From Actinomycetospora chiangmaiensis DSM 45062 (GTDB lineage: Bacteria; Actinomycetota; Actinomycetes; Mycobacteriales; Pseudonocardiaceae): a stretch of DNA of 64,000 bases. Location: NCBI RefSeq assembly GCF_000379625.1, contig NZ_KB903246.1, positions 62,001-126,000 on the forward strand, read 5' to 3'. The notes beneath the pieces were generated by a model. It saw only the letters and a list, made by a program, of their open reading frames with translations, ran no database searches and had not been told where the DNA came from. The position numbers and the translations under genes are program-made. Of this stretch, positions 1-64,000 are shown piece after piece. How positions within the stretch are numbered: the first letter of the stretch is position 1; each line of letters begins with the position of its first letter.

Positions 1-622
1 CGACCAGGTCGAGCGTCCCCTTGCGCGGCTCGATGCCGCCGACCGACAGCACGTAGCGCCCGAACCGGGCCCGCCACGGCTCCCCCGCGCGGGCCGCCTC
101 CGCCGCGGCGAACCGCGCCGCGTCCACCCCGTTCCCGACGACGGGTGCGGTGCGGCCCCAGCCCGCGGCCACCTCCGCGGCGACGGCGTCGGAGACGCAG
201 AGCAGCTGCGCGGGCTCGACGAGCGCGCGCTCGTGGCAGGCGGCGAGCGACGGCGTCGTGAACTGGTCGAGGTGGTGCACGGTGCGGACCAGGTCCCCGT
301 AGCCGTGCGCGGCGCCCTCGGCGTTCGCGGTGAGGCAGTCCTGGGCGTGCCGGACGTCGACCGGCCCGGCGGCGGCCAGGGCATCGGTCAGCAGCGCGAT
401 CGAGCGCAGGATGCGGTCCCCGACCGACTCGCCGTCGAGCTCGGGCACCTCGACCAGCCGGATCGGTACGGCGACCTCGCGGAAGAAGGCCGTGTCGCCC
501 CCGCGCGCGAGCGCCCACACCTCCACGTCGTGCCCGGCGCGGCCGAGCGCCTCCGCGAGGGCGAGCGTGTGCACCACCCCGCCGCGCGGCTTGGTGGAGT
601 AGGTGGAGAGCCGGATCTTCAC
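1..622 (-). CDS. MSMEG_0565-family glycosyltransferase (N-terminal part)
   Basis: A GT-B (group 1) glycosyltransferase in the Nit1C neighbourhood; the sugar donor and acceptor are unknown. Only the first 207 codons lie in the window. The GTG start at 622 overlaps the TGA of the upstream hydrolase (GTGA), so the two are probably translationally coupled. The N-terminus reads VKIRLSTYSTKPRGGVVHT, with the glycine-rich loop that usually contacts the nucleotide-sugar. Further on are H-A-Q-D, VHHLDQF, CVSDAV, VVGNGVD and SVGGIEPRKG, the normal GT-B linker motifs. The catalytic C-terminal domain is off the left edge. Family assignment rests on these motifs plus synteny with the mycobacterial MSMEG_0565-0572 cluster. 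Confidence 0.8.
   Translation of the reverse strand, partial: MKIRLSTYSTKPRGGVVHTLALAEALGRAGHDVEVWALARGGDTAFFREVAVPIRLVEVPELDGESVGDRILRSIALLTDALAAAGPVDVRHAQDCLTANAEGAAHGYGDLVRTVHHLDQFTTPSLAACHERALVEPAQLLCVSDAVAAEVAAGWGRTAPVVGNGVDAARFAAAEAARAGEPWRARFGRYVLSVGGIEPRKGTLDLV
132..146 (+). repeat. Copy of 15-mer TTCCCGACGRCGGGT
   Basis: Exact copy of a 15-base motif that recurs through the window. Here it lies antisense within the glycosyltransferase gene, over the codons for VVGNG, so protein constraint may partly explain this copy. Confidence 0.6.
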
Positions 623-1446
623 GAGTACGCCGAGGGCCGACGCTCGTCGAGGTGGTGGAGCACGGCGCGCGCGGCGTCGACCATCGCCGCCGGGTCGACC
701 TCGGCGACCGCGAGCCCGCCCTTCGACCAGGTGCGCGCGAGGATCTCGCCGCCGGGTCCGACGACCTTCGCCCGCCCGAGGAAGTGCAGCGCGCCCGACC
801 GGCCGCTCTGGTTCGCCGAGAGCCACAGCACCTGGTTCTCGGCCGCCCGGGACTGGTCGTAGAGGTCGAACAGCCGGGCCTGGCGGTCCTGGGCCATGCG
901 CGGGGCGCGGTTGGTCAGCGACGTCGGCCACGCGGAGAGGCAGGCGATCGTGGTCGCCCCGTCCAGGGCCAGCGCGCGGGCCGACTCCGGGAACGTCTTG
1001 TCGTGGTCGATGAGCATGCCGAGCCGCCCGACGGGGCTGTCGAACGCGGCGAACCCGCAGCCGGGCGTGAACAGCTTCGCCACCCCGGCGGGCTGGTGGA
1101 CCTTGCGGTGCCGGCCGAGGATGCCGCTCCCGCACAGCGCCACCGCGGCGTTGTAGAGCTCGCCGCCCGGGCCCCGCTCGCAGTACCCCAGGCACACCAC
1201 CATGTCCCCCGCCAGCGCGATGACCGACCGCACCGCGTCCCCGTTGGGCTCCAGGGCCGGCGGGAGGTCCACCGCCTCGAGGTCGTCCGGCCGCAGGTCG
1301 GTGACGTAGCCGCCGAGTGCCCCGTCGGGGAGGGCCAGCAGCCCGACCCCGGCCTCACGGGCGTGGGCGACGATGACGCCGATCCGTTCGAGGTCGAACT
1401 CGAGGTCGCGGGTGAAGTGGGCCGCCGCGGCGGCGATCCGGAGCAC
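619..1446 (-). CDS. Carbon-nitrogen hydrolase paralogue lacking catalytic residues
   Basis: A nitrilase-superfamily fold protein of 275 residues, clearly a paralogue of the next gene upstream (shared RHRKVHQP, FDSPVGRLGM, RALALDGA). Nitrilases use a Glu-Lys-Cys triad. Here the lysine remains (K115 in RHRKVHQ), but the Glu position is Asp (D41, LALPDGALGGY) and the nucleophilic Cys is Asp (D147, GMLIDHDK, where the paralogue has GMMICYDK). I checked the GAC codon at 1006-1008 against the bases. The protein therefore should not be a normal thiol amidase or nitrilase; a regulatory, scaffolding or subunit role is my inference. GTG start 12 bases after the stop of the active paralogue; its TGA overlaps the glycosyltransferase GTG. 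The frame is intact, so it is not an obvious pseudogene. Confidence 0.85.
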   Translation of the reverse strand: MLRIAAAAAHFTRDLEFDLERIGVIVAHAREAGVGLLALPDGALGGYVTDLRPDDLEAVDLPPALEPNGDAVRSVIALAGDMVVCLGYCERGPGGELYNAAVALCGSGILGRHRKVHQPAGVAKLFTPGCGFAAFDSPVGRLGMLIDHDKTFPESARALALDGATTIACLSAWPTSLTNRAPRMAQDRQARLFDLYDQSRAAENQVLWLSANQSGRSGALHFLGRAKVVGPGGEILARTWSKGGLAVAEVDPAAMVDAARAVLHHLDERRPSAYS

Positions 1447-1458
1447 GGGGCCCGCGAC

Positions 1459-2301
1459 CTAGGCCGGGACCGAGGTGTAGCTCGCCTGCCGGCGGTCGCG
1501 CAGGTGGCCCATGAACCGGCGGGCGGCGTCCACGGCGTCGTCGACGTCGATCGAGGCGACTGCGAGCCCGGCACGGGTACCGGTGGTGTCGAGCACCTCC
1601 CCGCCCGGGTCGACGATCTTCGCGCTCGCCACGAGCTGCATCGACCCGAAGGTCCCGGCCTGGTTCGCCGAGACCCAGACGATCTGGTTCTCCAGCGCCC
1701 GGGCCCGGTCGAACAGGTCGAACCGGCGGGTCCACCGGTCGTCGGCGAGCACCGGGGCCCGGTTGGTCCGCGACGCGGGCCAGGCGGACATGCACACCAC
1801 GATCCGCGCCCCGTCGACGGCCAGTGCCCGCGCGGCCTCCGGGAACGCCTTGTCGTAACAGATCATCATCCCGAGCCGCCCGACCGGGGAGTCGAACGCG
1901 GCGAACCGGTCCCCCGCGGCGTAGGAGTTGTTCTCGTTCAACGGCTGGTGGACCTTGCGGTGCCGGCCGAGCACGCCGTCGCCGTGGACCGCGACGGCGC
2001 TGTTGTACGGCAGCCCGTCCGACGCGGCGTCCCCCCGCTCGCAGTACCCGGCCGTGATGACGAGGTCGCCCGCGAGGGCGACCAGCCGCGCGATCTCGGG
2101 CCCGTCGGGGTCGAGCTGCGGCGGGACGTCGTCCGGGTCGTCGTGCAACGACGACAGGTAGCCCCCGAGCGCGGCCTCCGGCAGCGCGAGCAGGTCGGCC
2201 CCGGCCGCGCGGGCCCGGCCGACGAGGGCCTCGATGCGCCGGAAGTCCTCGTCCAGGTCTCGGACGAAGCCCTCGGCGGCGGCGGCGAAGGTGAGCGTCA
2301 T
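1459..2301 (-). CDS. Carbon-nitrogen hydrolase (nitrilase superfamily amidase)
   Basis: Predicted thiol amidohydrolase of 280 residues that cleaves a C-N bond in an amide-like substrate. The triad is complete: E42 in LALPEAALGGY, K116 in RHRKVHQPLNEN, and C148 in GMMICYDK. The ICYDK context resembles amidase or ureidopropionase branches rather than the CWEN context of true nitrilases such as Nit6803, so a nitrile substrate is uncertain. The ATG at 2301 overlaps the TGA of the GNAT/AIR gene (TGATG), giving translational coupling. It occupies the nitrilase slot of the Nit1C cluster, which in other bacteria has been linked to nitrogen starvation and cyanide assimilation. Confidence 0.88.
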   Translation of the reverse strand: MTLTFAAAAEGFVRDLDEDFRRIEALVGRARAAGADLLALPEAALGGYLSSLHDDPDDVPPQLDPDGPEIARLVALAGDLVITAGYCERGDAASDGLPYNSAVAVHGDGVLGRHRKVHQPLNENNSYAAGDRFAAFDSPVGRLGMMICYDKAFPEAARALAVDGARIVVCMSAWPASRTNRAPVLADDRWTRRFDLFDRARALENQIVWVSANQAGTFGSMQLVASAKIVDPGGEVLDTTGTRAGLAVASIDVDDAVDAARRFMGHLRDRRQASYTSVPA

Positions 2302-3815
2302 CAGGCCCTCCCGAGTCCGGTCACGGTGTCCGTGACGGCTGTTGTCGTCTCCCCGTCGGGCCAGCGCAGCGCGACGCCCGCGCCCTCGACGAGCTCCCCG
2401 CACGCGTTCCCGACGGCGGGTCCCGCGGCCGGGAGCGGGGCCCCCGGCTCGTCGGTGGTCAGCAGCGCGAAGCCGGGGAAGCACGTGAACCAGTCCGCGA
2501 CGCCGACGCCCGGGGGCCGGGGGACGGCGGCCACGTCGAGCACCGCCCCGGTCCCGCTCGCCTCGGCGAGCATGCCGAGGGTTCCGGCGAGGCCCGCCAT
2601 GCTGACGTCCTTCGCGGCCGCCGGGCGGTACGCGGCGTCCGGTCCGATCGCCCCGACCATCGCGCGGAGCTCCTCGGGCCGGCGCCGCGAGGTGGTGTCG
2701 AACTGGCGCCCGGAGTAGCCCGGGCGCCACCCGCCGTCGAGATCGGACGTGAGCCGCACGGCGTGGCCGACCCGTCCGCCCCCCGCCGGGACCGGTCGGG
2801 GCGTGGTGCCGAGCGCGGTGACCGCGAGGGAGGCGGGGACGTCGACGGTGGTGTGCCCGCCGAGGACCGGCACCCCGTAGGCGTCGGCGGCGGCGCGGAG
2901 GCCCCGCAGCACGCGCCCGACGGCCGCGGCGTCCGCCCCGCCGACGGCGTCGAGCAGGCCGACGGGCCGGGCGCCCATCGCGGCGAGATCGTTGAGGTTG
3001 ACCAGCACCGAGCACCAGCCGGCCCACTCCGGGTCGCGCTCCACCATCGCGGGCAGGATCGCGTCGCAGGCCGCGACGACGTCGGTGCCGGGCACGGGCG
3101 CGCCGTCGTCGCCGACGAACCCGGGCGGGGCCAGCCCGGCGACGAGGCCGGCGAGCGGGGCCTTCGTGGCGGCGACCAGGCGCTGGATCCGGTCCATCGG
3201 GTGCCGCATCCGCACGTGCTCGATGCCGCCGACCGTGCGGGCCGGGGCCACGGTCTCCCACCCGAGCCGCTCGAACAGCCGCGCGTTGGGTGCCTGGACG
3301 CCGGCCTCGAAGCGCAGCACGCCGGCCGACTCCGCGCGGGCCACGGCGGCCCGGATCAGCGTGGCGCCGATCCGCACCCCGGCCCGACGGCGGCCGTGGA
3401 CGTCGACGGCGAGGCGGCTGCCGGTCCACCAGCCGAGATCGGGCTCGCCCGGCCGCGCCGGGCCGAGGCGCACCCCGCCGAGCACGCTGCCGTCGGCGTC
3501 CCGGGCGACGAGGACGATCGCGCGGGGGTCGGTGTCGACGTCGTCGAGGTCGTCGTGGGCGAAGACCTGCTGCTCGTCGACGAACACGGCACGGCGCAGG
3601 GCGCGGTGGGCGACGACGTCGGGGTGGGTCGCGTCGGCGGCCGGGGCCTCCGAGACGGTCACCCCGCGGGGCTTGTGCACCAGGCCGCCGAGGATCTCCT
3701 CGGCGGCGGTCAGGGCCCTTCCCCGCTGTGCCAGCGAAGCCCTATCGGCGTGCTCCCCTGAATCTGCTGGCAAATCCAGTGGGCGGAACGCCACATCGTC
3801 GAGCGGCGGTGCCAC
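2301..3815 (-). CDS. Fused GNAT acetyltransferase / AIR-synthase-like protein (MSMEG_0567 family)
   Basis: Two-domain protein of 504 residues. After a roughly 45-residue lead, a GNAT acetyltransferase domain covers about residues 45-170 (HRALRRAVFVDEQQVF, the acetyl-CoA loop region RRAGVRIGATLI, NARLFERLGWE). An AIR-synthase/selenophosphate-synthetase-like domain covers about 175-504 (NLNDLAAMGA, GGHTTVDVP, AAKDVSMAGLAGTLGMLAEAS). In cyanobacterial Nit1C clusters these are two genes (Sll0786 and Sll0787 types); in mycobacteria they are fused as here. The substrate is unknown. I chose the GTG at 3815, two bases after the radical-SAM stop; a shorter start before the GNAT domain is possible. Codes in one run with the radical SAM gene upstream and the hydrolases downstream. 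Confidence 0.85.
   Translation of the reverse strand: MAPPLDDVAFRPLDLPADSGEHADRASLAQRGRALTAAEEILGGLVHKPRGVTVSEAPAADATHPDVVAHRALRRAVFVDEQQVFAHDDLDDVDTDPRAIVLVARDADGSVLGGVRLGPARPGEPDLGWWTGSRLAVDVHGRRRAGVRIGATLIRAAVARAESAGVLRFEAGVQAPNARLFERLGWETVAPARTVGGIEHVRMRHPMDRIQRLVAATKAPLAGLVAGLAPPGFVGDDGAPVPGTDVVAACDAILPAMVERDPEWAGWCSVLVNLNDLAAMGARPVGLLDAVGGADAAAVGRVLRGLRAAADAYGVPVLGGHTTVDVPASLAVTALGTTPRPVPAGGGRVGHAVRLTSDLDGGWRPGYSGRQFDTTSRRRPEELRAMVGAIGPDAAYRPAAAKDVSMAGLAGTLGMLAEASGTGAVLDVAAVPRPPGVGVADWFTCFPGFALLTTDEPGAPLPAAGPAVGNACGELVEGAGVALRWPDGETTTAVTDTVTGLGRA
2407..2421 (+). repeat. Copy of 15-mer TTCCCGACGRCGGGT
   Basis: Exact copy, antisense inside the AIR-synthase-like domain over codons for PAVGN. 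Confidence 0.6.
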
Positions 3816-3817
3816 GG

Positions 3818-4939
3818 TCAGCCCCCCGCCGCGGACAGCGCGGAGCACGCCCCGCAGGCGGCGCAGCCGGCGGCCTGGTCGGCGCCGCGCATGCCGGCGG
3901 CGCGCAGGGACGCGGCCACGCGGGCGGTGACGTCGGCGAGGAGGGCGGGCTCGGGCGCCGGGTCGCCGTCGGCGAAGGCGAGGGTGCCCGGGATCGGGCG
4001 GTAGGGGACGACGAAGGGGTAGACCCCGGCGTCGATCAGCTGCTCGGCGCCCGCCACCAGCTCGTCGGGGTCCTCGCCGAGGCCGACGATGAGGTAGGTC
4101 GACACCGCGTTGCGGCCGAAGATCCGGACGCTCTCGTGCCACGCCGTCCAGTACTGCGAGAGCGGGACGGTGGCCTTGCCCGGCATCCACCGGCCGCGCA
4201 CGGCGTCGTCGAGGGACTCGACGTGGATGCCGATCGCGTCGGCCCCGGCGTCCTTGAGCGCCTGCAGGGCGGCGAGGTCGTCCGGCGCCGGAGGTTCGCA
4301 CTGCACCTGGATCGGCAGCCCCGGCACGGCCGCCCGGACGGCGGCGGTGCAGCGGGCGAGGTGGCGGGCGCCGCGGTCGCGGCCGTTGCTCGTCCCCGTC
4401 GTCATGACCATCTGGCGGACGCCGTCGAGCCGCACCGCGGCCTCGGCGACCTCGGCGAGCTGGTCGGGGGTCTTCACCGCGGTGGTCGCGCCGCTGCGCA
4501 GCGACTGCTCGATGGCGCAGAAGCGGCAGCGGTCGGCAGCGTCGTCGTCCGTGCCGTAGCGCACGCAGGTCTGCACGACCGTCGTCGCGAGCACGTCGTT
4601 CCCGTGCAGGCGGGCGATCTGCTCGTAGCGGACGCCGTCGGCGGTGGTGAGGTCGTAGAAGGCGGGCCGGGCGACGGTGTCGACGGCCACGCCGAGGTCG
4701 GTGATCCCGCCGTCGGGACCGGTGCGCACGATCCGGCCGTCCCGGAGCCGGAAGGGGCTCGACGGGTCGATCGGCAGGGCGGCCTTGCGCCCGTCGACGA
4801 GCAGGTGCCCGTCGTCGGAGGGGCCGGCGCCACCGGGGCGGCGCAGGGGAATGGTGGAGCCGAGATCGACCGCGACGCCGCGGACGGCCACCTCGGCACG
4901 GACGTCGAGCCCGGATCGTGATTCGGCGGGAGCGGACAA
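3818..4939 (-). CDS. Radical SAM protein, MSMEG_0568 family
   Basis: Predicted S-adenosylmethionine radical enzyme of 373 residues in the Nit1C cluster. The cluster-binding cysteines are in TCVRY...DRCRFCAIE, spaced CX12CX2C here rather than the textbook CX3CX2C. The strand motifs expected of a partial TIM barrel follow (VMTTGTSNGRDRG, IQVQCEPP, DAIGIHVESLDD, STYLIVGLGEDP). The C-terminus carries another cysteine group (GCAACGACSAL) that could hold an auxiliary Fe-S cluster. The start is TTG at 4939, supported by GGAGG about eight bases upstream. The reaction is unknown. It is followed after two bases by the GNAT/AIR gene. Confidence 0.88.
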   Translation of the reverse strand: MSAPAESRSGLDVRAEVAVRGVAVDLGSTIPLRRPGGAGPSDDGHLLVDGRKAALPIDPSSPFRLRDGRIVRTGPDGGITDLGVAVDTVARPAFYDLTTADGVRYEQIARLHGNDVLATTVVQTCVRYGTDDDAADRCRFCAIEQSLRSGATTAVKTPDQLAEVAEAAVRLDGVRQMVMTTGTSNGRDRGARHLARCTAAVRAAVPGLPIQVQCEPPAPDDLAALQALKDAGADAIGIHVESLDDAVRGRWMPGKATVPLSQYWTAWHESVRIFGRNAVSTYLIVGLGEDPDELVAGAEQLIDAGVYPFVVPYRPIPGTLAFADGDPAPEPALLADVTARVAASLRAAGMRGADQAAGCAACGACSALSAAGG

Positions 4940-4972
4940 CGCGGGAGACCTCCTGGAATGTGCGGCGAGCCG

Positions 4973-5031
4973 CCTGTGAGTACTAATCCGTGCCGGGGCA
5001 CGGATTAGTACTCACAGGGCGAAGCCACCTA
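4973..5031. terminator. Palindromic gene-end element, copy A1
   Basis: A perfect inverted repeat with 22-base arms (4973-4994 and 4997-5018) and only a two-base centre. It continues to the TAG stop of the Sll0783-like gene through the motif TAGGTGGC (read on the minus strand). It lies between two co-directional genes of the Nit1C cluster, so it may terminate, attenuate or stabilise the transcript. Three related copies are at 16417, 33531 and 34651. Confidence 0.75.
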
Positions 5032-5547
5032 GAGCTGGTAGGTCGAGTTGATGATCGCGCCCTTGCGCGCGTAGTAGATGAGCGCGTCCTGGACGTCGAG
5101 CGGGTGCGTCGGGATGACGCCCTCGATCAGGTCCTCCTCGCGGGCACCGTGCAGCGACAGGCCGAAGCGGCAGCAGTACGCCTTGCCACCCTCGCTGATG
5201 AAGGTCTTCAGCTGGTCGTTGATGTTGTGCTCGCCGGGGAAGGCCGAGCTGCCCGTCGTCGGGAAGCCGCGGGTGGCGAGGCAGTTCAGCGAGCCGGGGC
5301 CGTAGAAGTAGATCGCGGTCTCGAAGCCCTTGCGCAGCGCGCGGGTGGCCTGCAGGACGGCGACGAAGCTGACCGAGGACTCGTGCGCGATGCCGTGCAC
5401 GAGGGTGAAGTAGGTCTCGCCGTTCTCGGCCTGCAGGTCGGGGAAGACCTTGGTGCCGCCGTAGATGCTCGAGCCCTCGGGCAGGGACGGGTGCGGGATC
5501 TCCTCGAGGCTCTTCTGCTCGACGTCGGACAGTTCGGCCGTGGTCAT
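5029..5547 (-). CDS. MSMEG_0572/Sll0783-family nitrogen-starvation protein
   Basis: Small soluble protein of 172 residues and the first gene of the leftward Nit1C cluster. The family is named for Synechocystis Sll0783, induced under nitrogen starvation; its biochemical role is unknown. It contains FTLVHGIAHESSVSF, IYFYGPGSLNCLATRGFP and a vicinal pair in AYCCRFGLS. The layout with conserved cysteines recalls DsrE-like folds, which is my inference only. The ATG at 5547 has AAGGAG seven bases upstream. A perfect 22-base palindrome follows its stop. Confidence 0.88.
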   Translation of the reverse strand: MTTAELSDVEQKSLEEIPHPSLPEGSSIYGGTKVFPDLQAENGETYFTLVHGIAHESSVSFVAVLQATRALRKGFETAIYFYGPGSLNCLATRGFPTTGSSAFPGEHNINDQLKTFISEGGKAYCCRFGLSLHGAREEDLIEGVIPTHPLDVQDALIYYARKGAIINSTYQL

Positions 5548-5774
5548 GCCGTTCTCCTTCGGATCTGCGGTGGGCGGAGCGGTGTCGGATGACGCCGGTG
5601 GGCCAGTGGTGGACGGGGCCGTCGCGGGGCTGCCCCCGGACGATCCGGTCACCTTCTGCCGCACCGTCGCCCAGAAGCCGGGCACGATGACCCCCTGGTG
5701 ACGTTCGGTCCGGAACGACGGAACCGGGTCGTCGCTGTCCCGGGCGTTGTGCAGCCAGAGCACACCAACCGCCT

Positions 5775-5790
5775 GTTTCCCGGTCGTTTC
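5775..5790 (-). promoter_or_regulatory. Candidate GlnR half-box pair
   Basis: On the minus strand it reads GAAAC-N6-GAAAC, matching the AC-N9-AC core of actinobacterial GlnR sites. It lies about 230 bases upstream of the Sll0783-like gene. The match is short and untested. Confidence 0.35.
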
Positions 5791-5874
5791 CACGTGACTA
5801 CGAAGGCGTCACCGGTCGACCCCTTCATGACCGCCGTGTTGCGAAACATCTCGCAATACGCCGGTCCTCCGCGC

Positions 5875-5890
5875 GCAACCATTCGGAAAC
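5875..5890 (+). promoter_or_regulatory. Candidate GlnR half-box pair
   Basis: Reads GCAAC-N6-GAAAC, one base from the GTNAC-N6-GAAAC a/b half-site pair. It sits 57 bases before the flavin oxidoreductase ATG, a sensible position for an activator site. Confidence 0.35.
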
Positions 5891-5947
5891 ACCGCGGGCG
5901 AACGCTGCCGTCGTTCGCACCCGCGCTCCGGAAGGAACACCCCGGCC

Positions 5948-7297
5948 ATGACCGTCACGCCGCTTCCCGCTCGCGGCCGCCCGGACGTCCCGGGCGACCT
6001 CACCGGAGTCCACCGCCCCGTGATCGTGATCGGGGGCGGTCAGGCCGGTCTGTCCATGAGCCGGTGCCTGCAGCGGGCGGGCGTCGACCACCTCGTGCTG
6101 GAGCGCGACGAGGTCGCGCACTCGTGGAAGACCTACCGGTGGGACACGTTCTGCCTCGTCACCCCGAACTGGCAGTGCAACCTGCCGGACTTCCCGTACG
6201 GCGAGGGCGGGTTCGGCGGCACCGACCCGCACGGCTTCATGGTGCGCTCGCAGATCGTGGAGTACCTCGAGGCCTACCGGGACCTCGTCGACCCGCCGCT
6301 GCTCGAGGGCGTCGGGGTGACCCGCCTGTCCCGCGACGACCGCGGCACCTACCACCTCGCCACGACGGCGGGCGAGTGCACGGCCGACCAGGTCGTCGTC
6401 GCGACCGGCGGCTACCACACCCCGATCACCCCGCCGCTCTCCCAGCCGCTGCCCGACACGATCACCCAGGTCCAGTCGCAGGACTACAAGTCGGGGGCGC
6501 AGCTGCCGCCGGGCGAGGTGCTCGTCGTCGGCTCCGGGCAGTCCGGGGCGCAGATCGCCGAGGACCTGCACCTCGAGGGCCGGCAGGTCCACCTCGTCGT
6601 CGGCGACGCCCCGCGCGTGGCCCGCTTCTACCGCGGTCGCGACGTCACCGACTGGCTCGACGAGATGGGCTACTACCGCATGCCCGTCACCGAGCACCCG
6701 CGCCGCGAGGCGGTCCGGGCGCAGGCGAACCACTACGTGACCGGGCGCGACGGCGGCCGCGACATCGACCTGCGCGCCCACGCCCGCGACGGCATGCGCC
6801 TCTACGGCCTCATGACCGACCACCGCGACGGCGTGCTGCACTTCAACCCGGACCTCACCGAGCGCCTCGACCACGCCGACGAGGTGTCCGAGTCGATCAA
6901 GGACACGATCGACAAGTACATCGCTGCGCAGGAGCTCGACGCCCCGACCGAGGAGCGCTACACCCCGGTCTGGGAGCCCACCGAGACCACCGAGCTCCGC
7001 CTGGCCAACACCGGCATCACCTCCGTCGTCTGGTGCATCGGCTTCCGGCAGAACTTCTCCTGGGTCGACGTCCCGGTCTTCTCCGGCCGCGGCGCCCCCG
7101 GCCACCAGCGGGGCGTCACCAGCGCCCCCGGCTTGTACTTCCTCGGCCTGCCCTGGCAGTGGACCTGGGGCTCGGGCCGCTTCTCCGGGGTCGGCGACGA
7201 CGCCCGCTACCTCGCCGAGCGCATCCGCTCGCAGCGCGGGCTGACCAGCTCCGGCGGCCGCGGGGACGTCTGCAACGTGCTGGCGCTCGGTTCCTGA
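5948..7297 (+). CDS. MSMEG_0569-family flavin-dependent oxidoreductase
   Basis: FAD/NAD(P)H-dependent oxidoreductase of 449 residues resembling class B flavin monooxygenases. The FAD Rossmann motif is VIVIGGGQAGLSMS near residue 25, and a second nucleotide fold has VLVVGSGQSGAQIAEDL near 195. VVVATGGYHTP is the usual ATG-type motif. It is divergent from the rest of the Nit1C cluster, and the family occurs almost exclusively in that context, so it probably oxidises the substrate or product of the cluster; the compound is unknown. The ATG at 5948 has a GGAAGG site upstream. A strong hairpin follows the gene. Confidence 0.88.
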   Translation: MTVTPLPARGRPDVPGDLTGVHRPVIVIGGGQAGLSMSRCLQRAGVDHLVLERDEVAHSWKTYRWDTFCLVTPNWQCNLPDFPYGEGGFGGTDPHGFMVRSQIVEYLEAYRDLVDPPLLEGVGVTRLSRDDRGTYHLATTAGECTADQVVVATGGYHTPITPPLSQPLPDTITQVQSQDYKSGAQLPPGEVLVVGSGQSGAQIAEDLHLEGRQVHLVVGDAPRVARFYRGRDVTDWLDEMGYYRMPVTEHPRREAVRAQANHYVTGRDGGRDIDLRAHARDGMRLYGLMTDHRDGVLHFNPDLTERLDHADEVSESIKDTIDKYIAAQELDAPTEERYTPVWEPTETTELRLANTGITSVVWCIGFRQNFSWVDVPVFSGRGAPGHQRGVTSAPGLYFLGLPWQWTWGSGRFSGVGDDARYLAERIRSQRGLTSSGGRGDVCNVLALGS

Positions 7298-7312
7298 CGG
7301 TTCCCCTTCCGG

Positions 7313-7360
7313 ACGAACGGGCCGTTCGTCACGTTCGTGCGTGACGGACGGCCCGTTCGT
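7313..7360. terminator. Hairpin after the flavin oxidoreductase
   Basis: Near-perfect inverted repeat with 20-base arms (7313-7332, 7341-7360) and an eight-base loop, starting 16 bases after the stop. There is no U-tract, as is common for actinobacterial terminators. Confidence 0.65.
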
Positions 7361-7402
7361 GCATTCCGGGCCGGCCCGACCGCGCGGCGGCACAATGATC
7401 CG

Positions 7403-10384
7403 GTGTCCATCCGGCTGCTCGGCCCCGTCGCGGTGGTCGACGACGGCGGGCGCGACCTGCTGCCCGCCGGGCCGCGGGTGCGGGGGCTGCTCGCGCGGCT
7501 GGCGCTGGACGCGGGCCGCCCGGTGGACGCCGCGACGCTGGTCGACGCGCTGTGGGGCGAGGACCCACCGGCCACCGCGAACGCCCTGCAGTCCCTCGCC
7601 TCCCGGCTGCGCCGCGCCCTCGGGCCGGACCGGGTGCGGTCCTCGGCGGGTGGCTACGTCCTCGCGGTCGATCCCGACGACGTCGACGTGCTGCGGTTCG
7701 CGACCCTCCGCCGGACCGCGGCCGCCGAGCCCGACGCCGGGCGGGCCTGCGCGCTGCTGACCGAGGCGCTGGGCCTGTGGCAGGACCCGGTCCTGGGCGG
7801 GGTGCAGGACCTGCCGTTCGCCGGCCCCGCCCTCGCCCGCCTCGCCGACGCCCGCGCGGCGACGGCGGAGGAGCTGGCCGCCCTCGGCCGCGCCGCCGGC
7901 CGCCCAGACGCCGGCCGCGACGTCCTCGACGCGGTCCTCGACGCCGACCCGCTGCGCGAGACGACGGCCGTCGCCCTGGCCCGCGGCCTGCACGCGGGCG
8001 GGCGGCGCGCCGACGCGCTCGCCGTCCTCGACCGGACCCGCGCCGCGTTGGCCGAGGAGCTCGGTGTCGATCCCGGACCGGGCTGGCAGCACGCCCGGAC
8101 CGAACTGCTCCAGGACGACCCACCCGTCGTCGGGAAGGCCCGGCCGCAGGCCCTGACCTCGTTCGTCGGTCGCGACGACGACCTCGCGCGGCTGCACGCC
8201 CTCGCGACGACCACCCGGCTGGTGACCATCACCGGACCCGGCGGCGCGGGGAAGACCCGGCTGGCGACGGAGGCCGTCCGCGACGACCCGCGCCGGGTCG
8301 CCGTCGCCGAGCTCGCCGCGCTGACCAGCCCCGACCAGGTGGCCCCGACCGTCCTGCACGCGGTCGGGGGCCAGGAGCTCGCGCTCGGCGACCGCCCGAC
8401 GGACGACGCCGTCCTGGGCCGGCTGCGTGCCGCGCTCACCGGGGCGGACACCGTGCTGGTCCTCGACAACTGCGAGCACCTCGTCGACGCGGCGGCCGTG
8501 CTCGTCCACGACCTGCTGACCGCCGTCCCCGGCCTGGTCGTCCTCGCCACCAGCCGGGAGCCGCTGGGGGTGCCCGGCGAGGTGCTCCACCCGCTCGGCG
8601 CGCTCGACGACGAGCACGCGACCCGGCTCTTCGCCGAGCGGGCCGCCGCGGTCCGACCGGGGTTCGTGCCGTCCGAGCACACCGCGGTGGTCCGCGACAT
8701 CTGCCGTCGGCTCGACGGGCAGCCGCTGGCGATCGAGCTGGCCGCGGCCCGCGTCCGGAGCCTGGCACCGGCGGAGATCGCCGACCGGCTGGCGGACCGC
8801 TTCCGGCTCCTGACGACGGGGGCCCGGACCGCGCTGCCGCGGCACCAGACGCTGCGCGCCGTCGTCGACTGGAGCTGGGACCTGCTCACCGACGACGAGC
8901 GCCGGGCCGCGGCCCGCTTCGGGGTGTTCGCGGGCGCCGTCGATGCGCGGGCGGTCGAGGCCGTGTGCGAGGACTTCGACCTCCTCGACGCGCTCGTGGA
9001 GAAGTCGCTGGTCGTCGCGGTCCCGGGCGGGCCGACGCGCTACCGGATGCTCGAGACGATCCGCGAGTACGCACTGGCCCGGCTGGACGCGTCCGAGGAA
9101 CGGGACGCCGTGGTCGCCGCCCACGCCGCGTGGGTGCTCGGGGTGCTCGAGCCCGTGGAACCGGCCCTGCGCGGCGGGCGGCAGCTCGAGGCGCTCGCCG
9201 TCGTGCGGGAGGTCGACGGCGAGGCGGTGCGGGCCCTCGAGCGGGCGGTCGACGCCGGTGAGGCGACCCGCGCGCACCGGTTGCTCGCGGCGCTGACGTG
9301 GAGCTGGGTCGTCCGCGGCGACATGGCGAGCCTCATCCGGGCCTCCGAGCGGCTCTTCGCGCTCCCGGTGTCCGCGACGGACGCGGGCGTGGTCCTCAAC
9401 CGGTCGCTGCACACGGTGCTCCTGGCCGTCACCGTGCCCGGGACCGACGTGCGCGGGGAGTCCGACGCCGTCGTCGCGACGATCCGGGACCTGCCCCGCC
9501 CCTGGCACCCCGTGGTCGCGCTGCACGAGCCGACGGCGCGGGCGTTCCTCGACGACGACCGGTCGGGGCTGCTCGACCTCGCCGCCGGCGCCGACGACCC
9601 GTGGCTCCGGGCGGCGGCCGCTCAGATCGCGGCGGTGCACGCCGAGAACGCGGGCGACCTCGCGGGCCAGCGCCGGGCCCTGCGCGCGGCACACGAGGGC
9701 TTCGCCGCGGTCGGCGACCGGTTCGGCCTGGGCATGACGACGTTCTCGCTCGGCGAGCTCGAGGACCTCGCCGGGGACCGGGTCGCGGCCCGCGAGACGT
9801 TCGCGACGGCGATCGCGCTGGCCGCGGAGCTCGACAACGCCGACGACGTGCCGCAGTACCGCATGCGCCTGGCCGCCCTCGCCGCCCGCGACGGCGACGG
9901 CGCCGAGGCCCGCGAGCAGCTCCGTCTCGCCACCGAGGCCGCGCAGGCGTCCCGCGACCCGAGCACCGCGGCCTGGCTCGCGTGGGGCGGCGCCGACGTC
10001 GACCGGCGGCTCGGGGACCCGGAGCGGGCGCTCGCCACGCTGCGCGCGCACCCGCCGTCGGCCGGCGACGGCCTCGGCCCGGGCCGCGCCCAGCGGGAGG
10101 CCGTGGTCCACGGCACCACCGCCGCCGCCCTGATCGACCTCGGGCGCCTCGACGAGGCCCGCGTCGAGGTCGACGCCGCCCGTCGGGCCGCCGAGGAGGC
10201 CAAGGACGGCCCGGTCCGGGGCCAGGTCGCCGAGATCGCCGCCCGGTTGGCGCTCGCCGAGGGCGACGCCGTGCGGGCCGCGGAGCTGCTGGCGGAGGCC
10301 GTCGCCCGACGGGGGACGCTGCACCTGGGCGATCCGGACGTCGTCGCGACCCGGGACGGCTGTGGCTTCGCCCCTCCCGCGTGA
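7403..10384 (+). CDS. AfsR/SARP-type transcriptional regulator with NB-ARC ATPase and TPR region
   Basis: Large one-component regulator of 993 residues. Residues 1-92 form an OmpR-type winged helix (SIRLLGPVAVVDDGG to RVRSSAGGYVLAV). Residues about 95-245 are a bacterial transcriptional activation domain. An NB-ARC/AP-ATPase follows with Walker A GPGGAGKTRLA near 275 and Walker B VLVLDNCEHLVD near 352. The remainder is helical and TPR-like. Such proteins activate neighbouring metabolic operons or integrate kinase and nucleotide signals; no adjacent biosynthetic cluster reveals a target. I start at GTG 7403, directly before the winged helix, where no clear ribosome site is seen; an upstream ATG at 7337 overlaps the hairpin and is less likely. 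Confidence 0.85.
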   Translation: MSIRLLGPVAVVDDGGRDLLPAGPRVRGLLARLALDAGRPVDAATLVDALWGEDPPATANALQSLASRLRRALGPDRVRSSAGGYVLAVDPDDVDVLRFATLRRTAAAEPDAGRACALLTEALGLWQDPVLGGVQDLPFAGPALARLADARAATAEELAALGRAAGRPDAGRDVLDAVLDADPLRETTAVALARGLHAGGRRADALAVLDRTRAALAEELGVDPGPGWQHARTELLQDDPPVVGKARPQALTSFVGRDDDLARLHALATTTRLVTITGPGGAGKTRLATEAVRDDPRRVAVAELAALTSPDQVAPTVLHAVGGQELALGDRPTDDAVLGRLRAALTGADTVLVLDNCEHLVDAAAVLVHDLLTAVPGLVVLATSREPLGVPGEVLHPLGALDDEHATRLFAERAAAVRPGFVPSEHTAVVRDICRRLDGQPLAIELAAARVRSLAPAEIADRLADRFRLLTTGARTALPRHQTLRAVVDWSWDLLTDDERRAAARFGVFAGAVDARAVEAVCEDFDLLDALVEKSLVVAVPGGPTRYRMLETIREYALARLDASEERDAVVAAHAAWVLGVLEPVEPALRGGRQLEALAVVREVDGEAVRALERAVDAGEATRAHRLLAALTWSWVVRGDMASLIRASERLFALPVSATDAGVVLNRSLHTVLLAVTVPGTDVRGESDAVVATIRDLPRPWHPVVALHEPTARAFLDDDRSGLLDLAAGADDPWLRAAAAQIAAVHAENAGDLAGQRRALRAAHEGFAAVGDRFGLGMTTFSLGELEDLAGDRVAARETFATAIALAAELDNADDVPQYRMRLAALAARDGDGAEAREQLRLATEAAQASRDPSTAAWLAWGGADVDRRLGDPERALATLRAHPPSAGDGLGPGRAQREAVVHGTTAAALIDLGRLDEARVEVDAARRAAEEAKDGPVRGQVAEIAARLALAEGDAVRAAELLAEAVARRGTLHLGDPDVVATRDGCGFAPPA

Positions 10385-10430
10385 GGGGAACCCTCGGGCC
10401 AGGAGAACGCTCGAACACTCCCCTCACGCA
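10379..10430. repeat. Palindromic repeat B, copy 1
   Basis: Interrupted palindrome beginning at the AfsR-like stop codon: GCGTGAGGGGA at 10379-10389 pairs with TCCCCTCACGC at 10419-10429. It is closely similar to the element at 10910-10960, so the VOC gene is bracketed by two direct copies. Either a terminator or a mobile short repeat. Confidence 0.7.
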
Positions 10431-10471
10431 TCGGTACCGTGCTCCCGTTCCGTCGACGAGGGGATGCGGAC

Positions 10472-10903
10472 ATGCTGCTCGACGGGGTCGACCATGTCGC
10501 CTGCCTGACCCACGACCCGGCACGCCTCGGGGCGTTCTACGCCACGGTGTTCGACGCCGAGATCGGCCCGACGCAGCGGCACGGTCAGGAGGGCGAGGAG
10601 ACGATGACGGTGATGCGGATCGGGCCGCACACCGAACTGAACGTCTTCACCGTCCCGAGCAGCGACGAGGCCGACCGCCAGACGCCGATGTGGCACCGCG
10701 GCCGCCTCGACCACCTCGGGCTGCGCGCGTCGTCCTACGCCACGTTCGCGACGATCCGCGAACGCCTGATCGCCGAGGGCGCCTCCGACGGGACGGTCAC
10801 CGACTTCGGGTCGGCCTGGAGCATGTTCTTCCGCGACCCCGACGGGCTCGAGGGCGAGGTGCTCGTCCCGAAGGCCGCGGACGGGTCGCATCCGGTCGGC
10901 TGA
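10472..10903 (+). CDS. VOC-family (glyoxalase/bleomycin-resistance fold) protein
   Basis: Single-domain VOC protein of 143 residues with two beta-alpha-beta-beta-beta repeats (LDGVDHVACLTHDPARLGAF; RGRLDHLGLRASSY; MFFRDPDGLEGEVLV). Candidate metal ligands are the first-strand His, the His of DHLGL and the Glu of the last strand. VOC proteins include isomerases, dioxygenases and drug-binding proteins, and the sequence alone does not choose. The ATG at 10472 is preceded by GAGGGG. The gene is isolated between two copies of palindromic repeat B, which suggests a small moveable unit. Confidence 0.8.
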   Translation: MLLDGVDHVACLTHDPARLGAFYATVFDAEIGPTQRHGQEGEETMTVMRIGPHTELNVFTVPSSDEADRQTPMWHRGRLDHLGLRASSYATFATIRERLIAEGASDGTVTDFGSAWSMFFRDPDGLEGEVLVPKAADGSHPVG

Positions 10904-10909
10904 CCACTC

Positions 10910-10960
10910 GCGTGAGGGGAACCCTCGAGCCACAAGAGCGCTCGAGAACTCCCCTCACGG
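10910..10960. repeat. Palindromic repeat B, copy 2
   Basis: Second copy of the repeat at 10379. Outer arms GCGTGAGGGGA and TCCCCTCACG, inner arms CTCGAG/CTCGAG. It sits between the convergent VOC gene and the ABC permease and is well placed as a bidirectional terminator. Confidence 0.7.
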
Positions 10961-10961
10961 A

Positions 10962-11780
10962 TCAGGTGCGGCGCCGGTACAGCGCGACGGCCAGCGGAGC
11001 GAAGATCACGACGACGACGGCGGAGGTCAGCAGGGAGATCGCCGCCGCTCCCCCGGCGGGTGCGCCGTCGAGCAGGGCGCGCACCGCGTCGGCCGACCGG
11101 GACACCGGGTTGACCGCGACGAACCCCTGCAGCCAACCGGGCATCGTCGCCGTCGGGACGAAGACCGAGCTGGCGAACGTCAGCGGCAGCATGATCGTCG
11201 CCGACAGCCCCTGCACCGACCGCGGCTCCCGCACCACCATCGCGAGCGCCGTGAACACCCAGCACAGGGCGAACGCGAAGGCGACGACGAGGCCGAACGC
11301 GGCGAGCACCGCGAGCGGTGAGGCGCTCGTCCGGTAGCCGAGGACGAACCCGAACGCCAGCATGATCACGCCCGCCGTCAGGTAGCGGACGAGGTCGGCG
11401 CCGATCGCGCCGAGCAACGGGGCCGCACGCGAGATCGGCAGGCTCCGGAACCGGTCGAAGATGCCGGTCTTGAGGTCCTCGGCGAGCCCGACCCCGGTGC
11501 CCGCCGAGGCGAACACGACGGTCTGCAGCAGCACGCCGGGGAGCGCGAAGTGCAGGTAGTCGGCGCTGTTCCCCGCGATCGCGCCGCCGAAGACGTAGAC
11601 GAACAGCAGCAGGAAGATGACCGGCTGCAGCGTGACGTCGATCAGCGCCTCCGGCGAGTGGATCGTCTTCACGATCCCCCGCCGCGCGAGCGCCGCGCCG
11701 TGGCGCAGGGTCGAGGGCACCCGTCGTCGGGCAGGGGCCTTCCCGACCACGGGTGCGGTCGGCTCGAGGGTGGTGGTCAT
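10962..11780 (-). CDS. ABC-2 type permease, DrrB-like
   Basis: Integral membrane subunit of 272 residues for the adjacent DrrA-like ATPase. Hydrophobic segments include PVIFLLLFVYVFGGAI, the region before the cytoplasmic RFRSLPISRAAPLLG motif, and four later segments ending near VVVVIFAPLAVALY. The LKTGIFDRFRSLPISR stretch is the signature of daunorubicin-type ABC-2 permeases. The ATG at 11780 overlaps the ATPase stop (ATGA). Probably exports a hydrophobic drug or lipid; substrate unknown. Confidence 0.88.
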   Translation of the reverse strand: MTTTLEPTAPVVGKAPARRRVPSTLRHGAALARRGIVKTIHSPEALIDVTLQPVIFLLLFVYVFGGAIAGNSADYLHFALPGVLLQTVVFASAGTGVGLAEDLKTGIFDRFRSLPISRAAPLLGAIGADLVRYLTAGVIMLAFGFVLGYRTSASPLAVLAAFGLVVAFAFALCWVFTALAMVVREPRSVQGLSATIMLPLTFASSVFVPTATMPGWLQGFVAVNPVSRSADAVRALLDGAPAGGAAAISLLTSAVVVVIFAPLAVALYRRRT

Positions 11781-12730
11781 GCGGGCACTCCTTGCGTGGC
11801 CTGGCCGGTGAGGGAGAGGAAGACGTCGTCGAGGCTGGGCAGGCGCAGGCCGATCTCGGCGACGGCGATGCCGGCGACGGCCAGGCGTTCCTCGACGCGG
11901 CGCAGCGCGAGCGGGTCCGAGGTGCCGACGACGACCTCGCCGGACGGCGCGATCGTCGGCTCCCGTCCGACGTCGGAGGCGACGATCGCGGCGACCATCG
12001 CCGCCTCGCCCGGCAGCTCCGGGCGGACGTGGAGCCGCCGGCCGCCCGCGCGGGACTTCAGCTCGGCGGCGGTCCCGGAGGCGATGACGAGGCCGCGGTC
12101 GAGGACGACGAGGTCGTGGGCGAGCTGGTCGGCCTCCTCGAGGTACTGGGTGGTGAGCAGGACCGTGACGCCGTCGTCGGCGAGGGTCCGCACGGCCTCC
12201 CAGACCTCGTTGCGGTGGTGCGGGTCGAGGCCCGTGGTCGGCTCGTCGAGGAACAGCACCTCGGGTCGGCCGACGAGGCTCGCGGCCAGGTCGAGCCGCC
12301 GTCGCATGCCGCCGGAGTAGGTCTTCGCACGCCGACCGGCGGCCTCGACGAGCCCGAACTGCTCGATGAGCTCGCCCGCGCGGGCCTTCGCCTCGTGCCG
12401 GGGCAGGTCGAGGAGCCGCCCGATGAGAAACAGGTTGTCGCGGCCGGTCAGGGCCTCGTCGACGGCCGCGTACTGCCCGGTGAGCCCGATCCGACCGCGG
12501 ACCTCCGCCGCGTCGGTGACCACGTCGTGGCCGAGCACGCTCGCCCGCCCCCCCGTGGGTGGGAGCAGCGTGGTGAGCATGCGGACGGTGGTCGTCTTGC
12601 CCGACCCGTTGGGTCCGAGCAGGCCGAGCACCTGGCCCTTCTCGGCGGTGAAGGAGATGCCGTCGACCGCGCGGACGTCGCCGAACGACCGGACGAGGTC
12701 CTCGACCTCGAGGGCGGGGGTGGTGTGCAT
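11777..12730 (-). CDS. ABC transporter ATP-binding protein, DrrA-like
   Basis: ATPase of 317 residues of a daunorubicin-resistance-type exporter. Walker A is GPNGSGKTTTV, Q-loop LTGQYAAVDE, signature YSGGMRRRLDLA, Walker B VLFLDEPTTGLD, H-loop LLTTQYLEEAD. The C-terminal extension (LRLPSLDDVFLSLTG) is typical of DrrA. I take the ATG at 12730; an upstream in-frame GTG is possible. A short direct repeat (GGCTGGCACGG twice, 12752-12773) lies just upstream and could be an operator. Confidence 0.88.
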   Translation of the reverse strand: MHTTPALEVEDLVRSFGDVRAVDGISFTAEKGQVLGLLGPNGSGKTTTVRMLTTLLPPTGGRASVLGHDVVTDAAEVRGRIGLTGQYAAVDEALTGRDNLFLIGRLLDLPRHEAKARAGELIEQFGLVEAAGRRAKTYSGGMRRRLDLAASLVGRPEVLFLDEPTTGLDPHHRNEVWEAVRTLADDGVTVLLTTQYLEEADQLAHDLVVLDRGLVIASGTAAELKSRAGGRRLHVRPELPGEAAMVAAIVASDVGREPTIAPSGEVVVGTSDPLALRRVEERLAVAGIAVAEIGLRLPSLDDVFLSLTGQATQGVPA

Positions 12731-12808
12731 GGCGACGACTCTGGGCCGGTCGGCTGGCACGGGGCTGGCACGGCGCTGGCGTCCGGTGACAGGCCGTCCG
12801 GTCACGTG

Positions 12809-12846
12809 TCAGCCGTGGCCCACCGCTGACGTCCGATGTCAGCAGG
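12809..12846 (-). repeat. Palindromic repeat C, intergenic copy
   Basis: A roughly 38-base element in the DrrA/HrpB divergent region. Read on the minus strand it matches the HrpB-internal copy at 13804-13842 at all but a few positions, including the identical core GTCAGCGGTGGGCCACGG. It contains the small palindrome GTGG-GCCAC. Confidence 0.8.
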
Positions 12847-12992
12847 GCGCCGGCACTCACGTGCCGGACGGGCGCCCAGCGGCGTCGGTGGCCGATCCGT
12901 CGCACCGGATGCGTCGGGGGAGCCACCGACGCACGACGACGTCGTCGACCGGCCGTCCCGGCCGGTGACCGCTTCCTGGTAGACCGGCGGGC

Positions 12993-15458
12993 GTGATCGA
13001 CGAGGTGCGGCTCGACCTGCCGGTGCGGGCCGCGCTGCCGTCGTTGACCGCGGCACTCGGCGAGCACGGCGCGGCGGTGCTCGTGGCCCCGCCCGGCACC
13101 GGGAAGACGACGCTCGTGCCGCTGGCGCTGGCCGGGCAGGTCGACGGTCGTGTCCTCGTCGCCGAACCGCGACGGGTGGCCGTCCGTGCGGCCGCCGCGC
13201 GGATGGCCTCACTGCTCGGGGAGAAGGTGGGCGAACGGGTCGGTTACGCGATCCGGGGCGAACGGAAGCCCGGGTCTCGCATCGAGGTGGTCACGACGGG
13301 CCTGCTCGTCGCCCGCCTGCAGCACGACCCGGAGCTCGCCGGGGTCGACGCCGTCGTCCTCGACGAGTGCCACGAACGGCACCTGGACACCGACCTCGCG
13401 CTCGCGTTCACCGTCGACGCCCGGGTGCTGCGCCCCGACCTGCGCCTGCTCGCGACCTCCGCCACGGCCGCCGCCGACCGGCTGTCGGCCGCCCTCGAGG
13501 GGCCCGTCGTCACCGCGCCCGACCCGCTGCACGACGTCGCGATCCGCTGGACCCCGCCACCCCGACCCGTCCCGCCGCCCCAGGGCATGCGCGTCGAGCC
13601 GGCCCTGCTCGACCACGTCGCCGCGACGACCCGCCGGGCCCTCGCCGAGGCCGACGGCGACGTCCTCGTGTTCCTCCCCGGGCGGCGGGAGATCGACGAC
13701 GTGGCACGCCGACTCTCCGGGACCGACGTCGAGGTGCTCCCCCTGCACGGCGGGCTGACCGCGGCGGCCCAGGACGTCGTACTCGCGGGGAACCAGCGTG
13801 GCGACCTGCTGACGTCGAACGTCAGCGGTGGGCCACGGCTGCCCGCTCGACGGGTCGTGCTGAGCACGTCCATCGCCGAGACCAGCCTGACCGTGCCCGG
13901 CGTGCGGGTCGTCGTCGACGCCGGGCTCTCCCGGCAGCCCTGGACCGACCACGCCCGCGGCCTCGACGCCCTCGTCACCGTGCTCGCGTCGCAGTCGTCG
14001 GCCACGCAGCGCGCCGGCCGCGCGGGTCGTGAGGCGCCCGGCGTCGCGTATCGATGCTGGTCGGAGGCCGAGCACGCCCACCGCGACCGCGACGACGACC
14101 CCGAGGTCGCCCACGCCGACCTCGCCGCGTTCGCCCTCGCACTCGCCCGCTGGGGCACGCCCGACGCGGCCGGCCTCGCCCTCCTCGACCCTCCCCCACC
14201 CGCCGCCTTCGACGCCGCCCGCGCCATGCTGCGCGGCCTCGGGCTGGTCGACGAGGACGGGTCGATCACCTCGCGCGGCCGGGTGGTGGCGGGCGTCGGG
14301 GTGCACCCGCGACTCGGCCGGGCGCTGCTCGACGGCGCCGACGTCGTCGGGTCACGCCTGGCCACCGAGGTGGTCGCGCTCCTCGCCACGGCCGGCCCCG
14401 TCGGCTCCGACGACCTCGAGGAGCGCCTCCGTGCGGTGCGGTCCGGCAACGACCCCGGCTGGCGCGCCGAGGTCCGCCGCCTCGACCGCGCCCTCCGCGA
14501 CCGGCCCGCCGGGCAGGCCGACGGCGTCACCCTCGCGCGGAGTGCCGCCACCGTCGTCGCCCTCGCCTATCCCGACCGCCTCGCCCGGGCACGCGGCGCG
14601 GACTCCCGCGAGTTCCTGACGACGGGTGGCACGGGCGTCGAGGTCGGGCCGTCGTCGTCGTTGCGGGGCCAGGCGTGGCTGGTGGTGGCGGACGCAGCGC
14701 GCGGCCCGGGCGACCGGGTGGCGCGCGTCAGGCTGGCCGTCCCGATCGACGAGGACCTGGCCCGCTCCGCGGCGTCCCACCTGCACACCGACGACGAGGT
14801 CGTCGCCTGGGAGGACGGCGACGTCGTGGCCGAGCGCCGCGAACGGCTCGGCGCGATCGTGCTCGCCCGCCGGCCGATCCCGCAGCCGACGGTGGAAGCC
14901 CTCGCACCCGCCGTCCGGAAGGGGCTCGAGGCCGAGGGACTCGACCTGCTGCGGTGGACCGACGACGTCACGGCGCTCCGCCGGCGCCTCGCGTTCCTGC
15001 ACGCCGCGGTCGGCGAGCCGTGGCCCGCCGTCGACGACGCGTCGCTGCTCGACCGGGCCGACGAGTGGCTCGACCTGAGCCGGGTCCGGCGCCGCGCCGA
15101 CCTCGCCCGGCTGACGCCGCCCCTGACGGCGTTGCTGCCCTGGCCGGAGGCGGCGCGGCTCGACGAGCTGGCACCGACGCACGTCGTCACGCCGGACGGA
15201 CGGCGCGTCCGCGTGGACTACAGCGAGCCCGACACGCCCACCGTCGCCCTGAAGCTCCAGCACGCCTTCGGGTGGGAGCAGGCGCCGGAGCTGGCGGGCG
15301 TCCCCGTCGTCGTGCATCTGCTCTCGCCCGCCGGGAGGCCGGCGGCCGTGACCGCCGACCTGGCGTCGTTCTGGGACGAGGGCTACCGCCAGGTGCGCGC
15401 GGAGCTGCGCGGCCGCTACCCGAAGCACGCGTGGCCGGAGGACCCGCGGCGTCCCTAG
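12993..15458 (+). CDS. hrpB: ATP-dependent RNA helicase HrpB
   Basis: DEAH-box helicase of 821 residues, the normal HrpB length. Motif I APPGTGKTTLVPLALA (near 32), motif II VVLDECHERHLDTD, motif III LLATSATAAAD, helicase C with VVLSTSIAETSLTVPGVR and QRAGRAGREAPG, and the HrpB C-terminal domain (DEGYRQVRAELRGRYPKHAWPEDP). Role in RNA metabolism is inferred from family. Oddity: between strand elements of the second RecA domain, residues about 271-283 (DLLTSNVSGGPRL) are encoded by an in-frame copy of palindromic repeat C. GTG start at 12993. The TAG stop is shared with the convergent downstream gene through CTAG. Confidence 0.9.
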   Translation: MIDEVRLDLPVRAALPSLTAALGEHGAAVLVAPPGTGKTTLVPLALAGQVDGRVLVAEPRRVAVRAAAARMASLLGEKVGERVGYAIRGERKPGSRIEVVTTGLLVARLQHDPELAGVDAVVLDECHERHLDTDLALAFTVDARVLRPDLRLLATSATAAADRLSAALEGPVVTAPDPLHDVAIRWTPPPRPVPPPQGMRVEPALLDHVAATTRRALAEADGDVLVFLPGRREIDDVARRLSGTDVEVLPLHGGLTAAAQDVVLAGNQRGDLLTSNVSGGPRLPARRVVLSTSIAETSLTVPGVRVVVDAGLSRQPWTDHARGLDALVTVLASQSSATQRAGRAGREAPGVAYRCWSEAEHAHRDRDDDPEVAHADLAAFALALARWGTPDAAGLALLDPPPPAAFDAARAMLRGLGLVDEDGSITSRGRVVAGVGVHPRLGRALLDGADVVGSRLATEVVALLATAGPVGSDDLEERLRAVRSGNDPGWRAEVRRLDRALRDRPAGQADGVTLARSAATVVALAYPDRLARARGADSREFLTTGGTGVEVGPSSSLRGQAWLVVADAARGPGDRVARVRLAVPIDEDLARSAASHLHTDDEVVAWEDGDVVAERRERLGAIVLARRPIPQPTVEALAPAVRKGLEAEGLDLLRWTDDVTALRRRLAFLHAAVGEPWPAVDDASLLDRADEWLDLSRVRRRADLARLTPPLTALLPWPEAARLDELAPTHVVTPDGRRVRVDYSEPDTPTVALKLQHAFGWEQAPELAGVPVVVHLLSPAGRPAAVTADLASFWDEGYRQVRAELRGRYPKHAWPEDPRRP
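13804..13842 (+). repeat. Palindromic repeat C inside hrpB
   Basis: In-frame copy of the element at 12809-12846, inverted relative to it, encoding the extra residues just before the RRVVLSTSIAETSLT motif. The reading frame is preserved. Confidence 0.8.
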
Positions 15459-16021
15459 TCCGCCGCGACCTTCTCCAGCTTCTGCTTCACGGTCTTGCGG
15501 TCCTTCGTGTCCTTCTCGTGCTCGAGGGCCTTCTCCGCCTCGTCGGGCTCCATGTTCTTCGCCCGCTTGACGGCGTCGTCGGCGTTCATCTCCTCGAGCT
15601 TCGCGTCCGTGCGGGCCTGCTTGGCCTCGGCCGTGTTGTCGACGGTGCCCTGGCCCTTCCTCGACGCGTCCTTCTTCTTGGCCCGGGTCTTCTCCTTCTC
15701 GTCGTCGGAGAGCTCCTCCCAGGCCTTCTTCGGGAGGTACCGGTCGGTGCCGTCCTCCCCGCGCGCCTCGGTGGACCCGTCGGCCGTCTGCCAGTCCTCG
15801 TCGGTCCACTGCTCCAGGCTGCGCTGCTGCTCGGTCGGCTGGTCCTCGTGCTTGTAGTCGCCACCCTGCTTCTCGTACTCCTGGGTGAGCAGCTGGCTCT
15901 TGCGCGCGGACCACGTCCCGGGCGCACCGCCCTTGTCCGACTGCTTGATCTCCTCCTTGAGGCGCTCCCGCAGTTCGGGGTCGGTGTAGTCCTTCTCGTA
16001 GTCCTGCTTGCCCTTCGCCAT
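15455..16021 (-). CDS. Small highly charged protein, DUF5872-like
   Basis: Hydrophilic protein of 188 residues rich in Lys, Glu, Asp and Gln, without membrane segment or catalytic motif. Recognisable blocks are YTDPELRERLKEEIKQSDKG, GTWSARKSQLLTQEYEKQGG, WTDEDWQTADG and RYLPKKAWEELSDDEKEKTR, which I associate with DUF5872 proteins from memory. The rest is probably disordered or coiled. Lys- and Glu-rich coding makes it a compositional outlier among its neighbours and may mean acquisition. ATG at 16021. Its TAG stop overlaps the HrpB stop on the other strand (palindromic CTAG). Confidence 0.75.
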   Translation of the reverse strand: MAKGKQDYEKDYTDPELRERLKEEIKQSDKGGAPGTWSARKSQLLTQEYEKQGGDYKHEDQPTEQQRSLEQWTDEDWQTADGSTEARGEDGTDRYLPKKAWEELSDDEKEKTRAKKKDASRKGQGTVDNTAEAKQARTDAKLEEMNADDAVKRAKNMEPDEAEKALEHEKDTKDRKTVKQKLEKVAAD

Positions 16022-16029
16022 CCGGCCGG

Positions 16030-16404
16030 TTACCCGCGTCGGCGCCCCTGCTCCGCCACGAGTCGGTCGAACGTCGCCGGCCCGCAGATCGTCAGCATGC
16101 GCACCGGCTCGTCGCCCAGCACCCACAGCGTGTGCTCGACGTCGCGCGGCAGGAAGATGAAGTCCCCGGCGGCCGCGGTGAACTCGTCGTCACCGCACCG
16201 CCCGCCGACCTCGCCCGCGAGGACGTGGAACATCTCGTCCTCGCCCTCGTGCGTGTGCGGCGCCACGACGAGGCCCACGGGCGCCGCCTGCTCCATGACC
16301 GACACCCGGCCCTCGGTGTCGTCGGCCGACGCCTTGACCGTGAACACGGCACCGTCGAAGTCGTAGGTGTCCCCGGTCCCGGCCGGTCGCACGAATCCGC
16401 TCAT
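16030..16404 (-). CDS. Cupin-domain protein
   Basis: Single cupin of 124 residues. Motif 1 is about residues 45-65 (GLVVAPHTHEGEDEMFHVLAGE), supplying H-x-H, Glu and His metal ligands; motif 2 is AGDFIFLPRDVEHTLWV. Small cupins of this kind are often metal-dependent dioxygenases, isomerases or sensors of small ligands; nothing nearby fixes the substrate. I start at ATG 16404 (MSGFVRP), because the alternative at 16431 lies within the palindrome at 16417. Confidence 0.85.
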   Translation of the reverse strand: MSGFVRPAGTGDTYDFDGAVFTVKASADDTEGRVSVMEQAAPVGLVVAPHTHEGEDEMFHVLAGEVGGRCGDDEFTAAAGDFIFLPRDVEHTLWVLGDEPVRMLTICGPATFDRLVAEQGRRRG

Positions 16405-16416
16405 GGGCACAGGGTG

Positions 16417-16477
16417 CCTGTGGGTACTCATCCGTGCCGGGACACGGAGAAGTGCTCACAGGGCGTCAGCCACCTAG
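16417..16477. terminator. Palindromic gene-end element, copy A2
   Basis: Imperfect copy of the element at 4973. Arms at 16417-16438 and 16441-16462 share CCTGTG, TACT and TCCGTG with A1. It ends in the same block read TAGGTGGC on the minus strand, here within the final codons of the amidohydrolase. Separates that gene from the downstream cupin. Confidence 0.7.
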
Positions 16478-17668
16478 CGAGAACACCTTCCGCGCCGTCT
16501 CGCCGAGGATGTTCCGCTTCCCGTGCTCGGACACGAACGGCAGTGCCGCGATCTTGCCGGGCACGTCGAAGTCCCAGTGCGGCCAGTCGCTGGAGTACAT
16601 CAGCGTGTTCTCCGCGTCGATCGCCTCGAGGGTGGCCGCGAGCAGCTTGTCGTCGGTCCACTCCATCGGCTGGGACGTGTAGTACATCTCGCGGATGTAG
16701 TGCGACGGCGGGCGCGTGAGCAGCGGGGCGTCCGACTGACGCATCGAGTACTCGTGGTCGAGGCGCTGCATCATGAACGGCAGCCACGCGAGGCCGCTCT
16801 CGATCCAGATCGTCCGCAGCCCCGGGAACCGCTCCGGGATGCCGTTGACGACCCAGTTCGTCATGTGCGTCATGTTGCAGGTCACGAAGCTCATCGCGTG
16901 GGCCGAGAGGAAGCGGTTCATCGTCGAGGTCATCGTGTCGGCCTGGTTCGGCCCGGCGTGGAAGCCGATCGGCAGCCCGCGCCGCTCCAGCTCCCGGTAC
17001 ACCGGCATGTACGCGTTGCGGTGCACCCCCGCGTGCCGCTGCGAGGTCACGAGGAACCCGATGACGCCGGGCACGTCCGCGAACTCCTCGATCGTCGCGA
17101 GGCACGCGTCGGGGTTCTCGAACGGCAGCCCCAGCATCGTGCGGATCCGCGGCTCGCGGGGCAGCACCTCGGCGGTGAACCACCGGTTGTAGGCCTGCAG
17201 CAGGGCGGTCGCGACCTCCGGCTGCGGGTGCAGCCCCGTCTCCAGCATCGGCTGCGGGAACACGACCTGGACGTCGATCGACATGGCCTCCATCGCGCGC
17301 CGCACGAGCGTCACGTCGCGCTCCGCGCCCGACCCGACGTCCGGGGTCGGCTCGCCCAGCGACGCCTGGTGCGGGATGCGCCCGGAGACGTCCTGCATCG
17401 TCAGGCCCGGCGGGTGGTTGTGGAGGGCCAGGTGCGAGGCCTGTGGCCAGTTGCGCATCATCTGCGCGGCCGTGTCCCGCAGGACCGGCGAGTCGAGGTA
17501 CGCGAGGATCTCCGGCCAGGAGTCGAGCTCCACGTGGTGGGAGTCGACGTCGACGATGAAGTAGTCGTCCAGCCCGTAGCGCTCGGTGTCCCGTCGGGCG
17601 TTGGCGAGGATGTCACGGGTGTCGGTGGCGGTGGTGATCTCCTGGGGCTCCAGGCGACGGACACTCAT
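16466..17668 (-). CDS. Amidohydrolase family (amidohydrolase_2) protein
   Basis: TIM-barrel metal-dependent hydrolase or decarboxylase of 400 residues. The N-terminal metal motif appears as FIVDVDSHHVEL, then IDVQVVFPQPMLETG, GLPFENPDACLATIEEF, GVIGFLVTS, PIGFHAGPNQAD (metal His) and LMYSSDWPHWDF (catalytic Asp). Relatives include gamma-resorcylate and ACMS decarboxylases. The gene follows the small gene at 17665 with a four-base overlap, and a Rieske ferredoxin heads the operon, so a role in catabolism of an aromatic or cyclic compound is plausible but inferred. ATG at 17668 with GAGGAG upstream. The C-terminus runs into repeat A2. Confidence 0.85.
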   Translation of the reverse strand: MSVRRLEPQEITTATDTRDILANARRDTERYGLDDYFIVDVDSHHVELDSWPEILAYLDSPVLRDTAAQMMRNWPQASHLALHNHPPGLTMQDVSGRIPHQASLGEPTPDVGSGAERDVTLVRRAMEAMSIDVQVVFPQPMLETGLHPQPEVATALLQAYNRWFTAEVLPREPRIRTMLGLPFENPDACLATIEEFADVPGVIGFLVTSQRHAGVHRNAYMPVYRELERRGLPIGFHAGPNQADTMTSTMNRFLSAHAMSFVTCNMTHMTNWVVNGIPERFPGLRTIWIESGLAWLPFMMQRLDHEYSMRQSDAPLLTRPPSHYIREMYYTSQPMEWTDDKLLAATLEAIDAENTLMYSSDWPHWDFDVPGKIAALPFVSEHGKRNILGETARKVFSLGG

Positions 17669-17949
17669 GAGCTGCTCCTCGAGAACCACAGGGCGAGGTC
17701 GAACGGGTTGAGGTCGTTGCTGCGCAGCGCGGCGGTCGCGAGCACCACCGCGTCGGTCGGGGTCAGATCCCTTCCCGACGGCGGGTCGTGCCCCTCCTCG
17801 GCGGCCACCGCCCAGCACCGTCCGGCGACCCCGACGAGCCGGCGCGCGGTCTCCGGCGGGAGCTGCGCGATCGCCCCGTCGTCGAGCCCCGCCGCGACCT
17901 CGGCGTCCAGGTCCGCCACGAGCGCGGCGATCCGCTCAGACCGTGACAC
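17665..17949 (-). CDS. Small hypothetical protein between Rieske and amidohydrolase genes
   Basis: 94 residues, not recognised. Mostly helical and acidic at the start (RSERIAALVADLDAEVAAG), with WAVAAEEGHDPPSGRDLTPTDAVVLATAALRSNDLNPFDLALWF. Placement between, and overlap with, both neighbours (14 bases upstream, four downstream) argues that it is real and co-translated; an accessory subunit is likely. GTG start at 17949. Confidence 0.7.
   Translation of the reverse strand: MSRSERIAALVADLDAEVAAGLDDGAIAQLPPETARRLVGVAGRCWAVAAEEGHDPPSGRDLTPTDAVVLATAALRSNDLNPFDLALWFSRSSS
17772..17786 (+). repeat. Copy of 15-mer TTCCCGACGRCGGGT
   Basis: Exact copy, antisense within the small hypothetical gene, over codons for PPSGRD. 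Confidence 0.6.
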
Positions 17950-18325
17950 GGATGCGGCCCTCCACCTCGGCCACCGGGAACGAGCGCAGCGACGCCCCCG
18001 GCACGCCCGGGTGCCGGCCCGTCGTCACGTCGTACTCGTAGCCGTGCCACGGGCACACCACGTGCATCGTGTCCTCGTCGAACCGCATGCCGAGGCTGCG
18101 CTTCCCGTCGTCGAGCCGTTCGCGGACCCGGCTGACGATCCGCCCCTGGCAGGCCGGCCCGCCCTGGTGCGCGCAGACGTTCTCCCACGCGTAGAGGCGC
18201 CCGGCGAAGCGGAAGATGCCGACGGTGGTCGTGCCGTCGATCTCGACGACGAGGCGGCCCCGCTCGGGCACGTCCCCGGCCGCCGCGACGTCGACGTCCC
18301 GCGCCGCCGGTGTGGTGGTGGTCAT
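17936..18325 (-). CDS. Rieske [2Fe-2S] ferredoxin-like protein
   Basis: Soluble Rieske protein of 129 residues. The cluster ligands are in ENVCAHQGGPAC (C-x-H) and VVCPWHGYEYD (C-x2-H). VEIDGTTTVGIFRFAGRLYAWE is the usual Rieske beta-sheet lead-in. It resembles the ferredoxin or N-terminal domain of ring-hydroxylating systems, but no oxygenase subunit is adjacent, so it may serve an oxygenase elsewhere or the amidohydrolase partner. ATG at 18325; a perfect 21-base inverted repeat lies upstream of it. Confidence 0.88.
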   Translation of the reverse strand: MTTTTPAARDVDVAAAGDVPERGRLVVEIDGTTTVGIFRFAGRLYAWENVCAHQGGPACQGRIVSRVRERLDDGKRSLGMRFDEDTMHVVCPWHGYEYDVTTGRHPGVPGASLRSFPVAEVEGRIRVTV

Positions 18326-18375
18326 ACCGAGCAGCGTCCCCGCCGGCGACCGACCTGTAAATCGACGGGCCCGAC

Positions 18376-18453
18376 CATGATCACGTCGGCGGGACGGTGG
18401 TGGCTCTCCCGAAGATCGACATCCGCCACCGGCGTCCCGCCGACGTGATCATG
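18376..18453. repeat. Long inverted repeat in a divergent promoter region
   Basis: CATGATCACGTCGGCGGGAC-type arms at 18376-18404 and 18424-18453. The first 21 bases are perfect and pairing continues imperfectly towards a loop of about 20 bases. It lies between the divergent Rieske gene and the DUF5313 gene, so it is not at a gene end, unlike the other hairpins in the window. Confidence 0.8.
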
Positions 18454-18514
18454 CCGTCCGCCGCAGCAGGCCGGCGCCCCGCTCCCGGGTCGACTTCGTC
18501 CGCATACTGATGGA

Positions 18515-18910
18515 GTGAACGACGTCAAGCGGCCCGGTCCCCTGTGGTGGCTCTGGTACGCCTACGGCGGCGGGTTGCCGGAGCGGTTCGCGCCGTGGGT
18601 GCTGCACGACACCACCTGCCGCACGTGGTGGCTCCGCCACGTCGTACGGATCCTGGTCCAGATCGCGCCCGTCGCCGCGGCGATCATCATCTTCGTGCCC
18701 GGCCCGCTGTGGCTGCGCACGATGTGCGCGCTCGGCGGCGGCATCATGGGCATGATCTTCGCCGTGGCCTACGTGCACGAGACGGCCGAGCACCGGCTGC
18801 TCAAGGCCGGCTACCCGGTGGGCACCGGGGTGGCGACCCGGGCCGAACGCGACCGCGACAAGGACGAGGCGGCCGCCGCGCGCTACGCGGAGCGCTACCG
18901 GCGTTCCTGA
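18515..18910 (+). CDS. DUF5313 membrane protein
   Basis: 131 residues; matches the mycobacterial-type DUF5313 pattern RPGPLWWLWYAYGGGLPE at the start and HDTTCRTWWLRH. Two membrane segments follow (ILVQIAPVAAAIIIFVPG; MCALGGGIMGMIFAVAYV) and a charged tail that repeats RDRDKDEAAAARYAERYRR. Function unknown. GTG at 18515. The stop falls inside a one-mismatch copy of the 15-mer repeat (18904-18918). Confidence 0.85.
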   Translation: MNDVKRPGPLWWLWYAYGGGLPERFAPWVLHDTTCRTWWLRHVVRILVQIAPVAAAIIIFVPGPLWLRTMCALGGGIMGMIFAVAYVHETAEHRLLKAGYPVGTGVATRAERDRDKDEAAAARYAERYRRS

Positions 18911-18917
18911 CGACGGG

Positions 18918-20507
<1,590 letters not shown>

Positions 20508-20582
20508 CCGCTGTCTCTCCCTCCGCCGTCCGCGCGGTGCGGAGTGCCCACCCGGGCCGCCGGGCATACGCGGCGGGCGGCC

Positions 20583-21251
20583 TCAGCCGGCCAGCGCCAC
20601 CGACGCCCGGTACCGGTCGACCAGCAACGACGCGACCGCCGGGTGGTCCCCCAACGGCTCGGCGACCACCGCGGCGCCCACGGCGGACGCCCAGCGGTGG
20701 AACACTCCCGGGGCGAGCAGCCACGTCAGCAGGGCCACCGGCCCGTCCTGGGCCGCCACGACCTCCGCCAGCCGCGGGTCGCCCCCCGCGACGTAGCCGA
20801 CCGGCACCGCGGCACCCACCCGCTCCCGCATCAGGTCGGCGGCGACCCGCAGGTCGGCCTGCGCCACCGGGTCGGTCGACCCGGCCGCGGCGAGCACGAC
20901 CCGCTCCGAGCGCCACCCGGCGTCGCGCAGCCGTGACAGCGCCGCGTCCACCAGCACCGCGTCGGGGCCCAGTGGCTCGGTCACCCGCACGTCGGTCCGG
21001 CCGAGCGCGGCCAGCTGGTCCGGCACGTCGCGGCGCACGTGGAAGCCCGACGCGAGGAACGCCGGGACCACGACGACGGGTCCCGGGTCCAGCTTCGGCA
21101 GCAGGTCCGCCAGCTGTGGTCGGGCCACGCCCGCCCAGGCCAGCCGAACCCCGACGTCCGGGACCAGCGACCGCACCCGCGTGAGCAGCGCACCCCACGT
21201 CGCCCGGCCGGCCGGGTCGTTCGTGCCGTGCGCGAGGACCACGAGCGTCAC
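20583..21251 (-). CDS. cbiX: Sirohydrochlorin chelatase, CbiX family
   Basis: 222 residues; class II chelatase that would insert Fe2+ into sirohydrochlorin to make siroheme for NirB and the NirA-like fusion. MTLVVLAHGTNDPAGRAT carries the metal-binding His, repeated as VVVVPAFLASGFHVRRDVP in the middle. Two homologous halves are visible. Last gene of narK-nirB-nirD-hemD-cbiX. GTG start at 21251, within a 16-base direct repeat that also contains the hemD stop. Confidence 0.88.
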   Translation of the reverse strand: MTLVVLAHGTNDPAGRATWGALLTRVRSLVPDVGVRLAWAGVARPQLADLLPKLDPGPVVVVPAFLASGFHVRRDVPDQLAALGRTDVRVTEPLGPDAVLVDAALSRLRDAGWRSERVVLAAAGSTDPVAQADLRVAADLMRERVGAAVPVGYVAGGDPRLAEVVAAQDGPVALLTWLLAPGVFHRWASAVGAAVVAEPLGDHPAVASLLVDRYRASVALAG

Positions 21252-21283
21252 GAGGACGCCGCCCCGCTCACGAGGACGCCGCC
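21248..21283. repeat. Tandem duplication at the hemD-cbiX junction
   Basis: TCACGAGGACGCCGCC occurs at 21248-21263 and again at 21268-21283 (period 20). One copy holds the hemD stop, the other the cbiX GTG start and an unused TGA, as if an ancestral GTGA overlap had been duplicated. Confidence 0.8.
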
Positions 21284-22122
21284 ACGTGCTCCTCCAGGCG
21301 CTTCACCATCGCTCCCAGCCGGAACCGCTCCGGCGCGATCGACGGGACGTCGAGCCGGTCCAGCGGGGCCGCGGTGACCGGCCCGACCGCACACGCGAGC
21401 ACGCCGTCGCGGAACGCGGCCACGACGTCCGGGGCCGACCCGGTCGCCTCCGCGCGGTGGAACAGTCCCTCCACCGCCGGCGCGGACGTGAAGGTCACGA
21501 CGTCGACCTCCCCGTCCACGATCGCCGCGATCAGCGCGTCGACCGCCGGCAGGTCCGGCGGCGGCTCCCACCGGTAGACGTGCACCTCGACGACGTCCGC
21601 CCCGGCCTCGCGCAGGGCCTCGAGGAAGGAGGTCATGGGGTCGCCGTGCAGCTGCACCGCGACCCGTCGTCCGGACACCCCCACGTCGAGCAGGTGTTCG
21701 AGCACCTCCGGCGACGACTCGGTCTCGTCGGCCGACCAGACCTCGCGGAGCCCGGCGCCACGGATCGCACCGCGCGCCTTCGGGCCCCGCGCCAGCACCT
21801 CCGCGGAACCGAGCACCTCCCGCAGTCGCTCCCCGAGACCCCACTCGTCGGCGACCTCGAGCCAGCCGCGGAAGCCCTGCCCGGTGGTCGCGACGACGAC
21901 ATCGGGCGGGGTGTCGACCAGCCCGCGGGTGACGTCCGCGAGCTGCGAGTCGTCGGCGAGGGGCACGATCCGCATCGTCGGCCCGTGCACCGTCGTCGCG
22001 CCCTTGCGGTGCAGGAGCTCGATCTGGTCGTCGGCGCGGCGGTCGGCGGTGACGCCGACGCGCACGCCCCCGAGCGGACCCGCGACCCGGGTCGTGTCCT
22101 GCGCGACAGCGTCCTCCGTCAT
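21268..22122 (-). CDS. hemD: Uroporphyrinogen-III synthase-like protein of the nitrite operon
   Basis: 284 residues with the two-domain HemD fold: VRVGVTADRRADDQIELL, VVATTGQGFRGWLE, HLLDVGVSGRRVAVQLHGD, VDVVTFTSAPAVEGL, ACAVGPVTAAPLDRL. Supplies the tetrapyrrole for siroheme. In M. tuberculosis the homologue beside CbiX and NarK3 (Rv0260c/NnaR) carries an extra C-terminal winged-helix domain and acts as a regulator; here the protein stops right after the HemD fold (LEEHVAASS), so that DNA-binding part is absent. ATG at 22122 overlaps the nirD stop. Confidence 0.85.
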   Translation of the reverse strand: MTEDAVAQDTTRVAGPLGGVRVGVTADRRADDQIELLHRKGATTVHGPTMRIVPLADDSQLADVTRGLVDTPPDVVVATTGQGFRGWLEVADEWGLGERLREVLGSAEVLARGPKARGAIRGAGLREVWSADETESSPEVLEHLLDVGVSGRRVAVQLHGDPMTSFLEALREAGADVVEVHVYRWEPPPDLPAVDALIAAIVDGEVDVVTFTSAPAVEGLFHRAEATGSAPDVVAAFRDGVLACAVGPVTAAPLDRLDVPSIAPERFRLGAMVKRLEEHVAASS

Positions 22123-22550
22123 GGGCTCCCGACCTCGACCGTCCCGTCCACCACCCGCACAGGATAGGTCGCCACCACCACGTCGGAGTCCTCGAGCGCC
22201 ACGCCCGACTCCAACGCGAAGTGCTGCTTGTGCAGCGGCGAGGCCACCACCGCCGTCCCGCCGAGGTCCCCGACGATGCCGCGCGAGAGCACGGAGGCCC
22301 GGGAGAACGGGTCGACGTTGTGCAGGGCGAACAGCCGGTCGTCGTGGGTGCGGAACACCGCCACCGGCTCGCCGTCGACCAGGGCGCACACCCCACGCTC
22401 CGGCTGGAGCTTCGCCAGGGGGCAGACCGCGGTCCATCCCGTTCCCGACGGCGGGGCCGCGGGGGTCGCCGGGGTCGGCTGCGGGTCCTTGGACTCGGCT
22501 CCGTCGGTCGAGCCGGAGGGGTGCTGGCGAACGTCGGCCTGCGCGGTCAT
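22119..22550 (-). CDS. nirD: Assimilatory nitrite reductase (NADH) small subunit NirD
   Basis: 143 residues. After a low-complexity, Pro/Thr-rich 45-residue lead, a Rieske-like fold follows (TAVCPLAKLQPERGVCALV, VAVFRTHDDRLFALHNVDPF, ASPLHKQHFALESG, YPVRVVDGTVEV). The positions where Rieske proteins carry Cys/His ligands are replaced, as is normal for NirD. Overlaps nirB and hemD by ATGA junctions. Confidence 0.9.
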   Translation of the reverse strand: MTAQADVRQHPSGSTDGAESKDPQPTPATPAAPPSGTGWTAVCPLAKLQPERGVCALVDGEPVAVFRTHDDRLFALHNVDPFSRASVLSRGIVGDLGGTAVVASPLHKQHFALESGVALEDSDVVVATYPVRVVDGTVEVGSP

Positions 22551-25135
22551 GCGGGCGCTCCCATCGGGATCCGGGCTCCGTCGGTGATCGGCACGCCGCC
22601 CAGACCGAGAGCGGCGAGGTCGGTCGGCTGGCCGTCCTTCATCCCCGCCGGCACGCGCCGACCGAGGTGGTCGACGAACTCGATCGTCGGGTCGGGCGTG
22701 CCCGGCGCGTTGACGAACGACGTGAACCGCTCGAGCTTGTCCGGGTCGGCGAGGACCGCGGCCCACTCGTCGGCGTACCCCTCGACGTGGCGCGCCATCT
22801 GCTCGTCGAGCGAGGCGCAGATGCCGAGCGAGTCCTCCATGATCACGTCACGGAGGTGGTCGATACCGCCCTCGAGCGCCTCGATCCACGGCGCGGTGCG
22901 CTGCAGCCGGTCGGCCGTGCGGATGTAGAACATGAGGAAGCGGTCGATCGTGCGGACCAGCGTCGTCGTGTCCAGGTCGGAGGCGATCAGCTCCGCGTGC
23001 CGCGGGGTGAAGCCGCCGTTGCCGCCCAGGTAGAGGTTCCACCCGGTCTCGGTGGCGATGATCCCGAAGTCCTTCGAGCGGGCCTCGGCGCACTCGCGGG
23101 CACAGCCCGACACCCCGGACTTCAGCTTGTGCGGCGAGCGCAGGCCGCGGTAGCGCAGCTCCAGGGCCACCGCGAGCCCGACGGAGTCCTGCACGCCGTA
23201 GCGGCACCAGTCGGTGCCGACGCACGACTTCACCGTCCGCAGCGACTTCCCGTACGCGTGGCCGGACTCGAACCCGGCGTCGACCAGGCGCTGCCAGATC
23301 TTCGGCAGGTCGTCGACGCGGGCGCCGAACATGTCGATCCGCTGGCCACCGGTGATCTTCGTGTAGAGCCCGAAGTCCTTGGCCACCGAGCCGATCGCGA
23401 TGAGGCCCTCGGGCGTGACCTCCCCGCCGGGCAGCCGCGGGACCACCGAGTAGGTGCCGTTGCGCTGCATGTTGGCGAGGAAGTGGTCGTTGGTGTCCTG
23501 CAGCACCGCCGACTCGCCGTCGAGCACGTGGCCCCCGGCGAGCGTCGCGAGCATCGAGGCGACGGCGGGCTTGCAGATGTCGCAGCCCCGTCCGGTGCCG
23601 TACTGCCCGATGATCTCGGAGAACGTCTGCAGGCCCGTCGCCATGACGATCTCGTAGAGCTCGGCGCGCGACTGGGAGAAGTGCTCGCAGAGCGCCTTCG
23701 ACACCTCGACGCCGCAGGACGCGAGCACCTTGCCCAGCGTCGGCACGCAGGACCCGCACGTGGTCCCGGCGCGCGTGCACGCCTTGAGCTGCGGCACCGT
23801 CGTCGCCTCGCCGGAGGCGATCGCCGCGACCAGCGCACCCTTGGTGACCGCGTTGCAGGAGCAGATCTGGGCGCCGTCGGGCAGGGCGTCGATGCCGACG
23901 CCGACTGCGCCGTCGCCCGCCGGCGCGATGAGCGACATCGGGTCGCCGGGGAGCTTCTCGCCGAGGAACCCGCGCAGCGTCTCGTAGTTCGAGGCGTCGC
24001 CGACGAGGATGCCGCCGAGCAGGGTCTGCGCGTCGTCGGAGACGACGAGCTTGGAGTAGGTCCCGGCGACCGGGTCGTTCAGCGTCACCTCGAGCGCGCC
24101 GGCGGTGGCCGCGTGGGCGTCGCCGAAGCTCGCCACGTCCACGCCGAGCAGCTTGAGCTTGGTCGACAGGTCGGCCTCGGTGAAACGGCCGTCCCCGCCG
24201 GTCAGGCGCTCGGCGACGACCTCGGCCATCGCGTAGCCGGGCGCGACGAGGCCGTAGGTGCGGCCCTTGACCGCCGCGACCTCGCCGATGGCCCACACGT
24301 GCTCGTCGGAGGTCCGGCACCGCTCGTCGACCAGCACGCCGCCGCGCTCCCCGACCTCGAGCCCGACCTCGCGGGCCAGCGAGTCGGCGGGCCGGATGCC
24401 CGCGGAGAAGACGACCACGGACGCGTCGAGCTCGGTGCCGTCGGACAGCGTGACCGTCAGGCCGCCGCGGTGGTCCTTCGCGATCGAGCTGGTGGAGACG
24501 CCGGTGTGCACCCGCAGACCGAGCTCCGAGACCAGCCGCGCGAGCAGCGCCCCGCCGCCCTCGTCGACCTGCACCGGCATGAGCCGGGGCGCCATCTCCA
24601 CGACGTGCGGGGACAGGCCCAGCTGCCGCAGCGCGTTCGCCGCCTCGAGCCCGAGCAGGCCGCCCCCGACGACGACGCCGGCCCGCCGTCCCGCGCCCGC
24701 CGTCGAGACCGCCTTCTCGGCGGCCGCGCGCAGCCCGTCGAGGTCCTCGAGGGTGCGGTAGACGAAGACGTTGTCGAGGTCGCGGCCGGGGACCGGCGGC
24801 ACGAACGGGACGCTGCCGGTGGCGACGACGAGCTCGTCGTAGGCGACGTCCCGGCCCTTCGCGGTGCGCACCGTCCGGGCGGCGAGGTCGACCGCGGTGA
24901 CCGGCTCGTCGAGGTGCAGCTCGACCAGCGGGTCGCTGTGCTCGTCGAGGGTGAGGTCCTCGGCCGAGGCGTCGCCCACGTAGGACGACAGCGCGACCCG
25001 GTCGTAGGCCGGCCGGTTCTCCTCGGCCAGCACCACGATCTTCCAGGCGTCGTCGGTGTCCAGCCGGCGCAGGCTCTCGACGAACCGGTGCCCGACCATC
25101 CCGTGGCCGACGACGACGACCGTGCGGGCGTTCAT
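22547..25135 (-). CDS. nirB: Assimilatory nitrite reductase (NAD(P)H) large subunit NirB
   Basis: 862-residue cytoplasmic enzyme that reduces nitrite to ammonium using six electrons from NAD(P)H. N-terminal FAD/NADH module (VVVVGHGMVGHRFVE; GVVVGGGLLGLEAA; VWAIGEVA). Central BFD-like [2Fe-2S] region near 420-475 (ICSCNAVTKGAL, CTRAGTTCGSCVP). C-terminal siroheme-[4Fe-4S] domain with CX5C in SCVGTDWC (near 638) and CX3C in SGCAREC (near 676). ATG at 25135 with GGGAG upstream. Transcribed after narK, from which it is separated by a hairpin. Confidence 0.95.
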   Translation of the reverse strand: MNARTVVVVGHGMVGHRFVESLRRLDTDDAWKIVVLAEENRPAYDRVALSSYVGDASAEDLTLDEHSDPLVELHLDEPVTAVDLAARTVRTAKGRDVAYDELVVATGSVPFVPPVPGRDLDNVFVYRTLEDLDGLRAAAEKAVSTAGAGRRAGVVVGGGLLGLEAANALRQLGLSPHVVEMAPRLMPVQVDEGGGALLARLVSELGLRVHTGVSTSSIAKDHRGGLTVTLSDGTELDASVVVFSAGIRPADSLAREVGLEVGERGGVLVDERCRTSDEHVWAIGEVAAVKGRTYGLVAPGYAMAEVVAERLTGGDGRFTEADLSTKLKLLGVDVASFGDAHAATAGALEVTLNDPVAGTYSKLVVSDDAQTLLGGILVGDASNYETLRGFLGEKLPGDPMSLIAPAGDGAVGVGIDALPDGAQICSCNAVTKGALVAAIASGEATTVPQLKACTRAGTTCGSCVPTLGKVLASCGVEVSKALCEHFSQSRAELYEIVMATGLQTFSEIIGQYGTGRGCDICKPAVASMLATLAGGHVLDGESAVLQDTNDHFLANMQRNGTYSVVPRLPGGEVTPEGLIAIGSVAKDFGLYTKITGGQRIDMFGARVDDLPKIWQRLVDAGFESGHAYGKSLRTVKSCVGTDWCRYGVQDSVGLAVALELRYRGLRSPHKLKSGVSGCARECAEARSKDFGIIATETGWNLYLGGNGGFTPRHAELIASDLDTTTLVRTIDRFLMFYIRTADRLQRTAPWIEALEGGIDHLRDVIMEDSLGICASLDEQMARHVEGYADEWAAVLADPDKLERFTSFVNAPGTPDPTIEFVDHLGRRVPAGMKDGQPTDLAALGLGGVPITDGARIPMGAPA

Positions 25136-25158
25136 GGCGATGTGCTCCCTTCGGTCGC

Positions 25159-25203
25159 AGGTGAGCAGAAAGGGCCGCTATGGCGACCCTTTCTGCTCAC
25201 CTG
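25159..25203. terminator. Hairpin between narK and nirB
   Basis: Perfect 17-base arms (25159-25175, 25187-25203) around an 11-base loop, just after the narK stop and about 25 bases before nirB. Could uncouple nirB from narK or act as an attenuator. Confidence 0.7.
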
Positions 25204-25206
25204 TGC

Positions 25207-26598
25207 TCACACGGACGCGTACGAGACCTTCGAGCCCGTCGTCGGGTCGGTCGCCGCCTTCGCGTTGCGCATGTAGACGAGGTAGGTCACGACGAAGCAG
25301 ACGGCGTAGAAGGCGAGGAACGCCCAGAACGCCGGCACGCCGCTCTTCACGGTGAGGAATGACTGGCGGAAGGCCAGGTTGATCAGCAGCCCGCCGAAGG
25401 CGCCGATCGCGCCGGCGATGCCGATCACGGCGCCGGAGATGCGTCGCGCCCAGAGCAGCGCCGCGTCCTGGTCCCATCCCTTGCTCTCCGACGAGGCCAG
25501 GGCCTTCGTCCGGAAGATCGCCGGGATCATCTTGTAGACCGAGCCGTTGCCGATGCCCGAGGTGATGAACAGCAGGGTGAAGCCGACGACGAACAGCGCG
25601 AGCGACTTCTGCCCCGACGCGACGATGCAGAGCAGCGAGGCGACGGCCATCGCGACGAAGTTCCAGAAGGTGACCTTCACGCCGCCGATGCGGTCGGAGA
25701 GCCAGCCGCCGACGGGGCGGATGAGCGACCCGAGCAGCGGGCCGATGAAGGTCAGGGTCGCGGCCTGCAGCGGGGTGCGGCCGAACTGGTTCTGCAGCAC
25801 GAGCCCGAACGCGAAGCTGTAGCCGATGAACGAGCCGAAGGTGCCGATGTAGAGGAAGGAGATGACCCAGGTCTGGGCCTGGCTCGTGGCCTCCTTGAGT
25901 GCCCCGGTGTCGTTGCGCACCGAGCTCAGGTTGTCCATGAACAGCGCGCAGGACAGCGTCGCGATCACGACGAGCGGGATGTAGATCCCGAGCAGGATGC
26001 GGATGCCGCCCACGCCGCCGCCCGCCGTCGCGAGGATGAGCAGCCCGAGCAGCTGGATCACCGCGACGCCGAGGTTCCCGCCGCCGGCGTTGAGGCCGAG
26101 CGCGTAGCCCTTGCGGCGGTCGGGGAAGAAGGCGTTGATGTTGGTCATCGAGGAGGCGAAGTTGCCGCCGCCGACGCCCGCGATCGCCGCGAGCACCATG
26201 AGCGTCGTGTAGCTGACGCCGGGCTGGACGATGAACGCCGCGAGGATCGTGGGGATCAACAGCAGGGCCGCGGCGATGATCGACCAGTTGCGGCCGCCGA
26301 ACACCGCGACGGCCATCGTGTAGGGCAGGCGGAGGAACGAGCCGATCAGCGTCGGCATGGCGACGAGGAAGAACTTCCCGGCCACGTCGAGCCCGAAGAC
26401 GTCGTTCGGCATGAAGAGCACGAGGACCGACCACAGGGTCCAGATCGAGAACCCGATGTGCTCGGAGAACACCGAGAACCACAGGTTCCGGTTCGCGACC
26501 CGCTTGCCGCCGCCCTCCCAGAAGGACTCGTCCTCCGGGCGCCAGTCGTCGATCCACCGACCCCGGATCAGCCCCTCGGACCTCGCGGCCACCGTCAT
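25207..26598 (-). CDS. narK: Nitrate/nitrite transporter, NarK/NasA type MFS
   Basis: 463 residues with about 12 membrane segments. The nitrate signature is visible in both halves: AAIAGVGGGNFASSMTNIN and ITSGIGNGSVYKMIP. N-terminal WIDDWRPEDESFWEGGGKRVANRNL is typical of actinobacterial NarK. It feeds the downstream NirBD; no nitrate reductase catalytic gene is in the window, so the substrate could be nitrite, nitrate or both. ATG at 26598. Confidence 0.93.
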   Translation of the reverse strand: MTVAARSEGLIRGRWIDDWRPEDESFWEGGGKRVANRNLWFSVFSEHIGFSIWTLWSVLVLFMPNDVFGLDVAGKFFLVAMPTLIGSFLRLPYTMAVAVFGGRNWSIIAAALLLIPTILAAFIVQPGVSYTTLMVLAAIAGVGGGNFASSMTNINAFFPDRRKGYALGLNAGGGNLGVAVIQLLGLLILATAGGGVGGIRILLGIYIPLVVIATLSCALFMDNLSSVRNDTGALKEATSQAQTWVISFLYIGTFGSFIGYSFAFGLVLQNQFGRTPLQAATLTFIGPLLGSLIRPVGGWLSDRIGGVKVTFWNFVAMAVASLLCIVASGQKSLALFVVGFTLLFITSGIGNGSVYKMIPAIFRTKALASSESKGWDQDAALLWARRISGAVIGIAGAIGAFGGLLINLAFRQSFLTVKSGVPAFWAFLAFYAVCFVVTYLVYMRNAKAATDPTTGSKVSYASV

Positions 26599-26736
26599 CT
26601 CGTCGTCCTCCGCCTCGCCGGGAACGTCCCGTTCGGGGGGACGTCGTCTCGGCGGGGACGCTAGGAAGCGCCCGTTACGCGGCGATGACAGCGTGTTTCG
26701 GTGGAACGACGGTCGAAGAGCGCACCGTCACGGTTT

Positions 26737-27603
26737 TCAGAGCAGCTCGCTGATGATCCGGGCGGCGTGCTCGAGTCCCCGCAGCGACTCCTTGGTGCAG
26801 GCGGGGTGCTGGGCGTGCACGGCGAGCCGGAACAGCAGCCCGTGCAGCAGCATCTGCGGCCACTGCGGGAGGTGGCCCCACCGCGTGACGAGGCCGGCGT
26901 CGGCGCCGCCCCACGCGAGGGCGTCCACCACGACGACGGCCGCGGCCCACTCGACGGGACGCCAGAACGGGACGAGGTCGAGCACGGCGGGCGGCTGGTC
27001 CTCCCCGGTTCCGTCGCCCTCAAAGAGCACGGTGCCGAACAGGTCGCCGTGCACGAGCTGCAGCGGCAGAGTGGACGCGATCCGGCGGCGGGCCAGCTCC
27101 GCGAACAGGTCGCCCCCGGTCTCGGGGTCGAGCGGCACCTGCTTCTCCCCGAAGGCCGCACGGTCGGCGCGGGCGAGGATGTCGTCGCGGTCGTCGACCA
27201 GCCGCGGGCGGGACAGGCGCGCGGTGGCGCGGTGCAGGCGCAGCGAGACGGCGACCACGTCGTCGTGCCGGGGCCGGACCTCCCCCGCGACGTCGTGGCA
27301 GGCCGACCACCCGGAGACGACGCGCCGGCCGTCGGAGGCACGGACCGGCCGGGCGAGCCGGATCCCGTCGACGCCGCCGCCCGCGAGCTCCTCGAGGGTC
27401 GCGGCCGACCACGCGGCGAGCACGGTGTCCGACACCGGGCGCAGCAGGACGCCGTCGCAGCTCCACGCCGGGCCGGGCAGGTGGGGGCGGGGACGCGGCA
27501 CCGAGTCGCGCACCCCGAAGGCGGTGCGGACGTGCTGCGGGGGCCCCTCGGGCTCCCCCGCGGCCGACGGTCCCTGCGACGAGCCCTGAGCAACCGCGGT
27601 CAT
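26737..27603 (-). CDS. TIGR02569-family phosphotransferase-like protein
   Basis: 288 residues; actinobacteria-specific family with a kinase-like (aminoglycoside phosphotransferase) fold. LPLQLVHGDLFGTVLFEG matches the catalytic-loop region and PAVLDLVPFWRPVEWAAAVVVVDALAW the following D-x-x-P-x-x-x-P-x-E-W element. N-terminal PPQHVRTAFGVRD is characteristic. Substrate unknown. Sits between narK and the menaquinone genes with no overlap to either. Confidence 0.8.
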   Translation of the reverse strand: MTAVAQGSSQGPSAAGEPEGPPQHVRTAFGVRDSVPRPRPHLPGPAWSCDGVLLRPVSDTVLAAWSAATLEELAGGGVDGIRLARPVRASDGRRVVSGWSACHDVAGEVRPRHDDVVAVSLRLHRATARLSRPRLVDDRDDILARADRAAFGEKQVPLDPETGGDLFAELARRRIASTLPLQLVHGDLFGTVLFEGDGTGEDQPPAVLDLVPFWRPVEWAAAVVVVDALAWGGADAGLVTRWGHLPQWPQMLLHGLLFRLAVHAQHPACTKESLRGLEHAARIISELL

Positions 27604-27725
27604 CGTTCCCCCGTCGCCATGGACACCCTGCCCGTCACGCTCCGCACGCTATACCCGACGCGGGTCGAGTCAGGGACACGAGCCCCGGCGTGTCCGTCCC
27701 GGCCTGTCGGGCCCGGGGTCGCGCC

Positions 27726-28760
27726 TCACCGGTCCTCGACCAGGAGTAGCACCCGCCTCACCCGGTCGAGCCACCACGTGGCCCGGTCCGGGGACATCGC
27801 GTTCCCCGCGAGGTTCCCGACGCCGGGTGCGGGCGCCGCGGGCGGCACCGGCAGCGCGCCGCCCTCCGGCACCAGCGACGCCGCGACGGTGTCCCGGGCG
27901 AGCAGGCTCGTCGTCCCCAGCCCGCAGGCGTGGGGCAGCTCGGGCAGGGCGCCCGCCAGCGCGAGCCCGGCGGCGAGCCCCACCGAGCTCTCCACCGCCG
28001 ACGACACCACGCACGGCAGCCCGATCGCCTCGGCGATCCGCAGCGACGCGGCGACCCCGCCGAGCGGCGCGACCTTGACCACCGCGACGTCGGCCGCCCC
28101 GGCCGCGACCACGCGCATCGGGTCGGACGCCCGGCGGATCGACTCGTCGGCGGCGACCGCGACGTCGACGCGGCGGCGGACCGCGGCCAGCTCCTCGACG
28201 GTGCGGCAGGGCTGCTCGACGTACTCCAGGCCCCCGGCGGCGCGGTCGAGCGCCCGGACGGCGGCGACGGCCCCGTCGACGTCCCAGCCGCCGTTCGCGT
28301 CGACCCGCACGCGGCCGCCCGGGCCGAGGGCGTCGCGCACCGCCTCGACGCGGGCGAGGTCCGCCGCCCGGTCCTGGCCGGCCTCGGCGACCTTCACCTT
28401 CGCGGTGCCGGCCCCGGACGCCGTGACGATGCGGTGCGCGTGCTCCGGATCGACGGCGGGGACGGTGGCGTTGACCGGGACCGTCGACCGGAGCGGGGCC
28501 GGCCACGCGGGACCGAGCGCCGACTCCAGCGCGCACCGCAGCCAGGGCACGGCCTCGTCGTCGTCGTACTCGGCGAAGGGGCAGAACTCGCCCCACCCGC
28601 CGTCGGCACCCTCGAGCAGCAGCGTCTCCCGCACCGTGATGCCGCGGAAGCGGACGCGCATCGGCAGGGCCACGGGGTACGCCCGGAGCCCGACGCCGCC
28701 GACGGTCGTGACGATGTCGACCGTCGGCGCGGGTTCGGCGGGGGTCGGGCCTAACGTCAT
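27726..28760 (-). CDS. menC: o-Succinylbenzoate synthase MenC
   Basis: 344-residue enolase-superfamily enzyme of menaquinone synthesis that dehydrates SHCHC to o-succinylbenzoate. TAKVKVAEAG carries the K-x-K base, RVRVDANGGWD and YVEQP provide metal ligands, AVAADESIR the third ligand, and DVAVVKVAPLGG the second catalytic Lys. Start is either ATG 28760 or ATG 28766; the latter overlaps the menE start on the opposite strand. Length is normal. Confidence 0.9.
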   Translation of the reverse strand: MTLGPTPAEPAPTVDIVTTVGGVGLRAYPVALPMRVRFRGITVRETLLLEGADGGWGEFCPFAEYDDDEAVPWLRCALESALGPAWPAPLRSTVPVNATVPAVDPEHAHRIVTASGAGTAKVKVAEAGQDRAADLARVEAVRDALGPGGRVRVDANGGWDVDGAVAAVRALDRAAGGLEYVEQPCRTVEELAAVRRRVDVAVAADESIRRASDPMRVVAAGAADVAVVKVAPLGGVAASLRIAEAIGLPCVVSSAVESSVGLAAGLALAGALPELPHACGLGTTSLLARDTVAASLVPEGGALPVPPAAPAPGVGNLAGNAMSPDRATWWLDRVRRVLLLVEDR

Positions 28761-28764
28761 GACC

Positions 28765-29943
28765 ATGGATCGTTCCCGACCGGTCGAGGTCGTCGCCACC
28801 GACGGGTCCGCGGCGGCGGCCCGGGCCCTCGGCGAACGTCTCGTCGCCGCCGTGTCGGGGCACGGGCCGGCGGTGCTGCCCACCGGCCCCGACGACGCGC
28901 CCCCGCCCGCGCGGTTGAGGGCGCCGGTCGCGCCGGGCGTCGCCGCGGTGGTCACGACGTCGGGCTCCACCGGCGTTCCGAAGGCCGTCCTCCTCTCGGG
29001 GACCGCCCTCGCCGCGTCGGCGACCGCCACCGCCGCCCGCCTCGGCGGGGAGGGCCGCTGGCTGCTCGCCCTCCCCGCGCACCACGTCGCCGGGGTCCAG
29101 GTGCTGCTGCGCTCCGCACGGGCCGGGGTGCCGGCCGCCGTGATGGACCTGCGCGACGGGTTCCGCCCGGACGCCTTCGCGGACGCCGTGGCCGCCGCCC
29201 GCCCTACGGTCACACGGCTCTCGCTGGTGCCCACCCAGCTGCGGCGGCTGCTCGACGACGCGCAGGACGGGACCGGCCGCGGCCTCGACGCCCTGCGCGG
29301 GTTCGGGGCCGTGCTGGTCGGCGGGGCCGCCGCCGAGGCCGCGCTGCTGCACCGCGCCCGGGCCGCGGGCGTGCGGGTGGTGACGACCTACGGCATGAGC
29401 GAGACCTGCGGCGGCTGCGTGTACGACGGCGTGCCGCTGGACCGGGTCACGCTGGACATCGAGGACCAGGACCCGTCCGGCGCCGGACGGATCGTGCTGG
29501 GCGGGGCGACCGTCGCCGAGGGCTACCAGGGCCTCGACGACCCCGCGTTCCTCCCGGGCCGCCGGTTCCGGACGTCCGACCTCGGACGGGTACTCCCGGG
29601 CGGCCGGCTCGAGGTGCTCGGCCGGGCCGACGACGTCATCGTCACCGGCGGCGAGAAGGTGCCCCCGGTCGTCGTCGAGCAGGCGCTGCTCACCGTGCCC
29701 GGGGTGCGGGAGGCCTGCGTGGTCGGGGTGCCGGACCCCGAGTGGGGCGCCCGGGTGGTGGCCGTGGTGACCGGCGCCGGACTGGAGCCCGAGGCGGTAC
29801 GCCGCGAGGTCGACTGGCTCGGCCGGGCGACGCCGCGGGCCGTGCGGGTGCTCGACGAGCTGCCGCTGCGGGGCATCGGCAAGCCCGACCGGGCCGCGGT
29901 GCGTGATCTGTTCGCCGTGGAGGGCGGAGCAACACGGGCGTAA
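28765..29943 (+). CDS. menE: o-Succinylbenzoate-CoA ligase MenE
   Basis: 392-residue AMP-forming ligase that activates o-succinylbenzoate with CoA. Motifs: VTTSGSTGVPKAVLLSG (P-loop), TTYGMSETCGGCVYDG, FRTSDLGRVLPGGRLEVLGRADDVIVTGGEKV, and the C-terminal catalytic Lys in GIGKPDRAAVR. Short relative to many ligases, as is typical for actinobacterial MenE. The ATG at 28765 shares CATG with a possible menC start on the other strand. Followed after 23 bases by the GlnR-NirA fusion gene. Confidence 0.9.
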   Translation: MDRSRPVEVVATDGSAAAARALGERLVAAVSGHGPAVLPTGPDDAPPPARLRAPVAPGVAAVVTTSGSTGVPKAVLLSGTALAASATATAARLGGEGRWLLALPAHHVAGVQVLLRSARAGVPAAVMDLRDGFRPDAFADAVAAARPTVTRLSLVPTQLRRLLDDAQDGTGRGLDALRGFGAVLVGGAAAEAALLHRARAAGVRVVTTYGMSETCGGCVYDGVPLDRVTLDIEDQDPSGAGRIVLGGATVAEGYQGLDDPAFLPGRRFRTSDLGRVLPGGRLEVLGRADDVIVTGGEKVPPVVVEQALLTVPGVREACVVGVPDPEWGARVVAVVTGAGLEPEAVRREVDWLGRATPRAVRVLDELPLRGIGKPDRAAVRDLFAVEGGATRA

Positions 29944-29966
29944 CCGCCGGGTGATGACATGGCCGG

Positions 29967-32435
29967 GTGCACCTGCTCCTGCTCACCGGGGCGTCCTCGG
30001 TCGACGAGGTGCTCCCCGGACTCGCGATGCTGCCCGACCACCGCGTCACGCTCGGCGCGCTGACGGCGGCCGAGGCCGTCACCTCCGCGGTGGACGTCGA
30101 CGCGGTCCTGCTCGACGCCCGCACCCGGCCCTTCGCGGCCGCCGAGCTCGCCGCCACCGTGGACGCGACCCGTCCCGGGCTGCCGGTCGCCGTGGTGGTG
30201 GGGCCGGACGCGGCGTTCCCCGTCGAGGACGACGTGCCGGTGGACACGCTGCTGCTGCCCGACGCGTCGCCCGCCGAGGTCGCGGCCCGTCTGCGCCTGC
30301 TCGCCCGCCCGGTGCCGCCGGCCCCACGCCCGCGTCGGGACCGGCGCCCCGCCGCGCCGCCGCCGGGCGCGCTCGTCGTCGACGACCTCGTCGTCGACAC
30401 CGTCGCCTACCAGGCCTTCCTCGCGGGGCGCCCGCTCGCGCTGGCCCGCCGCGAGCTGGAACTGCTCGCCGCGCTCGCCGCGCGTCCCGGCCGCCCCGCC
30501 ACCCGCGCGGCCCTGCTCCGCCACGTGTGGGGCCGCGACTACGAGGGCAGCGCCCGCACCGTCGACGTCCACGTCCGGGCCCTGCGCCGGGTCCTCGGGC
30601 CCCCCCACCGCGACCTGATCCGCACCCTGCGCGGGGTCGGCTACGCCCTCTTCCCGACGACGGGTGCGGCGACGGTCCCCGACCGCGTCGCCCCGCCCGC
30701 GCGGGTCGCCGCACCGCTGCGCCCGGACGAGGCCCTCGACGCCCCGTCGTCCCCGGCCCGGCCGGGCGGCCGCGACGCGCCCGGCGACGTCGTCGCGAGC
30801 AAGCGCGCCGGGCTGCCGCTGGACCTCGACGCCGTGGCGGAACCGGCCCGGCTGGGCGCCCTGGAGCGCTACAGCCTGAAGACACTCGGGGCGTGCTCGG
30901 AGCGCGAGGACGGGCTGTTCCTGCTGCGCGCCCGGACCCGCGGGCGGGTGCCGGCCGCGGCGGTACGGGCGCTCGCCGCCCTCCTGCGCGAGCGCGATCT
31001 CGGCCCGGTGCACCTCACCACCCGGCAGCAGCTGGAGCTCCAGGACGTGCCGGCGGCGCTCGTCGTCGGGACCCTCGACGCCCTGCACACGGCGGGCCTC
31101 GACACCGACGCGACGTGCGGGCACACCGTCCGCGGCGTCACGAGCTGCCCGGACGCCGGGGTCTCGGCCGAGGAGCCGTTCGACTGCACGCCCGACGCGG
31201 AGCAGCTCACCGACTCGCTGCTGCGCCTCGGACCGGAGCTGAACACGCGGCTCCCCCAACGGTTCTCGGTGAGCCTGGGCGGCTGCCCCGGCTGCCGCGC
31301 CCAGGCCAAGATCTCCGACGTCGGGCTCGTGTCGGTCCTCGACGACGACGGCCGCCCCGGCTACGAGCTGTGGGTGGGCGGCGGGCTCGGCCGCTCCCGG
31401 CCGACGCTCGCGACCCGGCTCGCCGGTTTCGTCCCCCGCGAGGGCCTGCTCCCGGCCGTGCACGCCGTGCTGGCGGTCTTCCTCGCGCACGGCGCCTTCG
31501 AGAGCCCGAACCGCGCGCGGCTGAAGTTCCTCGTCGCCCGGCTCGGCCCCGACCGGTTCCGCGCGCTGGTCTCCGAGGCCGAGACCGACCTGTCCGCGCG
31601 GGCGTGGCCGCCGCCCGCCCCGCTGCCCGCGGTCCGCGCGCCCGGTGTGCCCGAGGGACCGGCCCCGCCCGACGGCTGGGGTGACGACGTGCGCCCGCAG
31701 CACACGCCGGGGCTCGCGACCGTGACGGTCACGGTGCCGCTCGGAAGCCTGTCGGCGGCGGCGCTCGACGTGCTGGCCGAGGTCGCCGAGGACCACGCCG
31801 ACGGGGTGGTCCGGCTCAGCCGCGAGCAGAACGTCGTGCTGCGCGACGTGACGGTCGACGACGTCGGGGCGGTCGCCGCCCGGGTCGCCGCGGTAGGCCT
31901 GGCCGTGCACACCCACCGGCCGGCCCGCGACGTCCGCGCCTGCGTCGGCGCCGCCTCGTGCGCGCTCGCCATCACCCCGACCCGCGACCTCGCCCGCGTC
32001 CTGTGGCACCTGCCCGCCCTGCGCCGGAACTCCCGCGTGGCCGTGAGCATCTCCGGCTGCCCCGCCTCCTGCGCCCGCCACCAGGCCGCCGACCTCGGCC
32101 TCGCCGGCAACCTCGTCTCGGTCCGCGGCCGGCGCGTGCCCGGCTACCGCGTGCACCTCGGCGGGGACCTCGGCCGCGACCGCATCGGCACGGTGCTCGG
32201 TCGGGTCGCCGAGGACCAGGTGCCCCTGCTCGTCGACCAGGTGGTGCGCATCTGGGAGGACCTGCGCGTGGGCCACGAGACCCTCGCCGACAGCGTCGCC
32301 CGCACCGGCCTGGAGCCGTTCGTGTCGGCGTTGCGAGGCCTGCCCGGCCTGGCGTGGGAGGCCGGGGACGACGAGGGTCCGGGTCGGCCGTCGCTGCCCC
32401 TGATGCCGGTCCGCTCCCGGTCCTCGGTGTCCTGA
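29967..32435 (+). CDS. GlnR-type nitrogen regulator fused to NirA-like siroheme nitrite/sulfite reductase
   Basis: 822 residues in one uninterrupted frame. Residues 1-115 match the atypical receiver of actinobacterial GlnR (MHLLLLTGASSVDEVLPGLA; LLDARTR with D50 and R52, the GlnR dimer residues). Residues 130-230 are its winged helix (ARRELELLAALAARPGR, LLRHVWGRDYEGSARTVDVH, TLRGVGYALF). A Pro/Ala-rich linker of about 45 residues begins on an exact copy of the 15-mer repeat. Residues about 280-800 are a two-repeat NirA/SirA-type reductase (GYELWVGGGLGRSRPTLATR, RARLKFLVARLG) with a full CX5C (C659, C665) and CX3C (C698, C702) siroheme-[4Fe-4S] set. Lies between menE and menB, near nirBD. Whether it is enzyme, sensor-regulator or both is unknown. 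Confidence 0.9.
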   Translation: MHLLLLTGASSVDEVLPGLAMLPDHRVTLGALTAAEAVTSAVDVDAVLLDARTRPFAAAELAATVDATRPGLPVAVVVGPDAAFPVEDDVPVDTLLLPDASPAEVAARLRLLARPVPPAPRPRRDRRPAAPPPGALVVDDLVVDTVAYQAFLAGRPLALARRELELLAALAARPGRPATRAALLRHVWGRDYEGSARTVDVHVRALRRVLGPPHRDLIRTLRGVGYALFPTTGAATVPDRVAPPARVAAPLRPDEALDAPSSPARPGGRDAPGDVVASKRAGLPLDLDAVAEPARLGALERYSLKTLGACSEREDGLFLLRARTRGRVPAAAVRALAALLRERDLGPVHLTTRQQLELQDVPAALVVGTLDALHTAGLDTDATCGHTVRGVTSCPDAGVSAEEPFDCTPDAEQLTDSLLRLGPELNTRLPQRFSVSLGGCPGCRAQAKISDVGLVSVLDDDGRPGYELWVGGGLGRSRPTLATRLAGFVPREGLLPAVHAVLAVFLAHGAFESPNRARLKFLVARLGPDRFRALVSEAETDLSARAWPPPAPLPAVRAPGVPEGPAPPDGWGDDVRPQHTPGLATVTVTVPLGSLSAAALDVLAEVAEDHADGVVRLSREQNVVLRDVTVDDVGAVAARVAAVGLAVHTHRPARDVRACVGAASCALAITPTRDLARVLWHLPALRRNSRVAVSISGCPASCARHQAADLGLAGNLVSVRGRRVPGYRVHLGGDLGRDRIGTVLGRVAEDQVPLLVDQVVRIWEDLRVGHETLADSVARTGLEPFVSALRGLPGLAWEAGDDEGPGRPSLPLMPVRSRSSVS
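30651..30665 (+). repeat. Copy of 15-mer TTCCCGACGRCGGGT
   Basis: Exact copy located exactly where the GlnR domain ends and the linker begins, encoding FPTTG. Confidence 0.65.
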
Positions 32436-32484
32436 CCGAAGGGCACCGTCGCTCGATCTACCCGACCGACGGTGCCCTTCGGTC
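32434..32484. terminator. Hairpin after the GlnR-NirA fusion gene
   Basis: Perfect 18-base arms (32434-32451, 32467-32484) containing GAAGGGCACCGTCG, starting at the stop codon. Typical actinobacterial terminator without U-tract. Confidence 0.75.
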
Positions 32485-32630
32485 GGCCCGGGAGGAGCCC
32501 ACCGCCGCGTACGCCGTGTCGACGGCGAGGAAGACCAGCAGGCTCACCCCGCGCGGACGACGGTCCGGTTCCCGCGTCGGGTCCCCGTCACGTCCGCGGC
32601 TCGGGGACCGGACGCCTAGGGTCGCTCCTC

Positions 32631-33533
32631 GTGGACGAACCGCTCTTCGACAGCTCGGTCTGGCGCCCGGTGGAGGGCTTCGACCTCACCGACATCACGT
32701 ACCACCGCTCGGTCGAGCTGGGATGCGTGCGCATCGCCTTCGACCGGCCCGAGGTGCGCAACGCGTTCCGCCCGCACACCGTCGACGAGCTCGCGACGGC
32801 GCTGGAGCACGCCCGAACGAGCGCCGACGTCGGCGTCGTCCTGCTCACCGGCAACGGCCCCTCCCCGCGCGACGGCGGCCACGCGTTCTGCTCCGGCGGC
32901 GACCAGCGCATCCGCGGGCGCACGGGCTACCAGTACGCCTCGTCGGAGACCGCGGTCAGCGCCCAGGAGCAGGGCCGCGCGGGCCGGCTGCACATCCTCG
33001 AGTGCCAGCGGCTGATCCGCTTCATGCCGAAGATCGTCATCGCCGTCGTCAACGGGTGGGCGGCGGGCGGGGGCCACTCGCTGCACGCCGTCTCCGACCT
33101 CACCCTGGCGAGCGCCGAGCACGCCCGGTTCAAGCAGACCGACGCCGACGTGGGGTCGTTCGACGGCGGGTACGGCTCGGCCTACCTCGCCCGCCAGGTC
33201 GGGCAGAAGTTCGCCCGCGAGATCTTCTTCCTCGGCCGGACCTACACCGCCGAGCAGATGCACCGCATGGGCGCGGTCAACGAGGTCGTGCCGCACGCGG
33301 AGCTGGAGACCACCGCGCTGCAGTGGGCGCGGGAGATCCTCGGCAAGTCCCCGCAGGCCCAACGGATGCTGAAGTACTCGTTCAACCTCGTCGACGACGG
33401 GCTGGTCGGCCAGCAGCTCTTCGCCGGCGAGACCACACGCCTCGCGTACATGACCGACGAGGCCGTGGAGGGCAAGGAGTCGTTCCTGGAGAAGCGCGCG
33501 CCCGACTGGTCGCCGTTCCCCTGGTACTACTAG
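32631..33533 (+). CDS. menB: 1,4-Dihydroxy-2-naphthoyl-CoA synthase MenB
   Basis: 300-residue crotonase-fold enzyme that closes the naphthoquinone ring in menaquinone synthesis. FCSGGDQRIRGRTGYQY is the MenB-specific region, IAVVNGWAAGGGHSLHAVSDLTLAS the oxyanion region, KQTDADVGSFDGGYGSAYLARQVG the active-site Asp/Ser block, and YSFNLVDDGLVGQQ plus the C-terminal RAPDWSPFPWYY are conserved. GTG at 32631. Separated from menE by the fusion gene and a hairpin. Confidence 0.93.
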   Translation: MDEPLFDSSVWRPVEGFDLTDITYHRSVELGCVRIAFDRPEVRNAFRPHTVDELATALEHARTSADVGVVLLTGNGPSPRDGGHAFCSGGDQRIRGRTGYQYASSETAVSAQEQGRAGRLHILECQRLIRFMPKIVIAVVNGWAAGGGHSLHAVSDLTLASAEHARFKQTDADVGSFDGGYGSAYLARQVGQKFAREIFFLGRTYTAEQMHRMGAVNEVVPHAELETTALQWAREILGKSPQAQRMLKYSFNLVDDGLVGQQLFAGETTRLAYMTDEAVEGKESFLEKRAPDWSPFPWYY

Positions 33534-33599
33534 GTGCCCTGCGGCCCGTGAGCACTCCGCGCTCCGGGCCGGACACGTCCCCACCGGCCGGAGGCACCC
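33531..33599. repeat. Degenerate gene-end element, copy A4
   Basis: Starts with the menB stop as TAGGTGCC and continues CCCGTGAGCACT as in copies A2/A3, but the right half has decayed; the outer arms GGTGCC and GGCACC remain. Ends just before the next gene. Confidence 0.55.
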
Positions 33600-33602
33600 C
33601 GC

Positions 33603-34655
33603 GTGTGCACCGAGACCCCCGACGCGGCCGCCGTCGCCTTCGCGGCCCCGCGCGCCGCGGACGGTACCGCCGTCGACCCCGTCCACCTCGAGCCGGTCGA
33701 CGCCCTGACGATCACCGTGCTCGTCGACAACTCCTTCGACGCGCTGCTCGCCGACGGGCCGGGGGTGACGCGGGCCCGGCTCGGCACCGGTCCGGGCCTC
33801 GAGGCCGGGCAGTACGTCGGCGGGCTCGCCCGGCCCGGGCTGGTGGCGGAGCACGGGTTCTCGGCGCTGGTCACGGTCACGCGCGACGGGCACGACCACA
33901 CGCTGCTGTTCGACACCGGGGTCTCGCCGGAGGGCATGGCGGTGAACGGGCGACGGCTCGACATCGACCCCACCGACATCGGCGCCGTCGTGCTCTCCCA
34001 CGGCCACGCGGACCACACCGGCGGCTTCCCCGGCCTCGAACGGTGGCTCGGTCGCACCGCGAGCCCGCTGGTCCTGCACCCGGTGGCGTTCACCGAGCGG
34101 CGTCTCGTGCCGCCGGGCGGCGAGCCGTTCGTGATGCCGCGGCTCGACCGCGCGGCCCTCGTCGGCGACGGCATCGAGCTGATCGAGCGCCGCGAGCCGT
34201 CCTTCCTGCTCGGCGGCAGCGTCCTCGTCACCGGGGAGGTCGACCGGACGACGGAGTTCGAGCGCGGCATGCCGTTCCACGAGGCCCGGGTCGACGGGAC
34301 CTGGGCGCCCGACCCGTGGATCGTCGACGACCAGGCGCTCGTCGTCGACGTCCGCGGTCGGGGCCTCGTCGTGCTGACCGGCTGCGGGCACGCCGGGTCG
34401 GTGAACATCGCACGGCACGCGCTGCGGCTGACCGGTCACGACCGGCTGCACGCCCTGCTCGGGGGCCTGCACCTCACCGGTCCGGGGTTCGAGCCGATCA
34501 TCGAGCCCACCGTGGCGTCGCTCGTCGACCTCGCCCCCGACGTCGTCGTCCCCGCGCACTGCACGGGCTGGCGGGCGCAGATGCGGCTGGCCCAGGCCCT
34601 CGGCGACGCGTTCGTGCCGGGCGCCGTGGGCAGCCGCTACGCCTTCGGCCCGTGA
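33603..34655 (+). CDS. MBL-fold metallo-hydrolase
   Basis: 350 residues. The di-metal motif is VVLSHGHADHTGGFPGL (H-x-H-x-D-H), with later ligands in LTGCGHAGSVNIARHAL and VPAHCTGWRA. The core resembles the archaeal-type dihydropterin methylbenzene phosphate synthase branch of MBL enzymes (LLFDTGVSPEGMAVN; LGGLHLTGPGFEP). Substrate unknown. The first 35 residues are Ala/Asp-rich and may not belong; GTG 33603 is the first start after the repeat element. Its TGA lies in the next palindrome. Confidence 0.8.
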   Translation: MCTETPDAAAVAFAAPRAADGTAVDPVHLEPVDALTITVLVDNSFDALLADGPGVTRARLGTGPGLEAGQYVGGLARPGLVAEHGFSALVTVTRDGHDHTLLFDTGVSPEGMAVNGRRLDIDPTDIGAVVLSHGHADHTGGFPGLERWLGRTASPLVLHPVAFTERRLVPPGGEPFVMPRLDRAALVGDGIELIERREPSFLLGGSVLVTGEVDRTTEFERGMPFHEARVDGTWAPDPWIVDDQALVVDVRGRGLVVLTGCGHAGSVNIARHALRLTGHDRLHALLGGLHLTGPGFEPIIEPTVASLVDLAPDVVVPAHCTGWRAQMRLAQALGDAFVPGAVGSRYAFGP

Positions 34656-34707
34656 GCACTTCTCCGTGCCCGAGCACGGACGAGTACTCACGAGCCGGAG
34701 GCACCTA
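34651..34707. terminator. Palindromic gene-end element, copy A3
   Basis: Arms CGTGAGCACTTCTCCGTGC (34651-34669) and its imperfect partner at 34674-34692, with the GGCACCTAC block that contains the FNT-channel stop on the minus strand. It holds the stop codons of both convergent genes, so probably a bidirectional terminator. Confidence 0.75.
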
Positions 34708-35568
34708 CGCCTGCGCCACCTCGCGCTCGCGGGGCACCGCCGAGTCGGGGACGTCGTCGTCGCGCCCCGGCTTCTCGCTGCGCGCGACGAACCCGTAGGC
34801 CGCACCGACGAGCAGGCCGCCGCCGACGAGGTTGCCGAGCCCGACCCACAGCAGGTTCCAGGCGAAGTGCCCGATGGTGGCCTCCGGCAGCCCGCTGAAC
34901 AGGCCGAGGCCGAAGATCGTCATGTTGGCGACGACGTGGTCGAAGCCGGTGGTGATGAACGCGAGGAGCGCCCAGAACAGCACGACGAGCTTCGCGCCGT
35001 CCGACCGCGTCCGGGCGGCCATCCACACCCCGAGGCAGACCAGGAAGTTGCAGAGCACGCCGCGGAAGAACATGGTCGAGACCGTCTCGGTCTCCTTCGA
35101 CCGGAACGTCGAGGTGAGGAAGTTCAACGCGGCAGGCGGCTGGCCCGGGTTCGCGATCTTGAGCACGCCCGAGGCCTCGACGAGCAGCGAGAACAGCAGC
35201 CCGCCGACGAGGTTGCCGACGAACGAGCACAGGATGACGGCGACCACCGCGCCGACCCCGACGCGTCGCGCCCGGCCGAACAGGCCGAGGACCATCGTCA
35301 TCATGTTGCCGGTGGTCAGCTCGCCGCCGGCGAACACGACCAGGGTCAGGGCGATCCCGAAGACGAGTCCCTGCACCAGCTTGGTGAACGGGCTGTTCGC
35401 GGCGCTGAGGGGACCGGCGGCGGCGAGCATCAGGGTGACCGCGACGCCGATGTAGGCCCCGGCCAGCGCGGCGCTCACGAGGTAGGAGACGGGCGAGCGC
35501 GAGGCGCGGAGCTTGGTGTTCGCAGCCTCGGCCTGCTCGTCCACGGCTTCGGTGATGGGGATGGGCAT
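34705..35568 (-). CDS. Formate/nitrite (FNT) channel
   Basis: 287 residues with six membrane segments. FAGGELTTGNMMTMVLG is the FNT signature after TM2, and FITTGFDHVVANMTIFGLGL carries the central His. Family members pass formate, nitrite or hydrosulfide. With NirBD and NarK nearby, nitrite is likely, but the selectivity filter cannot be read from this sequence with certainty. ATG at 35568 with AGAGG upstream. Divergent from the ligase gene. Confidence 0.85.
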   Translation of the reverse strand: MPIPITEAVDEQAEAANTKLRASRSPVSYLVSAALAGAYIGVAVTLMLAAAGPLSAANSPFTKLVQGLVFGIALTLVVFAGGELTTGNMMTMVLGLFGRARRVGVGAVVAVILCSFVGNLVGGLLFSLLVEASGVLKIANPGQPPAALNFLTSTFRSKETETVSTMFFRGVLCNFLVCLGVWMAARTRSDGAKLVVLFWALLAFITTGFDHVVANMTIFGLGLFSGLPEATIGHFAWNLLWVGLGNLVGGGLLVGAAYGFVARSEKPGRDDDVPDSAVPREREVAQA

Positions 35569-37088
35569 GGTCACCTCTCGGACGACGGGATCATGTCGGA
35601 AGGCATACGAACAGTCGGTTCCCGGTCGTCGGCCAAGAGGTCGTGAACAGACGGTCAACCCTGTGTCACCGTTGTCGCACAATCGCCCAGCACGACACGA
35701 GACGGACGCCGAACGGGGTAGTGGATCCGTCGTGACGGTCCAACCGATCGGTGCCGCGCTCGACCTCCTCGCCGACCGTGACCCGGACCGGACCGCCGTC
35801 CACGAGATGGCGACCGGGACCACCCTCTCCCGCCGGGACGTCGCGACGAGGTCCGCGGCCGTCGCCGCGGCGTGGTCCGACGACGTGGCGCCCGGCGACC
35901 TCGTCGGGCTCCACCTCGGCAACACCGCGGACCTCGTCGTGGGCTGCGTGGCGGTGTGGCGCCTCGGTGCCACGCCGCTGCCGCTGCCGCCCGAGCCCGC
36001 GGCGGCGCTCGACGTCGCCGACCCCGCCCTCGTCGTCGGGACCCTGCCCGACCGGGCGTCAGGACGGATCGCCGACCGCGCGCCGGCGTCGGCGTGGAAG
36101 GCGACCGCCACCGGCGGCAGCACCGGGCCCCCGAAGGTCGTGCTGTCGACCGGAGCCGCGACGGTCGACCCCGACGCCGACGTCGCCCCCTACCTGCCCC
36201 GCGAGCAGGTCCAGCTGGTCAGCGGACCGCTGCACCACTCGGCGCCGTTCACCTACGCGCTGCGCGGCCTCATGACCGGGCACACGCTCGTGCTGCTCGA
36301 GCGCTTCTCCCCCACGGCCGTCCTCACCGCGATCCCGCGGTTCGGCGTCACCTGGGCGCTGCTCGTCCCGAGCATGCTGCACCGGCTGGCCCGCCATCCC
36401 GACGTCGGGTCGGCGGACCTGGGCTCGCTACGTCACCTCGTGCACCTCGGCGCCCCGTGCCCACCCGACCTCAAGCGGTGGTGGCTGGAACGGATCGGCG
36501 CGGAGCGGGTCGTCGAGGTGTACGCGAGCTCCGAGTCGGCCGGGATCACGATGATCCGGGGTGACGAATGGCTCGCGGCGCCGGGCTCGGTGGGGCGGCC
36601 GGTGGGCGGGTCGTCGTTCCGCGTGGTCGACGCCCACGGCGGAGAGCTCCCGGCCGGGGAGGTCGGCGAGGTGATCATGACCCGCACGGGCGGACCCCGG
36701 TACCGCTACCTCGGCGGGACGGCCCGCCGGATGCCGGGCTGGGAGGACTGGGACGCGCTCGGCGACCTCGGGTGGCTCGACGACGAGGGGCGGCTGTTCC
36801 TCGTCGACCGCGCCGACGACGTGATCCGCCGGGACGGGCACGACGTGCACCCCGCGCGGGTCGAGGCCGCCCTCGAACGGCATCCCGCCGTCCGGTCGGC
36901 CGCGGTGTTCGAACTCCACGACGGGGTGCACGCCCTGCTCGACCTGGACCGGGAGGCCGATCCCGACGCGGTCGTCGCCGCGGCCGACCTCCCGCCGTGG
37001 GCGGTGCCGACCGGGGTGGAGGTCGTCGACGGTCCGCTGCGCGACGACGCAGGGAAGGTGCGGCGCTCGGCGCTGCGGGCCGAGCGGC

Positions 37089-41054
<3,966 letters not shown>

Positions 41055-41210
41055 CTCGTTCCGGTCACGTCGCCGAGGTCCCGACGGTGGCATTGCACGG
41101 TGGGTCATCACACTCGGGTGGTACGTCGGGTTTCCGCCCGTTGATCGTCACGGTCCGGAGCAACGGGACCGGACTTGCGGGCGCCCGGTGAACACCGTCA
41201 CGGTTCCGGT

Positions 41211-42833
41211 GTGCCCGCACCCCGTCGACGGTCCCGTCTCGTCCGCCGCCTGCTGGTGGTCGAGCTCGTCACCGTCCTGCTCACCGTGCTGATCGCGGCC
41301 GGGGTCAGCGCCGTGAGCACCCGCACGCTCGTGGAGGACGACGAGGCCGCGCGGATGCTCGGGCTCGCCACCGCGTTCGCCGTCGCCCCCGGCGTCCCGG
41401 AGGCCGTCGCCGCCCGGGACGTCGCGCGGCTCGAGCCGGCCGCCGAGGCGGTCCGCCGCGACGCCGACGCCTCGTTCGTCACGGTCATGACGCCCGACGG
41501 CACGCGGCTCAGCCACCCCGACCCGGGCCTGATCGGGCAGACCTACCAGGGCACCTTCCTGCCCGCGGCGCGCGGCGGGGCCCTGGTCGAGACGTTCCCG
41601 GGCACGCTCGGCCCCTCGGTGCGCGCGATCGTGCCGGTGCGCGCGGGTGGGACCGGACCCGTCGTCGGGATGGTGGCGGTCGGCCTGCTCCGCGTCGACG
41701 TGCTCTCGCGGGTGCTGCGCGAGCTCGGCTACCTGGCGCTCGGCGCGGTCGCCGCTCTCGCGATCGGGACGGGCCTCGCCGTCGTCGCCGCCCGCCGGGT
41801 GCGCCGGGACACGCTGGGCCTGGAGCCCGCCGAGATCACCGCGCTGCACCGCCACCACGAGGCGGTGCTGCACGCCATCCGGGAGGGGCTGCTCGTCCTG
41901 GACGCGGACGACCGGGTCGTCGTGGTGAACGACGAGGCGACCCGCCTGCTCGAGATGACCACGGCCGCCGTCGGGAAGACCCTCGCGGAGCTGGGGGTGG
42001 ACCCCGCGCTCGCGGCGCGGCTGGCCGACCCGAGCCCGGTGGCGGACGAGTCGCTGCTCGTCGGGGAGCGGCTGCTGCTGGTGAACCGGACAGGGACCGA
42101 CGATTCCTGGGTGATCACGTTGCGCGACCGCACCGAGATCGAGCACGTGATGCGGGCGCTCGACGACGCGCGGTCGGTGGCCGGGGCGCTGCGCTTCCAG
42201 GCCCACGAGCACGCGAACCACCTGCAGGCGGTGTCGACGTTGATCGAGCTCGGGGCCCACGACGACGCCCGCGAGCTGGCCGTGCGCTGGAGCCGTGACA
42301 TCGCCGACCTCGGCGCCGACCTCCGGGAACGCATCGCCGACCCCGCGCTCGCCGCGCTCGTCCTCGACAAGGCCACCGACGCCCGCGACCGCGGCGTCGA
42401 CCTGCGGGTGACCGGCCGCACCGGGACCACGGACGGCAGCGACGACCTCGTGACGGTCGTCGGGAACCTCGTCGACAACGCCCTCGACGCGGTGCTCGCG
42501 ACGACGGGACGGGGCGTGGTCGAGCTGGACCTCACCGACGTCGGGGACGACCTCACGATCCGGGTGGCCGACGACGGACCGGGACTCGCCGATCCGGCGG
42601 CGGCCTTCACGGCGGGCTGGTCGACGAAGCCGGGCGGGCCGCGCGGCCTCGGGCTGGCCCTCGTCGCGCGGGTCGTGGAGCGCCGCGGCGGCACGGTGAC
42701 GACGGGCCCCGGGGTCGACGGCGCCGGGACCGGCTTCGTCGTCGTCCTGCCCCGGCGGGCCCCGTCAGGTGCTCGCGAGCCGGTAGCCCACGCCCCGCAC
42801 GGTGACCACCAGGCCGGGGACGCCCAGGCGTGA
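41211..42833 (+). CDS. Sensor histidine kinase, CitA/DcuS-like
   Basis: 540-residue membrane kinase. TM1 near 15-33 (LLVVELVTVLLTVLIAAG), an extracytoplasmic PAS-like sensor to about 165 (SFVTVMTPDGTRLSHPDP, typical of dicarboxylate/citrate sensors), TM2 near 170-195, a cytoplasmic PAS, the phospho-acceptor H332 in QAHEHANHLQAV, and an ATPase domain (VGNLVDNALDAV, DDGPGL, RGLGLALV). DctA downstream suggests a C4-dicarboxylate signal. GTG at 41211; TTG at 41175 is an alternative. Its last 23 codons overlap the convergent response regulator. Confidence 0.85.
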   Translation: MPAPRRRSRLVRRLLVVELVTVLLTVLIAAGVSAVSTRTLVEDDEAARMLGLATAFAVAPGVPEAVAARDVARLEPAAEAVRRDADASFVTVMTPDGTRLSHPDPGLIGQTYQGTFLPAARGGALVETFPGTLGPSVRAIVPVRAGGTGPVVGMVAVGLLRVDVLSRVLRELGYLALGAVAALAIGTGLAVVAARRVRRDTLGLEPAEITALHRHHEAVLHAIREGLLVLDADDRVVVVNDEATRLLEMTTAAVGKTLAELGVDPALAARLADPSPVADESLLVGERLLLVNRTGTDDSWVITLRDRTEIEHVMRALDDARSVAGALRFQAHEHANHLQAVSTLIELGAHDDARELAVRWSRDIADLGADLRERIADPALAALVLDKATDARDRGVDLRVTGRTGTTDGSDDLVTVVGNLVDNALDAVLATTGRGVVELDLTDVGDDLTIRVADDGPGLADPAAAFTAGWSTKPGGPRGLGLALVARVVERRGGTVTTGPGVDGAGTGFVVVLPRRAPSGAREPVAHAPHGDHQAGDAQA

Positions 42834-43448
42834 GCGCAGCGCGGCCACGTGCACCTCGAGGGTGCGGCCGCCCGCGTCGGCGCCGTGGTCGTCGGGAGCG
42901 AGCCCCCAGACGTCGTCGAGCAGTTCCTCGCGGCTCGCGACCCGCCCCTTGCGGCGGGCGAGGGCGGCCAGCAGGTCGAACTCCTTGCGGCGCAGCGCGA
43001 CCTCGGCGCCGTCGACCCGCACCGACCGGGCCCCCAGGTCGATCTCGAGCGGGCCGGACGTGATCGTCGAGGCCAGCGCATGTCCGGACACCCGCCGCAT
43101 CACGGCGTCGATGCGCGCGAGCAGCTCGTCGATCGAGAACGGCTTGACCACGTAGTCGTCCGCGCCGCTGCGCAGCCCCATCACGCGCGCGCTGTCGTGG
43201 CCCCGGGCGGTCACCGCGATGATCGGGACCGGCGACCGCCCGCGGATCCGGCGGCACACCTCGATGCCGTCGAGGTCGGGCAGCCCGAGGTCGAGCAGGA
43301 CGAGGTCGGGCGGATCGACCTCGTCGCCGACCGCCGCGACCGCGGCCACGCCGGTCGTCGCGGTGCCCACCCGCCAGCCCTGGGCGCGCAGCACCTTCGC
43401 CAGTGCGTCCCGCACCGGTGCGGTGTCCTCGACGAGCAAGACCTTCAT
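42765..43448 (-). CDS. OmpR/PhoB-family response regulator
   Basis: 227 residues. Receiver domain with phosphorylatable Asp in LVLLDLGLPDLDG, Thr in IIAVTARG and Lys in DDYVVKPFS; C-terminal winged helix with RRKEFDLLAALARRKGRV and VVTVRGVGYRLAST. Convergent with, and overlapping, the CitA-like kinase, and divergent from dctA. Kinases of the CitA/DcuS class usually pair with CitB-type regulators, so partnership is not certain. ATG at 43448. Confidence 0.9.
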   Translation of the reverse strand: MKVLLVEDTAPVRDALAKVLRAQGWRVGTATTGVAAVAAVGDEVDPPDLVLLDLGLPDLDGIEVCRRIRGRSPVPIIAVTARGHDSARVMGLRSGADDYVVKPFSIDELLARIDAVMRRVSGHALASTITSGPLEIDLGARSVRVDGAEVALRRKEFDLLAALARRKGRVASREELLDDVWGLAPDDHGADAGGRTLEVHVAALRSRLGVPGLVVTVRGVGYRLAST

Positions 43449-43567
43449 CGCCGGCTCAAAGGTTCCTCAAGTTCGTAGGGCGCGATCTGGGTCCACGGGG
43501 AGGGCCTTCCTCACACTCGCCGCAGCGAATGAGAGCTGTACCACGCCCCGCTCCTGAGGAGACACCG

Positions 43568-44995
43568 ATGTCGACGACCACACAGGCCCCGCCGACCGAT
43601 CCGCCGCCGCGGCGCACGACCCGGGGCGGTGTGTACCGGCAGCTCTGGTTCTGGGTCATCGTCGGGATCGTCGCGGGCGTGGTCGTCGGCTTCACCGCGC
43701 CCGGCTTCGCCTCCGACCTCAAGGTCCTCCCCGACATCTTCATCCAGCTGATCAAGATGGTGACCGCCCCGGTCATCTTCTGCACGGTCATCGTCGGGAT
43801 CGCCTCGATCGGCAACCTGGCGAGCGCGGGCGGCATCGCCGGCCGGGCCCTCGCCTACTTCCTGCTCATGACGATGATCGCGCTCGGGCTCGGGCTGGTC
43901 GTGGTCAACCTCGTCCGGCCCGGTGCCGGCTTCCCCCGGATTCCCCCGAACCCGGCCACGCTCGCCGAGGCGCAGCAGGACATCGCCAAGAGCGCCCAGG
44001 GCGGCGGCGCCCTCGACTTCATCCGGGGCACGCTGCTCCCCGAGAGCTTCCTCGGGCCGTTCGTGGAGAACGAGATCCTGCGGGTGCTCGTCCTCGCGGT
44101 CCTCGTCGCCGCCGCGACCTCGATGCTGGCCCCGGCCCTGCGCCGGCGTGTGGTCGGTGGGGTCGACCTCATCGCCAAGGTCATCTTCGGCATCATCCGC
44201 ATGATCATGTTCCTGGCGCCGCTCGCGGCCTTCGGCGGCATCGCCTACACCGTCGGCGCCCTCGGCGGGAAGAGCCTCACCAACCTGCTCTCGCTCATGC
44301 TCACGTTCTGGGCGACCTGTGCCCTCTTCGTCTTCGGCGTGCTGGCCGTGGTCTGCGCGCTCTCCGGCTTCAACGTGTTCAAGCTGATCCGGATGATCAA
44401 GGACGAGATCCTCATCATCGTCGGCACCTCGTCGTCGGAGACCGTGCTCCCCCGCCTGCTGGCCAAGCTCGAGGCCGCCGGCGCCTCCCGCTCGACGGTC
44501 AGCATGGTCCTGCCGACCGGGTACTCGTTCAACCTCGACGGCACCTGCATCTACCTGACGATGGCCGCGCTGTTCATCGCCCAGGCCGGCGGGCAGGACC
44601 TGCCGTGGGGCGTCCAGCTCGGCCTCGTCGCCCTGATGCTGCTGACCTCCAAGGGCGCCGCCGGGGTCTCCGGCGCCGGGCTCGTCACGCTGGCCGCCTC
44701 GCTGCAGGCCTTCGGCGGCGAGTTCTACACGGTGGAGTCGATCGCCATCGGCATCGCGATCATCGCCGGGATCGACCGCATCATGAGCGAGGGCCGCGCG
44801 CTGACCAACGTCATCGGCAACACGGTGGCGGTCATGGTCGTGGCGGGCTGGTGCGGCGAGCGCGACGACGAGCGCTTCCAGGCCGCGCTCGACGACCCGT
44901 CCCTCGTCCGCGACGCCATCGAGCAGGAGACGCACGGCAGCGAGGAGGACGCAGTGGGGTCGACGGACCGCACCCCGGTCGGGGCGTCCGCGTAG
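43568..44995 (+). CDS. dctA: C4-dicarboxylate:cation symporter DctA
   Basis: 475-residue DAACS-family transporter for succinate, fumarate and malate. Eight membrane helices plus the two hairpins; the serine-rich re-entrant loop is IIVGTSSSETVLPRLLAKLE, and the substrate region LPTGYSFNLDGTCIYLT and SKGAAGVSGAGLVTLAASL are conserved. ATG at 43568 with GAGGAG upstream. Divergent from the response regulator, which probably controls it. Confidence 0.92.
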   Translation: MSTTTQAPPTDPPPRRTTRGGVYRQLWFWVIVGIVAGVVVGFTAPGFASDLKVLPDIFIQLIKMVTAPVIFCTVIVGIASIGNLASAGGIAGRALAYFLLMTMIALGLGLVVVNLVRPGAGFPRIPPNPATLAEAQQDIAKSAQGGGALDFIRGTLLPESFLGPFVENEILRVLVLAVLVAAATSMLAPALRRRVVGGVDLIAKVIFGIIRMIMFLAPLAAFGGIAYTVGALGGKSLTNLLSLMLTFWATCALFVFGVLAVVCALSGFNVFKLIRMIKDEILIIVGTSSSETVLPRLLAKLEAAGASRSTVSMVLPTGYSFNLDGTCIYLTMAALFIAQAGGQDLPWGVQLGLVALMLLTSKGAAGVSGAGLVTLAASLQAFGGEFYTVESIAIGIAIIAGIDRIMSEGRALTNVIGNTVAVMVVAGWCGERDDERFQAALDDPSLVRDAIEQETHGSEEDAVGSTDRTPVGASA

Positions 44996-45005
44996 GTCTC
45001 CGGAA

Positions 45006-45054
45006 CGAGCGAAGGGCCCCTCCGGTCAGATCGACCAGAGGGGCCCTTCGCTCG
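45006..45054. terminator. Bidirectional terminator between dctA and moeZ
   Basis: Perfect 17-base arms CGAGCGAAGGGCCCCTC (45006-45022) and the complement at 45038-45054, extended by GGTC/GACC inside. Located between convergent stops. Confidence 0.85.
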
Positions 45055-45065
45055 GGACGGGTGAC

Positions 45066-46241
45066 TCAGTACGTCGGCAGCGACGTGTCGACCTGCTGCG
45101 CCCAGCCGGTAACGCCGCCACCCACGTGCACGGCGTTGGAGAACCCGGCGTTGTGCAGGGCCGAGAGCGCCTCGGCGGAACGGACGCCGGACTTGCAGTA
45201 CAGGATCGTCTGGCGGTCCTGCGGGATCTCGGAGAACGCCTCGCCCGAGAGGATCTTGTCCTTCGGGATGAGCTTCGCGCCCGGAATCTTCACGATCTCG
45301 AACTCGTGCGGCTCCCGGACGTCGATCAGCTCGAACTTGTCGCCCGCGTCGATCTTCTCCTTGAGCTCGACCGCGGTGATGGTGTGGCCCGCCGCGGCCG
45401 ACTGCGCCTCGTCCGACACGACGCCGCAGAAGGCCTCGTAGTCGATGAGCTCGGTGACCGGCGTGGCGTTCGGGTCGCGCCGGATCCTCACCTCGCGGTA
45501 CTCCATGTCGAGGGCGTCGTAGACCTTGAGCCGACCCAGCAGCGTGTCGCCGATGCCGCAGATCAGCTTGATGGCCTCGGTCACCATGATCGAGCCGATC
45601 GACGCGCAGAGCACGCCCAGCACGCCACCCTCGGCGCACGACGGGACCATGCCCGGCGGCGGGGGCTCGGGGTAGAGGTGCCGGTAGTTGAGGCCCTGCC
45701 CGTTCGGGGCGTCCTCCCAGAAGACCGAGACCTGGCCCTCGAAGCGGAAGATCGAGCCCCACACGTAGGGCTTGCCCAGCAGCACGGCGGCGTCGTTCAC
45801 CAGGTAGCGGGTGGCGAAGTTGTCGGTGCCGTCGAGGATCAGGTCGTAGTCGCGGAACACGTCCAGCGCGTTCGACGCGTCCAGCGGCTGCTGGTGCAGG
45901 TTGACGTGCACGAAGGGGTTGATCTCGGCGACCGACTCCTTCGCCGACTGGGCCTTCGGCTTGCCGATGTCGGACTGGCCGTGGATGACCTGGCGCTGCA
46001 GGTTCGACTCGTCGACGACGTCGAAGTCGACGATGCCCAGCGTGCCCACGCCCGCGGCCGCGAGGTAGAGCAGGGCCGGGCTGCCGAGGCCACCCGCGCC
46101 GACCACCAGGACCTTCGCGTTCTTCAGGCGCTTCTGACCGTCGACGCCGACGTCCGGGATGATGAGGTGCCGCGAGTAGCGGGCGACCTCCTCCTTCGTC
46201 AGCTCGGCGGCCGGTTCCACCAGGGGCGGCAGGGTTGCCAT
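45066..46241 (-). CDS. moeZ: Adenylyltransferase/sulfurtransferase MoeZ
   Basis: 391 residues. The N-terminal ThiF/MoeB-like domain adenylates the C-terminal glycine of sulfur-carrier proteins (VLVVGAGGLGSPALLYLAAAG, LILDGTDNFATRYLVND, and Cys in PSCAEGGVLGVLCASIGS). The C-terminal rhodanese domain (KFELIDVREPHEFE; catalytic Cys in ILYCKSGVRSAEAL) delivers sulfur. Serves molybdopterin, thiocarboxylate and cysteine pathways in mycobacteria. Starts the block matching Rv3206c-Rv3212. ATG at 46241. Confidence 0.93.
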   Translation of the reverse strand: MATLPPLVEPAAELTKEEVARYSRHLIIPDVGVDGQKRLKNAKVLVVGAGGLGSPALLYLAAAGVGTLGIVDFDVVDESNLQRQVIHGQSDIGKPKAQSAKESVAEINPFVHVNLHQQPLDASNALDVFRDYDLILDGTDNFATRYLVNDAAVLLGKPYVWGSIFRFEGQVSVFWEDAPNGQGLNYRHLYPEPPPPGMVPSCAEGGVLGVLCASIGSIMVTEAIKLICGIGDTLLGRLKVYDALDMEYREVRIRRDPNATPVTELIDYEAFCGVVSDEAQSAAAGHTITAVELKEKIDAGDKFELIDVREPHEFEIVKIPGAKLIPKDKILSGEAFSEIPQDRQTILYCKSGVRSAEALSALHNAGFSNAVHVGGGVTGWAQQVDTSLPTY

Positions 46242-46329
46242 CGCGCGTTCAGCTCCTCTAGGACGACTGCTCGACCCGATTCAACCCCACGTGTCGACGC
46301 CGTGTTCCCGACGGCCGGTGTGGTCGCTC

Positions 46330-47304
46330 TCAGCGGACCGGGTTCGGCCACGGATTGGGGCGGCAGACCCTGCCGTCGCGCGGGATCCGGATGCCCTGGG
46401 GGTGGTCGTCGGTGAGCTGCGCGAGGTAGTCGTTCGACACGCCGAAGCTCTGCTGCATCATCACCGGCGCCGGCGCGCCGTCGCCCGGGCACGGCACGTG
46501 CTGGTTGCGGAAGACGTGGCCGACCTCGTGGTTGATCGCGTACTGCCGGTAGAGCCCGAGCTGCCCCTCGAAGGCGGCGGCCCCGCGCACCCAGCGCGAC
46601 CCGTTGATCAGCACCCGCCCGAGGTCGGACTTCCAGCACGAGGCCTCGTAGCGGATCTGGTAGCCGCACTGCGCCCGGGTGGTCAGCTGCGAGGTGAGGC
46701 TGATGCGGAAGTCGGGGACCACACCGTCCGCCGCGTCCACGCGGCGCAGCGCGATCTCGCCGCGGCCGGTCCAGCTCCGGGGGTCGTCGAGCGTCGCGTC
46801 GACCGCGGTGGCGAAGGCCGTGTCGCCCTCGGCCGGTGTCGCGCCGTCCTCCACCTCGACGGTGTAGGTGTAGACCCGTCCGGTGCCGACCTGCGGCGTC
46901 GAGCCCGGCACCACCCGCCACGTCCCGCCGCCCGACACCGGGACGTCGCCGCCCGCGGGCAGCTCGGCGGTCGGGATGTCGATCCCCGCGTACTCCCCGC
47001 CGGAGGGCGCCTCCCCGACGACGGGTCCCCGCTCGGCCGCCGCCGCGGGCCAGCGCACGTCGGTGCTCTCCGCGCGCGGGGACACCGCGCGGGCCACGAC
47101 GAAGCCGGTCAGGGCCAGCAGGACGACCGCGAGCGCCGCGAGCGCACCGCGCCGCGACCGGGACGGGGTCCCCGGCGCGGCCGCCTCGCGGGACGGCGAC
47201 CAGGAGGCCGCCAACGGCTCACCCCGACGTCGGAGGGACCGGCGGCCGTCGCCCGCGCGACCGGACGGGCGCGTCCCGCGGGACGAACCGGTCGATCGGG
47301 TCAC
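46330..47304 (-). CDS. DUF3152 membrane-anchored protein with a metalloprotease-like HEVGH motif
   Basis: 324 residues, homologue by order of Rv3207c. Basic, Ser/Arg-rich cytoplasmic tail, one helix (GALAALAVVLLALTGFVVARA), then the DUF3152 domain outside (GGTWRVVPGSTPQVGTGRVY; YQIRYEASCWKSDLG). YAINHEVGHVFRNQHVPCPG is a zinc-protease-like HExxH motif, and several Cys could form disulfides. Substrate unknown. GTG 47304 overlaps the stop of the upstream hydrolase (GTGA). Confidence 0.85.
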   Translation of the reverse strand: MTRSTGSSRGTRPSGRAGDGRRSLRRRGEPLAASWSPSREAAAPGTPSRSRRGALAALAVVLLALTGFVVARAVSPRAESTDVRWPAAAAERGPVVGEAPSGGEYAGIDIPTAELPAGGDVPVSGGGTWRVVPGSTPQVGTGRVYTYTVEVEDGATPAEGDTAFATAVDATLDDPRSWTGRGEIALRRVDAADGVVPDFRISLTSQLTTRAQCGYQIRYEASCWKSDLGRVLINGSRWVRGAAAFEGQLGLYRQYAINHEVGHVFRNQHVPCPGDGAPAPVMMQQSFGVSNDYLAQLTDDHPQGIRIPRDGRVCRPNPWPNPVR

Positions 47305-48377
47305 CCCCGCACGGTCTCACGGACATCCGGACGAATCGGCACGGAGTCCCATGTGCCCGCGTCGACCGCGTCGGCCATCCCGAGGACGGCGCGGGCCACC
47401 AGGGCGGGGCGCTCCATCTGCGCCACGTGCCCGGTGTCGGGCAGGCGCAGGAGGCGGGCGCGGGGGATCGTCGCGACGGTGCGGCGGGCCTTGCGCACGG
47501 AGATGAGACGGTCGACCTCGCCCCACACCACGAGCGTCGGCGTGCGGACGCGGGCGGCGACCGACCACAGCGAGCGCGACCGCGGCGCGAACCACGTGGA
47601 CACCAGGCCGCCGAACGAACGCTGCAGGGCCTCGGCGAGCCAGGGGTACGCGGCGCGCTCGGCCTGCTCGGCGACCGCCTGCGCGAAGGCGGCGGGGCTG
47701 ACCGCGTCGGGGTCGGCGTAGCAGAGCCGCATCGTGCGCCGCAGCCGCGTCCCGGGGTCCTCCGCGGCGAGCTCCCGCCGGGTCCGGGCCCCCACCACCG
47801 GGATCGCGGCGAGCGCCATCTTCCCGTCGCCGAGCCGGGCGGGCGCGGGTCGCAGGTCGGGCATCGCGGGGCTGATCAGCGTCGTCGTGAGGACCGACGC
47901 CGGCCGGTCGGCCGCCACCGTCAGCGCGACCGCCCCGCCGAGGGAGTTCCCGACCAGGTGGACCGGCCCGCCGAGAGACGCGACGTACGCGCCGACGGCG
48001 TCGGCGTGCGCGCGCAGCGAGTAGTCCCGGTCGGCGCGCGGGGTGGAGTGGCCGAACCCCGGGAGGTCGACCGCGTGCCCGGCCCAGCGCGACGACAGCG
48101 CGCCCGCGAGGTCGGTCCAATTGGTGGCGGACCCGCCGAGGCCGTGGACGTAGACGACCGTGCCGGAGGCCGGGCCCGTCGCCGGCGTGTCCCGCACGTG
48201 CAGCTCGACGCCGTCGACCACGACGCGCCGGCCCGGCCAGTGCGGCGTGGGGTCGCCGATCGGCCCGAGGGCGCCGGTCGGGGCGAACGGGACGGTGTCG
48301 ACCGCCGTCGTCGCGCTCGCCCCGCCTCCGTTCACCTGCGGGCCACTCCCCGGAACCGTGATGGTCACGATGACCAT
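47301..48377 (-). CDS. Alpha/beta-hydrolase
   Basis: About 358 residues. Oxyanion region VVYVHGLGGSATNW, nucleophile elbow LVGNSLGGAVALTVA (Ser), acid region LVVWGEVDRLIS and His in LPDTGHVAQMERP. Substrate unknown. I chose ATG 48377; a start 33 bases upstream is also open. Coupled to the DUF3152 gene by a GTGA overlap and divergent from the TetR gene. Confidence 0.82.
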   Translation of the reverse strand: MVIVTITVPGSGPQVNGGGASATTAVDTVPFAPTGALGPIGDPTPHWPGRRVVVDGVELHVRDTPATGPASGTVVYVHGLGGSATNWTDLAGALSSRWAGHAVDLPGFGHSTPRADRDYSLRAHADAVGAYVASLGGPVHLVGNSLGGAVALTVAADRPASVLTTTLISPAMPDLRPAPARLGDGKMALAAIPVVGARTRRELAAEDPGTRLRRTMRLCYADPDAVSPAAFAQAVAEQAERAAYPWLAEALQRSFGGLVSTWFAPRSRSLWSVAARVRTPTLVVWGEVDRLISVRKARRTVATIPRARLLRLPDTGHVAQMERPALVARAVLGMADAVDAGTWDSVPIRPDVRETVRG

Positions 48378-48552
48378 GGTGCAGGTGGACGGCAGGTGAA
48401 GCGAATCCACCCGGGCGGTACTCCGGAGGGCGACCGACGACGGACCGCGCGTGACGGACGCGTCCGCGCGTCACGGTCGGTAGGGTCGCCCCGACCGCGC
48501 GGGGCACCCCCGCGCGGCCGACGGGACGTGGATGCGGGGAGCGGGGAAGTCG

Positions 48553-49215
48553 ATGAGCGAGACCGGAGCGGCGGCGCACGCGGCGGCCGGCGGGTCGCCC
48601 GCGCCGGGATCGGCGGGTCGCCCGCGCATGTCGCGCTCGCAGCGGCGGGCCCAGCTGCTGGCCGCCGCCCGGTCGGTGTTCGGGGCCCAGGGCTACCACG
48701 CGGCGGCGATGGACGAGATCGCCGAGCGGGCCGGGGTGAGCAAGCCGGTGCTCTACCAGCACTTCCCGGGCAAGCTCGACCTCTACCGGGCGCTCGTGGA
48801 ATCCGCGGCCAACGAGATGGTGCGCACCGTCCGCGCGGCGATGCGCTCCACCACCGACAACAAGGCCCGCGTGCACGCGGCCGTGCAGGCCTACTTCGAC
48901 GTGGTGTCCTCACGCGACGGCGCGATGCGCCTGGTGTTCGAGACCGACACCCGGGCCACGCCCGAGATCGCGGAGATCGTCGACCGGGCGACCAGCGACT
49001 GCATCGACGCGGTGACCGAGGTGGTCACCGCGGACGCCGGCCTCGAGCCCGAGCGGGCGAGGCTGCTCGCGGTCGGACTCGTCGGGTTGTCCACGACGGC
49101 GGCGCGCTACTGGCTGGACGCCGGGCTGCAACCGCCGCGCGAGGACGCGATCGCCCTCATGTCCACGCTGGCCTGGCGGGGCATCGGCGGCGGGTTCCCC
49201 CGGCAGGAGGGCTGA
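48553..49215 (+). CDS. TetR-family regulator (Rv3208 type)
   Basis: 220 residues. N-terminal helix-turn-helix at about 25-75 (RAQLLAAARSVFGAQGYHAAAMDEIAERAGVSKPVLYQHF, read across positions 48643-48765). The C-terminal ligand or dimer domain matches the mycobacterial Rv3208 position, next to the DUF3107 gene. It probably regulates itself and the divergent hydrolase/DUF3152 genes. ATG 48553 follows GGGGAAG; an in-frame start 21 bases upstream exists. Confidence 0.85.
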   Translation: MSETGAAAHAAAGGSPAPGSAGRPRMSRSQRRAQLLAAARSVFGAQGYHAAAMDEIAERAGVSKPVLYQHFPGKLDLYRALVESAANEMVRTVRAAMRSTTDNKARVHAAVQAYFDVVSSRDGAMRLVFETDTRATPEIAEIVDRATSDCIDAVTEVVTADAGLEPERARLLAVGLVGLSTTAARYWLDAGLQPPREDAIALMSTLAWRGIGGGFPRQEG

Positions 49216-49217
49216 CG

Positions 49218-49247
49218 CCCGACCCGCCGGGAGCTCCCGTCGTCGGG
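49218..49247. terminator. Bidirectional terminator between TetR and DUF3107 genes
   Basis: Nested palindrome: outer CCCGAC/GTCGGG, inner CGGGAGCTCCCG, between convergent stops. Confidence 0.6.
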
Positions 49248-49252
49248 ATTGC

Positions 49253-49480
49253 TCAGCCGACGCCGAAGCCGACGCGACGCACCTCGGACGGCGCGATCTC
49301 CACGTAGGCGATGCGCGTGGCCGGGATGAGGTAGCGGCGGCCCTTGTCGTCGGTGAGCGACAGCGTGCCGCTGCTGCCGGACAGGGCACCGTCGACGAGC
49401 TCCGCCACCTCGTCGGGCGTCTGCCCGCTCGAGACGACGAGTTCGCGCGGGCTGTCCGCGACGCCGATCTTGACCTCCAC
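49253..49480 (-). CDS. DUF3107 protein (Rv3208A type)
   Basis: 75-residue soluble protein: VEVKIGVADSPRELVVSSGQ, then DEVAELVDGAL and LTDDKGRRYLIPATRIAYVEI ending in RRVGFGV, the whole of DUF3107. Function unknown; conserved beside rhlE and TetR in actinobacteria. GTG 49480 has GGAGGG seven bases upstream. Confidence 0.9.
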   Translation of the reverse strand: MEVKIGVADSPRELVVSSGQTPDEVAELVDGALSGSSGTLSLTDDKGRRYLIPATRIAYVEIAPSEVRRVGFGVG

Positions 49481-49573
49481 GCGACCCTCCGGTCCTCGTT
49501 CGTTGACCTGGCGACCGCGAGGCTAGTCGAGATCGGGCTCCCACCGCCGGTGGGCTCGCTCAGGGCGAACGGA

Positions 49574-50212
49574 CTACAGCCCGAGCGCGGCCACCCGCTT
49601 GTTGTGCGCCGACTTCAGCCGCTTGAGCACCGGGGAACGGGTGCCGCTCGTCCCCTCCGCCACCACCGCGGCCAGCCCGGGGCTCTCCTCCAGCGCCGCC
49701 GTCACCGCCGCCAGTGCCTCGCCCAGCAGGCGGCGCGCCCACATCGAGAGCCGCCCGTGCACCTGCGGGTCCGCGCACGCCTCACGGATCCGGGCGGCGG
49801 CGAAGGCGTCGTGCCCGGCGTCCGCGATCACCTCGCGCACCAGGTCGGCCTCCGGGCCGGAGAGGCTCTCCAGGGCCTCGGCCTGCAGGTCGGTGACCAG
49901 GCCCCGGCCCAGCGTCGTCGCGACCAGCGCCTCGGCCCAGTCCCGGCCGACGACCGTGGCGAGGAGCCGGTCGACGCGCGCGGTGAACGGGGCCATCGCG
50001 TCGAGCACGTCGACGCCGTCCGCCGCCAGGTGGTCGCGCACCCGGCGGAAGTGGTCCATCTCGACGGCGGCCAGGGTCGCGAGCTCGACCCGTCCCGCGA
50101 GGTCCGGCGCCCGCTGGGCGTCCGCGGCGAGCCGGCTGAACGCGGCGAGCTCGCCGTAGGCCACGAGGCCCAGCAGGGCCCGCGATTCGTCCCGTCCGCC
50201 GCCGTCGCTCAC
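49574..50212 (-). CDS. Ferritin-like four-helix protein (Rv3210c type)
   Basis: 212 residues, helical throughout. ALLGLVAYGELAAFSRLA and VELATLAAVEMDHFRRVRDHL show the E...E-x-x-H spacing of a ferritin-like di-iron or tRNA-hydroxylase-like fold, with EALESLSGPEADLVREVIADAGHDAF later. Position matches Rv3210c. Function unknown. GTG 50212 has no good ribosome site; the start is uncertain. Confidence 0.75.
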   Translation of the reverse strand: MSDGGGRDESRALLGLVAYGELAAFSRLAADAQRAPDLAGRVELATLAAVEMDHFRRVRDHLAADGVDVLDAMAPFTARVDRLLATVVGRDWAEALVATTLGRGLVTDLQAEALESLSGPEADLVREVIADAGHDAFAAARIREACADPQVHGRLSMWARRLLGEALAAVTAALEESPGLAAVVAEGTSGTRSPVLKRLKSAHNKRVAALGL

Positions 50213-50565
50213 GGCGCGGAAGCCTACGACCACCCGTCCGGGGAGCGCCCGCGACCGGGACGCGGTGCGGTGGTGGTGAACAGGAGGCGTCGTGGCAGGT
50301 ATCATGGGCATCGGTCCGGGCCGGTGACACCCCCTACCTGACCGATGTGGCCCCACCCGGGGCCGCTCCCCCACGCCCCGTCGCCGGCCGTCGGGCCTCC
50401 CGCCCCCGAGCGGGCCGGCGCCGTCGGCCCCCGGAGCGGGACGCATCAGCGCGCGCGGGTCTCCCTGGTTCTCCCGCCCTCGTGCCCGGCGGCAGCGATG
50501 CCCGGGCGGAGCGGTCGAGCCAACCGGCACATCTCGCGTGCACCAGCCGCGAGGAAGGCAGACCC
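50213..50565. other. Divergent region and long rhlE leader (353 bp)
   Basis: No supported gene, although it is GC-rich and open in several frames. It holds a good sigma-A-like promoter at 50276-50305 and a predicted 5' leader of about 250 nucleotides before rhlE. Confidence 0.5.
50276..50305 (+). promoter_or_regulatory. Candidate rhlE promoter
   Basis: GTGAAC (-35-like) at 50276 and TATCAT (-10-like) at 50300 with an 18-base spacer. AT-rich relative to surroundings. Confidence 0.45.
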
Positions 50566-52176
<1,611 letters not shown>

Positions 52177-52188
52177 TTCCATAGGCGG

Positions 52189-53583
52189 GTGAGCAGCGCA
52201 CCGCCGGAGCAGCGCGACGGGGAGACGGAGCGCAGCGGAGCCCGACCGGGGAGCACGGTCCCGCCGACGCGGCGGGACACGTGGTGGCCCCGGGCGGAGC
52301 GCCGCCGCCGCGCCGACCTGGTCGTGATCGCGCTGATCGTGGTCGCGGCCGTCGTCGGTGTGGTCCTCGTCGTCCGCTCCGGCGACGAGGCCTCGACCAC
52401 CCTCCGGCAGTTCCGCACCATCCCCTCCCCCGACGTGGCCGGCGTGCCGACCGCGCTCACCGAGGCGTGGCGGGCCGCCGACCCGGTCGGCGCCCCGCCC
52501 GGGCCGGGCCTGCTCGGCGGGCCGACGAGCGTCGGTGCCGCCGTGGCCACCGGCCGCACCGAGCCCGACGGCACCGGCGTGGTCACCGGGCTCGACGCCG
52601 CCACCGGCACGGTCGCCTGGGAGTACCGCCGACCGGACCCGCTCTGCACCCTCGGCGAGGGCTCCGGGGTGGTCCTCGCGCTCTTCGGGACGACGTCGCC
52701 GGTCGGCACCTACTGCAGTGACGTCGCCTCGTTCGACCCCTCGAGCGGCGCCCGCGGGCCCACCCGGAACGCCGACGTGCGTCCCGGGACCCGGCTGCTC
52801 GCCGACGGCTCCCACGTCACCGCGACCGGTCGCGACTACCTCGAGGTGTGGCGCGACGACCTCGTCGCGACCCTCGAGTACGGCGCGCTGCCCACCCCGG
52901 TGCAGAGCACCCCGCAGGCCCGGGCGCAGTGCCCGCACACCTCGATCACGGTGGGCGCGGACGACGTCGCGGTCCTGGAGCGCTGCCCGGGCGAGCCGTC
53001 CGACCGGCTCTCGGTGCTCTCCACCACGCCGGCGGAGTACGACAAGCCCGAGGACCGCTTCAGCGTGCTCTCCGGCGTCAGCGGCGGCCGACTGGTGGCC
53101 ACCTCGGAGTCCCGCACCGCGCTCGAGGCCCCGGACGGGACGCTGCGGGTGTACGACGCGGCCGGGACCCCGGTCGCCACCCTCCCGCTCGGCCCCGCTG
53201 CCGGCACGATCCCGGACTCGACGGCCACGGACCCCGCCGGCCAGGGCCTCGGGGCGCGCCTCGCGGGCCCGGTGCTGCTGTGGTGGACCGGCACGGCCAC
53301 GCTCGGGCTCGACCCGTCCACCATGCTCCCGCGGTGGACGCTGCCCGGCACCCTCGGCCCGGGCGCCTCGATCCCGACCGGGGTGCTCGGTGCCCCGACG
53401 ACCGTGCTCGTCCCCGTGCCCGGGGGCCTCACCCCCGTCGACGCCGCGACCGGGGCGGTGCGCCCCGTCCTCCCGGTCGATCGGCGCGCGGACCCGCCCG
53501 GCCCGATCGGGCTCGACGTGGTCGGGGCGACCGTCGTCGAGCAGCGCGGCGGGACGGTCGTGGGACTGCGTCCGCCCCGGTGA
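52189..53583 (+). CDS. Membrane-anchored beta-propeller-like (PQQ-binding-like) protein, Rv3212 type
   Basis: 464 residues. Basic N-terminus, a single helix (LVVIALIVVAAVVGVVLVV) and an extracytoplasmic domain with repeated strand blocks such as GVVTGLDAATGTVAWEYRRPD, ASFDPSSGARG and LTPVDAATGAVRPV, as in PQQ-type propellers. Four or more Cys could pair outside. No catalytic residues recognised. GTG 52189. Co-directional with rhlE and in the Rv3212 position. Confidence 0.8.
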   Translation: MSSAPPEQRDGETERSGARPGSTVPPTRRDTWWPRAERRRRADLVVIALIVVAAVVGVVLVVRSGDEASTTLRQFRTIPSPDVAGVPTALTEAWRAADPVGAPPGPGLLGGPTSVGAAVATGRTEPDGTGVVTGLDAATGTVAWEYRRPDPLCTLGEGSGVVLALFGTTSPVGTYCSDVASFDPSSGARGPTRNADVRPGTRLLADGSHVTATGRDYLEVWRDDLVATLEYGALPTPVQSTPQARAQCPHTSITVGADDVAVLERCPGEPSDRLSVLSTTPAEYDKPEDRFSVLSGVSGGRLVATSESRTALEAPDGTLRVYDAAGTPVATLPLGPAAGTIPDSTATDPAGQGLGARLAGPVLLWWTGTATLGLDPSTMLPRWTLPGTLGPGASIPTGVLGAPTTVLVPVPGGLTPVDAATGAVRPVLPVDRRADPPGPIGLDVVGATVVEQRGGTVVGLRPPR

Positions 53584-53685
53584 GCCCGCCCCGCTGAGCC
53601 CGCCCCGGTGTCAGCCGTGGCGCGCAGCAGCCCGCCCGTCGGAGAGAACCGCGGGCACACCCCCTCATGGGGCACACTCCGGAGG

Positions 53686-54612
53686 ATGAGCCACGAGCCC
53701 CTCCCCGTACGGGTCGAGGAGGCGCCGCGTGCGGCGGCACAGCTCACGCCGCACCGGGGGAAACGGGTGGAGCTGCCCGGCCCGGTCGTCGCGCTCCGGG
53801 CTCCGGCCCGCCCGCGCACGCCCGACGAGCCGTGGGACGCGGTCGCGGTGCTCGTGCCGGGCTACTCGGGGTCGAAGGAGGACTTCGCCCCGCTGATCGA
53901 CCCGATCGCCGACGCGGGCATCGACGTGCTCGCGCTGGACCTGCCGGGACAGTACGAGTCGCCGCCGTTCGACGGCGAGATCGAGCACCGGGCGAGCGCG
54001 CTCGGCGCGGTGGTCGCGCGGATCGTGCGCGACGAGGCGGACGCGGGCCGCACGGTGCTGCTGCTGGGGCACTCCTACGGCGGGCTCGTCGCGCGGGCGG
54101 CCGTGCTCGCGGGGGCGCCCGTCCGTGGGCTGACGCTCATGGACTCCGGGCCCGGGGAGCTGCCGATGGGACCGCGGCGCTCCCGCCTCGACGTCCTGGA
54201 ACCCGTCCTGCGCCGCCGGGGCCTCGACGCGGTCGTCGCGCTGCGCGAGGAGGCCGGCGACTGGGAGGCGGCCACCCCCGCCGTCGCGACCTTCCTCCGA
54301 CAGCGACTGGAGCGCTCGTCGCCGGTCGCCCTGCTCGGGATGGGCGACGCGCTGCGCAGTGAGCCGGACCGGGTGCCGGAGCTGGTGGCCGCGCTGCGTG
54401 GTCGCCGGCTCGCGACGCTCGTGGTCTGCGGCATGCACGACGACGCCTGGCCCGTCACCACCCAGCGCACCATGGCCGACCGGCTGGAGGCGGAGTTCGC
54501 GGCGGTGCCGGGGGCGGCGCACTCCCCGAACGTCGAGAACCCCGCCGGCCTGCTCGACGTCCTGGTCCCCACGTGGCGGACCTGGCTGCGCGAGGACACC
54601 CTGGAACCATGA
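53686..54612 (+). CDS. Alpha/beta-hydrolase heading the kynureninase operon
   Basis: 308 residues. VAVLVPGYSGSKEDF (oxyanion loop), LLLGHSYGGLVARAAV (nucleophile Ser), LVVCGMHDDAWPV (acid) and PGAAHSPNVENP (His). Substrate not evident; because it is coupled to an MpaB-type protein and kynureninase, an N-formylkynurenine amidase role is possible but unproven. ATG 53686. Its TGA overlaps the next start (ATGA). Confidence 0.8.
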   Translation: MSHEPLPVRVEEAPRAAAQLTPHRGKRVELPGPVVALRAPARPRTPDEPWDAVAVLVPGYSGSKEDFAPLIDPIADAGIDVLALDLPGQYESPPFDGEIEHRASALGAVVARIVRDEADAGRTVLLLGHSYGGLVARAAVLAGAPVRGLTLMDSGPGELPMGPRRSRLDVLEPVLRRRGLDAVVALREEAGDWEAATPAVATFLRQRLERSSPVALLGMGDALRSEPDRVPELVAALRGRRLATLVVCGMHDDAWPVTTQRTMADRLEAEFAAVPGAAHSPNVENPAGLLDVLVPTWRTWLREDTLEP

Positions 54613-55490
54613 CGGATCTCCCGCAGGTTCCCGGGTCGGGCTCCGCTGCGCTGCGTCTGCCGGCCGACCCCGCGCTCGGCTACTTCGGGCCCGGGAGCGC
54701 CACCTGGAAGGTGATGGCCGACCCCGCCGCCGGCCCGGGCGGGATCGCCGCGCTGTTCACGCAGGCCCTGCACCCCCGCGCGCTCGCGGGCGTCGACCAG
54801 CACTCCGACTTCCGCACGCAGTTCTGGCCGCGCCTCGCGCGCACCGCCGAGTACGTCATGACCGTCACCTACGGGCCGCGCGACGAGGTGGACCGGATCG
54901 CCGGGCACGTCCGCGCGGCCCACGAGCACGTCCGCGGCGTCGACCCGGTGACCGGCCGGACCTACGCGGCCTCCGAGCCCGACCTGCTGCGCTGGGTCCA
55001 CGTCACCGAGGTCCACGGCTTCCTCGACGCCGTGCAGCGCGCCGGCGGCGGGCTCACCGACGACGAGGCCGACCGCTTCCTCGCCGAGCAGGTCCGGGCC
55101 GCGGAGCTGCTCGGCGCGACCGACGTGCCCGCCTCCCGCGCCGAGGTCGCGGCCTACTTCGAGGCGGTCCGCCCCGAGCTGCGGGCCTCGGCCACCAGCC
55201 GCAGCGGCGCCCTGCGCCTGCTCGCCCCGCCGATGCCGACGAAGGTCGCGCTGGCCACGCCGGCCCGCCCCGCCTGGACCGCTCTCGCCACCCTCGGCTT
55301 CGCCCTGCAGCCCCGCTGGGCCCGCCGCATGCACGGCCTCCCCGGGCTCCCGACGACGGACCTCGCGGCCGGGCTCGCGATCCGCGCGCTGCGCACGACG
55401 GTGCTCGCCCTCCCCGAGACCTGGCTGCGCGGCCCCGTGGCCCGCGAGGCCCTGGCGAAGGAGAAGGCCCTGCTGGGGACCGCGGCGTGA
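54609..55490 (+). CDS. MpaB-type/DUF2236 oxygenase family protein
   Basis: 293 residues with the full DUF2236 pattern: GPGSATWKVMADPAAGPGG, ALHPRALAGVDQHSDF, RTAEYVMTVTYG, HEHVRGVDPVTGRTYAASEP, LLRWVHVTEVHGFLDAV. The conserved His/Arg set matches the heme-binding core shared with latex-clearing protein and MpaB. Substrate unknown. Overlaps both neighbours (ATGA, GTGA), so the three genes are translated together. Confidence 0.85.
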   Translation: MTDLPQVPGSGSAALRLPADPALGYFGPGSATWKVMADPAAGPGGIAALFTQALHPRALAGVDQHSDFRTQFWPRLARTAEYVMTVTYGPRDEVDRIAGHVRAAHEHVRGVDPVTGRTYAASEPDLLRWVHVTEVHGFLDAVQRAGGGLTDDEADRFLAEQVRAAELLGATDVPASRAEVAAYFEAVRPELRASATSRSGALRLLAPPMPTKVALATPARPAWTALATLGFALQPRWARRMHGLPGLPTTDLAAGLAIRALRTTVLALPETWLRGPVAREALAKEKALLGTAA

Positions 55491-56722
55491 CCGACCTGGC
55501 CGACCGCGCCGCGGAGCTCGACGCCGCCGACCCGCTCGCGGCCTGCCGCGACCGCTTCGTGCTCGGCCCGGAGACCGCCTACCTCGACGGCAACTCGCTC
55601 GGGCGCCCGCTCGCGGTGACCGCCGACGCCCTCGCCCGCTTCACCCGCGAGGACTGGGGCGGGCGGCTGATCCGGGGCTGGGGCGAGCAGGGCGGAGCGA
55701 CCGGGAGTGGCTGGGTGGAGCTCCCGACGGAGCTCGGGGACCGGCTCGGGTCGCTCCTGCTCGGCGCCGCACCGGGGCAGACGATCGTCGGCGACTCGAC
55801 GAGCGTGCTGCTCTACAAGCTCGCCCGCGCGGCGGTGGACGCGGCCCCGCCGGAGCGCGACGAGATCGTGCTCTCCGACGACGACTTCCCCACCGACCGC
55901 TACCTGCTCGAGGGCATCGCCGCGGAGACCGGCCGCACGCTGCGCTGGATCTCGACCGACCGCGCCGGCGGGGTGTCGGTCGAGCAGGCCGCGGCGGCGA
56001 TCGGTGCGCGCACGGCCCTCGTCGTGCTGTCCCACGTCACGTACCGCTCCGGGTACCTGGCGGACGCGGCGGCGATCACCGCGGTGGCCCACGACGCCGG
56101 CGCACCGGTCCTCTGGGACCTCTGTCACTCGGTCGGCTCCGTCCCGATCGACCTGGACGGCTGGGGCGCGGACCTCGCCGTGGGGTGCACCTACAAGTAC
56201 CTCGGCGGCGGGCCCGGGGCGCCCGCCTTCGCCTACGTCGCGGCCCGCCACCACGGGGTGCTGCGTCAGCCGATCCAGGGCTGGTTCGGCCGGCGGGACC
56301 CGTTCGCGATGGCCGCCGGCTACGAGCCCGCGTCCGGCATCCGCCAGTTCCTCTCCGGGACCCCGCCGGTGCTCGCCACCGTGCCGCTGCAGATCGGGCT
56401 CGAGCTGTACGCGGAGGCCGGGATCGACGCGGTCCGCGCCAAGTCGGTGGCACTGACGGCGTTCGCGGTCGAGTACGCGGACACGGTCGGCCTCGAGCTC
56501 GCCTCCCCCCGCGACCCGGACCGGCGCGGCGGGCACCTCACGCTCCGGCACCCGGACGCCCGGGCCCTGGTCGCCGTGCTGTGGGAGCGCGGCGTCATCC
56601 CCGACTACCGGGCCCCCGACGGCATCCGCGTCGGGCTCGCCCCGCTGTCGACGTCGTTCGCGGAGGTCGCGGCCGGTCTCGGGGTGCTCGCCGAACTGGT
56701 CGCGGTCACGCCCACCAGTTGA
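55487..56722 (+). CDS. kynU: Kynureninase
   Basis: 411-residue PLP enzyme that cleaves L-kynurenine to anthranilate and alanine. TAYLDGNSLGRPL, GDSTSVLLYKLARAAVD, SHVTYRSGYLADAAAI, PVLWDLCHSVGSVPIDLDGWGADLAVGCTYKYLGGG (read across 56109-56216; PLP Lys K237), and RQPIQGWFGRRDPFAM are all kynureninase hallmarks. GTG 55487. No tryptophan 2,3-dioxygenase is in the window. 3' end overlaps the convergent membrane gene by 17 bases. Confidence 0.92.
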   Translation: MTDLADRAAELDAADPLAACRDRFVLGPETAYLDGNSLGRPLAVTADALARFTREDWGGRLIRGWGEQGGATGSGWVELPTELGDRLGSLLLGAAPGQTIVGDSTSVLLYKLARAAVDAAPPERDEIVLSDDDFPTDRYLLEGIAAETGRTLRWISTDRAGGVSVEQAAAAIGARTALVVLSHVTYRSGYLADAAAITAVAHDAGAPVLWDLCHSVGSVPIDLDGWGADLAVGCTYKYLGGGPGAPAFAYVAARHHGVLRQPIQGWFGRRDPFAMAAGYEPASGIRQFLSGTPPVLATVPLQIGLELYAEAGIDAVRAKSVALTAFAVEYADTVGLELASPRDPDRRGGHLTLRHPDARALVAVLWERGVIPDYRAPDGIRVGLAPLSTSFAEVAAGLGVLAELVAVTPTS

Positions 56723-57206
56723 GGTAGAGCACGACCAGCACGGTCACCGGCACGGCCAGCGCCGCGACGGTCGCCGGCCACACCGGGGTGCGGCGCCAGG
56801 CCGCGATCCCGGTCGCGGCGAGCGCCACCACGGCGCCCGCCACGTGCCCCACGACCACGCCCGTCCCCGGTCCGACCGCGCGGAGCGCGAGCGGCGCGAC
56901 GACCACCACGAGCGCCAGGACCATGAGGCCGCCCGTGAGCACCCGCGCGACCTCGACGAGGCGCATGAGCGCGGTCGGCCGGTGCCGCCCGATCGGACGC
57001 CCGAACGCGCCGGTGCGCGGCGCGGACGACGGCAGCGGCGAGGGCAGGGCCTGCAGGTGCCGGGGCGTCGCCGGGTGCGGCAGCGTCGGCCCGTCGAACG
57101 GCACGGCCGGCCGCTCGATCGGCGTCCCCGGGGCCGGGGTGAACGCGCGGTCCATCGCCGCCCAGCCCTCGGGGGGCGTCGGGTCGTCCGGTTGCCGGAC
57201 GGTCAT
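56706..57206 (-). CDS. Small membrane protein
   Basis: 166 residues, not recognised. The Pro-rich cytoplasmic N-terminus (PATPRHLQALPSPLPS) is followed by three hydrophobic segments (LTGGLMVLALVVVVAPLAL; VVVGHVAGAVVALAATGIAAW; TVAALAVPVTVLVVLYLNWW). ATG 57206. Confidence 0.7.
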   Translation of the reverse strand: MTVRQPDDPTPPEGWAAMDRAFTPAPGTPIERPAVPFDGPTLPHPATPRHLQALPSPLPSSAPRTGAFGRPIGRHRPTALMRLVEVARVLTGGLMVLALVVVVAPLALRAVGPGTGVVVGHVAGAVVALAATGIAAWRRTPVWPATVAALAVPVTVLVVLYLNWWA

Positions 57207-57250
57207 CGGGGTCCTTCCCAGACGGCGGTCACGGGGCGGTCACGGGGCTC

Positions 57251-58084
57251 TCACGGGGCCAGGAACGACCAGGCGGGCAGCGACGCCGAGGCGGCGCGCC
57301 CCGCGGGGCAGCTGCGCCGGAAGTCGCAGCGCGAGCAGCCGGGGCCGGGCGCGGGCGGGAACAGCGCCTCCGGGTCGCCGCCCGCGGCGAGGGCCTCGGT
57401 GGCGTCGGCCATGGTCCGGGCGGTCGTCTCGGCCGCGCGCCGGTGCCGCGCCAGGGACGTCTCGTCGTGCTCGGCCACCGCGACCGTTCCCGACGGCGGG
57501 TGGTGCAGTTCCACCCGTCGGCAGGCCCGCCGGAGGGTCCGCGCCGCCGCCAGGGCGTACAGCGCGAGCGCCCGCGAGCCGTGGGCGTCCGCGGCCGTGG
57601 GCACGTGGCGGCCGGTCTTGTAGTCGACGATCACGGCCTCGCCGCCCGGACCGGCGTCGATGCGGTCGACCCGGCCCTCGGCCACGATCCCGCCGACGGG
57701 GGCGGCCACCCACCGCTCGACGCCGAGCGGTTCGCCGACCTCGGTCTCGGCCACGTACCGCGCGACCCACTCCCGGGCCCGGCCGCGGTACTCGTCGGCC
57801 TGGGCGTCGTCGCGGAACCCCTCGGAGGACCAGAGGGTGCCGACGAGGCGGGCGGCGGCCACCGGGGAACGGCGGGCCGGCGGGGTGTCGTAGACCGCGC
57901 GGAACACGTTGTGCACCACGGCGCCGAGCGTCGCGTGCGCCCAGGCGCCGCCCCGGGGCGGGGTCGGCCGGTCCAGGTAGGTCATGCGGTACCGGCGCCG
58001 GCAGTCGTCCCAGGTGGCGAGCCGCGCCGGGGTGACCCTGACCAGCGGGAGGGGCATGTCCGCCAGACTCAGCTGCCCGCTCAT
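57251..58084 (-). CDS. RecB-family PD-(D/E)XK nuclease domain protein
   Basis: 277 residues, a free-standing RecB-type nuclease domain. VTPARLATWDDCRRRYRMTY (entry motif), HATLGAVVHNVF (motif with His), GRVDRIDAG (Asp), VIVDYKTGRH (D-x-K) and a tyrosine-containing helix, then three C-terminal Cys in GPGCSRCDFRRSCPAG which, with Cys31, could hold a [4Fe-4S] cluster as in Cas4/AddB. Role in DNA repair inferred. ATG 58084 chosen over 58093. Confidence 0.85.
   Translation of the reverse strand: MSGQLSLADMPLPLVRVTPARLATWDDCRRRYRMTYLDRPTPPRGGAWAHATLGAVVHNVFRAVYDTPPARRSPVAAARLVGTLWSSEGFRDDAQADEYRGRAREWVARYVAETEVGEPLGVERWVAAPVGGIVAEGRVDRIDAGPGGEAVIVDYKTGRHVPTAADAHGSRALALYALAAARTLRRACRRVELHHPPSGTVAVAEHDETSLARHRRAAETTARTMADATEALAAGGDPEALFPPAPGPGCSRCDFRRSCPAGRAASASLPAWSFLAP
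57487..57501 (+). repeat. Copy of 15-mer TTCCCGACGRCGGGT
   Basis: Exact copy, antisense within the RecB-like nuclease gene over codons for PPSGT. Confidence 0.6.
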
Positions 58085-58094
58085 CGGGTCCATC

Positions 58095-58952
58095 CTAGGC
58101 GCCGCCGGTGATCACCTCCGCGCCGGTGGCCCCGTGGAGCAGGGCGTCGAGCTCGTCGGGCGCGGTGGTCTCCGCCGCGATCGGGATCTCCTTGCGGGTG
58201 CCGTGGTAGTCGCTCGAGCCGGTGACGACGAGCCCGAGCTCACGCGCCAGCCCGCGGAGGCGGTCCCGGTCCGCGGGGGTGTGGTCGGGGTGGTCGACCT
58301 CGATCCCGGCCAGGCCCCGGCCGGCCAGCTCGACGATGACCGACTCCTCGATCACCTCGCCCCGGGTCCGCGCCCACGGGTGCGCCCACACCGGGACGCC
58401 ACCGGCGGCGAGGATCGTCGCGACGGCCTCGTCGACCGGGGTGTCGACCTTCGGCTCGTAGTACGGCCCGTCCTTGCCCAGGAAGGTGCGGAACGCCTCG
58501 CCGACCGAGTCGACCACCCCGAGGTCGAGCAGCGCCTGCCCGACGTGGGGGCGACCGACGGGCGCACCCGTGCGCGCCGCGATGCCCTCCGGGTCGACGT
58601 CGTACCCGTCGGCGCGCAGCCGGTCGGCCATCACGCGGATCCGGCGCAGCCGCTCACCCCGCAGCCGTTCCTGGTCGGCGAGGACGGCGGGATGGGCCGG
58701 GTCGAACAGGTAGCCGAGCAGGTGGGCCGGGACCCGGCCACCCCGGCCGTCGGGAGCCTCGGTGGAGAACTCCGCGCCCCGCACCAGCCGCACCCCGGAC
58801 GGGACGGCGGCCGCGGCCGCCTCCCAGCCCGCCGTCGTGTCGTGGTCGGTGAGCGCGAGCGTGGTGACACCCGCCGCGGCCGCGAGCCGGACGACGTCGG
58901 CCGGGTCGTCGGACCCGTCGGAGGCGTTCGAGTGCAGGTGGAGGTCGATCAC
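58095..58952 (-). CDS. PHP-domain phosphoesterase
   Basis: 285 residues. IDLHLHSNASDGSDDP, ALTDHDTTAGW, VRGAEFSTE, GVPVWAHPWARTRGEV, GIEVDHPDHTP and TGSSDYHGTRK give the complete PHP metal-ligand set. Similar to the YciV/TrpH branch that hydrolyses 3',5'-nucleoside bisphosphates or short RNA 5' ends. GTG 58952. Followed after ten bases by the nuclease gene, so probably co-transcribed. Confidence 0.88.
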   Translation of the reverse strand: MIDLHLHSNASDGSDDPADVVRLAAAAGVTTLALTDHDTTAGWEAAAAAVPSGVRLVRGAEFSTEAPDGRGGRVPAHLLGYLFDPAHPAVLADQERLRGERLRRIRVMADRLRADGYDVDPEGIAARTGAPVGRPHVGQALLDLGVVDSVGEAFRTFLGKDGPYYEPKVDTPVDEAVATILAAGGVPVWAHPWARTRGEVIEESVIVELAGRGLAGIEVDHPDHTPADRDRLRGLARELGLVVTGSSDYHGTRKEIPIAAETTAPDELDALLHGATGAEVITGGA

Positions 58953-58956
58953 CGGG

Positions 58957-59466
58957 TCAGGGGCGCGACGGGGTCTGGCGCTTCTCCCCGAACACCAGCT
59001 CGGAGATCGCCTCGTAGAACTCGTCGGGGTCCGGCATGTAGCTGATGCGGTTGAGGGCCTGGATCTGACCGGCCGACTCGATGACCAGGGTGCCGTAGCC
59101 GAGGATGCGGCCCATGAAGGTGCGCTCGAAGGTGAGGTCGGTGACCTTCCCGAGCGGCATCATGCCGATCCGCTGCGTGAAGACACCCTCGGCGAGCATC
59201 ACGCGCTTGTCGGTCATGACGACCTTCTCGACCCACCACTCGCTGATCTTGTAGGACGCCTTGATCAGCACGAGCAGCGCGCCGTACCAGAGCATGTTCG
59301 AGATGACCGGGCCCTCGGGCAGCACCGCCGCCGCGATCATCAGGACGATCACCAGCACGGCCGCCTGCACGACCTCGTTGACGATGACGAACCAGTGCCG
59401 CCGGAAGCGGATCACGCGCCGCTCGGTCGGCAGGACGTACTCGTCGATGTCCCGCGGTGCCAGCAC
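58957..59466 (-). CDS. PH-domain (YdbS-like bPH) membrane protein
   Basis: 169 residues. Two closely spaced helices (FVIVNEVVQAAVLVIVLMIAAAV; MLWYGALLVLIKASYK) and then a bacterial PH-like domain (VVMTDKRVMLAEGVFTQRIGMMPLGKVTDLTFERTFMGR, read across positions 59101-59223; YGTLVIESAG). Function unknown, possibly envelope stress. GTG 59466. Confidence 0.82.
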   Translation of the reverse strand: MLAPRDIDEYVLPTERRVIRFRRHWFVIVNEVVQAAVLVIVLMIAAAVLPEGPVISNMLWYGALLVLIKASYKISEWWVEKVVMTDKRVMLAEGVFTQRIGMMPLGKVTDLTFERTFMGRILGYGTLVIESAGQIQALNRISYMPDPDEFYEAISELVFGEKRQTPSRP

Positions 59467-59580
59467 GGTGGCCCTCCCCCGTTCAGCGATGGTCGAGCTC
59501 CGCCGCGCCGCGGCTCCCGCGCCCGGCAGGAGCCTAACCCGCCGGACGCACGGGGAGGACCACCTCCGCGTGACGCGCGG

Positions 59581-60096
59581 TCAGCGGTCCTGCGGGACCG
59601 GTCGACCCGGCTGCTCCAGCGCGAACTGCTGCTCCGGGGTGTCGGCCACCGGCCGCTTCGGCACCATCACCTTGCGCCGGTAGATGCAGACGACGACGCC
59701 GTCCTGGTTGTAGCCGATGGTCTCGACCTGGACGACGCCGCGGTCGTTCTTCGACGACGACTCCTTCTTGTCCAGCACCGTCGACTCGCCGTAGATCGTG
59801 TCGCCGTGGAAGACCGGCTTCACGTGGCGCAGCGACTCGACCTCGAGGTTCGCGATCGCCTTGCCGGACACGTCGGCCACCGACATGCCGAGCAGCAGCG
59901 AGTAGACGTAGTTGCCGACGACGACGTTGCGGCCCTGCTGCGTCCCGGACGCGTAGTGGTTGTCCAGGTGCAGGGGGTGGTGGTTCATGGTGATGAGGCA
60001 GAAGAGGTGGTCGTCGTACTCGGTGACCGTCTTGCCGGGCCAGTGCTTGTACGTCGCCCCGACCTCGAACTCCTCGAAGTACCGACCGAACTGCAC
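59581..60096 (-). CDS. MaoC-like dehydratase (hotdog fold)
   Basis: 171 residues. FGRYFEEFEVGATYKHWPGK, ENxxF-equivalent YDDHLFCLITMNHHPLHLD with the catalytic Asp and His of hydratase-2 motifs, NVVVGNYVYSLLLGMSV, and PVFHGDTIYGEST. Predicted to hydrate an enoyl-CoA; resembles mesaconyl-CoA or (R)-specific hydratases. The start is decided by GGGAG eight bases before GTG 60096; the open frame runs further upstream without support. Confidence 0.85.
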   Translation of the reverse strand: MQFGRYFEEFEVGATYKHWPGKTVTEYDDHLFCLITMNHHPLHLDNHYASGTQQGRNVVVGNYVYSLLLGMSVADVSGKAIANLEVESLRHVKPVFHGDTIYGESTVLDKKESSSKNDRGVVQVETIGYNQDGVVVCIYRRKVMVPKRPVADTPEQQFALEQPGRPVPQDR

Positions 60097-60173
60097 GTGT
60101 CCACTCCCTGAATTCACTCGACGACAGCGACGTCGCATGTCACTCCCACGGCGGTGGCCCCGGGACGAGTCGT

Positions 60174-60179
60174 AGGATG
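60174..60179 (+). promoter_or_regulatory. Candidate corA -10 element
   Basis: TAGGAT, a common actinobacterial -10 form, without a clear -35. It would give a leader of about 235 nucleotides. Confidence 0.3.
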
Positions 60180-60270
60180 GACCATCGGTGCACGGCGCGG
60201 ACCAGCACGAACGCGTGAGCCGTGCCTCATGGATCGAGACAGCGTGCGCGCCGCGACGAGGGAGGTGGAC

Positions 60271-60351
60271 GTGGACCAGCCCGAGCAGGCAGCCGACACC
60301 CCCGGCGGAAGTACCGGCCGCGTCCCCTCGCGTCCGACGCCGCGCCGCTGA
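60271..60351 (+). CDS. Possible leader peptide upstream of corA
   Basis: A 26-residue frame: GTG preceded by GGGAGG at normal spacing, protein start VDQPEQAADTPGG and end SRPTPRR, followed by TGA. Five prolines. The frame can also start at ATG 60229. It ends 70 bases before corA. Mg2+-transport genes in enterobacteria use proline-containing leader peptides (mgtL, corL); similarity in concept only. Confidence 0.3.
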   Translation: MDQPEQAADTPGGSTGRVPSRPTPRR

Positions 60352-60421
60352 CGCGGGCGTGCCGGCGCGGGGCGACGCGGAGAGCCGCCCGCCGCTCCGA
60401 CCCGAGAACCGAGGCCCCGCC

Positions 60422-61510
60422 ATGCCCGCCCTCCCCTCGCTGCGCACCGCCGCCCGTGTCCGCCGCCCCCGCGCGCTCGACCAGGGCGTCGGCGTCCCGC
60501 ACGTCCCCATGTCGGCCTTCGTCGTCGACTGCGCGATCTACGTCGGCGGTGCGCGGGTCGAGGGGCGCTGGAACCCGCGGGACGCGATCGCCGAGGTCCG
60601 CAGCCGCGGCGAGGGCTTCGTCTGGATCGGCCTGCACGAGCCCGACGCCGAGCAGATCGAGGACATCGCCGAGGTCTTCGGGCTGCACCCGCTCGCGGTG
60701 GAGGACGCGGTGCACGCCCACCAGCGCCCGAAGATCGAGCGCTACGACGACATGCTGTTCTCGGTGTTCAAGACGATGCGCTACGTCGCGCACGCCTCCC
60801 CCACCACGGCGAACGAGATCGTCGAGTCCGGCGAGCTGATGTGCTTCGTGGGGCGCGACTTCGTGGTGACGGTGCGCCACGGACAGCACTCGGGGCTGCG
60901 GCGGGTCCGCCGGACGCTCGAGGCGGACCCGGAGCACCTCGCCCTCGGTCCCGCCGTCGTGCTGCACGCCGTGGCCGACCACATCGTGGACGCCTACCTC
61001 GACGTGTCCGCCGCCGTGGAGGGCGACATCGACACCATCGAGGCCGAGGTCTTCGCGCCCTACTCCGACTTCTCGGCCGACCAGATCTACCTGATGAAGC
61101 GCGAGGTGCTCGAGCTGCGGCGGGCCGTGGCGCCGCTGGTCAACCCGCTGCGCCGGCTCACCGAGGGCTACTCGCCGCTGGTGCCGACCGAGGTGCGCAG
61201 CTACTTCCGCGACGTCGACGACCACCTCGCCACCGTCGCGGAGCGCGTGGCGCAGTTCGACGAGCTGCTGACCACCCTCGTGGACGCGGTGCTCGCCAAG
61301 ATCACGCTGCGCCAGAACAACGACATGCGCAAGATCACCGCCTACGCCGCCCTGCTCGCGGTCCCGACGATGTTCGCCGGCATCTACGGCATGAACTTCG
61401 ACTACATGCCCGAGCTGCACTGGACCTTCGGCTATCCGCTGGTGATCGTCGTGATCCTCGCGATCTGCGGTTGGCTCTTCCGCACGTTCCGCCGCAACCA
61501 CTGGCTCTGA
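60422..61510 (+). CDS. corA: Magnesium/cobalt transporter CorA
   Basis: 362 residues. Large cytoplasmic N-domain (GEGFVWIGLHEPDAEQIEDI, HPLAVEDAVHAHQRPKIERY), a long helix (DQIYLMKREVLELRRAVAPL), then two C-terminal membrane helices with the pore signature in FAGIYGMNFDYMPEL (GMN) and a basic tail (RTFRRNHWL). ATG 60422. A hairpin follows. Confidence 0.93.
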   Translation: MPALPSLRTAARVRRPRALDQGVGVPHVPMSAFVVDCAIYVGGARVEGRWNPRDAIAEVRSRGEGFVWIGLHEPDAEQIEDIAEVFGLHPLAVEDAVHAHQRPKIERYDDMLFSVFKTMRYVAHASPTTANEIVESGELMCFVGRDFVVTVRHGQHSGLRRVRRTLEADPEHLALGPAVVLHAVADHIVDAYLDVSAAVEGDIDTIEAEVFAPYSDFSADQIYLMKREVLELRRAVAPLVNPLRRLTEGYSPLVPTEVRSYFRDVDDHLATVAERVAQFDELLTTLVDAVLAKITLRQNNDMRKITAYAALLAVPTMFAGIYGMNFDYMPELHWTFGYPLVIVVILAICGWLFRTFRRNHWL

Positions 61511-61534
61511 GGGGTTCTTCCGACCTTCCGGTCA

Positions 61535-61589
61535 TTCCGGACGACGGGTTGAGCCGGGTGGCGCAACCCGGCTCACCCGCCGTCGGAAA
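61535..61589. terminator. Hairpin built from inverted copies of the 15-mer repeat
   Basis: One-mismatch copies of TTCCCGACGRCGGGT in opposite orientation at 61535-61549 and 61575-61589 form a stem of about 25 bases together with GAGCCGGGT. It lies after corA. Confidence 0.65.
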
Positions 61590-61676
61590 CCCGATTGGAG
61601 GCGACGGATGGCGGGCACACGGGCCCTCGTGTAGCTGGGCTCACCAACGGCCCGGCCGTGACACCGGGGGGTTCTC

Positions 61677-63152
61677 GTGACGGCGACCGATCAACCGCAG
61701 AGCGTCCGCTCGCTCATCCCCGCGCGGATCGACCGGTTGCCGTGGTCGCCGTTCCACACGCGCATGGTGGTCGCGCTCGGGACGGCGTGGATCCTCGACG
61801 GCCTCGAGATCACCATCGCGAGCAACGTCGGCGACAAGCTGACCGACTCCTCGCGGCTCGGGCTCTCCGCGACGGCGGTCGGCGGGCTCGCGACGGCGTA
61901 CCTCATCGGCCAGGTGGTCGGCGCCCTGGTCTTCGGGCACATCTCCGACCGGCTCGGCCGCCGTCGGCTGTTCATGATCACGCTGGCGATCTACTTCGGA
62001 GGGTCCGCACTGACCGCGTTCACCGTCGGCTCCGGGGCCGGGGCGATCGCATTCATCTACCTGACCCGCTTCATTGCGGGGGCCGGCATCGGCGGGGAGT
62101 ACGCGGCGATCAACTCGGCGATCGACGAACTCATCCCGGCGACCTACCGGGGACGCGTCGACATCGCGGTCAACGGCACGTACTGGGCGGGCGCCGCGAT
62201 CGCCGCCGTCGTCCAGGTCCCGCTGCTCTCCGGGGCGCTCTCCCCCGCCATCGACTGGCGCATCGCGTTCCTGCTCGGCCCGGTCCTCGGCATCGCGATC
62301 CTGTTCCTGCGCCGCAACCTGCCCGAGAGCCCGCGCTGGCAGATCATGCACGGCCGTGGCGAGGAGGCCGAGCGGTCGATCTCCTACATCGAGGAGGAGG
62401 TCTCGTCGACCGGCAAGGAGCTGCCGCCGGTCGACGAGCGTCGGGCCATCGAGATCACGCCGACCGACCAGACCGGCTACCTCGCCCTGCTCCGGGTGCT
62501 CTTCCGGACCTATCCCGGCCGCTCCACGCTCGGCGCGACGCTGATGATCACGCAGTCGTTCCTCTACAACGCGATCTTCTTCACCTACGCGACGGTGCTC
62601 GGCACGTTCTTCGGCGTGCAGGACACGGCGCTGTACTACATCCCGTTCGCGGTCGGGAACTTCCTCGGTCCGCTGCTGCTCGGGCCCTTGTTCGACTCGA
62701 TCGGCCGCAAGCCGATGATCTCCGGCACCTACATCCTGTCCGGCGGGCTGCTGGTGATCTCGGCGTTCCTGTTCCGGGCCGGGGCGCTGACGGCCACCAC
62801 CCAGACGATCGCCTGGTGCGTGATCTTCTTCTTCGCCTCGGCGGGCGCGTCGGCCGCGTACCTGACGGTCAGCGAGGTCTTCCCGATGGAGGTCCGCGCG
62901 AAGGCGATCGCCGTGTTCTTCGCGATCGCCCAGGGCTTCGGGTCCATCGCGCCGCTGTTCTACGGCTCGCTGATCGACAAGAACGCCCCCGACCCCTCGA
63001 AGCTGTTCATCGGCTACATCGTCGGCGCGGCGATCATGATCGTCGGTGGGCTCGTGACGATCGCGCTCGGCGTGAAGGCGGAGGGACAGTCGCTGGAGGA
63101 CATCGCCCAGCCGCTGTCGGTGGTGCGGGCGACGGGCGCGGCGAGTTCGTGA
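61677..63152 (+). CDS. MFS transporter (sugar/metabolite:proton symporter type)
   Basis: 491 residues with 12 predicted helices. WILDGLEITIASNVGDKLT, GHISDRLGRRRLFMIT (loop 2-3 motif), GAGIGGEYAAINSAIDELIPATYRGR, NLPESPRWQIMHGR and LFDSIGRKPMISGTY are typical of the sugar-porter-like/SV2 branch. Substrate not predictable. GTG 61677 with a G-rich ribosome site upstream; a hairpin follows. Confidence 0.85.
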   Translation: MTATDQPQSVRSLIPARIDRLPWSPFHTRMVVALGTAWILDGLEITIASNVGDKLTDSSRLGLSATAVGGLATAYLIGQVVGALVFGHISDRLGRRRLFMITLAIYFGGSALTAFTVGSGAGAIAFIYLTRFIAGAGIGGEYAAINSAIDELIPATYRGRVDIAVNGTYWAGAAIAAVVQVPLLSGALSPAIDWRIAFLLGPVLGIAILFLRRNLPESPRWQIMHGRGEEAERSISYIEEEVSSTGKELPPVDERRAIEITPTDQTGYLALLRVLFRTYPGRSTLGATLMITQSFLYNAIFFTYATVLGTFFGVQDTALYYIPFAVGNFLGPLLLGPLFDSIGRKPMISGTYILSGGLLVISAFLFRAGALTATTQTIAWCVIFFFASAGASAAYLTVSEVFPMEVRAKAIAVFFAIAQGFGSIAPLFYGSLIDKNAPDPSKLFIGYIVGAAIMIVGGLVTIALGVKAEGQSLEDIAQPLSVVRATGAASS

Positions 63153-63160
63153 TCGGCGAG

Positions 63161-63201
63161 CGCCTGCGGTGGTCGGCGCGCCTCCCCGACCACCGCAGGC
63201 G
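63161..63201. terminator. Hairpin after the MFS gene
   Basis: Perfect 16-base arms CGCCTGCGGTGGTCGG (63161-63176) and the complement at 63186-63201, nine-base loop. Confidence 0.75.
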
Positions 63202-63255
63202 TCCGCTCCCCGTCGGCGCTGCCGATCCGTCGGTCTCCCGGCAGCATCATCTGCC

Positions 63256-63735
63256 GTGAGCAGCCTCTCCGGGCCCGACCAGCCGGCACCGCCCGGGTGG
63301 CGGTCGCACCAGCACGTGCAGCGGTTCGTCACCCCGGCCCCGCGTGACCGGGTCTGGGCGTGGCTGAACGACCCGGCCACCTTCACCGACACCCAGATCC
63401 CGCCGTGGCGCGTGGAGTTCCTGGGCGGTGGGTTCGCCGAGGGGGTCGTGACGACCCACCACGGTCCGGGCCTGCACCTGCCGGGGGTGCTGGGCGAGAT
63501 CCGCGAGGGCGAGTCGCGCGACCTGCAGTACCTCTACGGCGCCTACGCGATCTCGTTCCGGCTGCTGCGCCCGACGCGGCTGTGGATCGGGGTCGCGGAC
63601 GCCCCCGGCGGCACGGCCGTGGAGCTCCGCATCGACGCGCACGTCCACCCGCGGCTGCTGCGGCTCTGGGCCTTCTCGCAGCGGCTGTTCTGGCGGCGCT
63701 TCGAGTCGTGGACGGCCCGGGCGACGGCGGCCTGA
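63256..63735 (+). CDS. SRPBCC-family (START-like) protein
   Basis: 159 residues with the polyketide-cyclase/START-like fold: HQHVQRFVTPAPRDRVWAWLNDPATF, LPGVLGEIREGESRDLQYLYG, AYAISFRLLRPTRLWIGV and a long C-terminal helix (LWAFSQRLFWRRFESWTARA). Probably binds a hydrophobic ligand; no partner gene indicates which. GTG 63256. Confidence 0.75.
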   Translation: MSSLSGPDQPAPPGWRSHQHVQRFVTPAPRDRVWAWLNDPATFTDTQIPPWRVEFLGGGFAEGVVTTHHGPGLHLPGVLGEIREGESRDLQYLYGAYAISFRLLRPTRLWIGVADAPGGTAVELRIDAHVHPRLLRLWAFSQRLFWRRFESWTARATAA

Positions 63736-63795
63736 TCCACCGCGGCGAGGGTGACGCCACGGGCAGAGCTGCCCGGCGCGCGCCCGGCGAGCGGG

Positions 63796-63810
63796 ACCCG
63801 CCGTCGGGAA
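63796..63810 (-). repeat. Copy of 15-mer TTCCCGACGRCGGGT (reverse orientation)
   Basis: Exact copy in the intergenic gap five bases after the stop of the partial gene at the right edge; the only exact copy seen on the minus strand. Confidence 0.6.
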
Positions 63811-63814
63811 CGGG

Positions 63815-64000
63815 TTAGGTCTGCTCGGAGCCGATCGCGAGCTTGGCGAGCATGTCGCGGGCCTTCTCGGCGTTGCGTGGCTGGCACAGGACGTCGTAGC
63901 GGCCGGCGACGAGCTGGCTCGCCGAGGTGAAGTCCCGCCGACCGCGCGAGGCGCCGTAGGTGATCGCCCCGGAGACGACGCCGAACACGATGCCCATCCC
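63815..64000 (-). CDS. General stress protein 17M-like membrane protein (C-terminal part)
   Basis: The last 61 codons of a leftward gene that continues beyond the window. The sequence FGVVSGAITYGASRGRRDF, SQLVAGRYDVLCQPRNAEKA and DMLAKLAI matches the C-terminal region I recall for the mycobacterial Rv1234-type general stress protein, which lies near corA (Rv1239c) there as well. The upstream part would hold the remaining membrane segments. Confidence 0.75.
   Translation of the reverse strand, partial: GMGIVFGVVSGAITYGASRGRRDFTSASQLVAGRYDVLCQPRNAEKARDMLAKLAIGSEQT

Follow-up and report, generated by a model that had tools for sequence, protein, structure and literature searches.

A single open reading frame in the window (the whole 64,000-nucleotide stretch of Actinomycetospora chiangmaiensis DNA analysed here) encodes a complete GlnR-type regulator followed by a full-length siroheme nitrite/sulfite reductase, as the first-pass annotation had proposed. 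The frame runs on the plus strand from a GTG at 29967 to a stop at 32435 (822 codons), and the full fusion occurs in 7 of 18 Actinomycetospora genomes, the window's own included, at 63-88% identity. We tentatively favor the reading that the 822-residue product is a GlnR-derived siroheme regulator of narK-nirBD that would sense nitrite or a related compound and possibly still be catalytic.

The plus-strand frame divides into four parts. Residues 1-112 (29967..30302) form a GlnR_1st receiver-like domain carrying D50 and R52 (Pfam 68 bits, cut-off 27), and residues 154-228 (30426..30650) form a Trans_reg_C winged-helix DNA-binding domain (81 bits) that aligns with the resident GlnR. A variable joint (residues 230-268, 30654..30770) leads into the reductase module (residues 269-822, 30771..32435), which is built of half domains, a pair of the ferredoxin-like kind (NIR_SIR_ferr, 89 bits in two stretches) and a pair of NIR_SIR (148 bits in two stretches), and carries the cluster ligands C659-X5-C665 and C698-X3-C702. 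All Pfam families reported on the fusion score above their curated cut-offs. D50, R52 and the four cysteines are invariant in six aligned fusions and the seventh (L021) likewise carries the cluster cysteines, so that the receiver pair and the intact CX5C/CX3C set recognized at first pass hold across six and all seven proteins, respectively. The nearest solved structure to the first half is 8hig (E 7e-36), titled as an OmpR family regulator, which we take to be a GlnR, and that to the reductase half is NirA (1zj8, E 5e-39).

The regulator half is a diverged paralogue of GlnR rather than GlnR itself, as it had first been named. A separate, normal glnR, whose existence the first-pass annotation had left to be checked, is present in the same genome (272 residues, G000:C1:441901); it scores 148 bits for the GlnR domain versus 71 for the fused domain and is 47% identical to the fused half. 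The fusion shares with GlnR the GlnR_1st plus winged-helix arrangement, D50/R52 and a similar length of that half, and retains the RTVDVHV..LR..LG stretch. It differs in that GlnR, a free global regulator of about 220-270 residues, has no reductase. The fused half was matched in 98 of 100 family genomes (E 1e-28), outside the genus by one match each at 41-50% identity, and no free GlnR paralogue nearer to it was found in these 100 genomes at that limit. In a quick tree of 35 GlnR rows, which drew a long-branch warning for an Agromyces row, the seven fused halves form one group (SH-aLRT 100). The half has also evolved quickly: between the window and L014 it is 58% identical, versus up to 86% for resident GlnR across genera (L001 to L137).

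The reductase half, first described as NirA/SirA-type, belongs by a quick tree to a separate clade and not to the usual Sir/NirA type. It shares with NirA/Sir reductases (PDB 1zj8, 3b0g) the domain order, the siroheme/[4Fe-4S] cysteines and the siroheme arginines, all retained, but is only 32-36% identical to the Sir-type genes of the family, has LPQR[FL][ST] in place of the LPRK[FY]K motif found in 69/69 ordinary rows, and has a regulator attached. Its score for the NCBIfam NirA-family equivalog (183.5 bits) lies below the cut-off of 523, a test that says little here because the resident Sir/NirA-type enzyme also fails it at 315 bits. CobG (precorrin-3B synthase) is likewise a member of the NIR_SIR superfamily, but the fusion scores 130 bits against the NCBIfam CobG cut-off of 234.8, and a separate CobG-like gene (105 bits, itself below the cut-off) adjoins a CobN-like gene elsewhere in the genome. 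The genome further holds a 588-residue Sir/NirA-type gene, nirB at the narK locus and a second NirB (705 bits, cut-off 578). We therefore rejected the idea that the reductase half is the genome's own CobG, Sir or NirB, and with a normal glnR and these siroheme-family genes located elsewhere the fusion is an extra protein.

Closer relatives of the reductase half stand alone and lie outside the class. Among 100 family genomes the only close matches are four same-genus fusions, the others listed being the Sir-type genes mentioned above; among 197 class genomes (103 matching at E 1e-60) the best other matches reach about 250 bits with a profile of six fusions. Among 198 phylum genomes (10 matching at E 1e-70), six reductases score 507-529 bits with the fusion-reductase profile (G394, G404, G424, G438, G463 and G483). 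A quick tree of 54 rows unites these six with the seven fusions (SH-aLRT 100) and sets them off from the 36 rows of ordinary Sir type, with a warning of meeting long branches that includes the one leading to this very group. The starts of the stand-alone sisters, such as MTPNIPAAKRAGLP, align with the fusion stretch RDAPGDVVASKRAGLP, placing the sisters' start codon at the joint; a whole reductase has thus been joined to a whole GlnR. No further fusion beyond the genus was seen, judged by match and open frame, in the 100 family genomes (E 1e-30), in the 197 class genomes (E 1e-60; frames up to 739 residues) or in the 198 phylum genomes (E 1e-70), all of which are samples searched at strict limits. 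In a plasmid collection the best match is 36% identical; the best named plasmid relative, from Thermus oshimai (36%), sits amid sulfate-assimilation genes and so points to sulfite as much as to nitrite.

The genes around the stand-alone sisters vary. In G438 a 395-residue HEM4 plus Trans_reg_C gene (L132:9122-10309) lies between an MFS transporter gene and the reductase, with a molybdopterin oxidoreductase gene also nearby; in G404 and G463 the reductase is again near molybdopterin oxidoreductase genes, and in G404 also by a 2Fe-2S ferredoxin gene. The sisters at L127 and L131 adjoin a molybdopterin-binding oxidoreductase gene (Oxidored_molyb in L131) together with small cysteine-rich and Rieske-like frames, perhaps another electron-transfer set. 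The question of whether relatives have two separate genes, which had been named as grounds for doubting the fusion, gets a mixed answer: the frame is fused in the seven genus genomes that have it, and in other classes the same kind of reductase stands alone and in one case directly follows an NnaR-type gene. The fusion suggests that regulator and reductase genes, neighbors in this one stand-alone case, can merge.

Near the siroheme, two lysines of the ordinary enzymes (K and K in 69/69 rows), which we take to correspond to K215 and K217 of the E. coli enzyme, are replaced by R and S/T in 7/7 fusions and by R and N in 6/6 sisters. These changes may reflect altered or lost chemistry. As proof of a dead enzyme they are weakened by the same arginine in the stand-alone sisters, and asparagine at the second site, as in the sisters, is known from plant nitrite reductase, so the change is no such proof. 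We also discarded the idea that extra cysteines in the first half mark a unique second cluster, similar cysteines being present in several ordinary members from the class.

The joint frame is real and conserved. A sequencing error hiding a stop or frameshift, raised at first pass as a possible refutation, is ruled out because the same fused frame stands in six other genomes of the genus, and the chance that two genes were merged by a misassembly or a frame error is close to nil. In the G004 fusion the single in-frame TAG is the gene's own terminal stop. A related-locus search returned seven loci, five of them complete fusions (63-88% identity) from named Actinomycetospora genomes and two matching one half only, and the remaining 11 of the 18 genus genomes gave only partial matches. 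The seven fusion proteins align end to end, with invariant columns making up 34% of the receiver, 56% of the winged helix, 64% and 56% of the two reductase halves and 20% of the joint. In a tree of four neighboring genes the seven fusion genomes and G010 form one supported clade, and the distribution of the fusion on this tree requires two changes; in G010, a 59%-complete assembly inside the clade, the fusion was not found.

Both halves of the fusion look to be under selection, as judged from a simple count of dN/dS. When the window is paired with each of its four close relatives (L011, L012, L021 and L013) the ratios are 0.06-0.16 for the receiver, 0.19-0.37 for the winged helix, 0.10-0.24 for the reductase halves, 0.00-0.22 for the hinge and 0.19-0.51 for the joint. 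The pair L014/L015 gives 0.40 for the receiver, 1.25 for the hinge, 0.18 for the winged helix, 0.31 for the joint and 0.21-0.23 for the reductase, and the far pair window/L014 gives 0.32-1.00, with 0.54-0.61 over the GlnR half.

The fusion lies between menaquinone genes, a few kilobases from nitrite genes as first reported. On the minus strand, a CbiX/SirB-like chelatase gene (20583..21251) is followed by a HemD-like gene (21268..22125), a nirD-like Rieske_2 small-subunit gene (22119..22550), nirB for the nitrite reductase large subunit (22547..25135; 1050.7 bits, cut-off 578) and an MFS_1 transporter gene (25207..26598) named narK from its sequence. Next come a gene with no Pfam match and, on the minus strand, menC. 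On the plus strand are a menE-like AMP-binding gene (28765..29943), the fusion, and directly downstream a menB-like enoyl-CoA hydratase gene (32631..33533), the start codons of both men genes being assumed. The fusion begins 23 bases after menE and lies 3-5 kb from nirD-nirB (22119-25135) and narK, with menE, menC and one more gene between it and narK; it is perhaps read with menE and not with nirBD. The 17 other genus genomes have the same order within reach of the locus, except where nirBD is absent and, in G010, where narK is absent and a NirD remnant is present. Both nirB and nirD are found at the narK locus in 7/7 fusion genomes versus 3/11 others, an association that is not independent evidence because the fusion marks one clade. 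Seven genus genomes (L163, L164, L165, L166, L169, L171 and L172) have hemD and narK side by side with no nirBD between. The menE-menB interval is itself a variable spot holding different genes by species (window 29943-32631; L166, L167, L172, L173, L011-L013); of the seven fusion-less genomes (of eleven) in which it was measured, three have menE and menB 370-441 bases apart and four have 3-8 kb between them, occupied by other frames.

Two putative GlnR-like boxes, GTCGTTCCACCGAAAC and GTCATCGCCGCGTAAC, lie 21 bases apart on the minus strand (26674..26710) and end 75 bases before narK. The published GlnR box of S. coelicolor is gTnAc-n6-GaAAc, with variants elsewhere. Regions upstream of narK were aligned for 17 genus genomes, G010 having no such gene. 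In 14/17 the second box departs from GTNAC-n6-GAAAC at no more than 2 positions, and in L014 at 3; in L167 and L173 the assumed narK start codon falls within this box, which is therefore truncated. The first box matches less well, with 0-3 mismatches in 7/7 fusion genomes, and appears among the best three listed sites of only 5/10 others. A relaxed tandem-box pattern, written after the site was seen, has the narK site as its single match in the window. The suggested link to nitrogen promoters thus gains conserved candidate sites. Fusion-less genomes have these boxes too, and the protein acting at them may be the resident GlnR alone, the fused protein or both.

Another known regulator comparable to the fusion is NnaR. 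In passages of PMC10704036, PMC6277429 and PMC11162112 it is described as a HemD domain joined to a DNA-binding domain of OmpR type; it works together with GlnR on nitrite genes including nirB, and its HemD part is enzymatically inactive in S. coelicolor; how it senses its signal is called a mystery in a passage of the 2024 NnaR paper (PMC11162112). NnaR, so described (PMC11162112, PMC6277429), resembles the fusion in pairing a tetrapyrrole-related enzyme domain with an OmpR-type winged helix and in its location near narK-nirBD. In the fusion, however, the enzyme part is a C-terminal siroheme reductase and the regulator a whole N-terminal GlnR, and the Pfam scan gave no HEM4 match, so that the HemD plus C-terminal winged helix that defines NnaR is lacking.

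The HemD-like gene in the window occupies the position of mycobacterial nnaR and lacks a winged helix, as does its counterpart at the narK locus in 18/18 genus genomes, whether or not these have the fusion (judged from the C-termini, two of them also scanned). A genus-wide search at E 1e-8 gave one match per genome (L071-L087 and window 21268-22125) and found no HemD-winged-helix gene in the 18 genomes; the sole other HEM4 protein of the window's genome also lacks a winged helix. Among the best 28 family loci outside the genus (60 genomes searched) a winged helix is in frame in 25 and absent in 3, and 15/15 second HemD-like copies fetched from family genomes are short and without one. A quick tree of 61 rows places the genus gene in a group by itself, within the half containing 25/25 winged-helix rows and 7/18 short rows, and attaches it firmly to neither kind. 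Short second copies are common in the family, and the genus gene may be such a short HemD-like paralogue rather than a trimmed NnaR; the genus may thus have lost either the entire NnaR gene or only its winged-helix part. We dropped the scenario that the fusion took over from an NnaR deprived of its winged helix, since the HemD-like gene lacks that domain in all 18 genomes and 15/15 second copies are short. The fusion might compensate for a missing NnaR; the lack of an NnaR-type gene in the search extends to the 11 genomes without the fusion.

In the mechanism that we propose, a complete siroheme-[4Fe-4S] reductase from a separate clade would have been fused to the end of a GlnR paralogue, and the product retained as a dedicated regulator of nitrate/nitrite use. 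The GlnR half would dimerize and bind GlnR-type boxes, such as the pair before narK-nirBD, the reductase half would bind nitrite (or NO, or sulfite) at its siroheme, and the siroheme ligand or redox state would alter DNA binding or activation. Such a regulator would serve a genus in whose 18 genomes no NnaR-type gene was found. We infer from sequence the cofactor, ligand and DNA target, as well as the direction of control and any continued turnover. The more specific proposal, that a siroheme-[4Fe-4S] transcription factor measures nitrite (or NO, or sulfite) by binding or turnover and fills the nitrite-signal role of NnaR, is rather doubtful.

A siroheme-based regulator of nitrite genes nevertheless appears the likeliest of the readings, followed by one in which the protein is mainly a working enzyme. 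There it would be a further (ferredoxin-dependent) nitrite or sulfite reductase, with a GlnR part that anchors it to DNA or enables control of its own and neighboring genes, as in a trigger enzyme. The full-length reductase with all cluster ligands and the dN/dS of 0.10-0.24 over its halves in the close pairs are consistent with this, as are sisters that, in the manner of enzymes, neighbor molybdopterin oxidoreductase genes, an MFS transporter gene or, in G404, a 2Fe-2S ferredoxin gene. Against it, the genome already has nirBD, a second NirB and a Sir/NirA-type enzyme, and the two active-site lysines are replaced in 7/7 fusions, yet the arginine at the first is common to 6/6 sisters; we regard this reading as possible but somewhat less probable.

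It is unlikely that the GlnR half is a leftover or dimerization handle on a plain, non-regulating reductase. Its faster evolution than true GlnR (58% for window/L014 versus up to 86% across genera) and its dN/dS of 0.54-0.61 for that pair would fit such a fate, but in the close pairs both receiver and winged helix show constraint (0.06-0.37), the RTVDVHV..LR..LG stretch is preserved and none of the seven fusion genomes has the gene split. More improbable still is a regulator of other genes, for example the men (menaquinone) genes, in which the reductase would sense redox state or sulfite: the fusion does lie between menE and menB, close behind menE in the window, but the interval is not the same from species to species, and several have other genes there.

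No GlnR-reductase fusion or siroheme-bearing transcription factor is described among the open-licence literature matches listed, and we know of no earlier transcription factor with a siroheme-[4Fe-4S] center. With a DNA-binding and a putative nitrite-binding half in one chain, the protein would make nitrite sensing in actinobacteria addressable on a single purified protein. Elsewhere in the window, a 1340-residue frame on the minus strand (37089-41111) encodes a single chain that combines a polysaccharide deacetylase domain with glycosyltransferase 2 and acyltransferase 3 domains.
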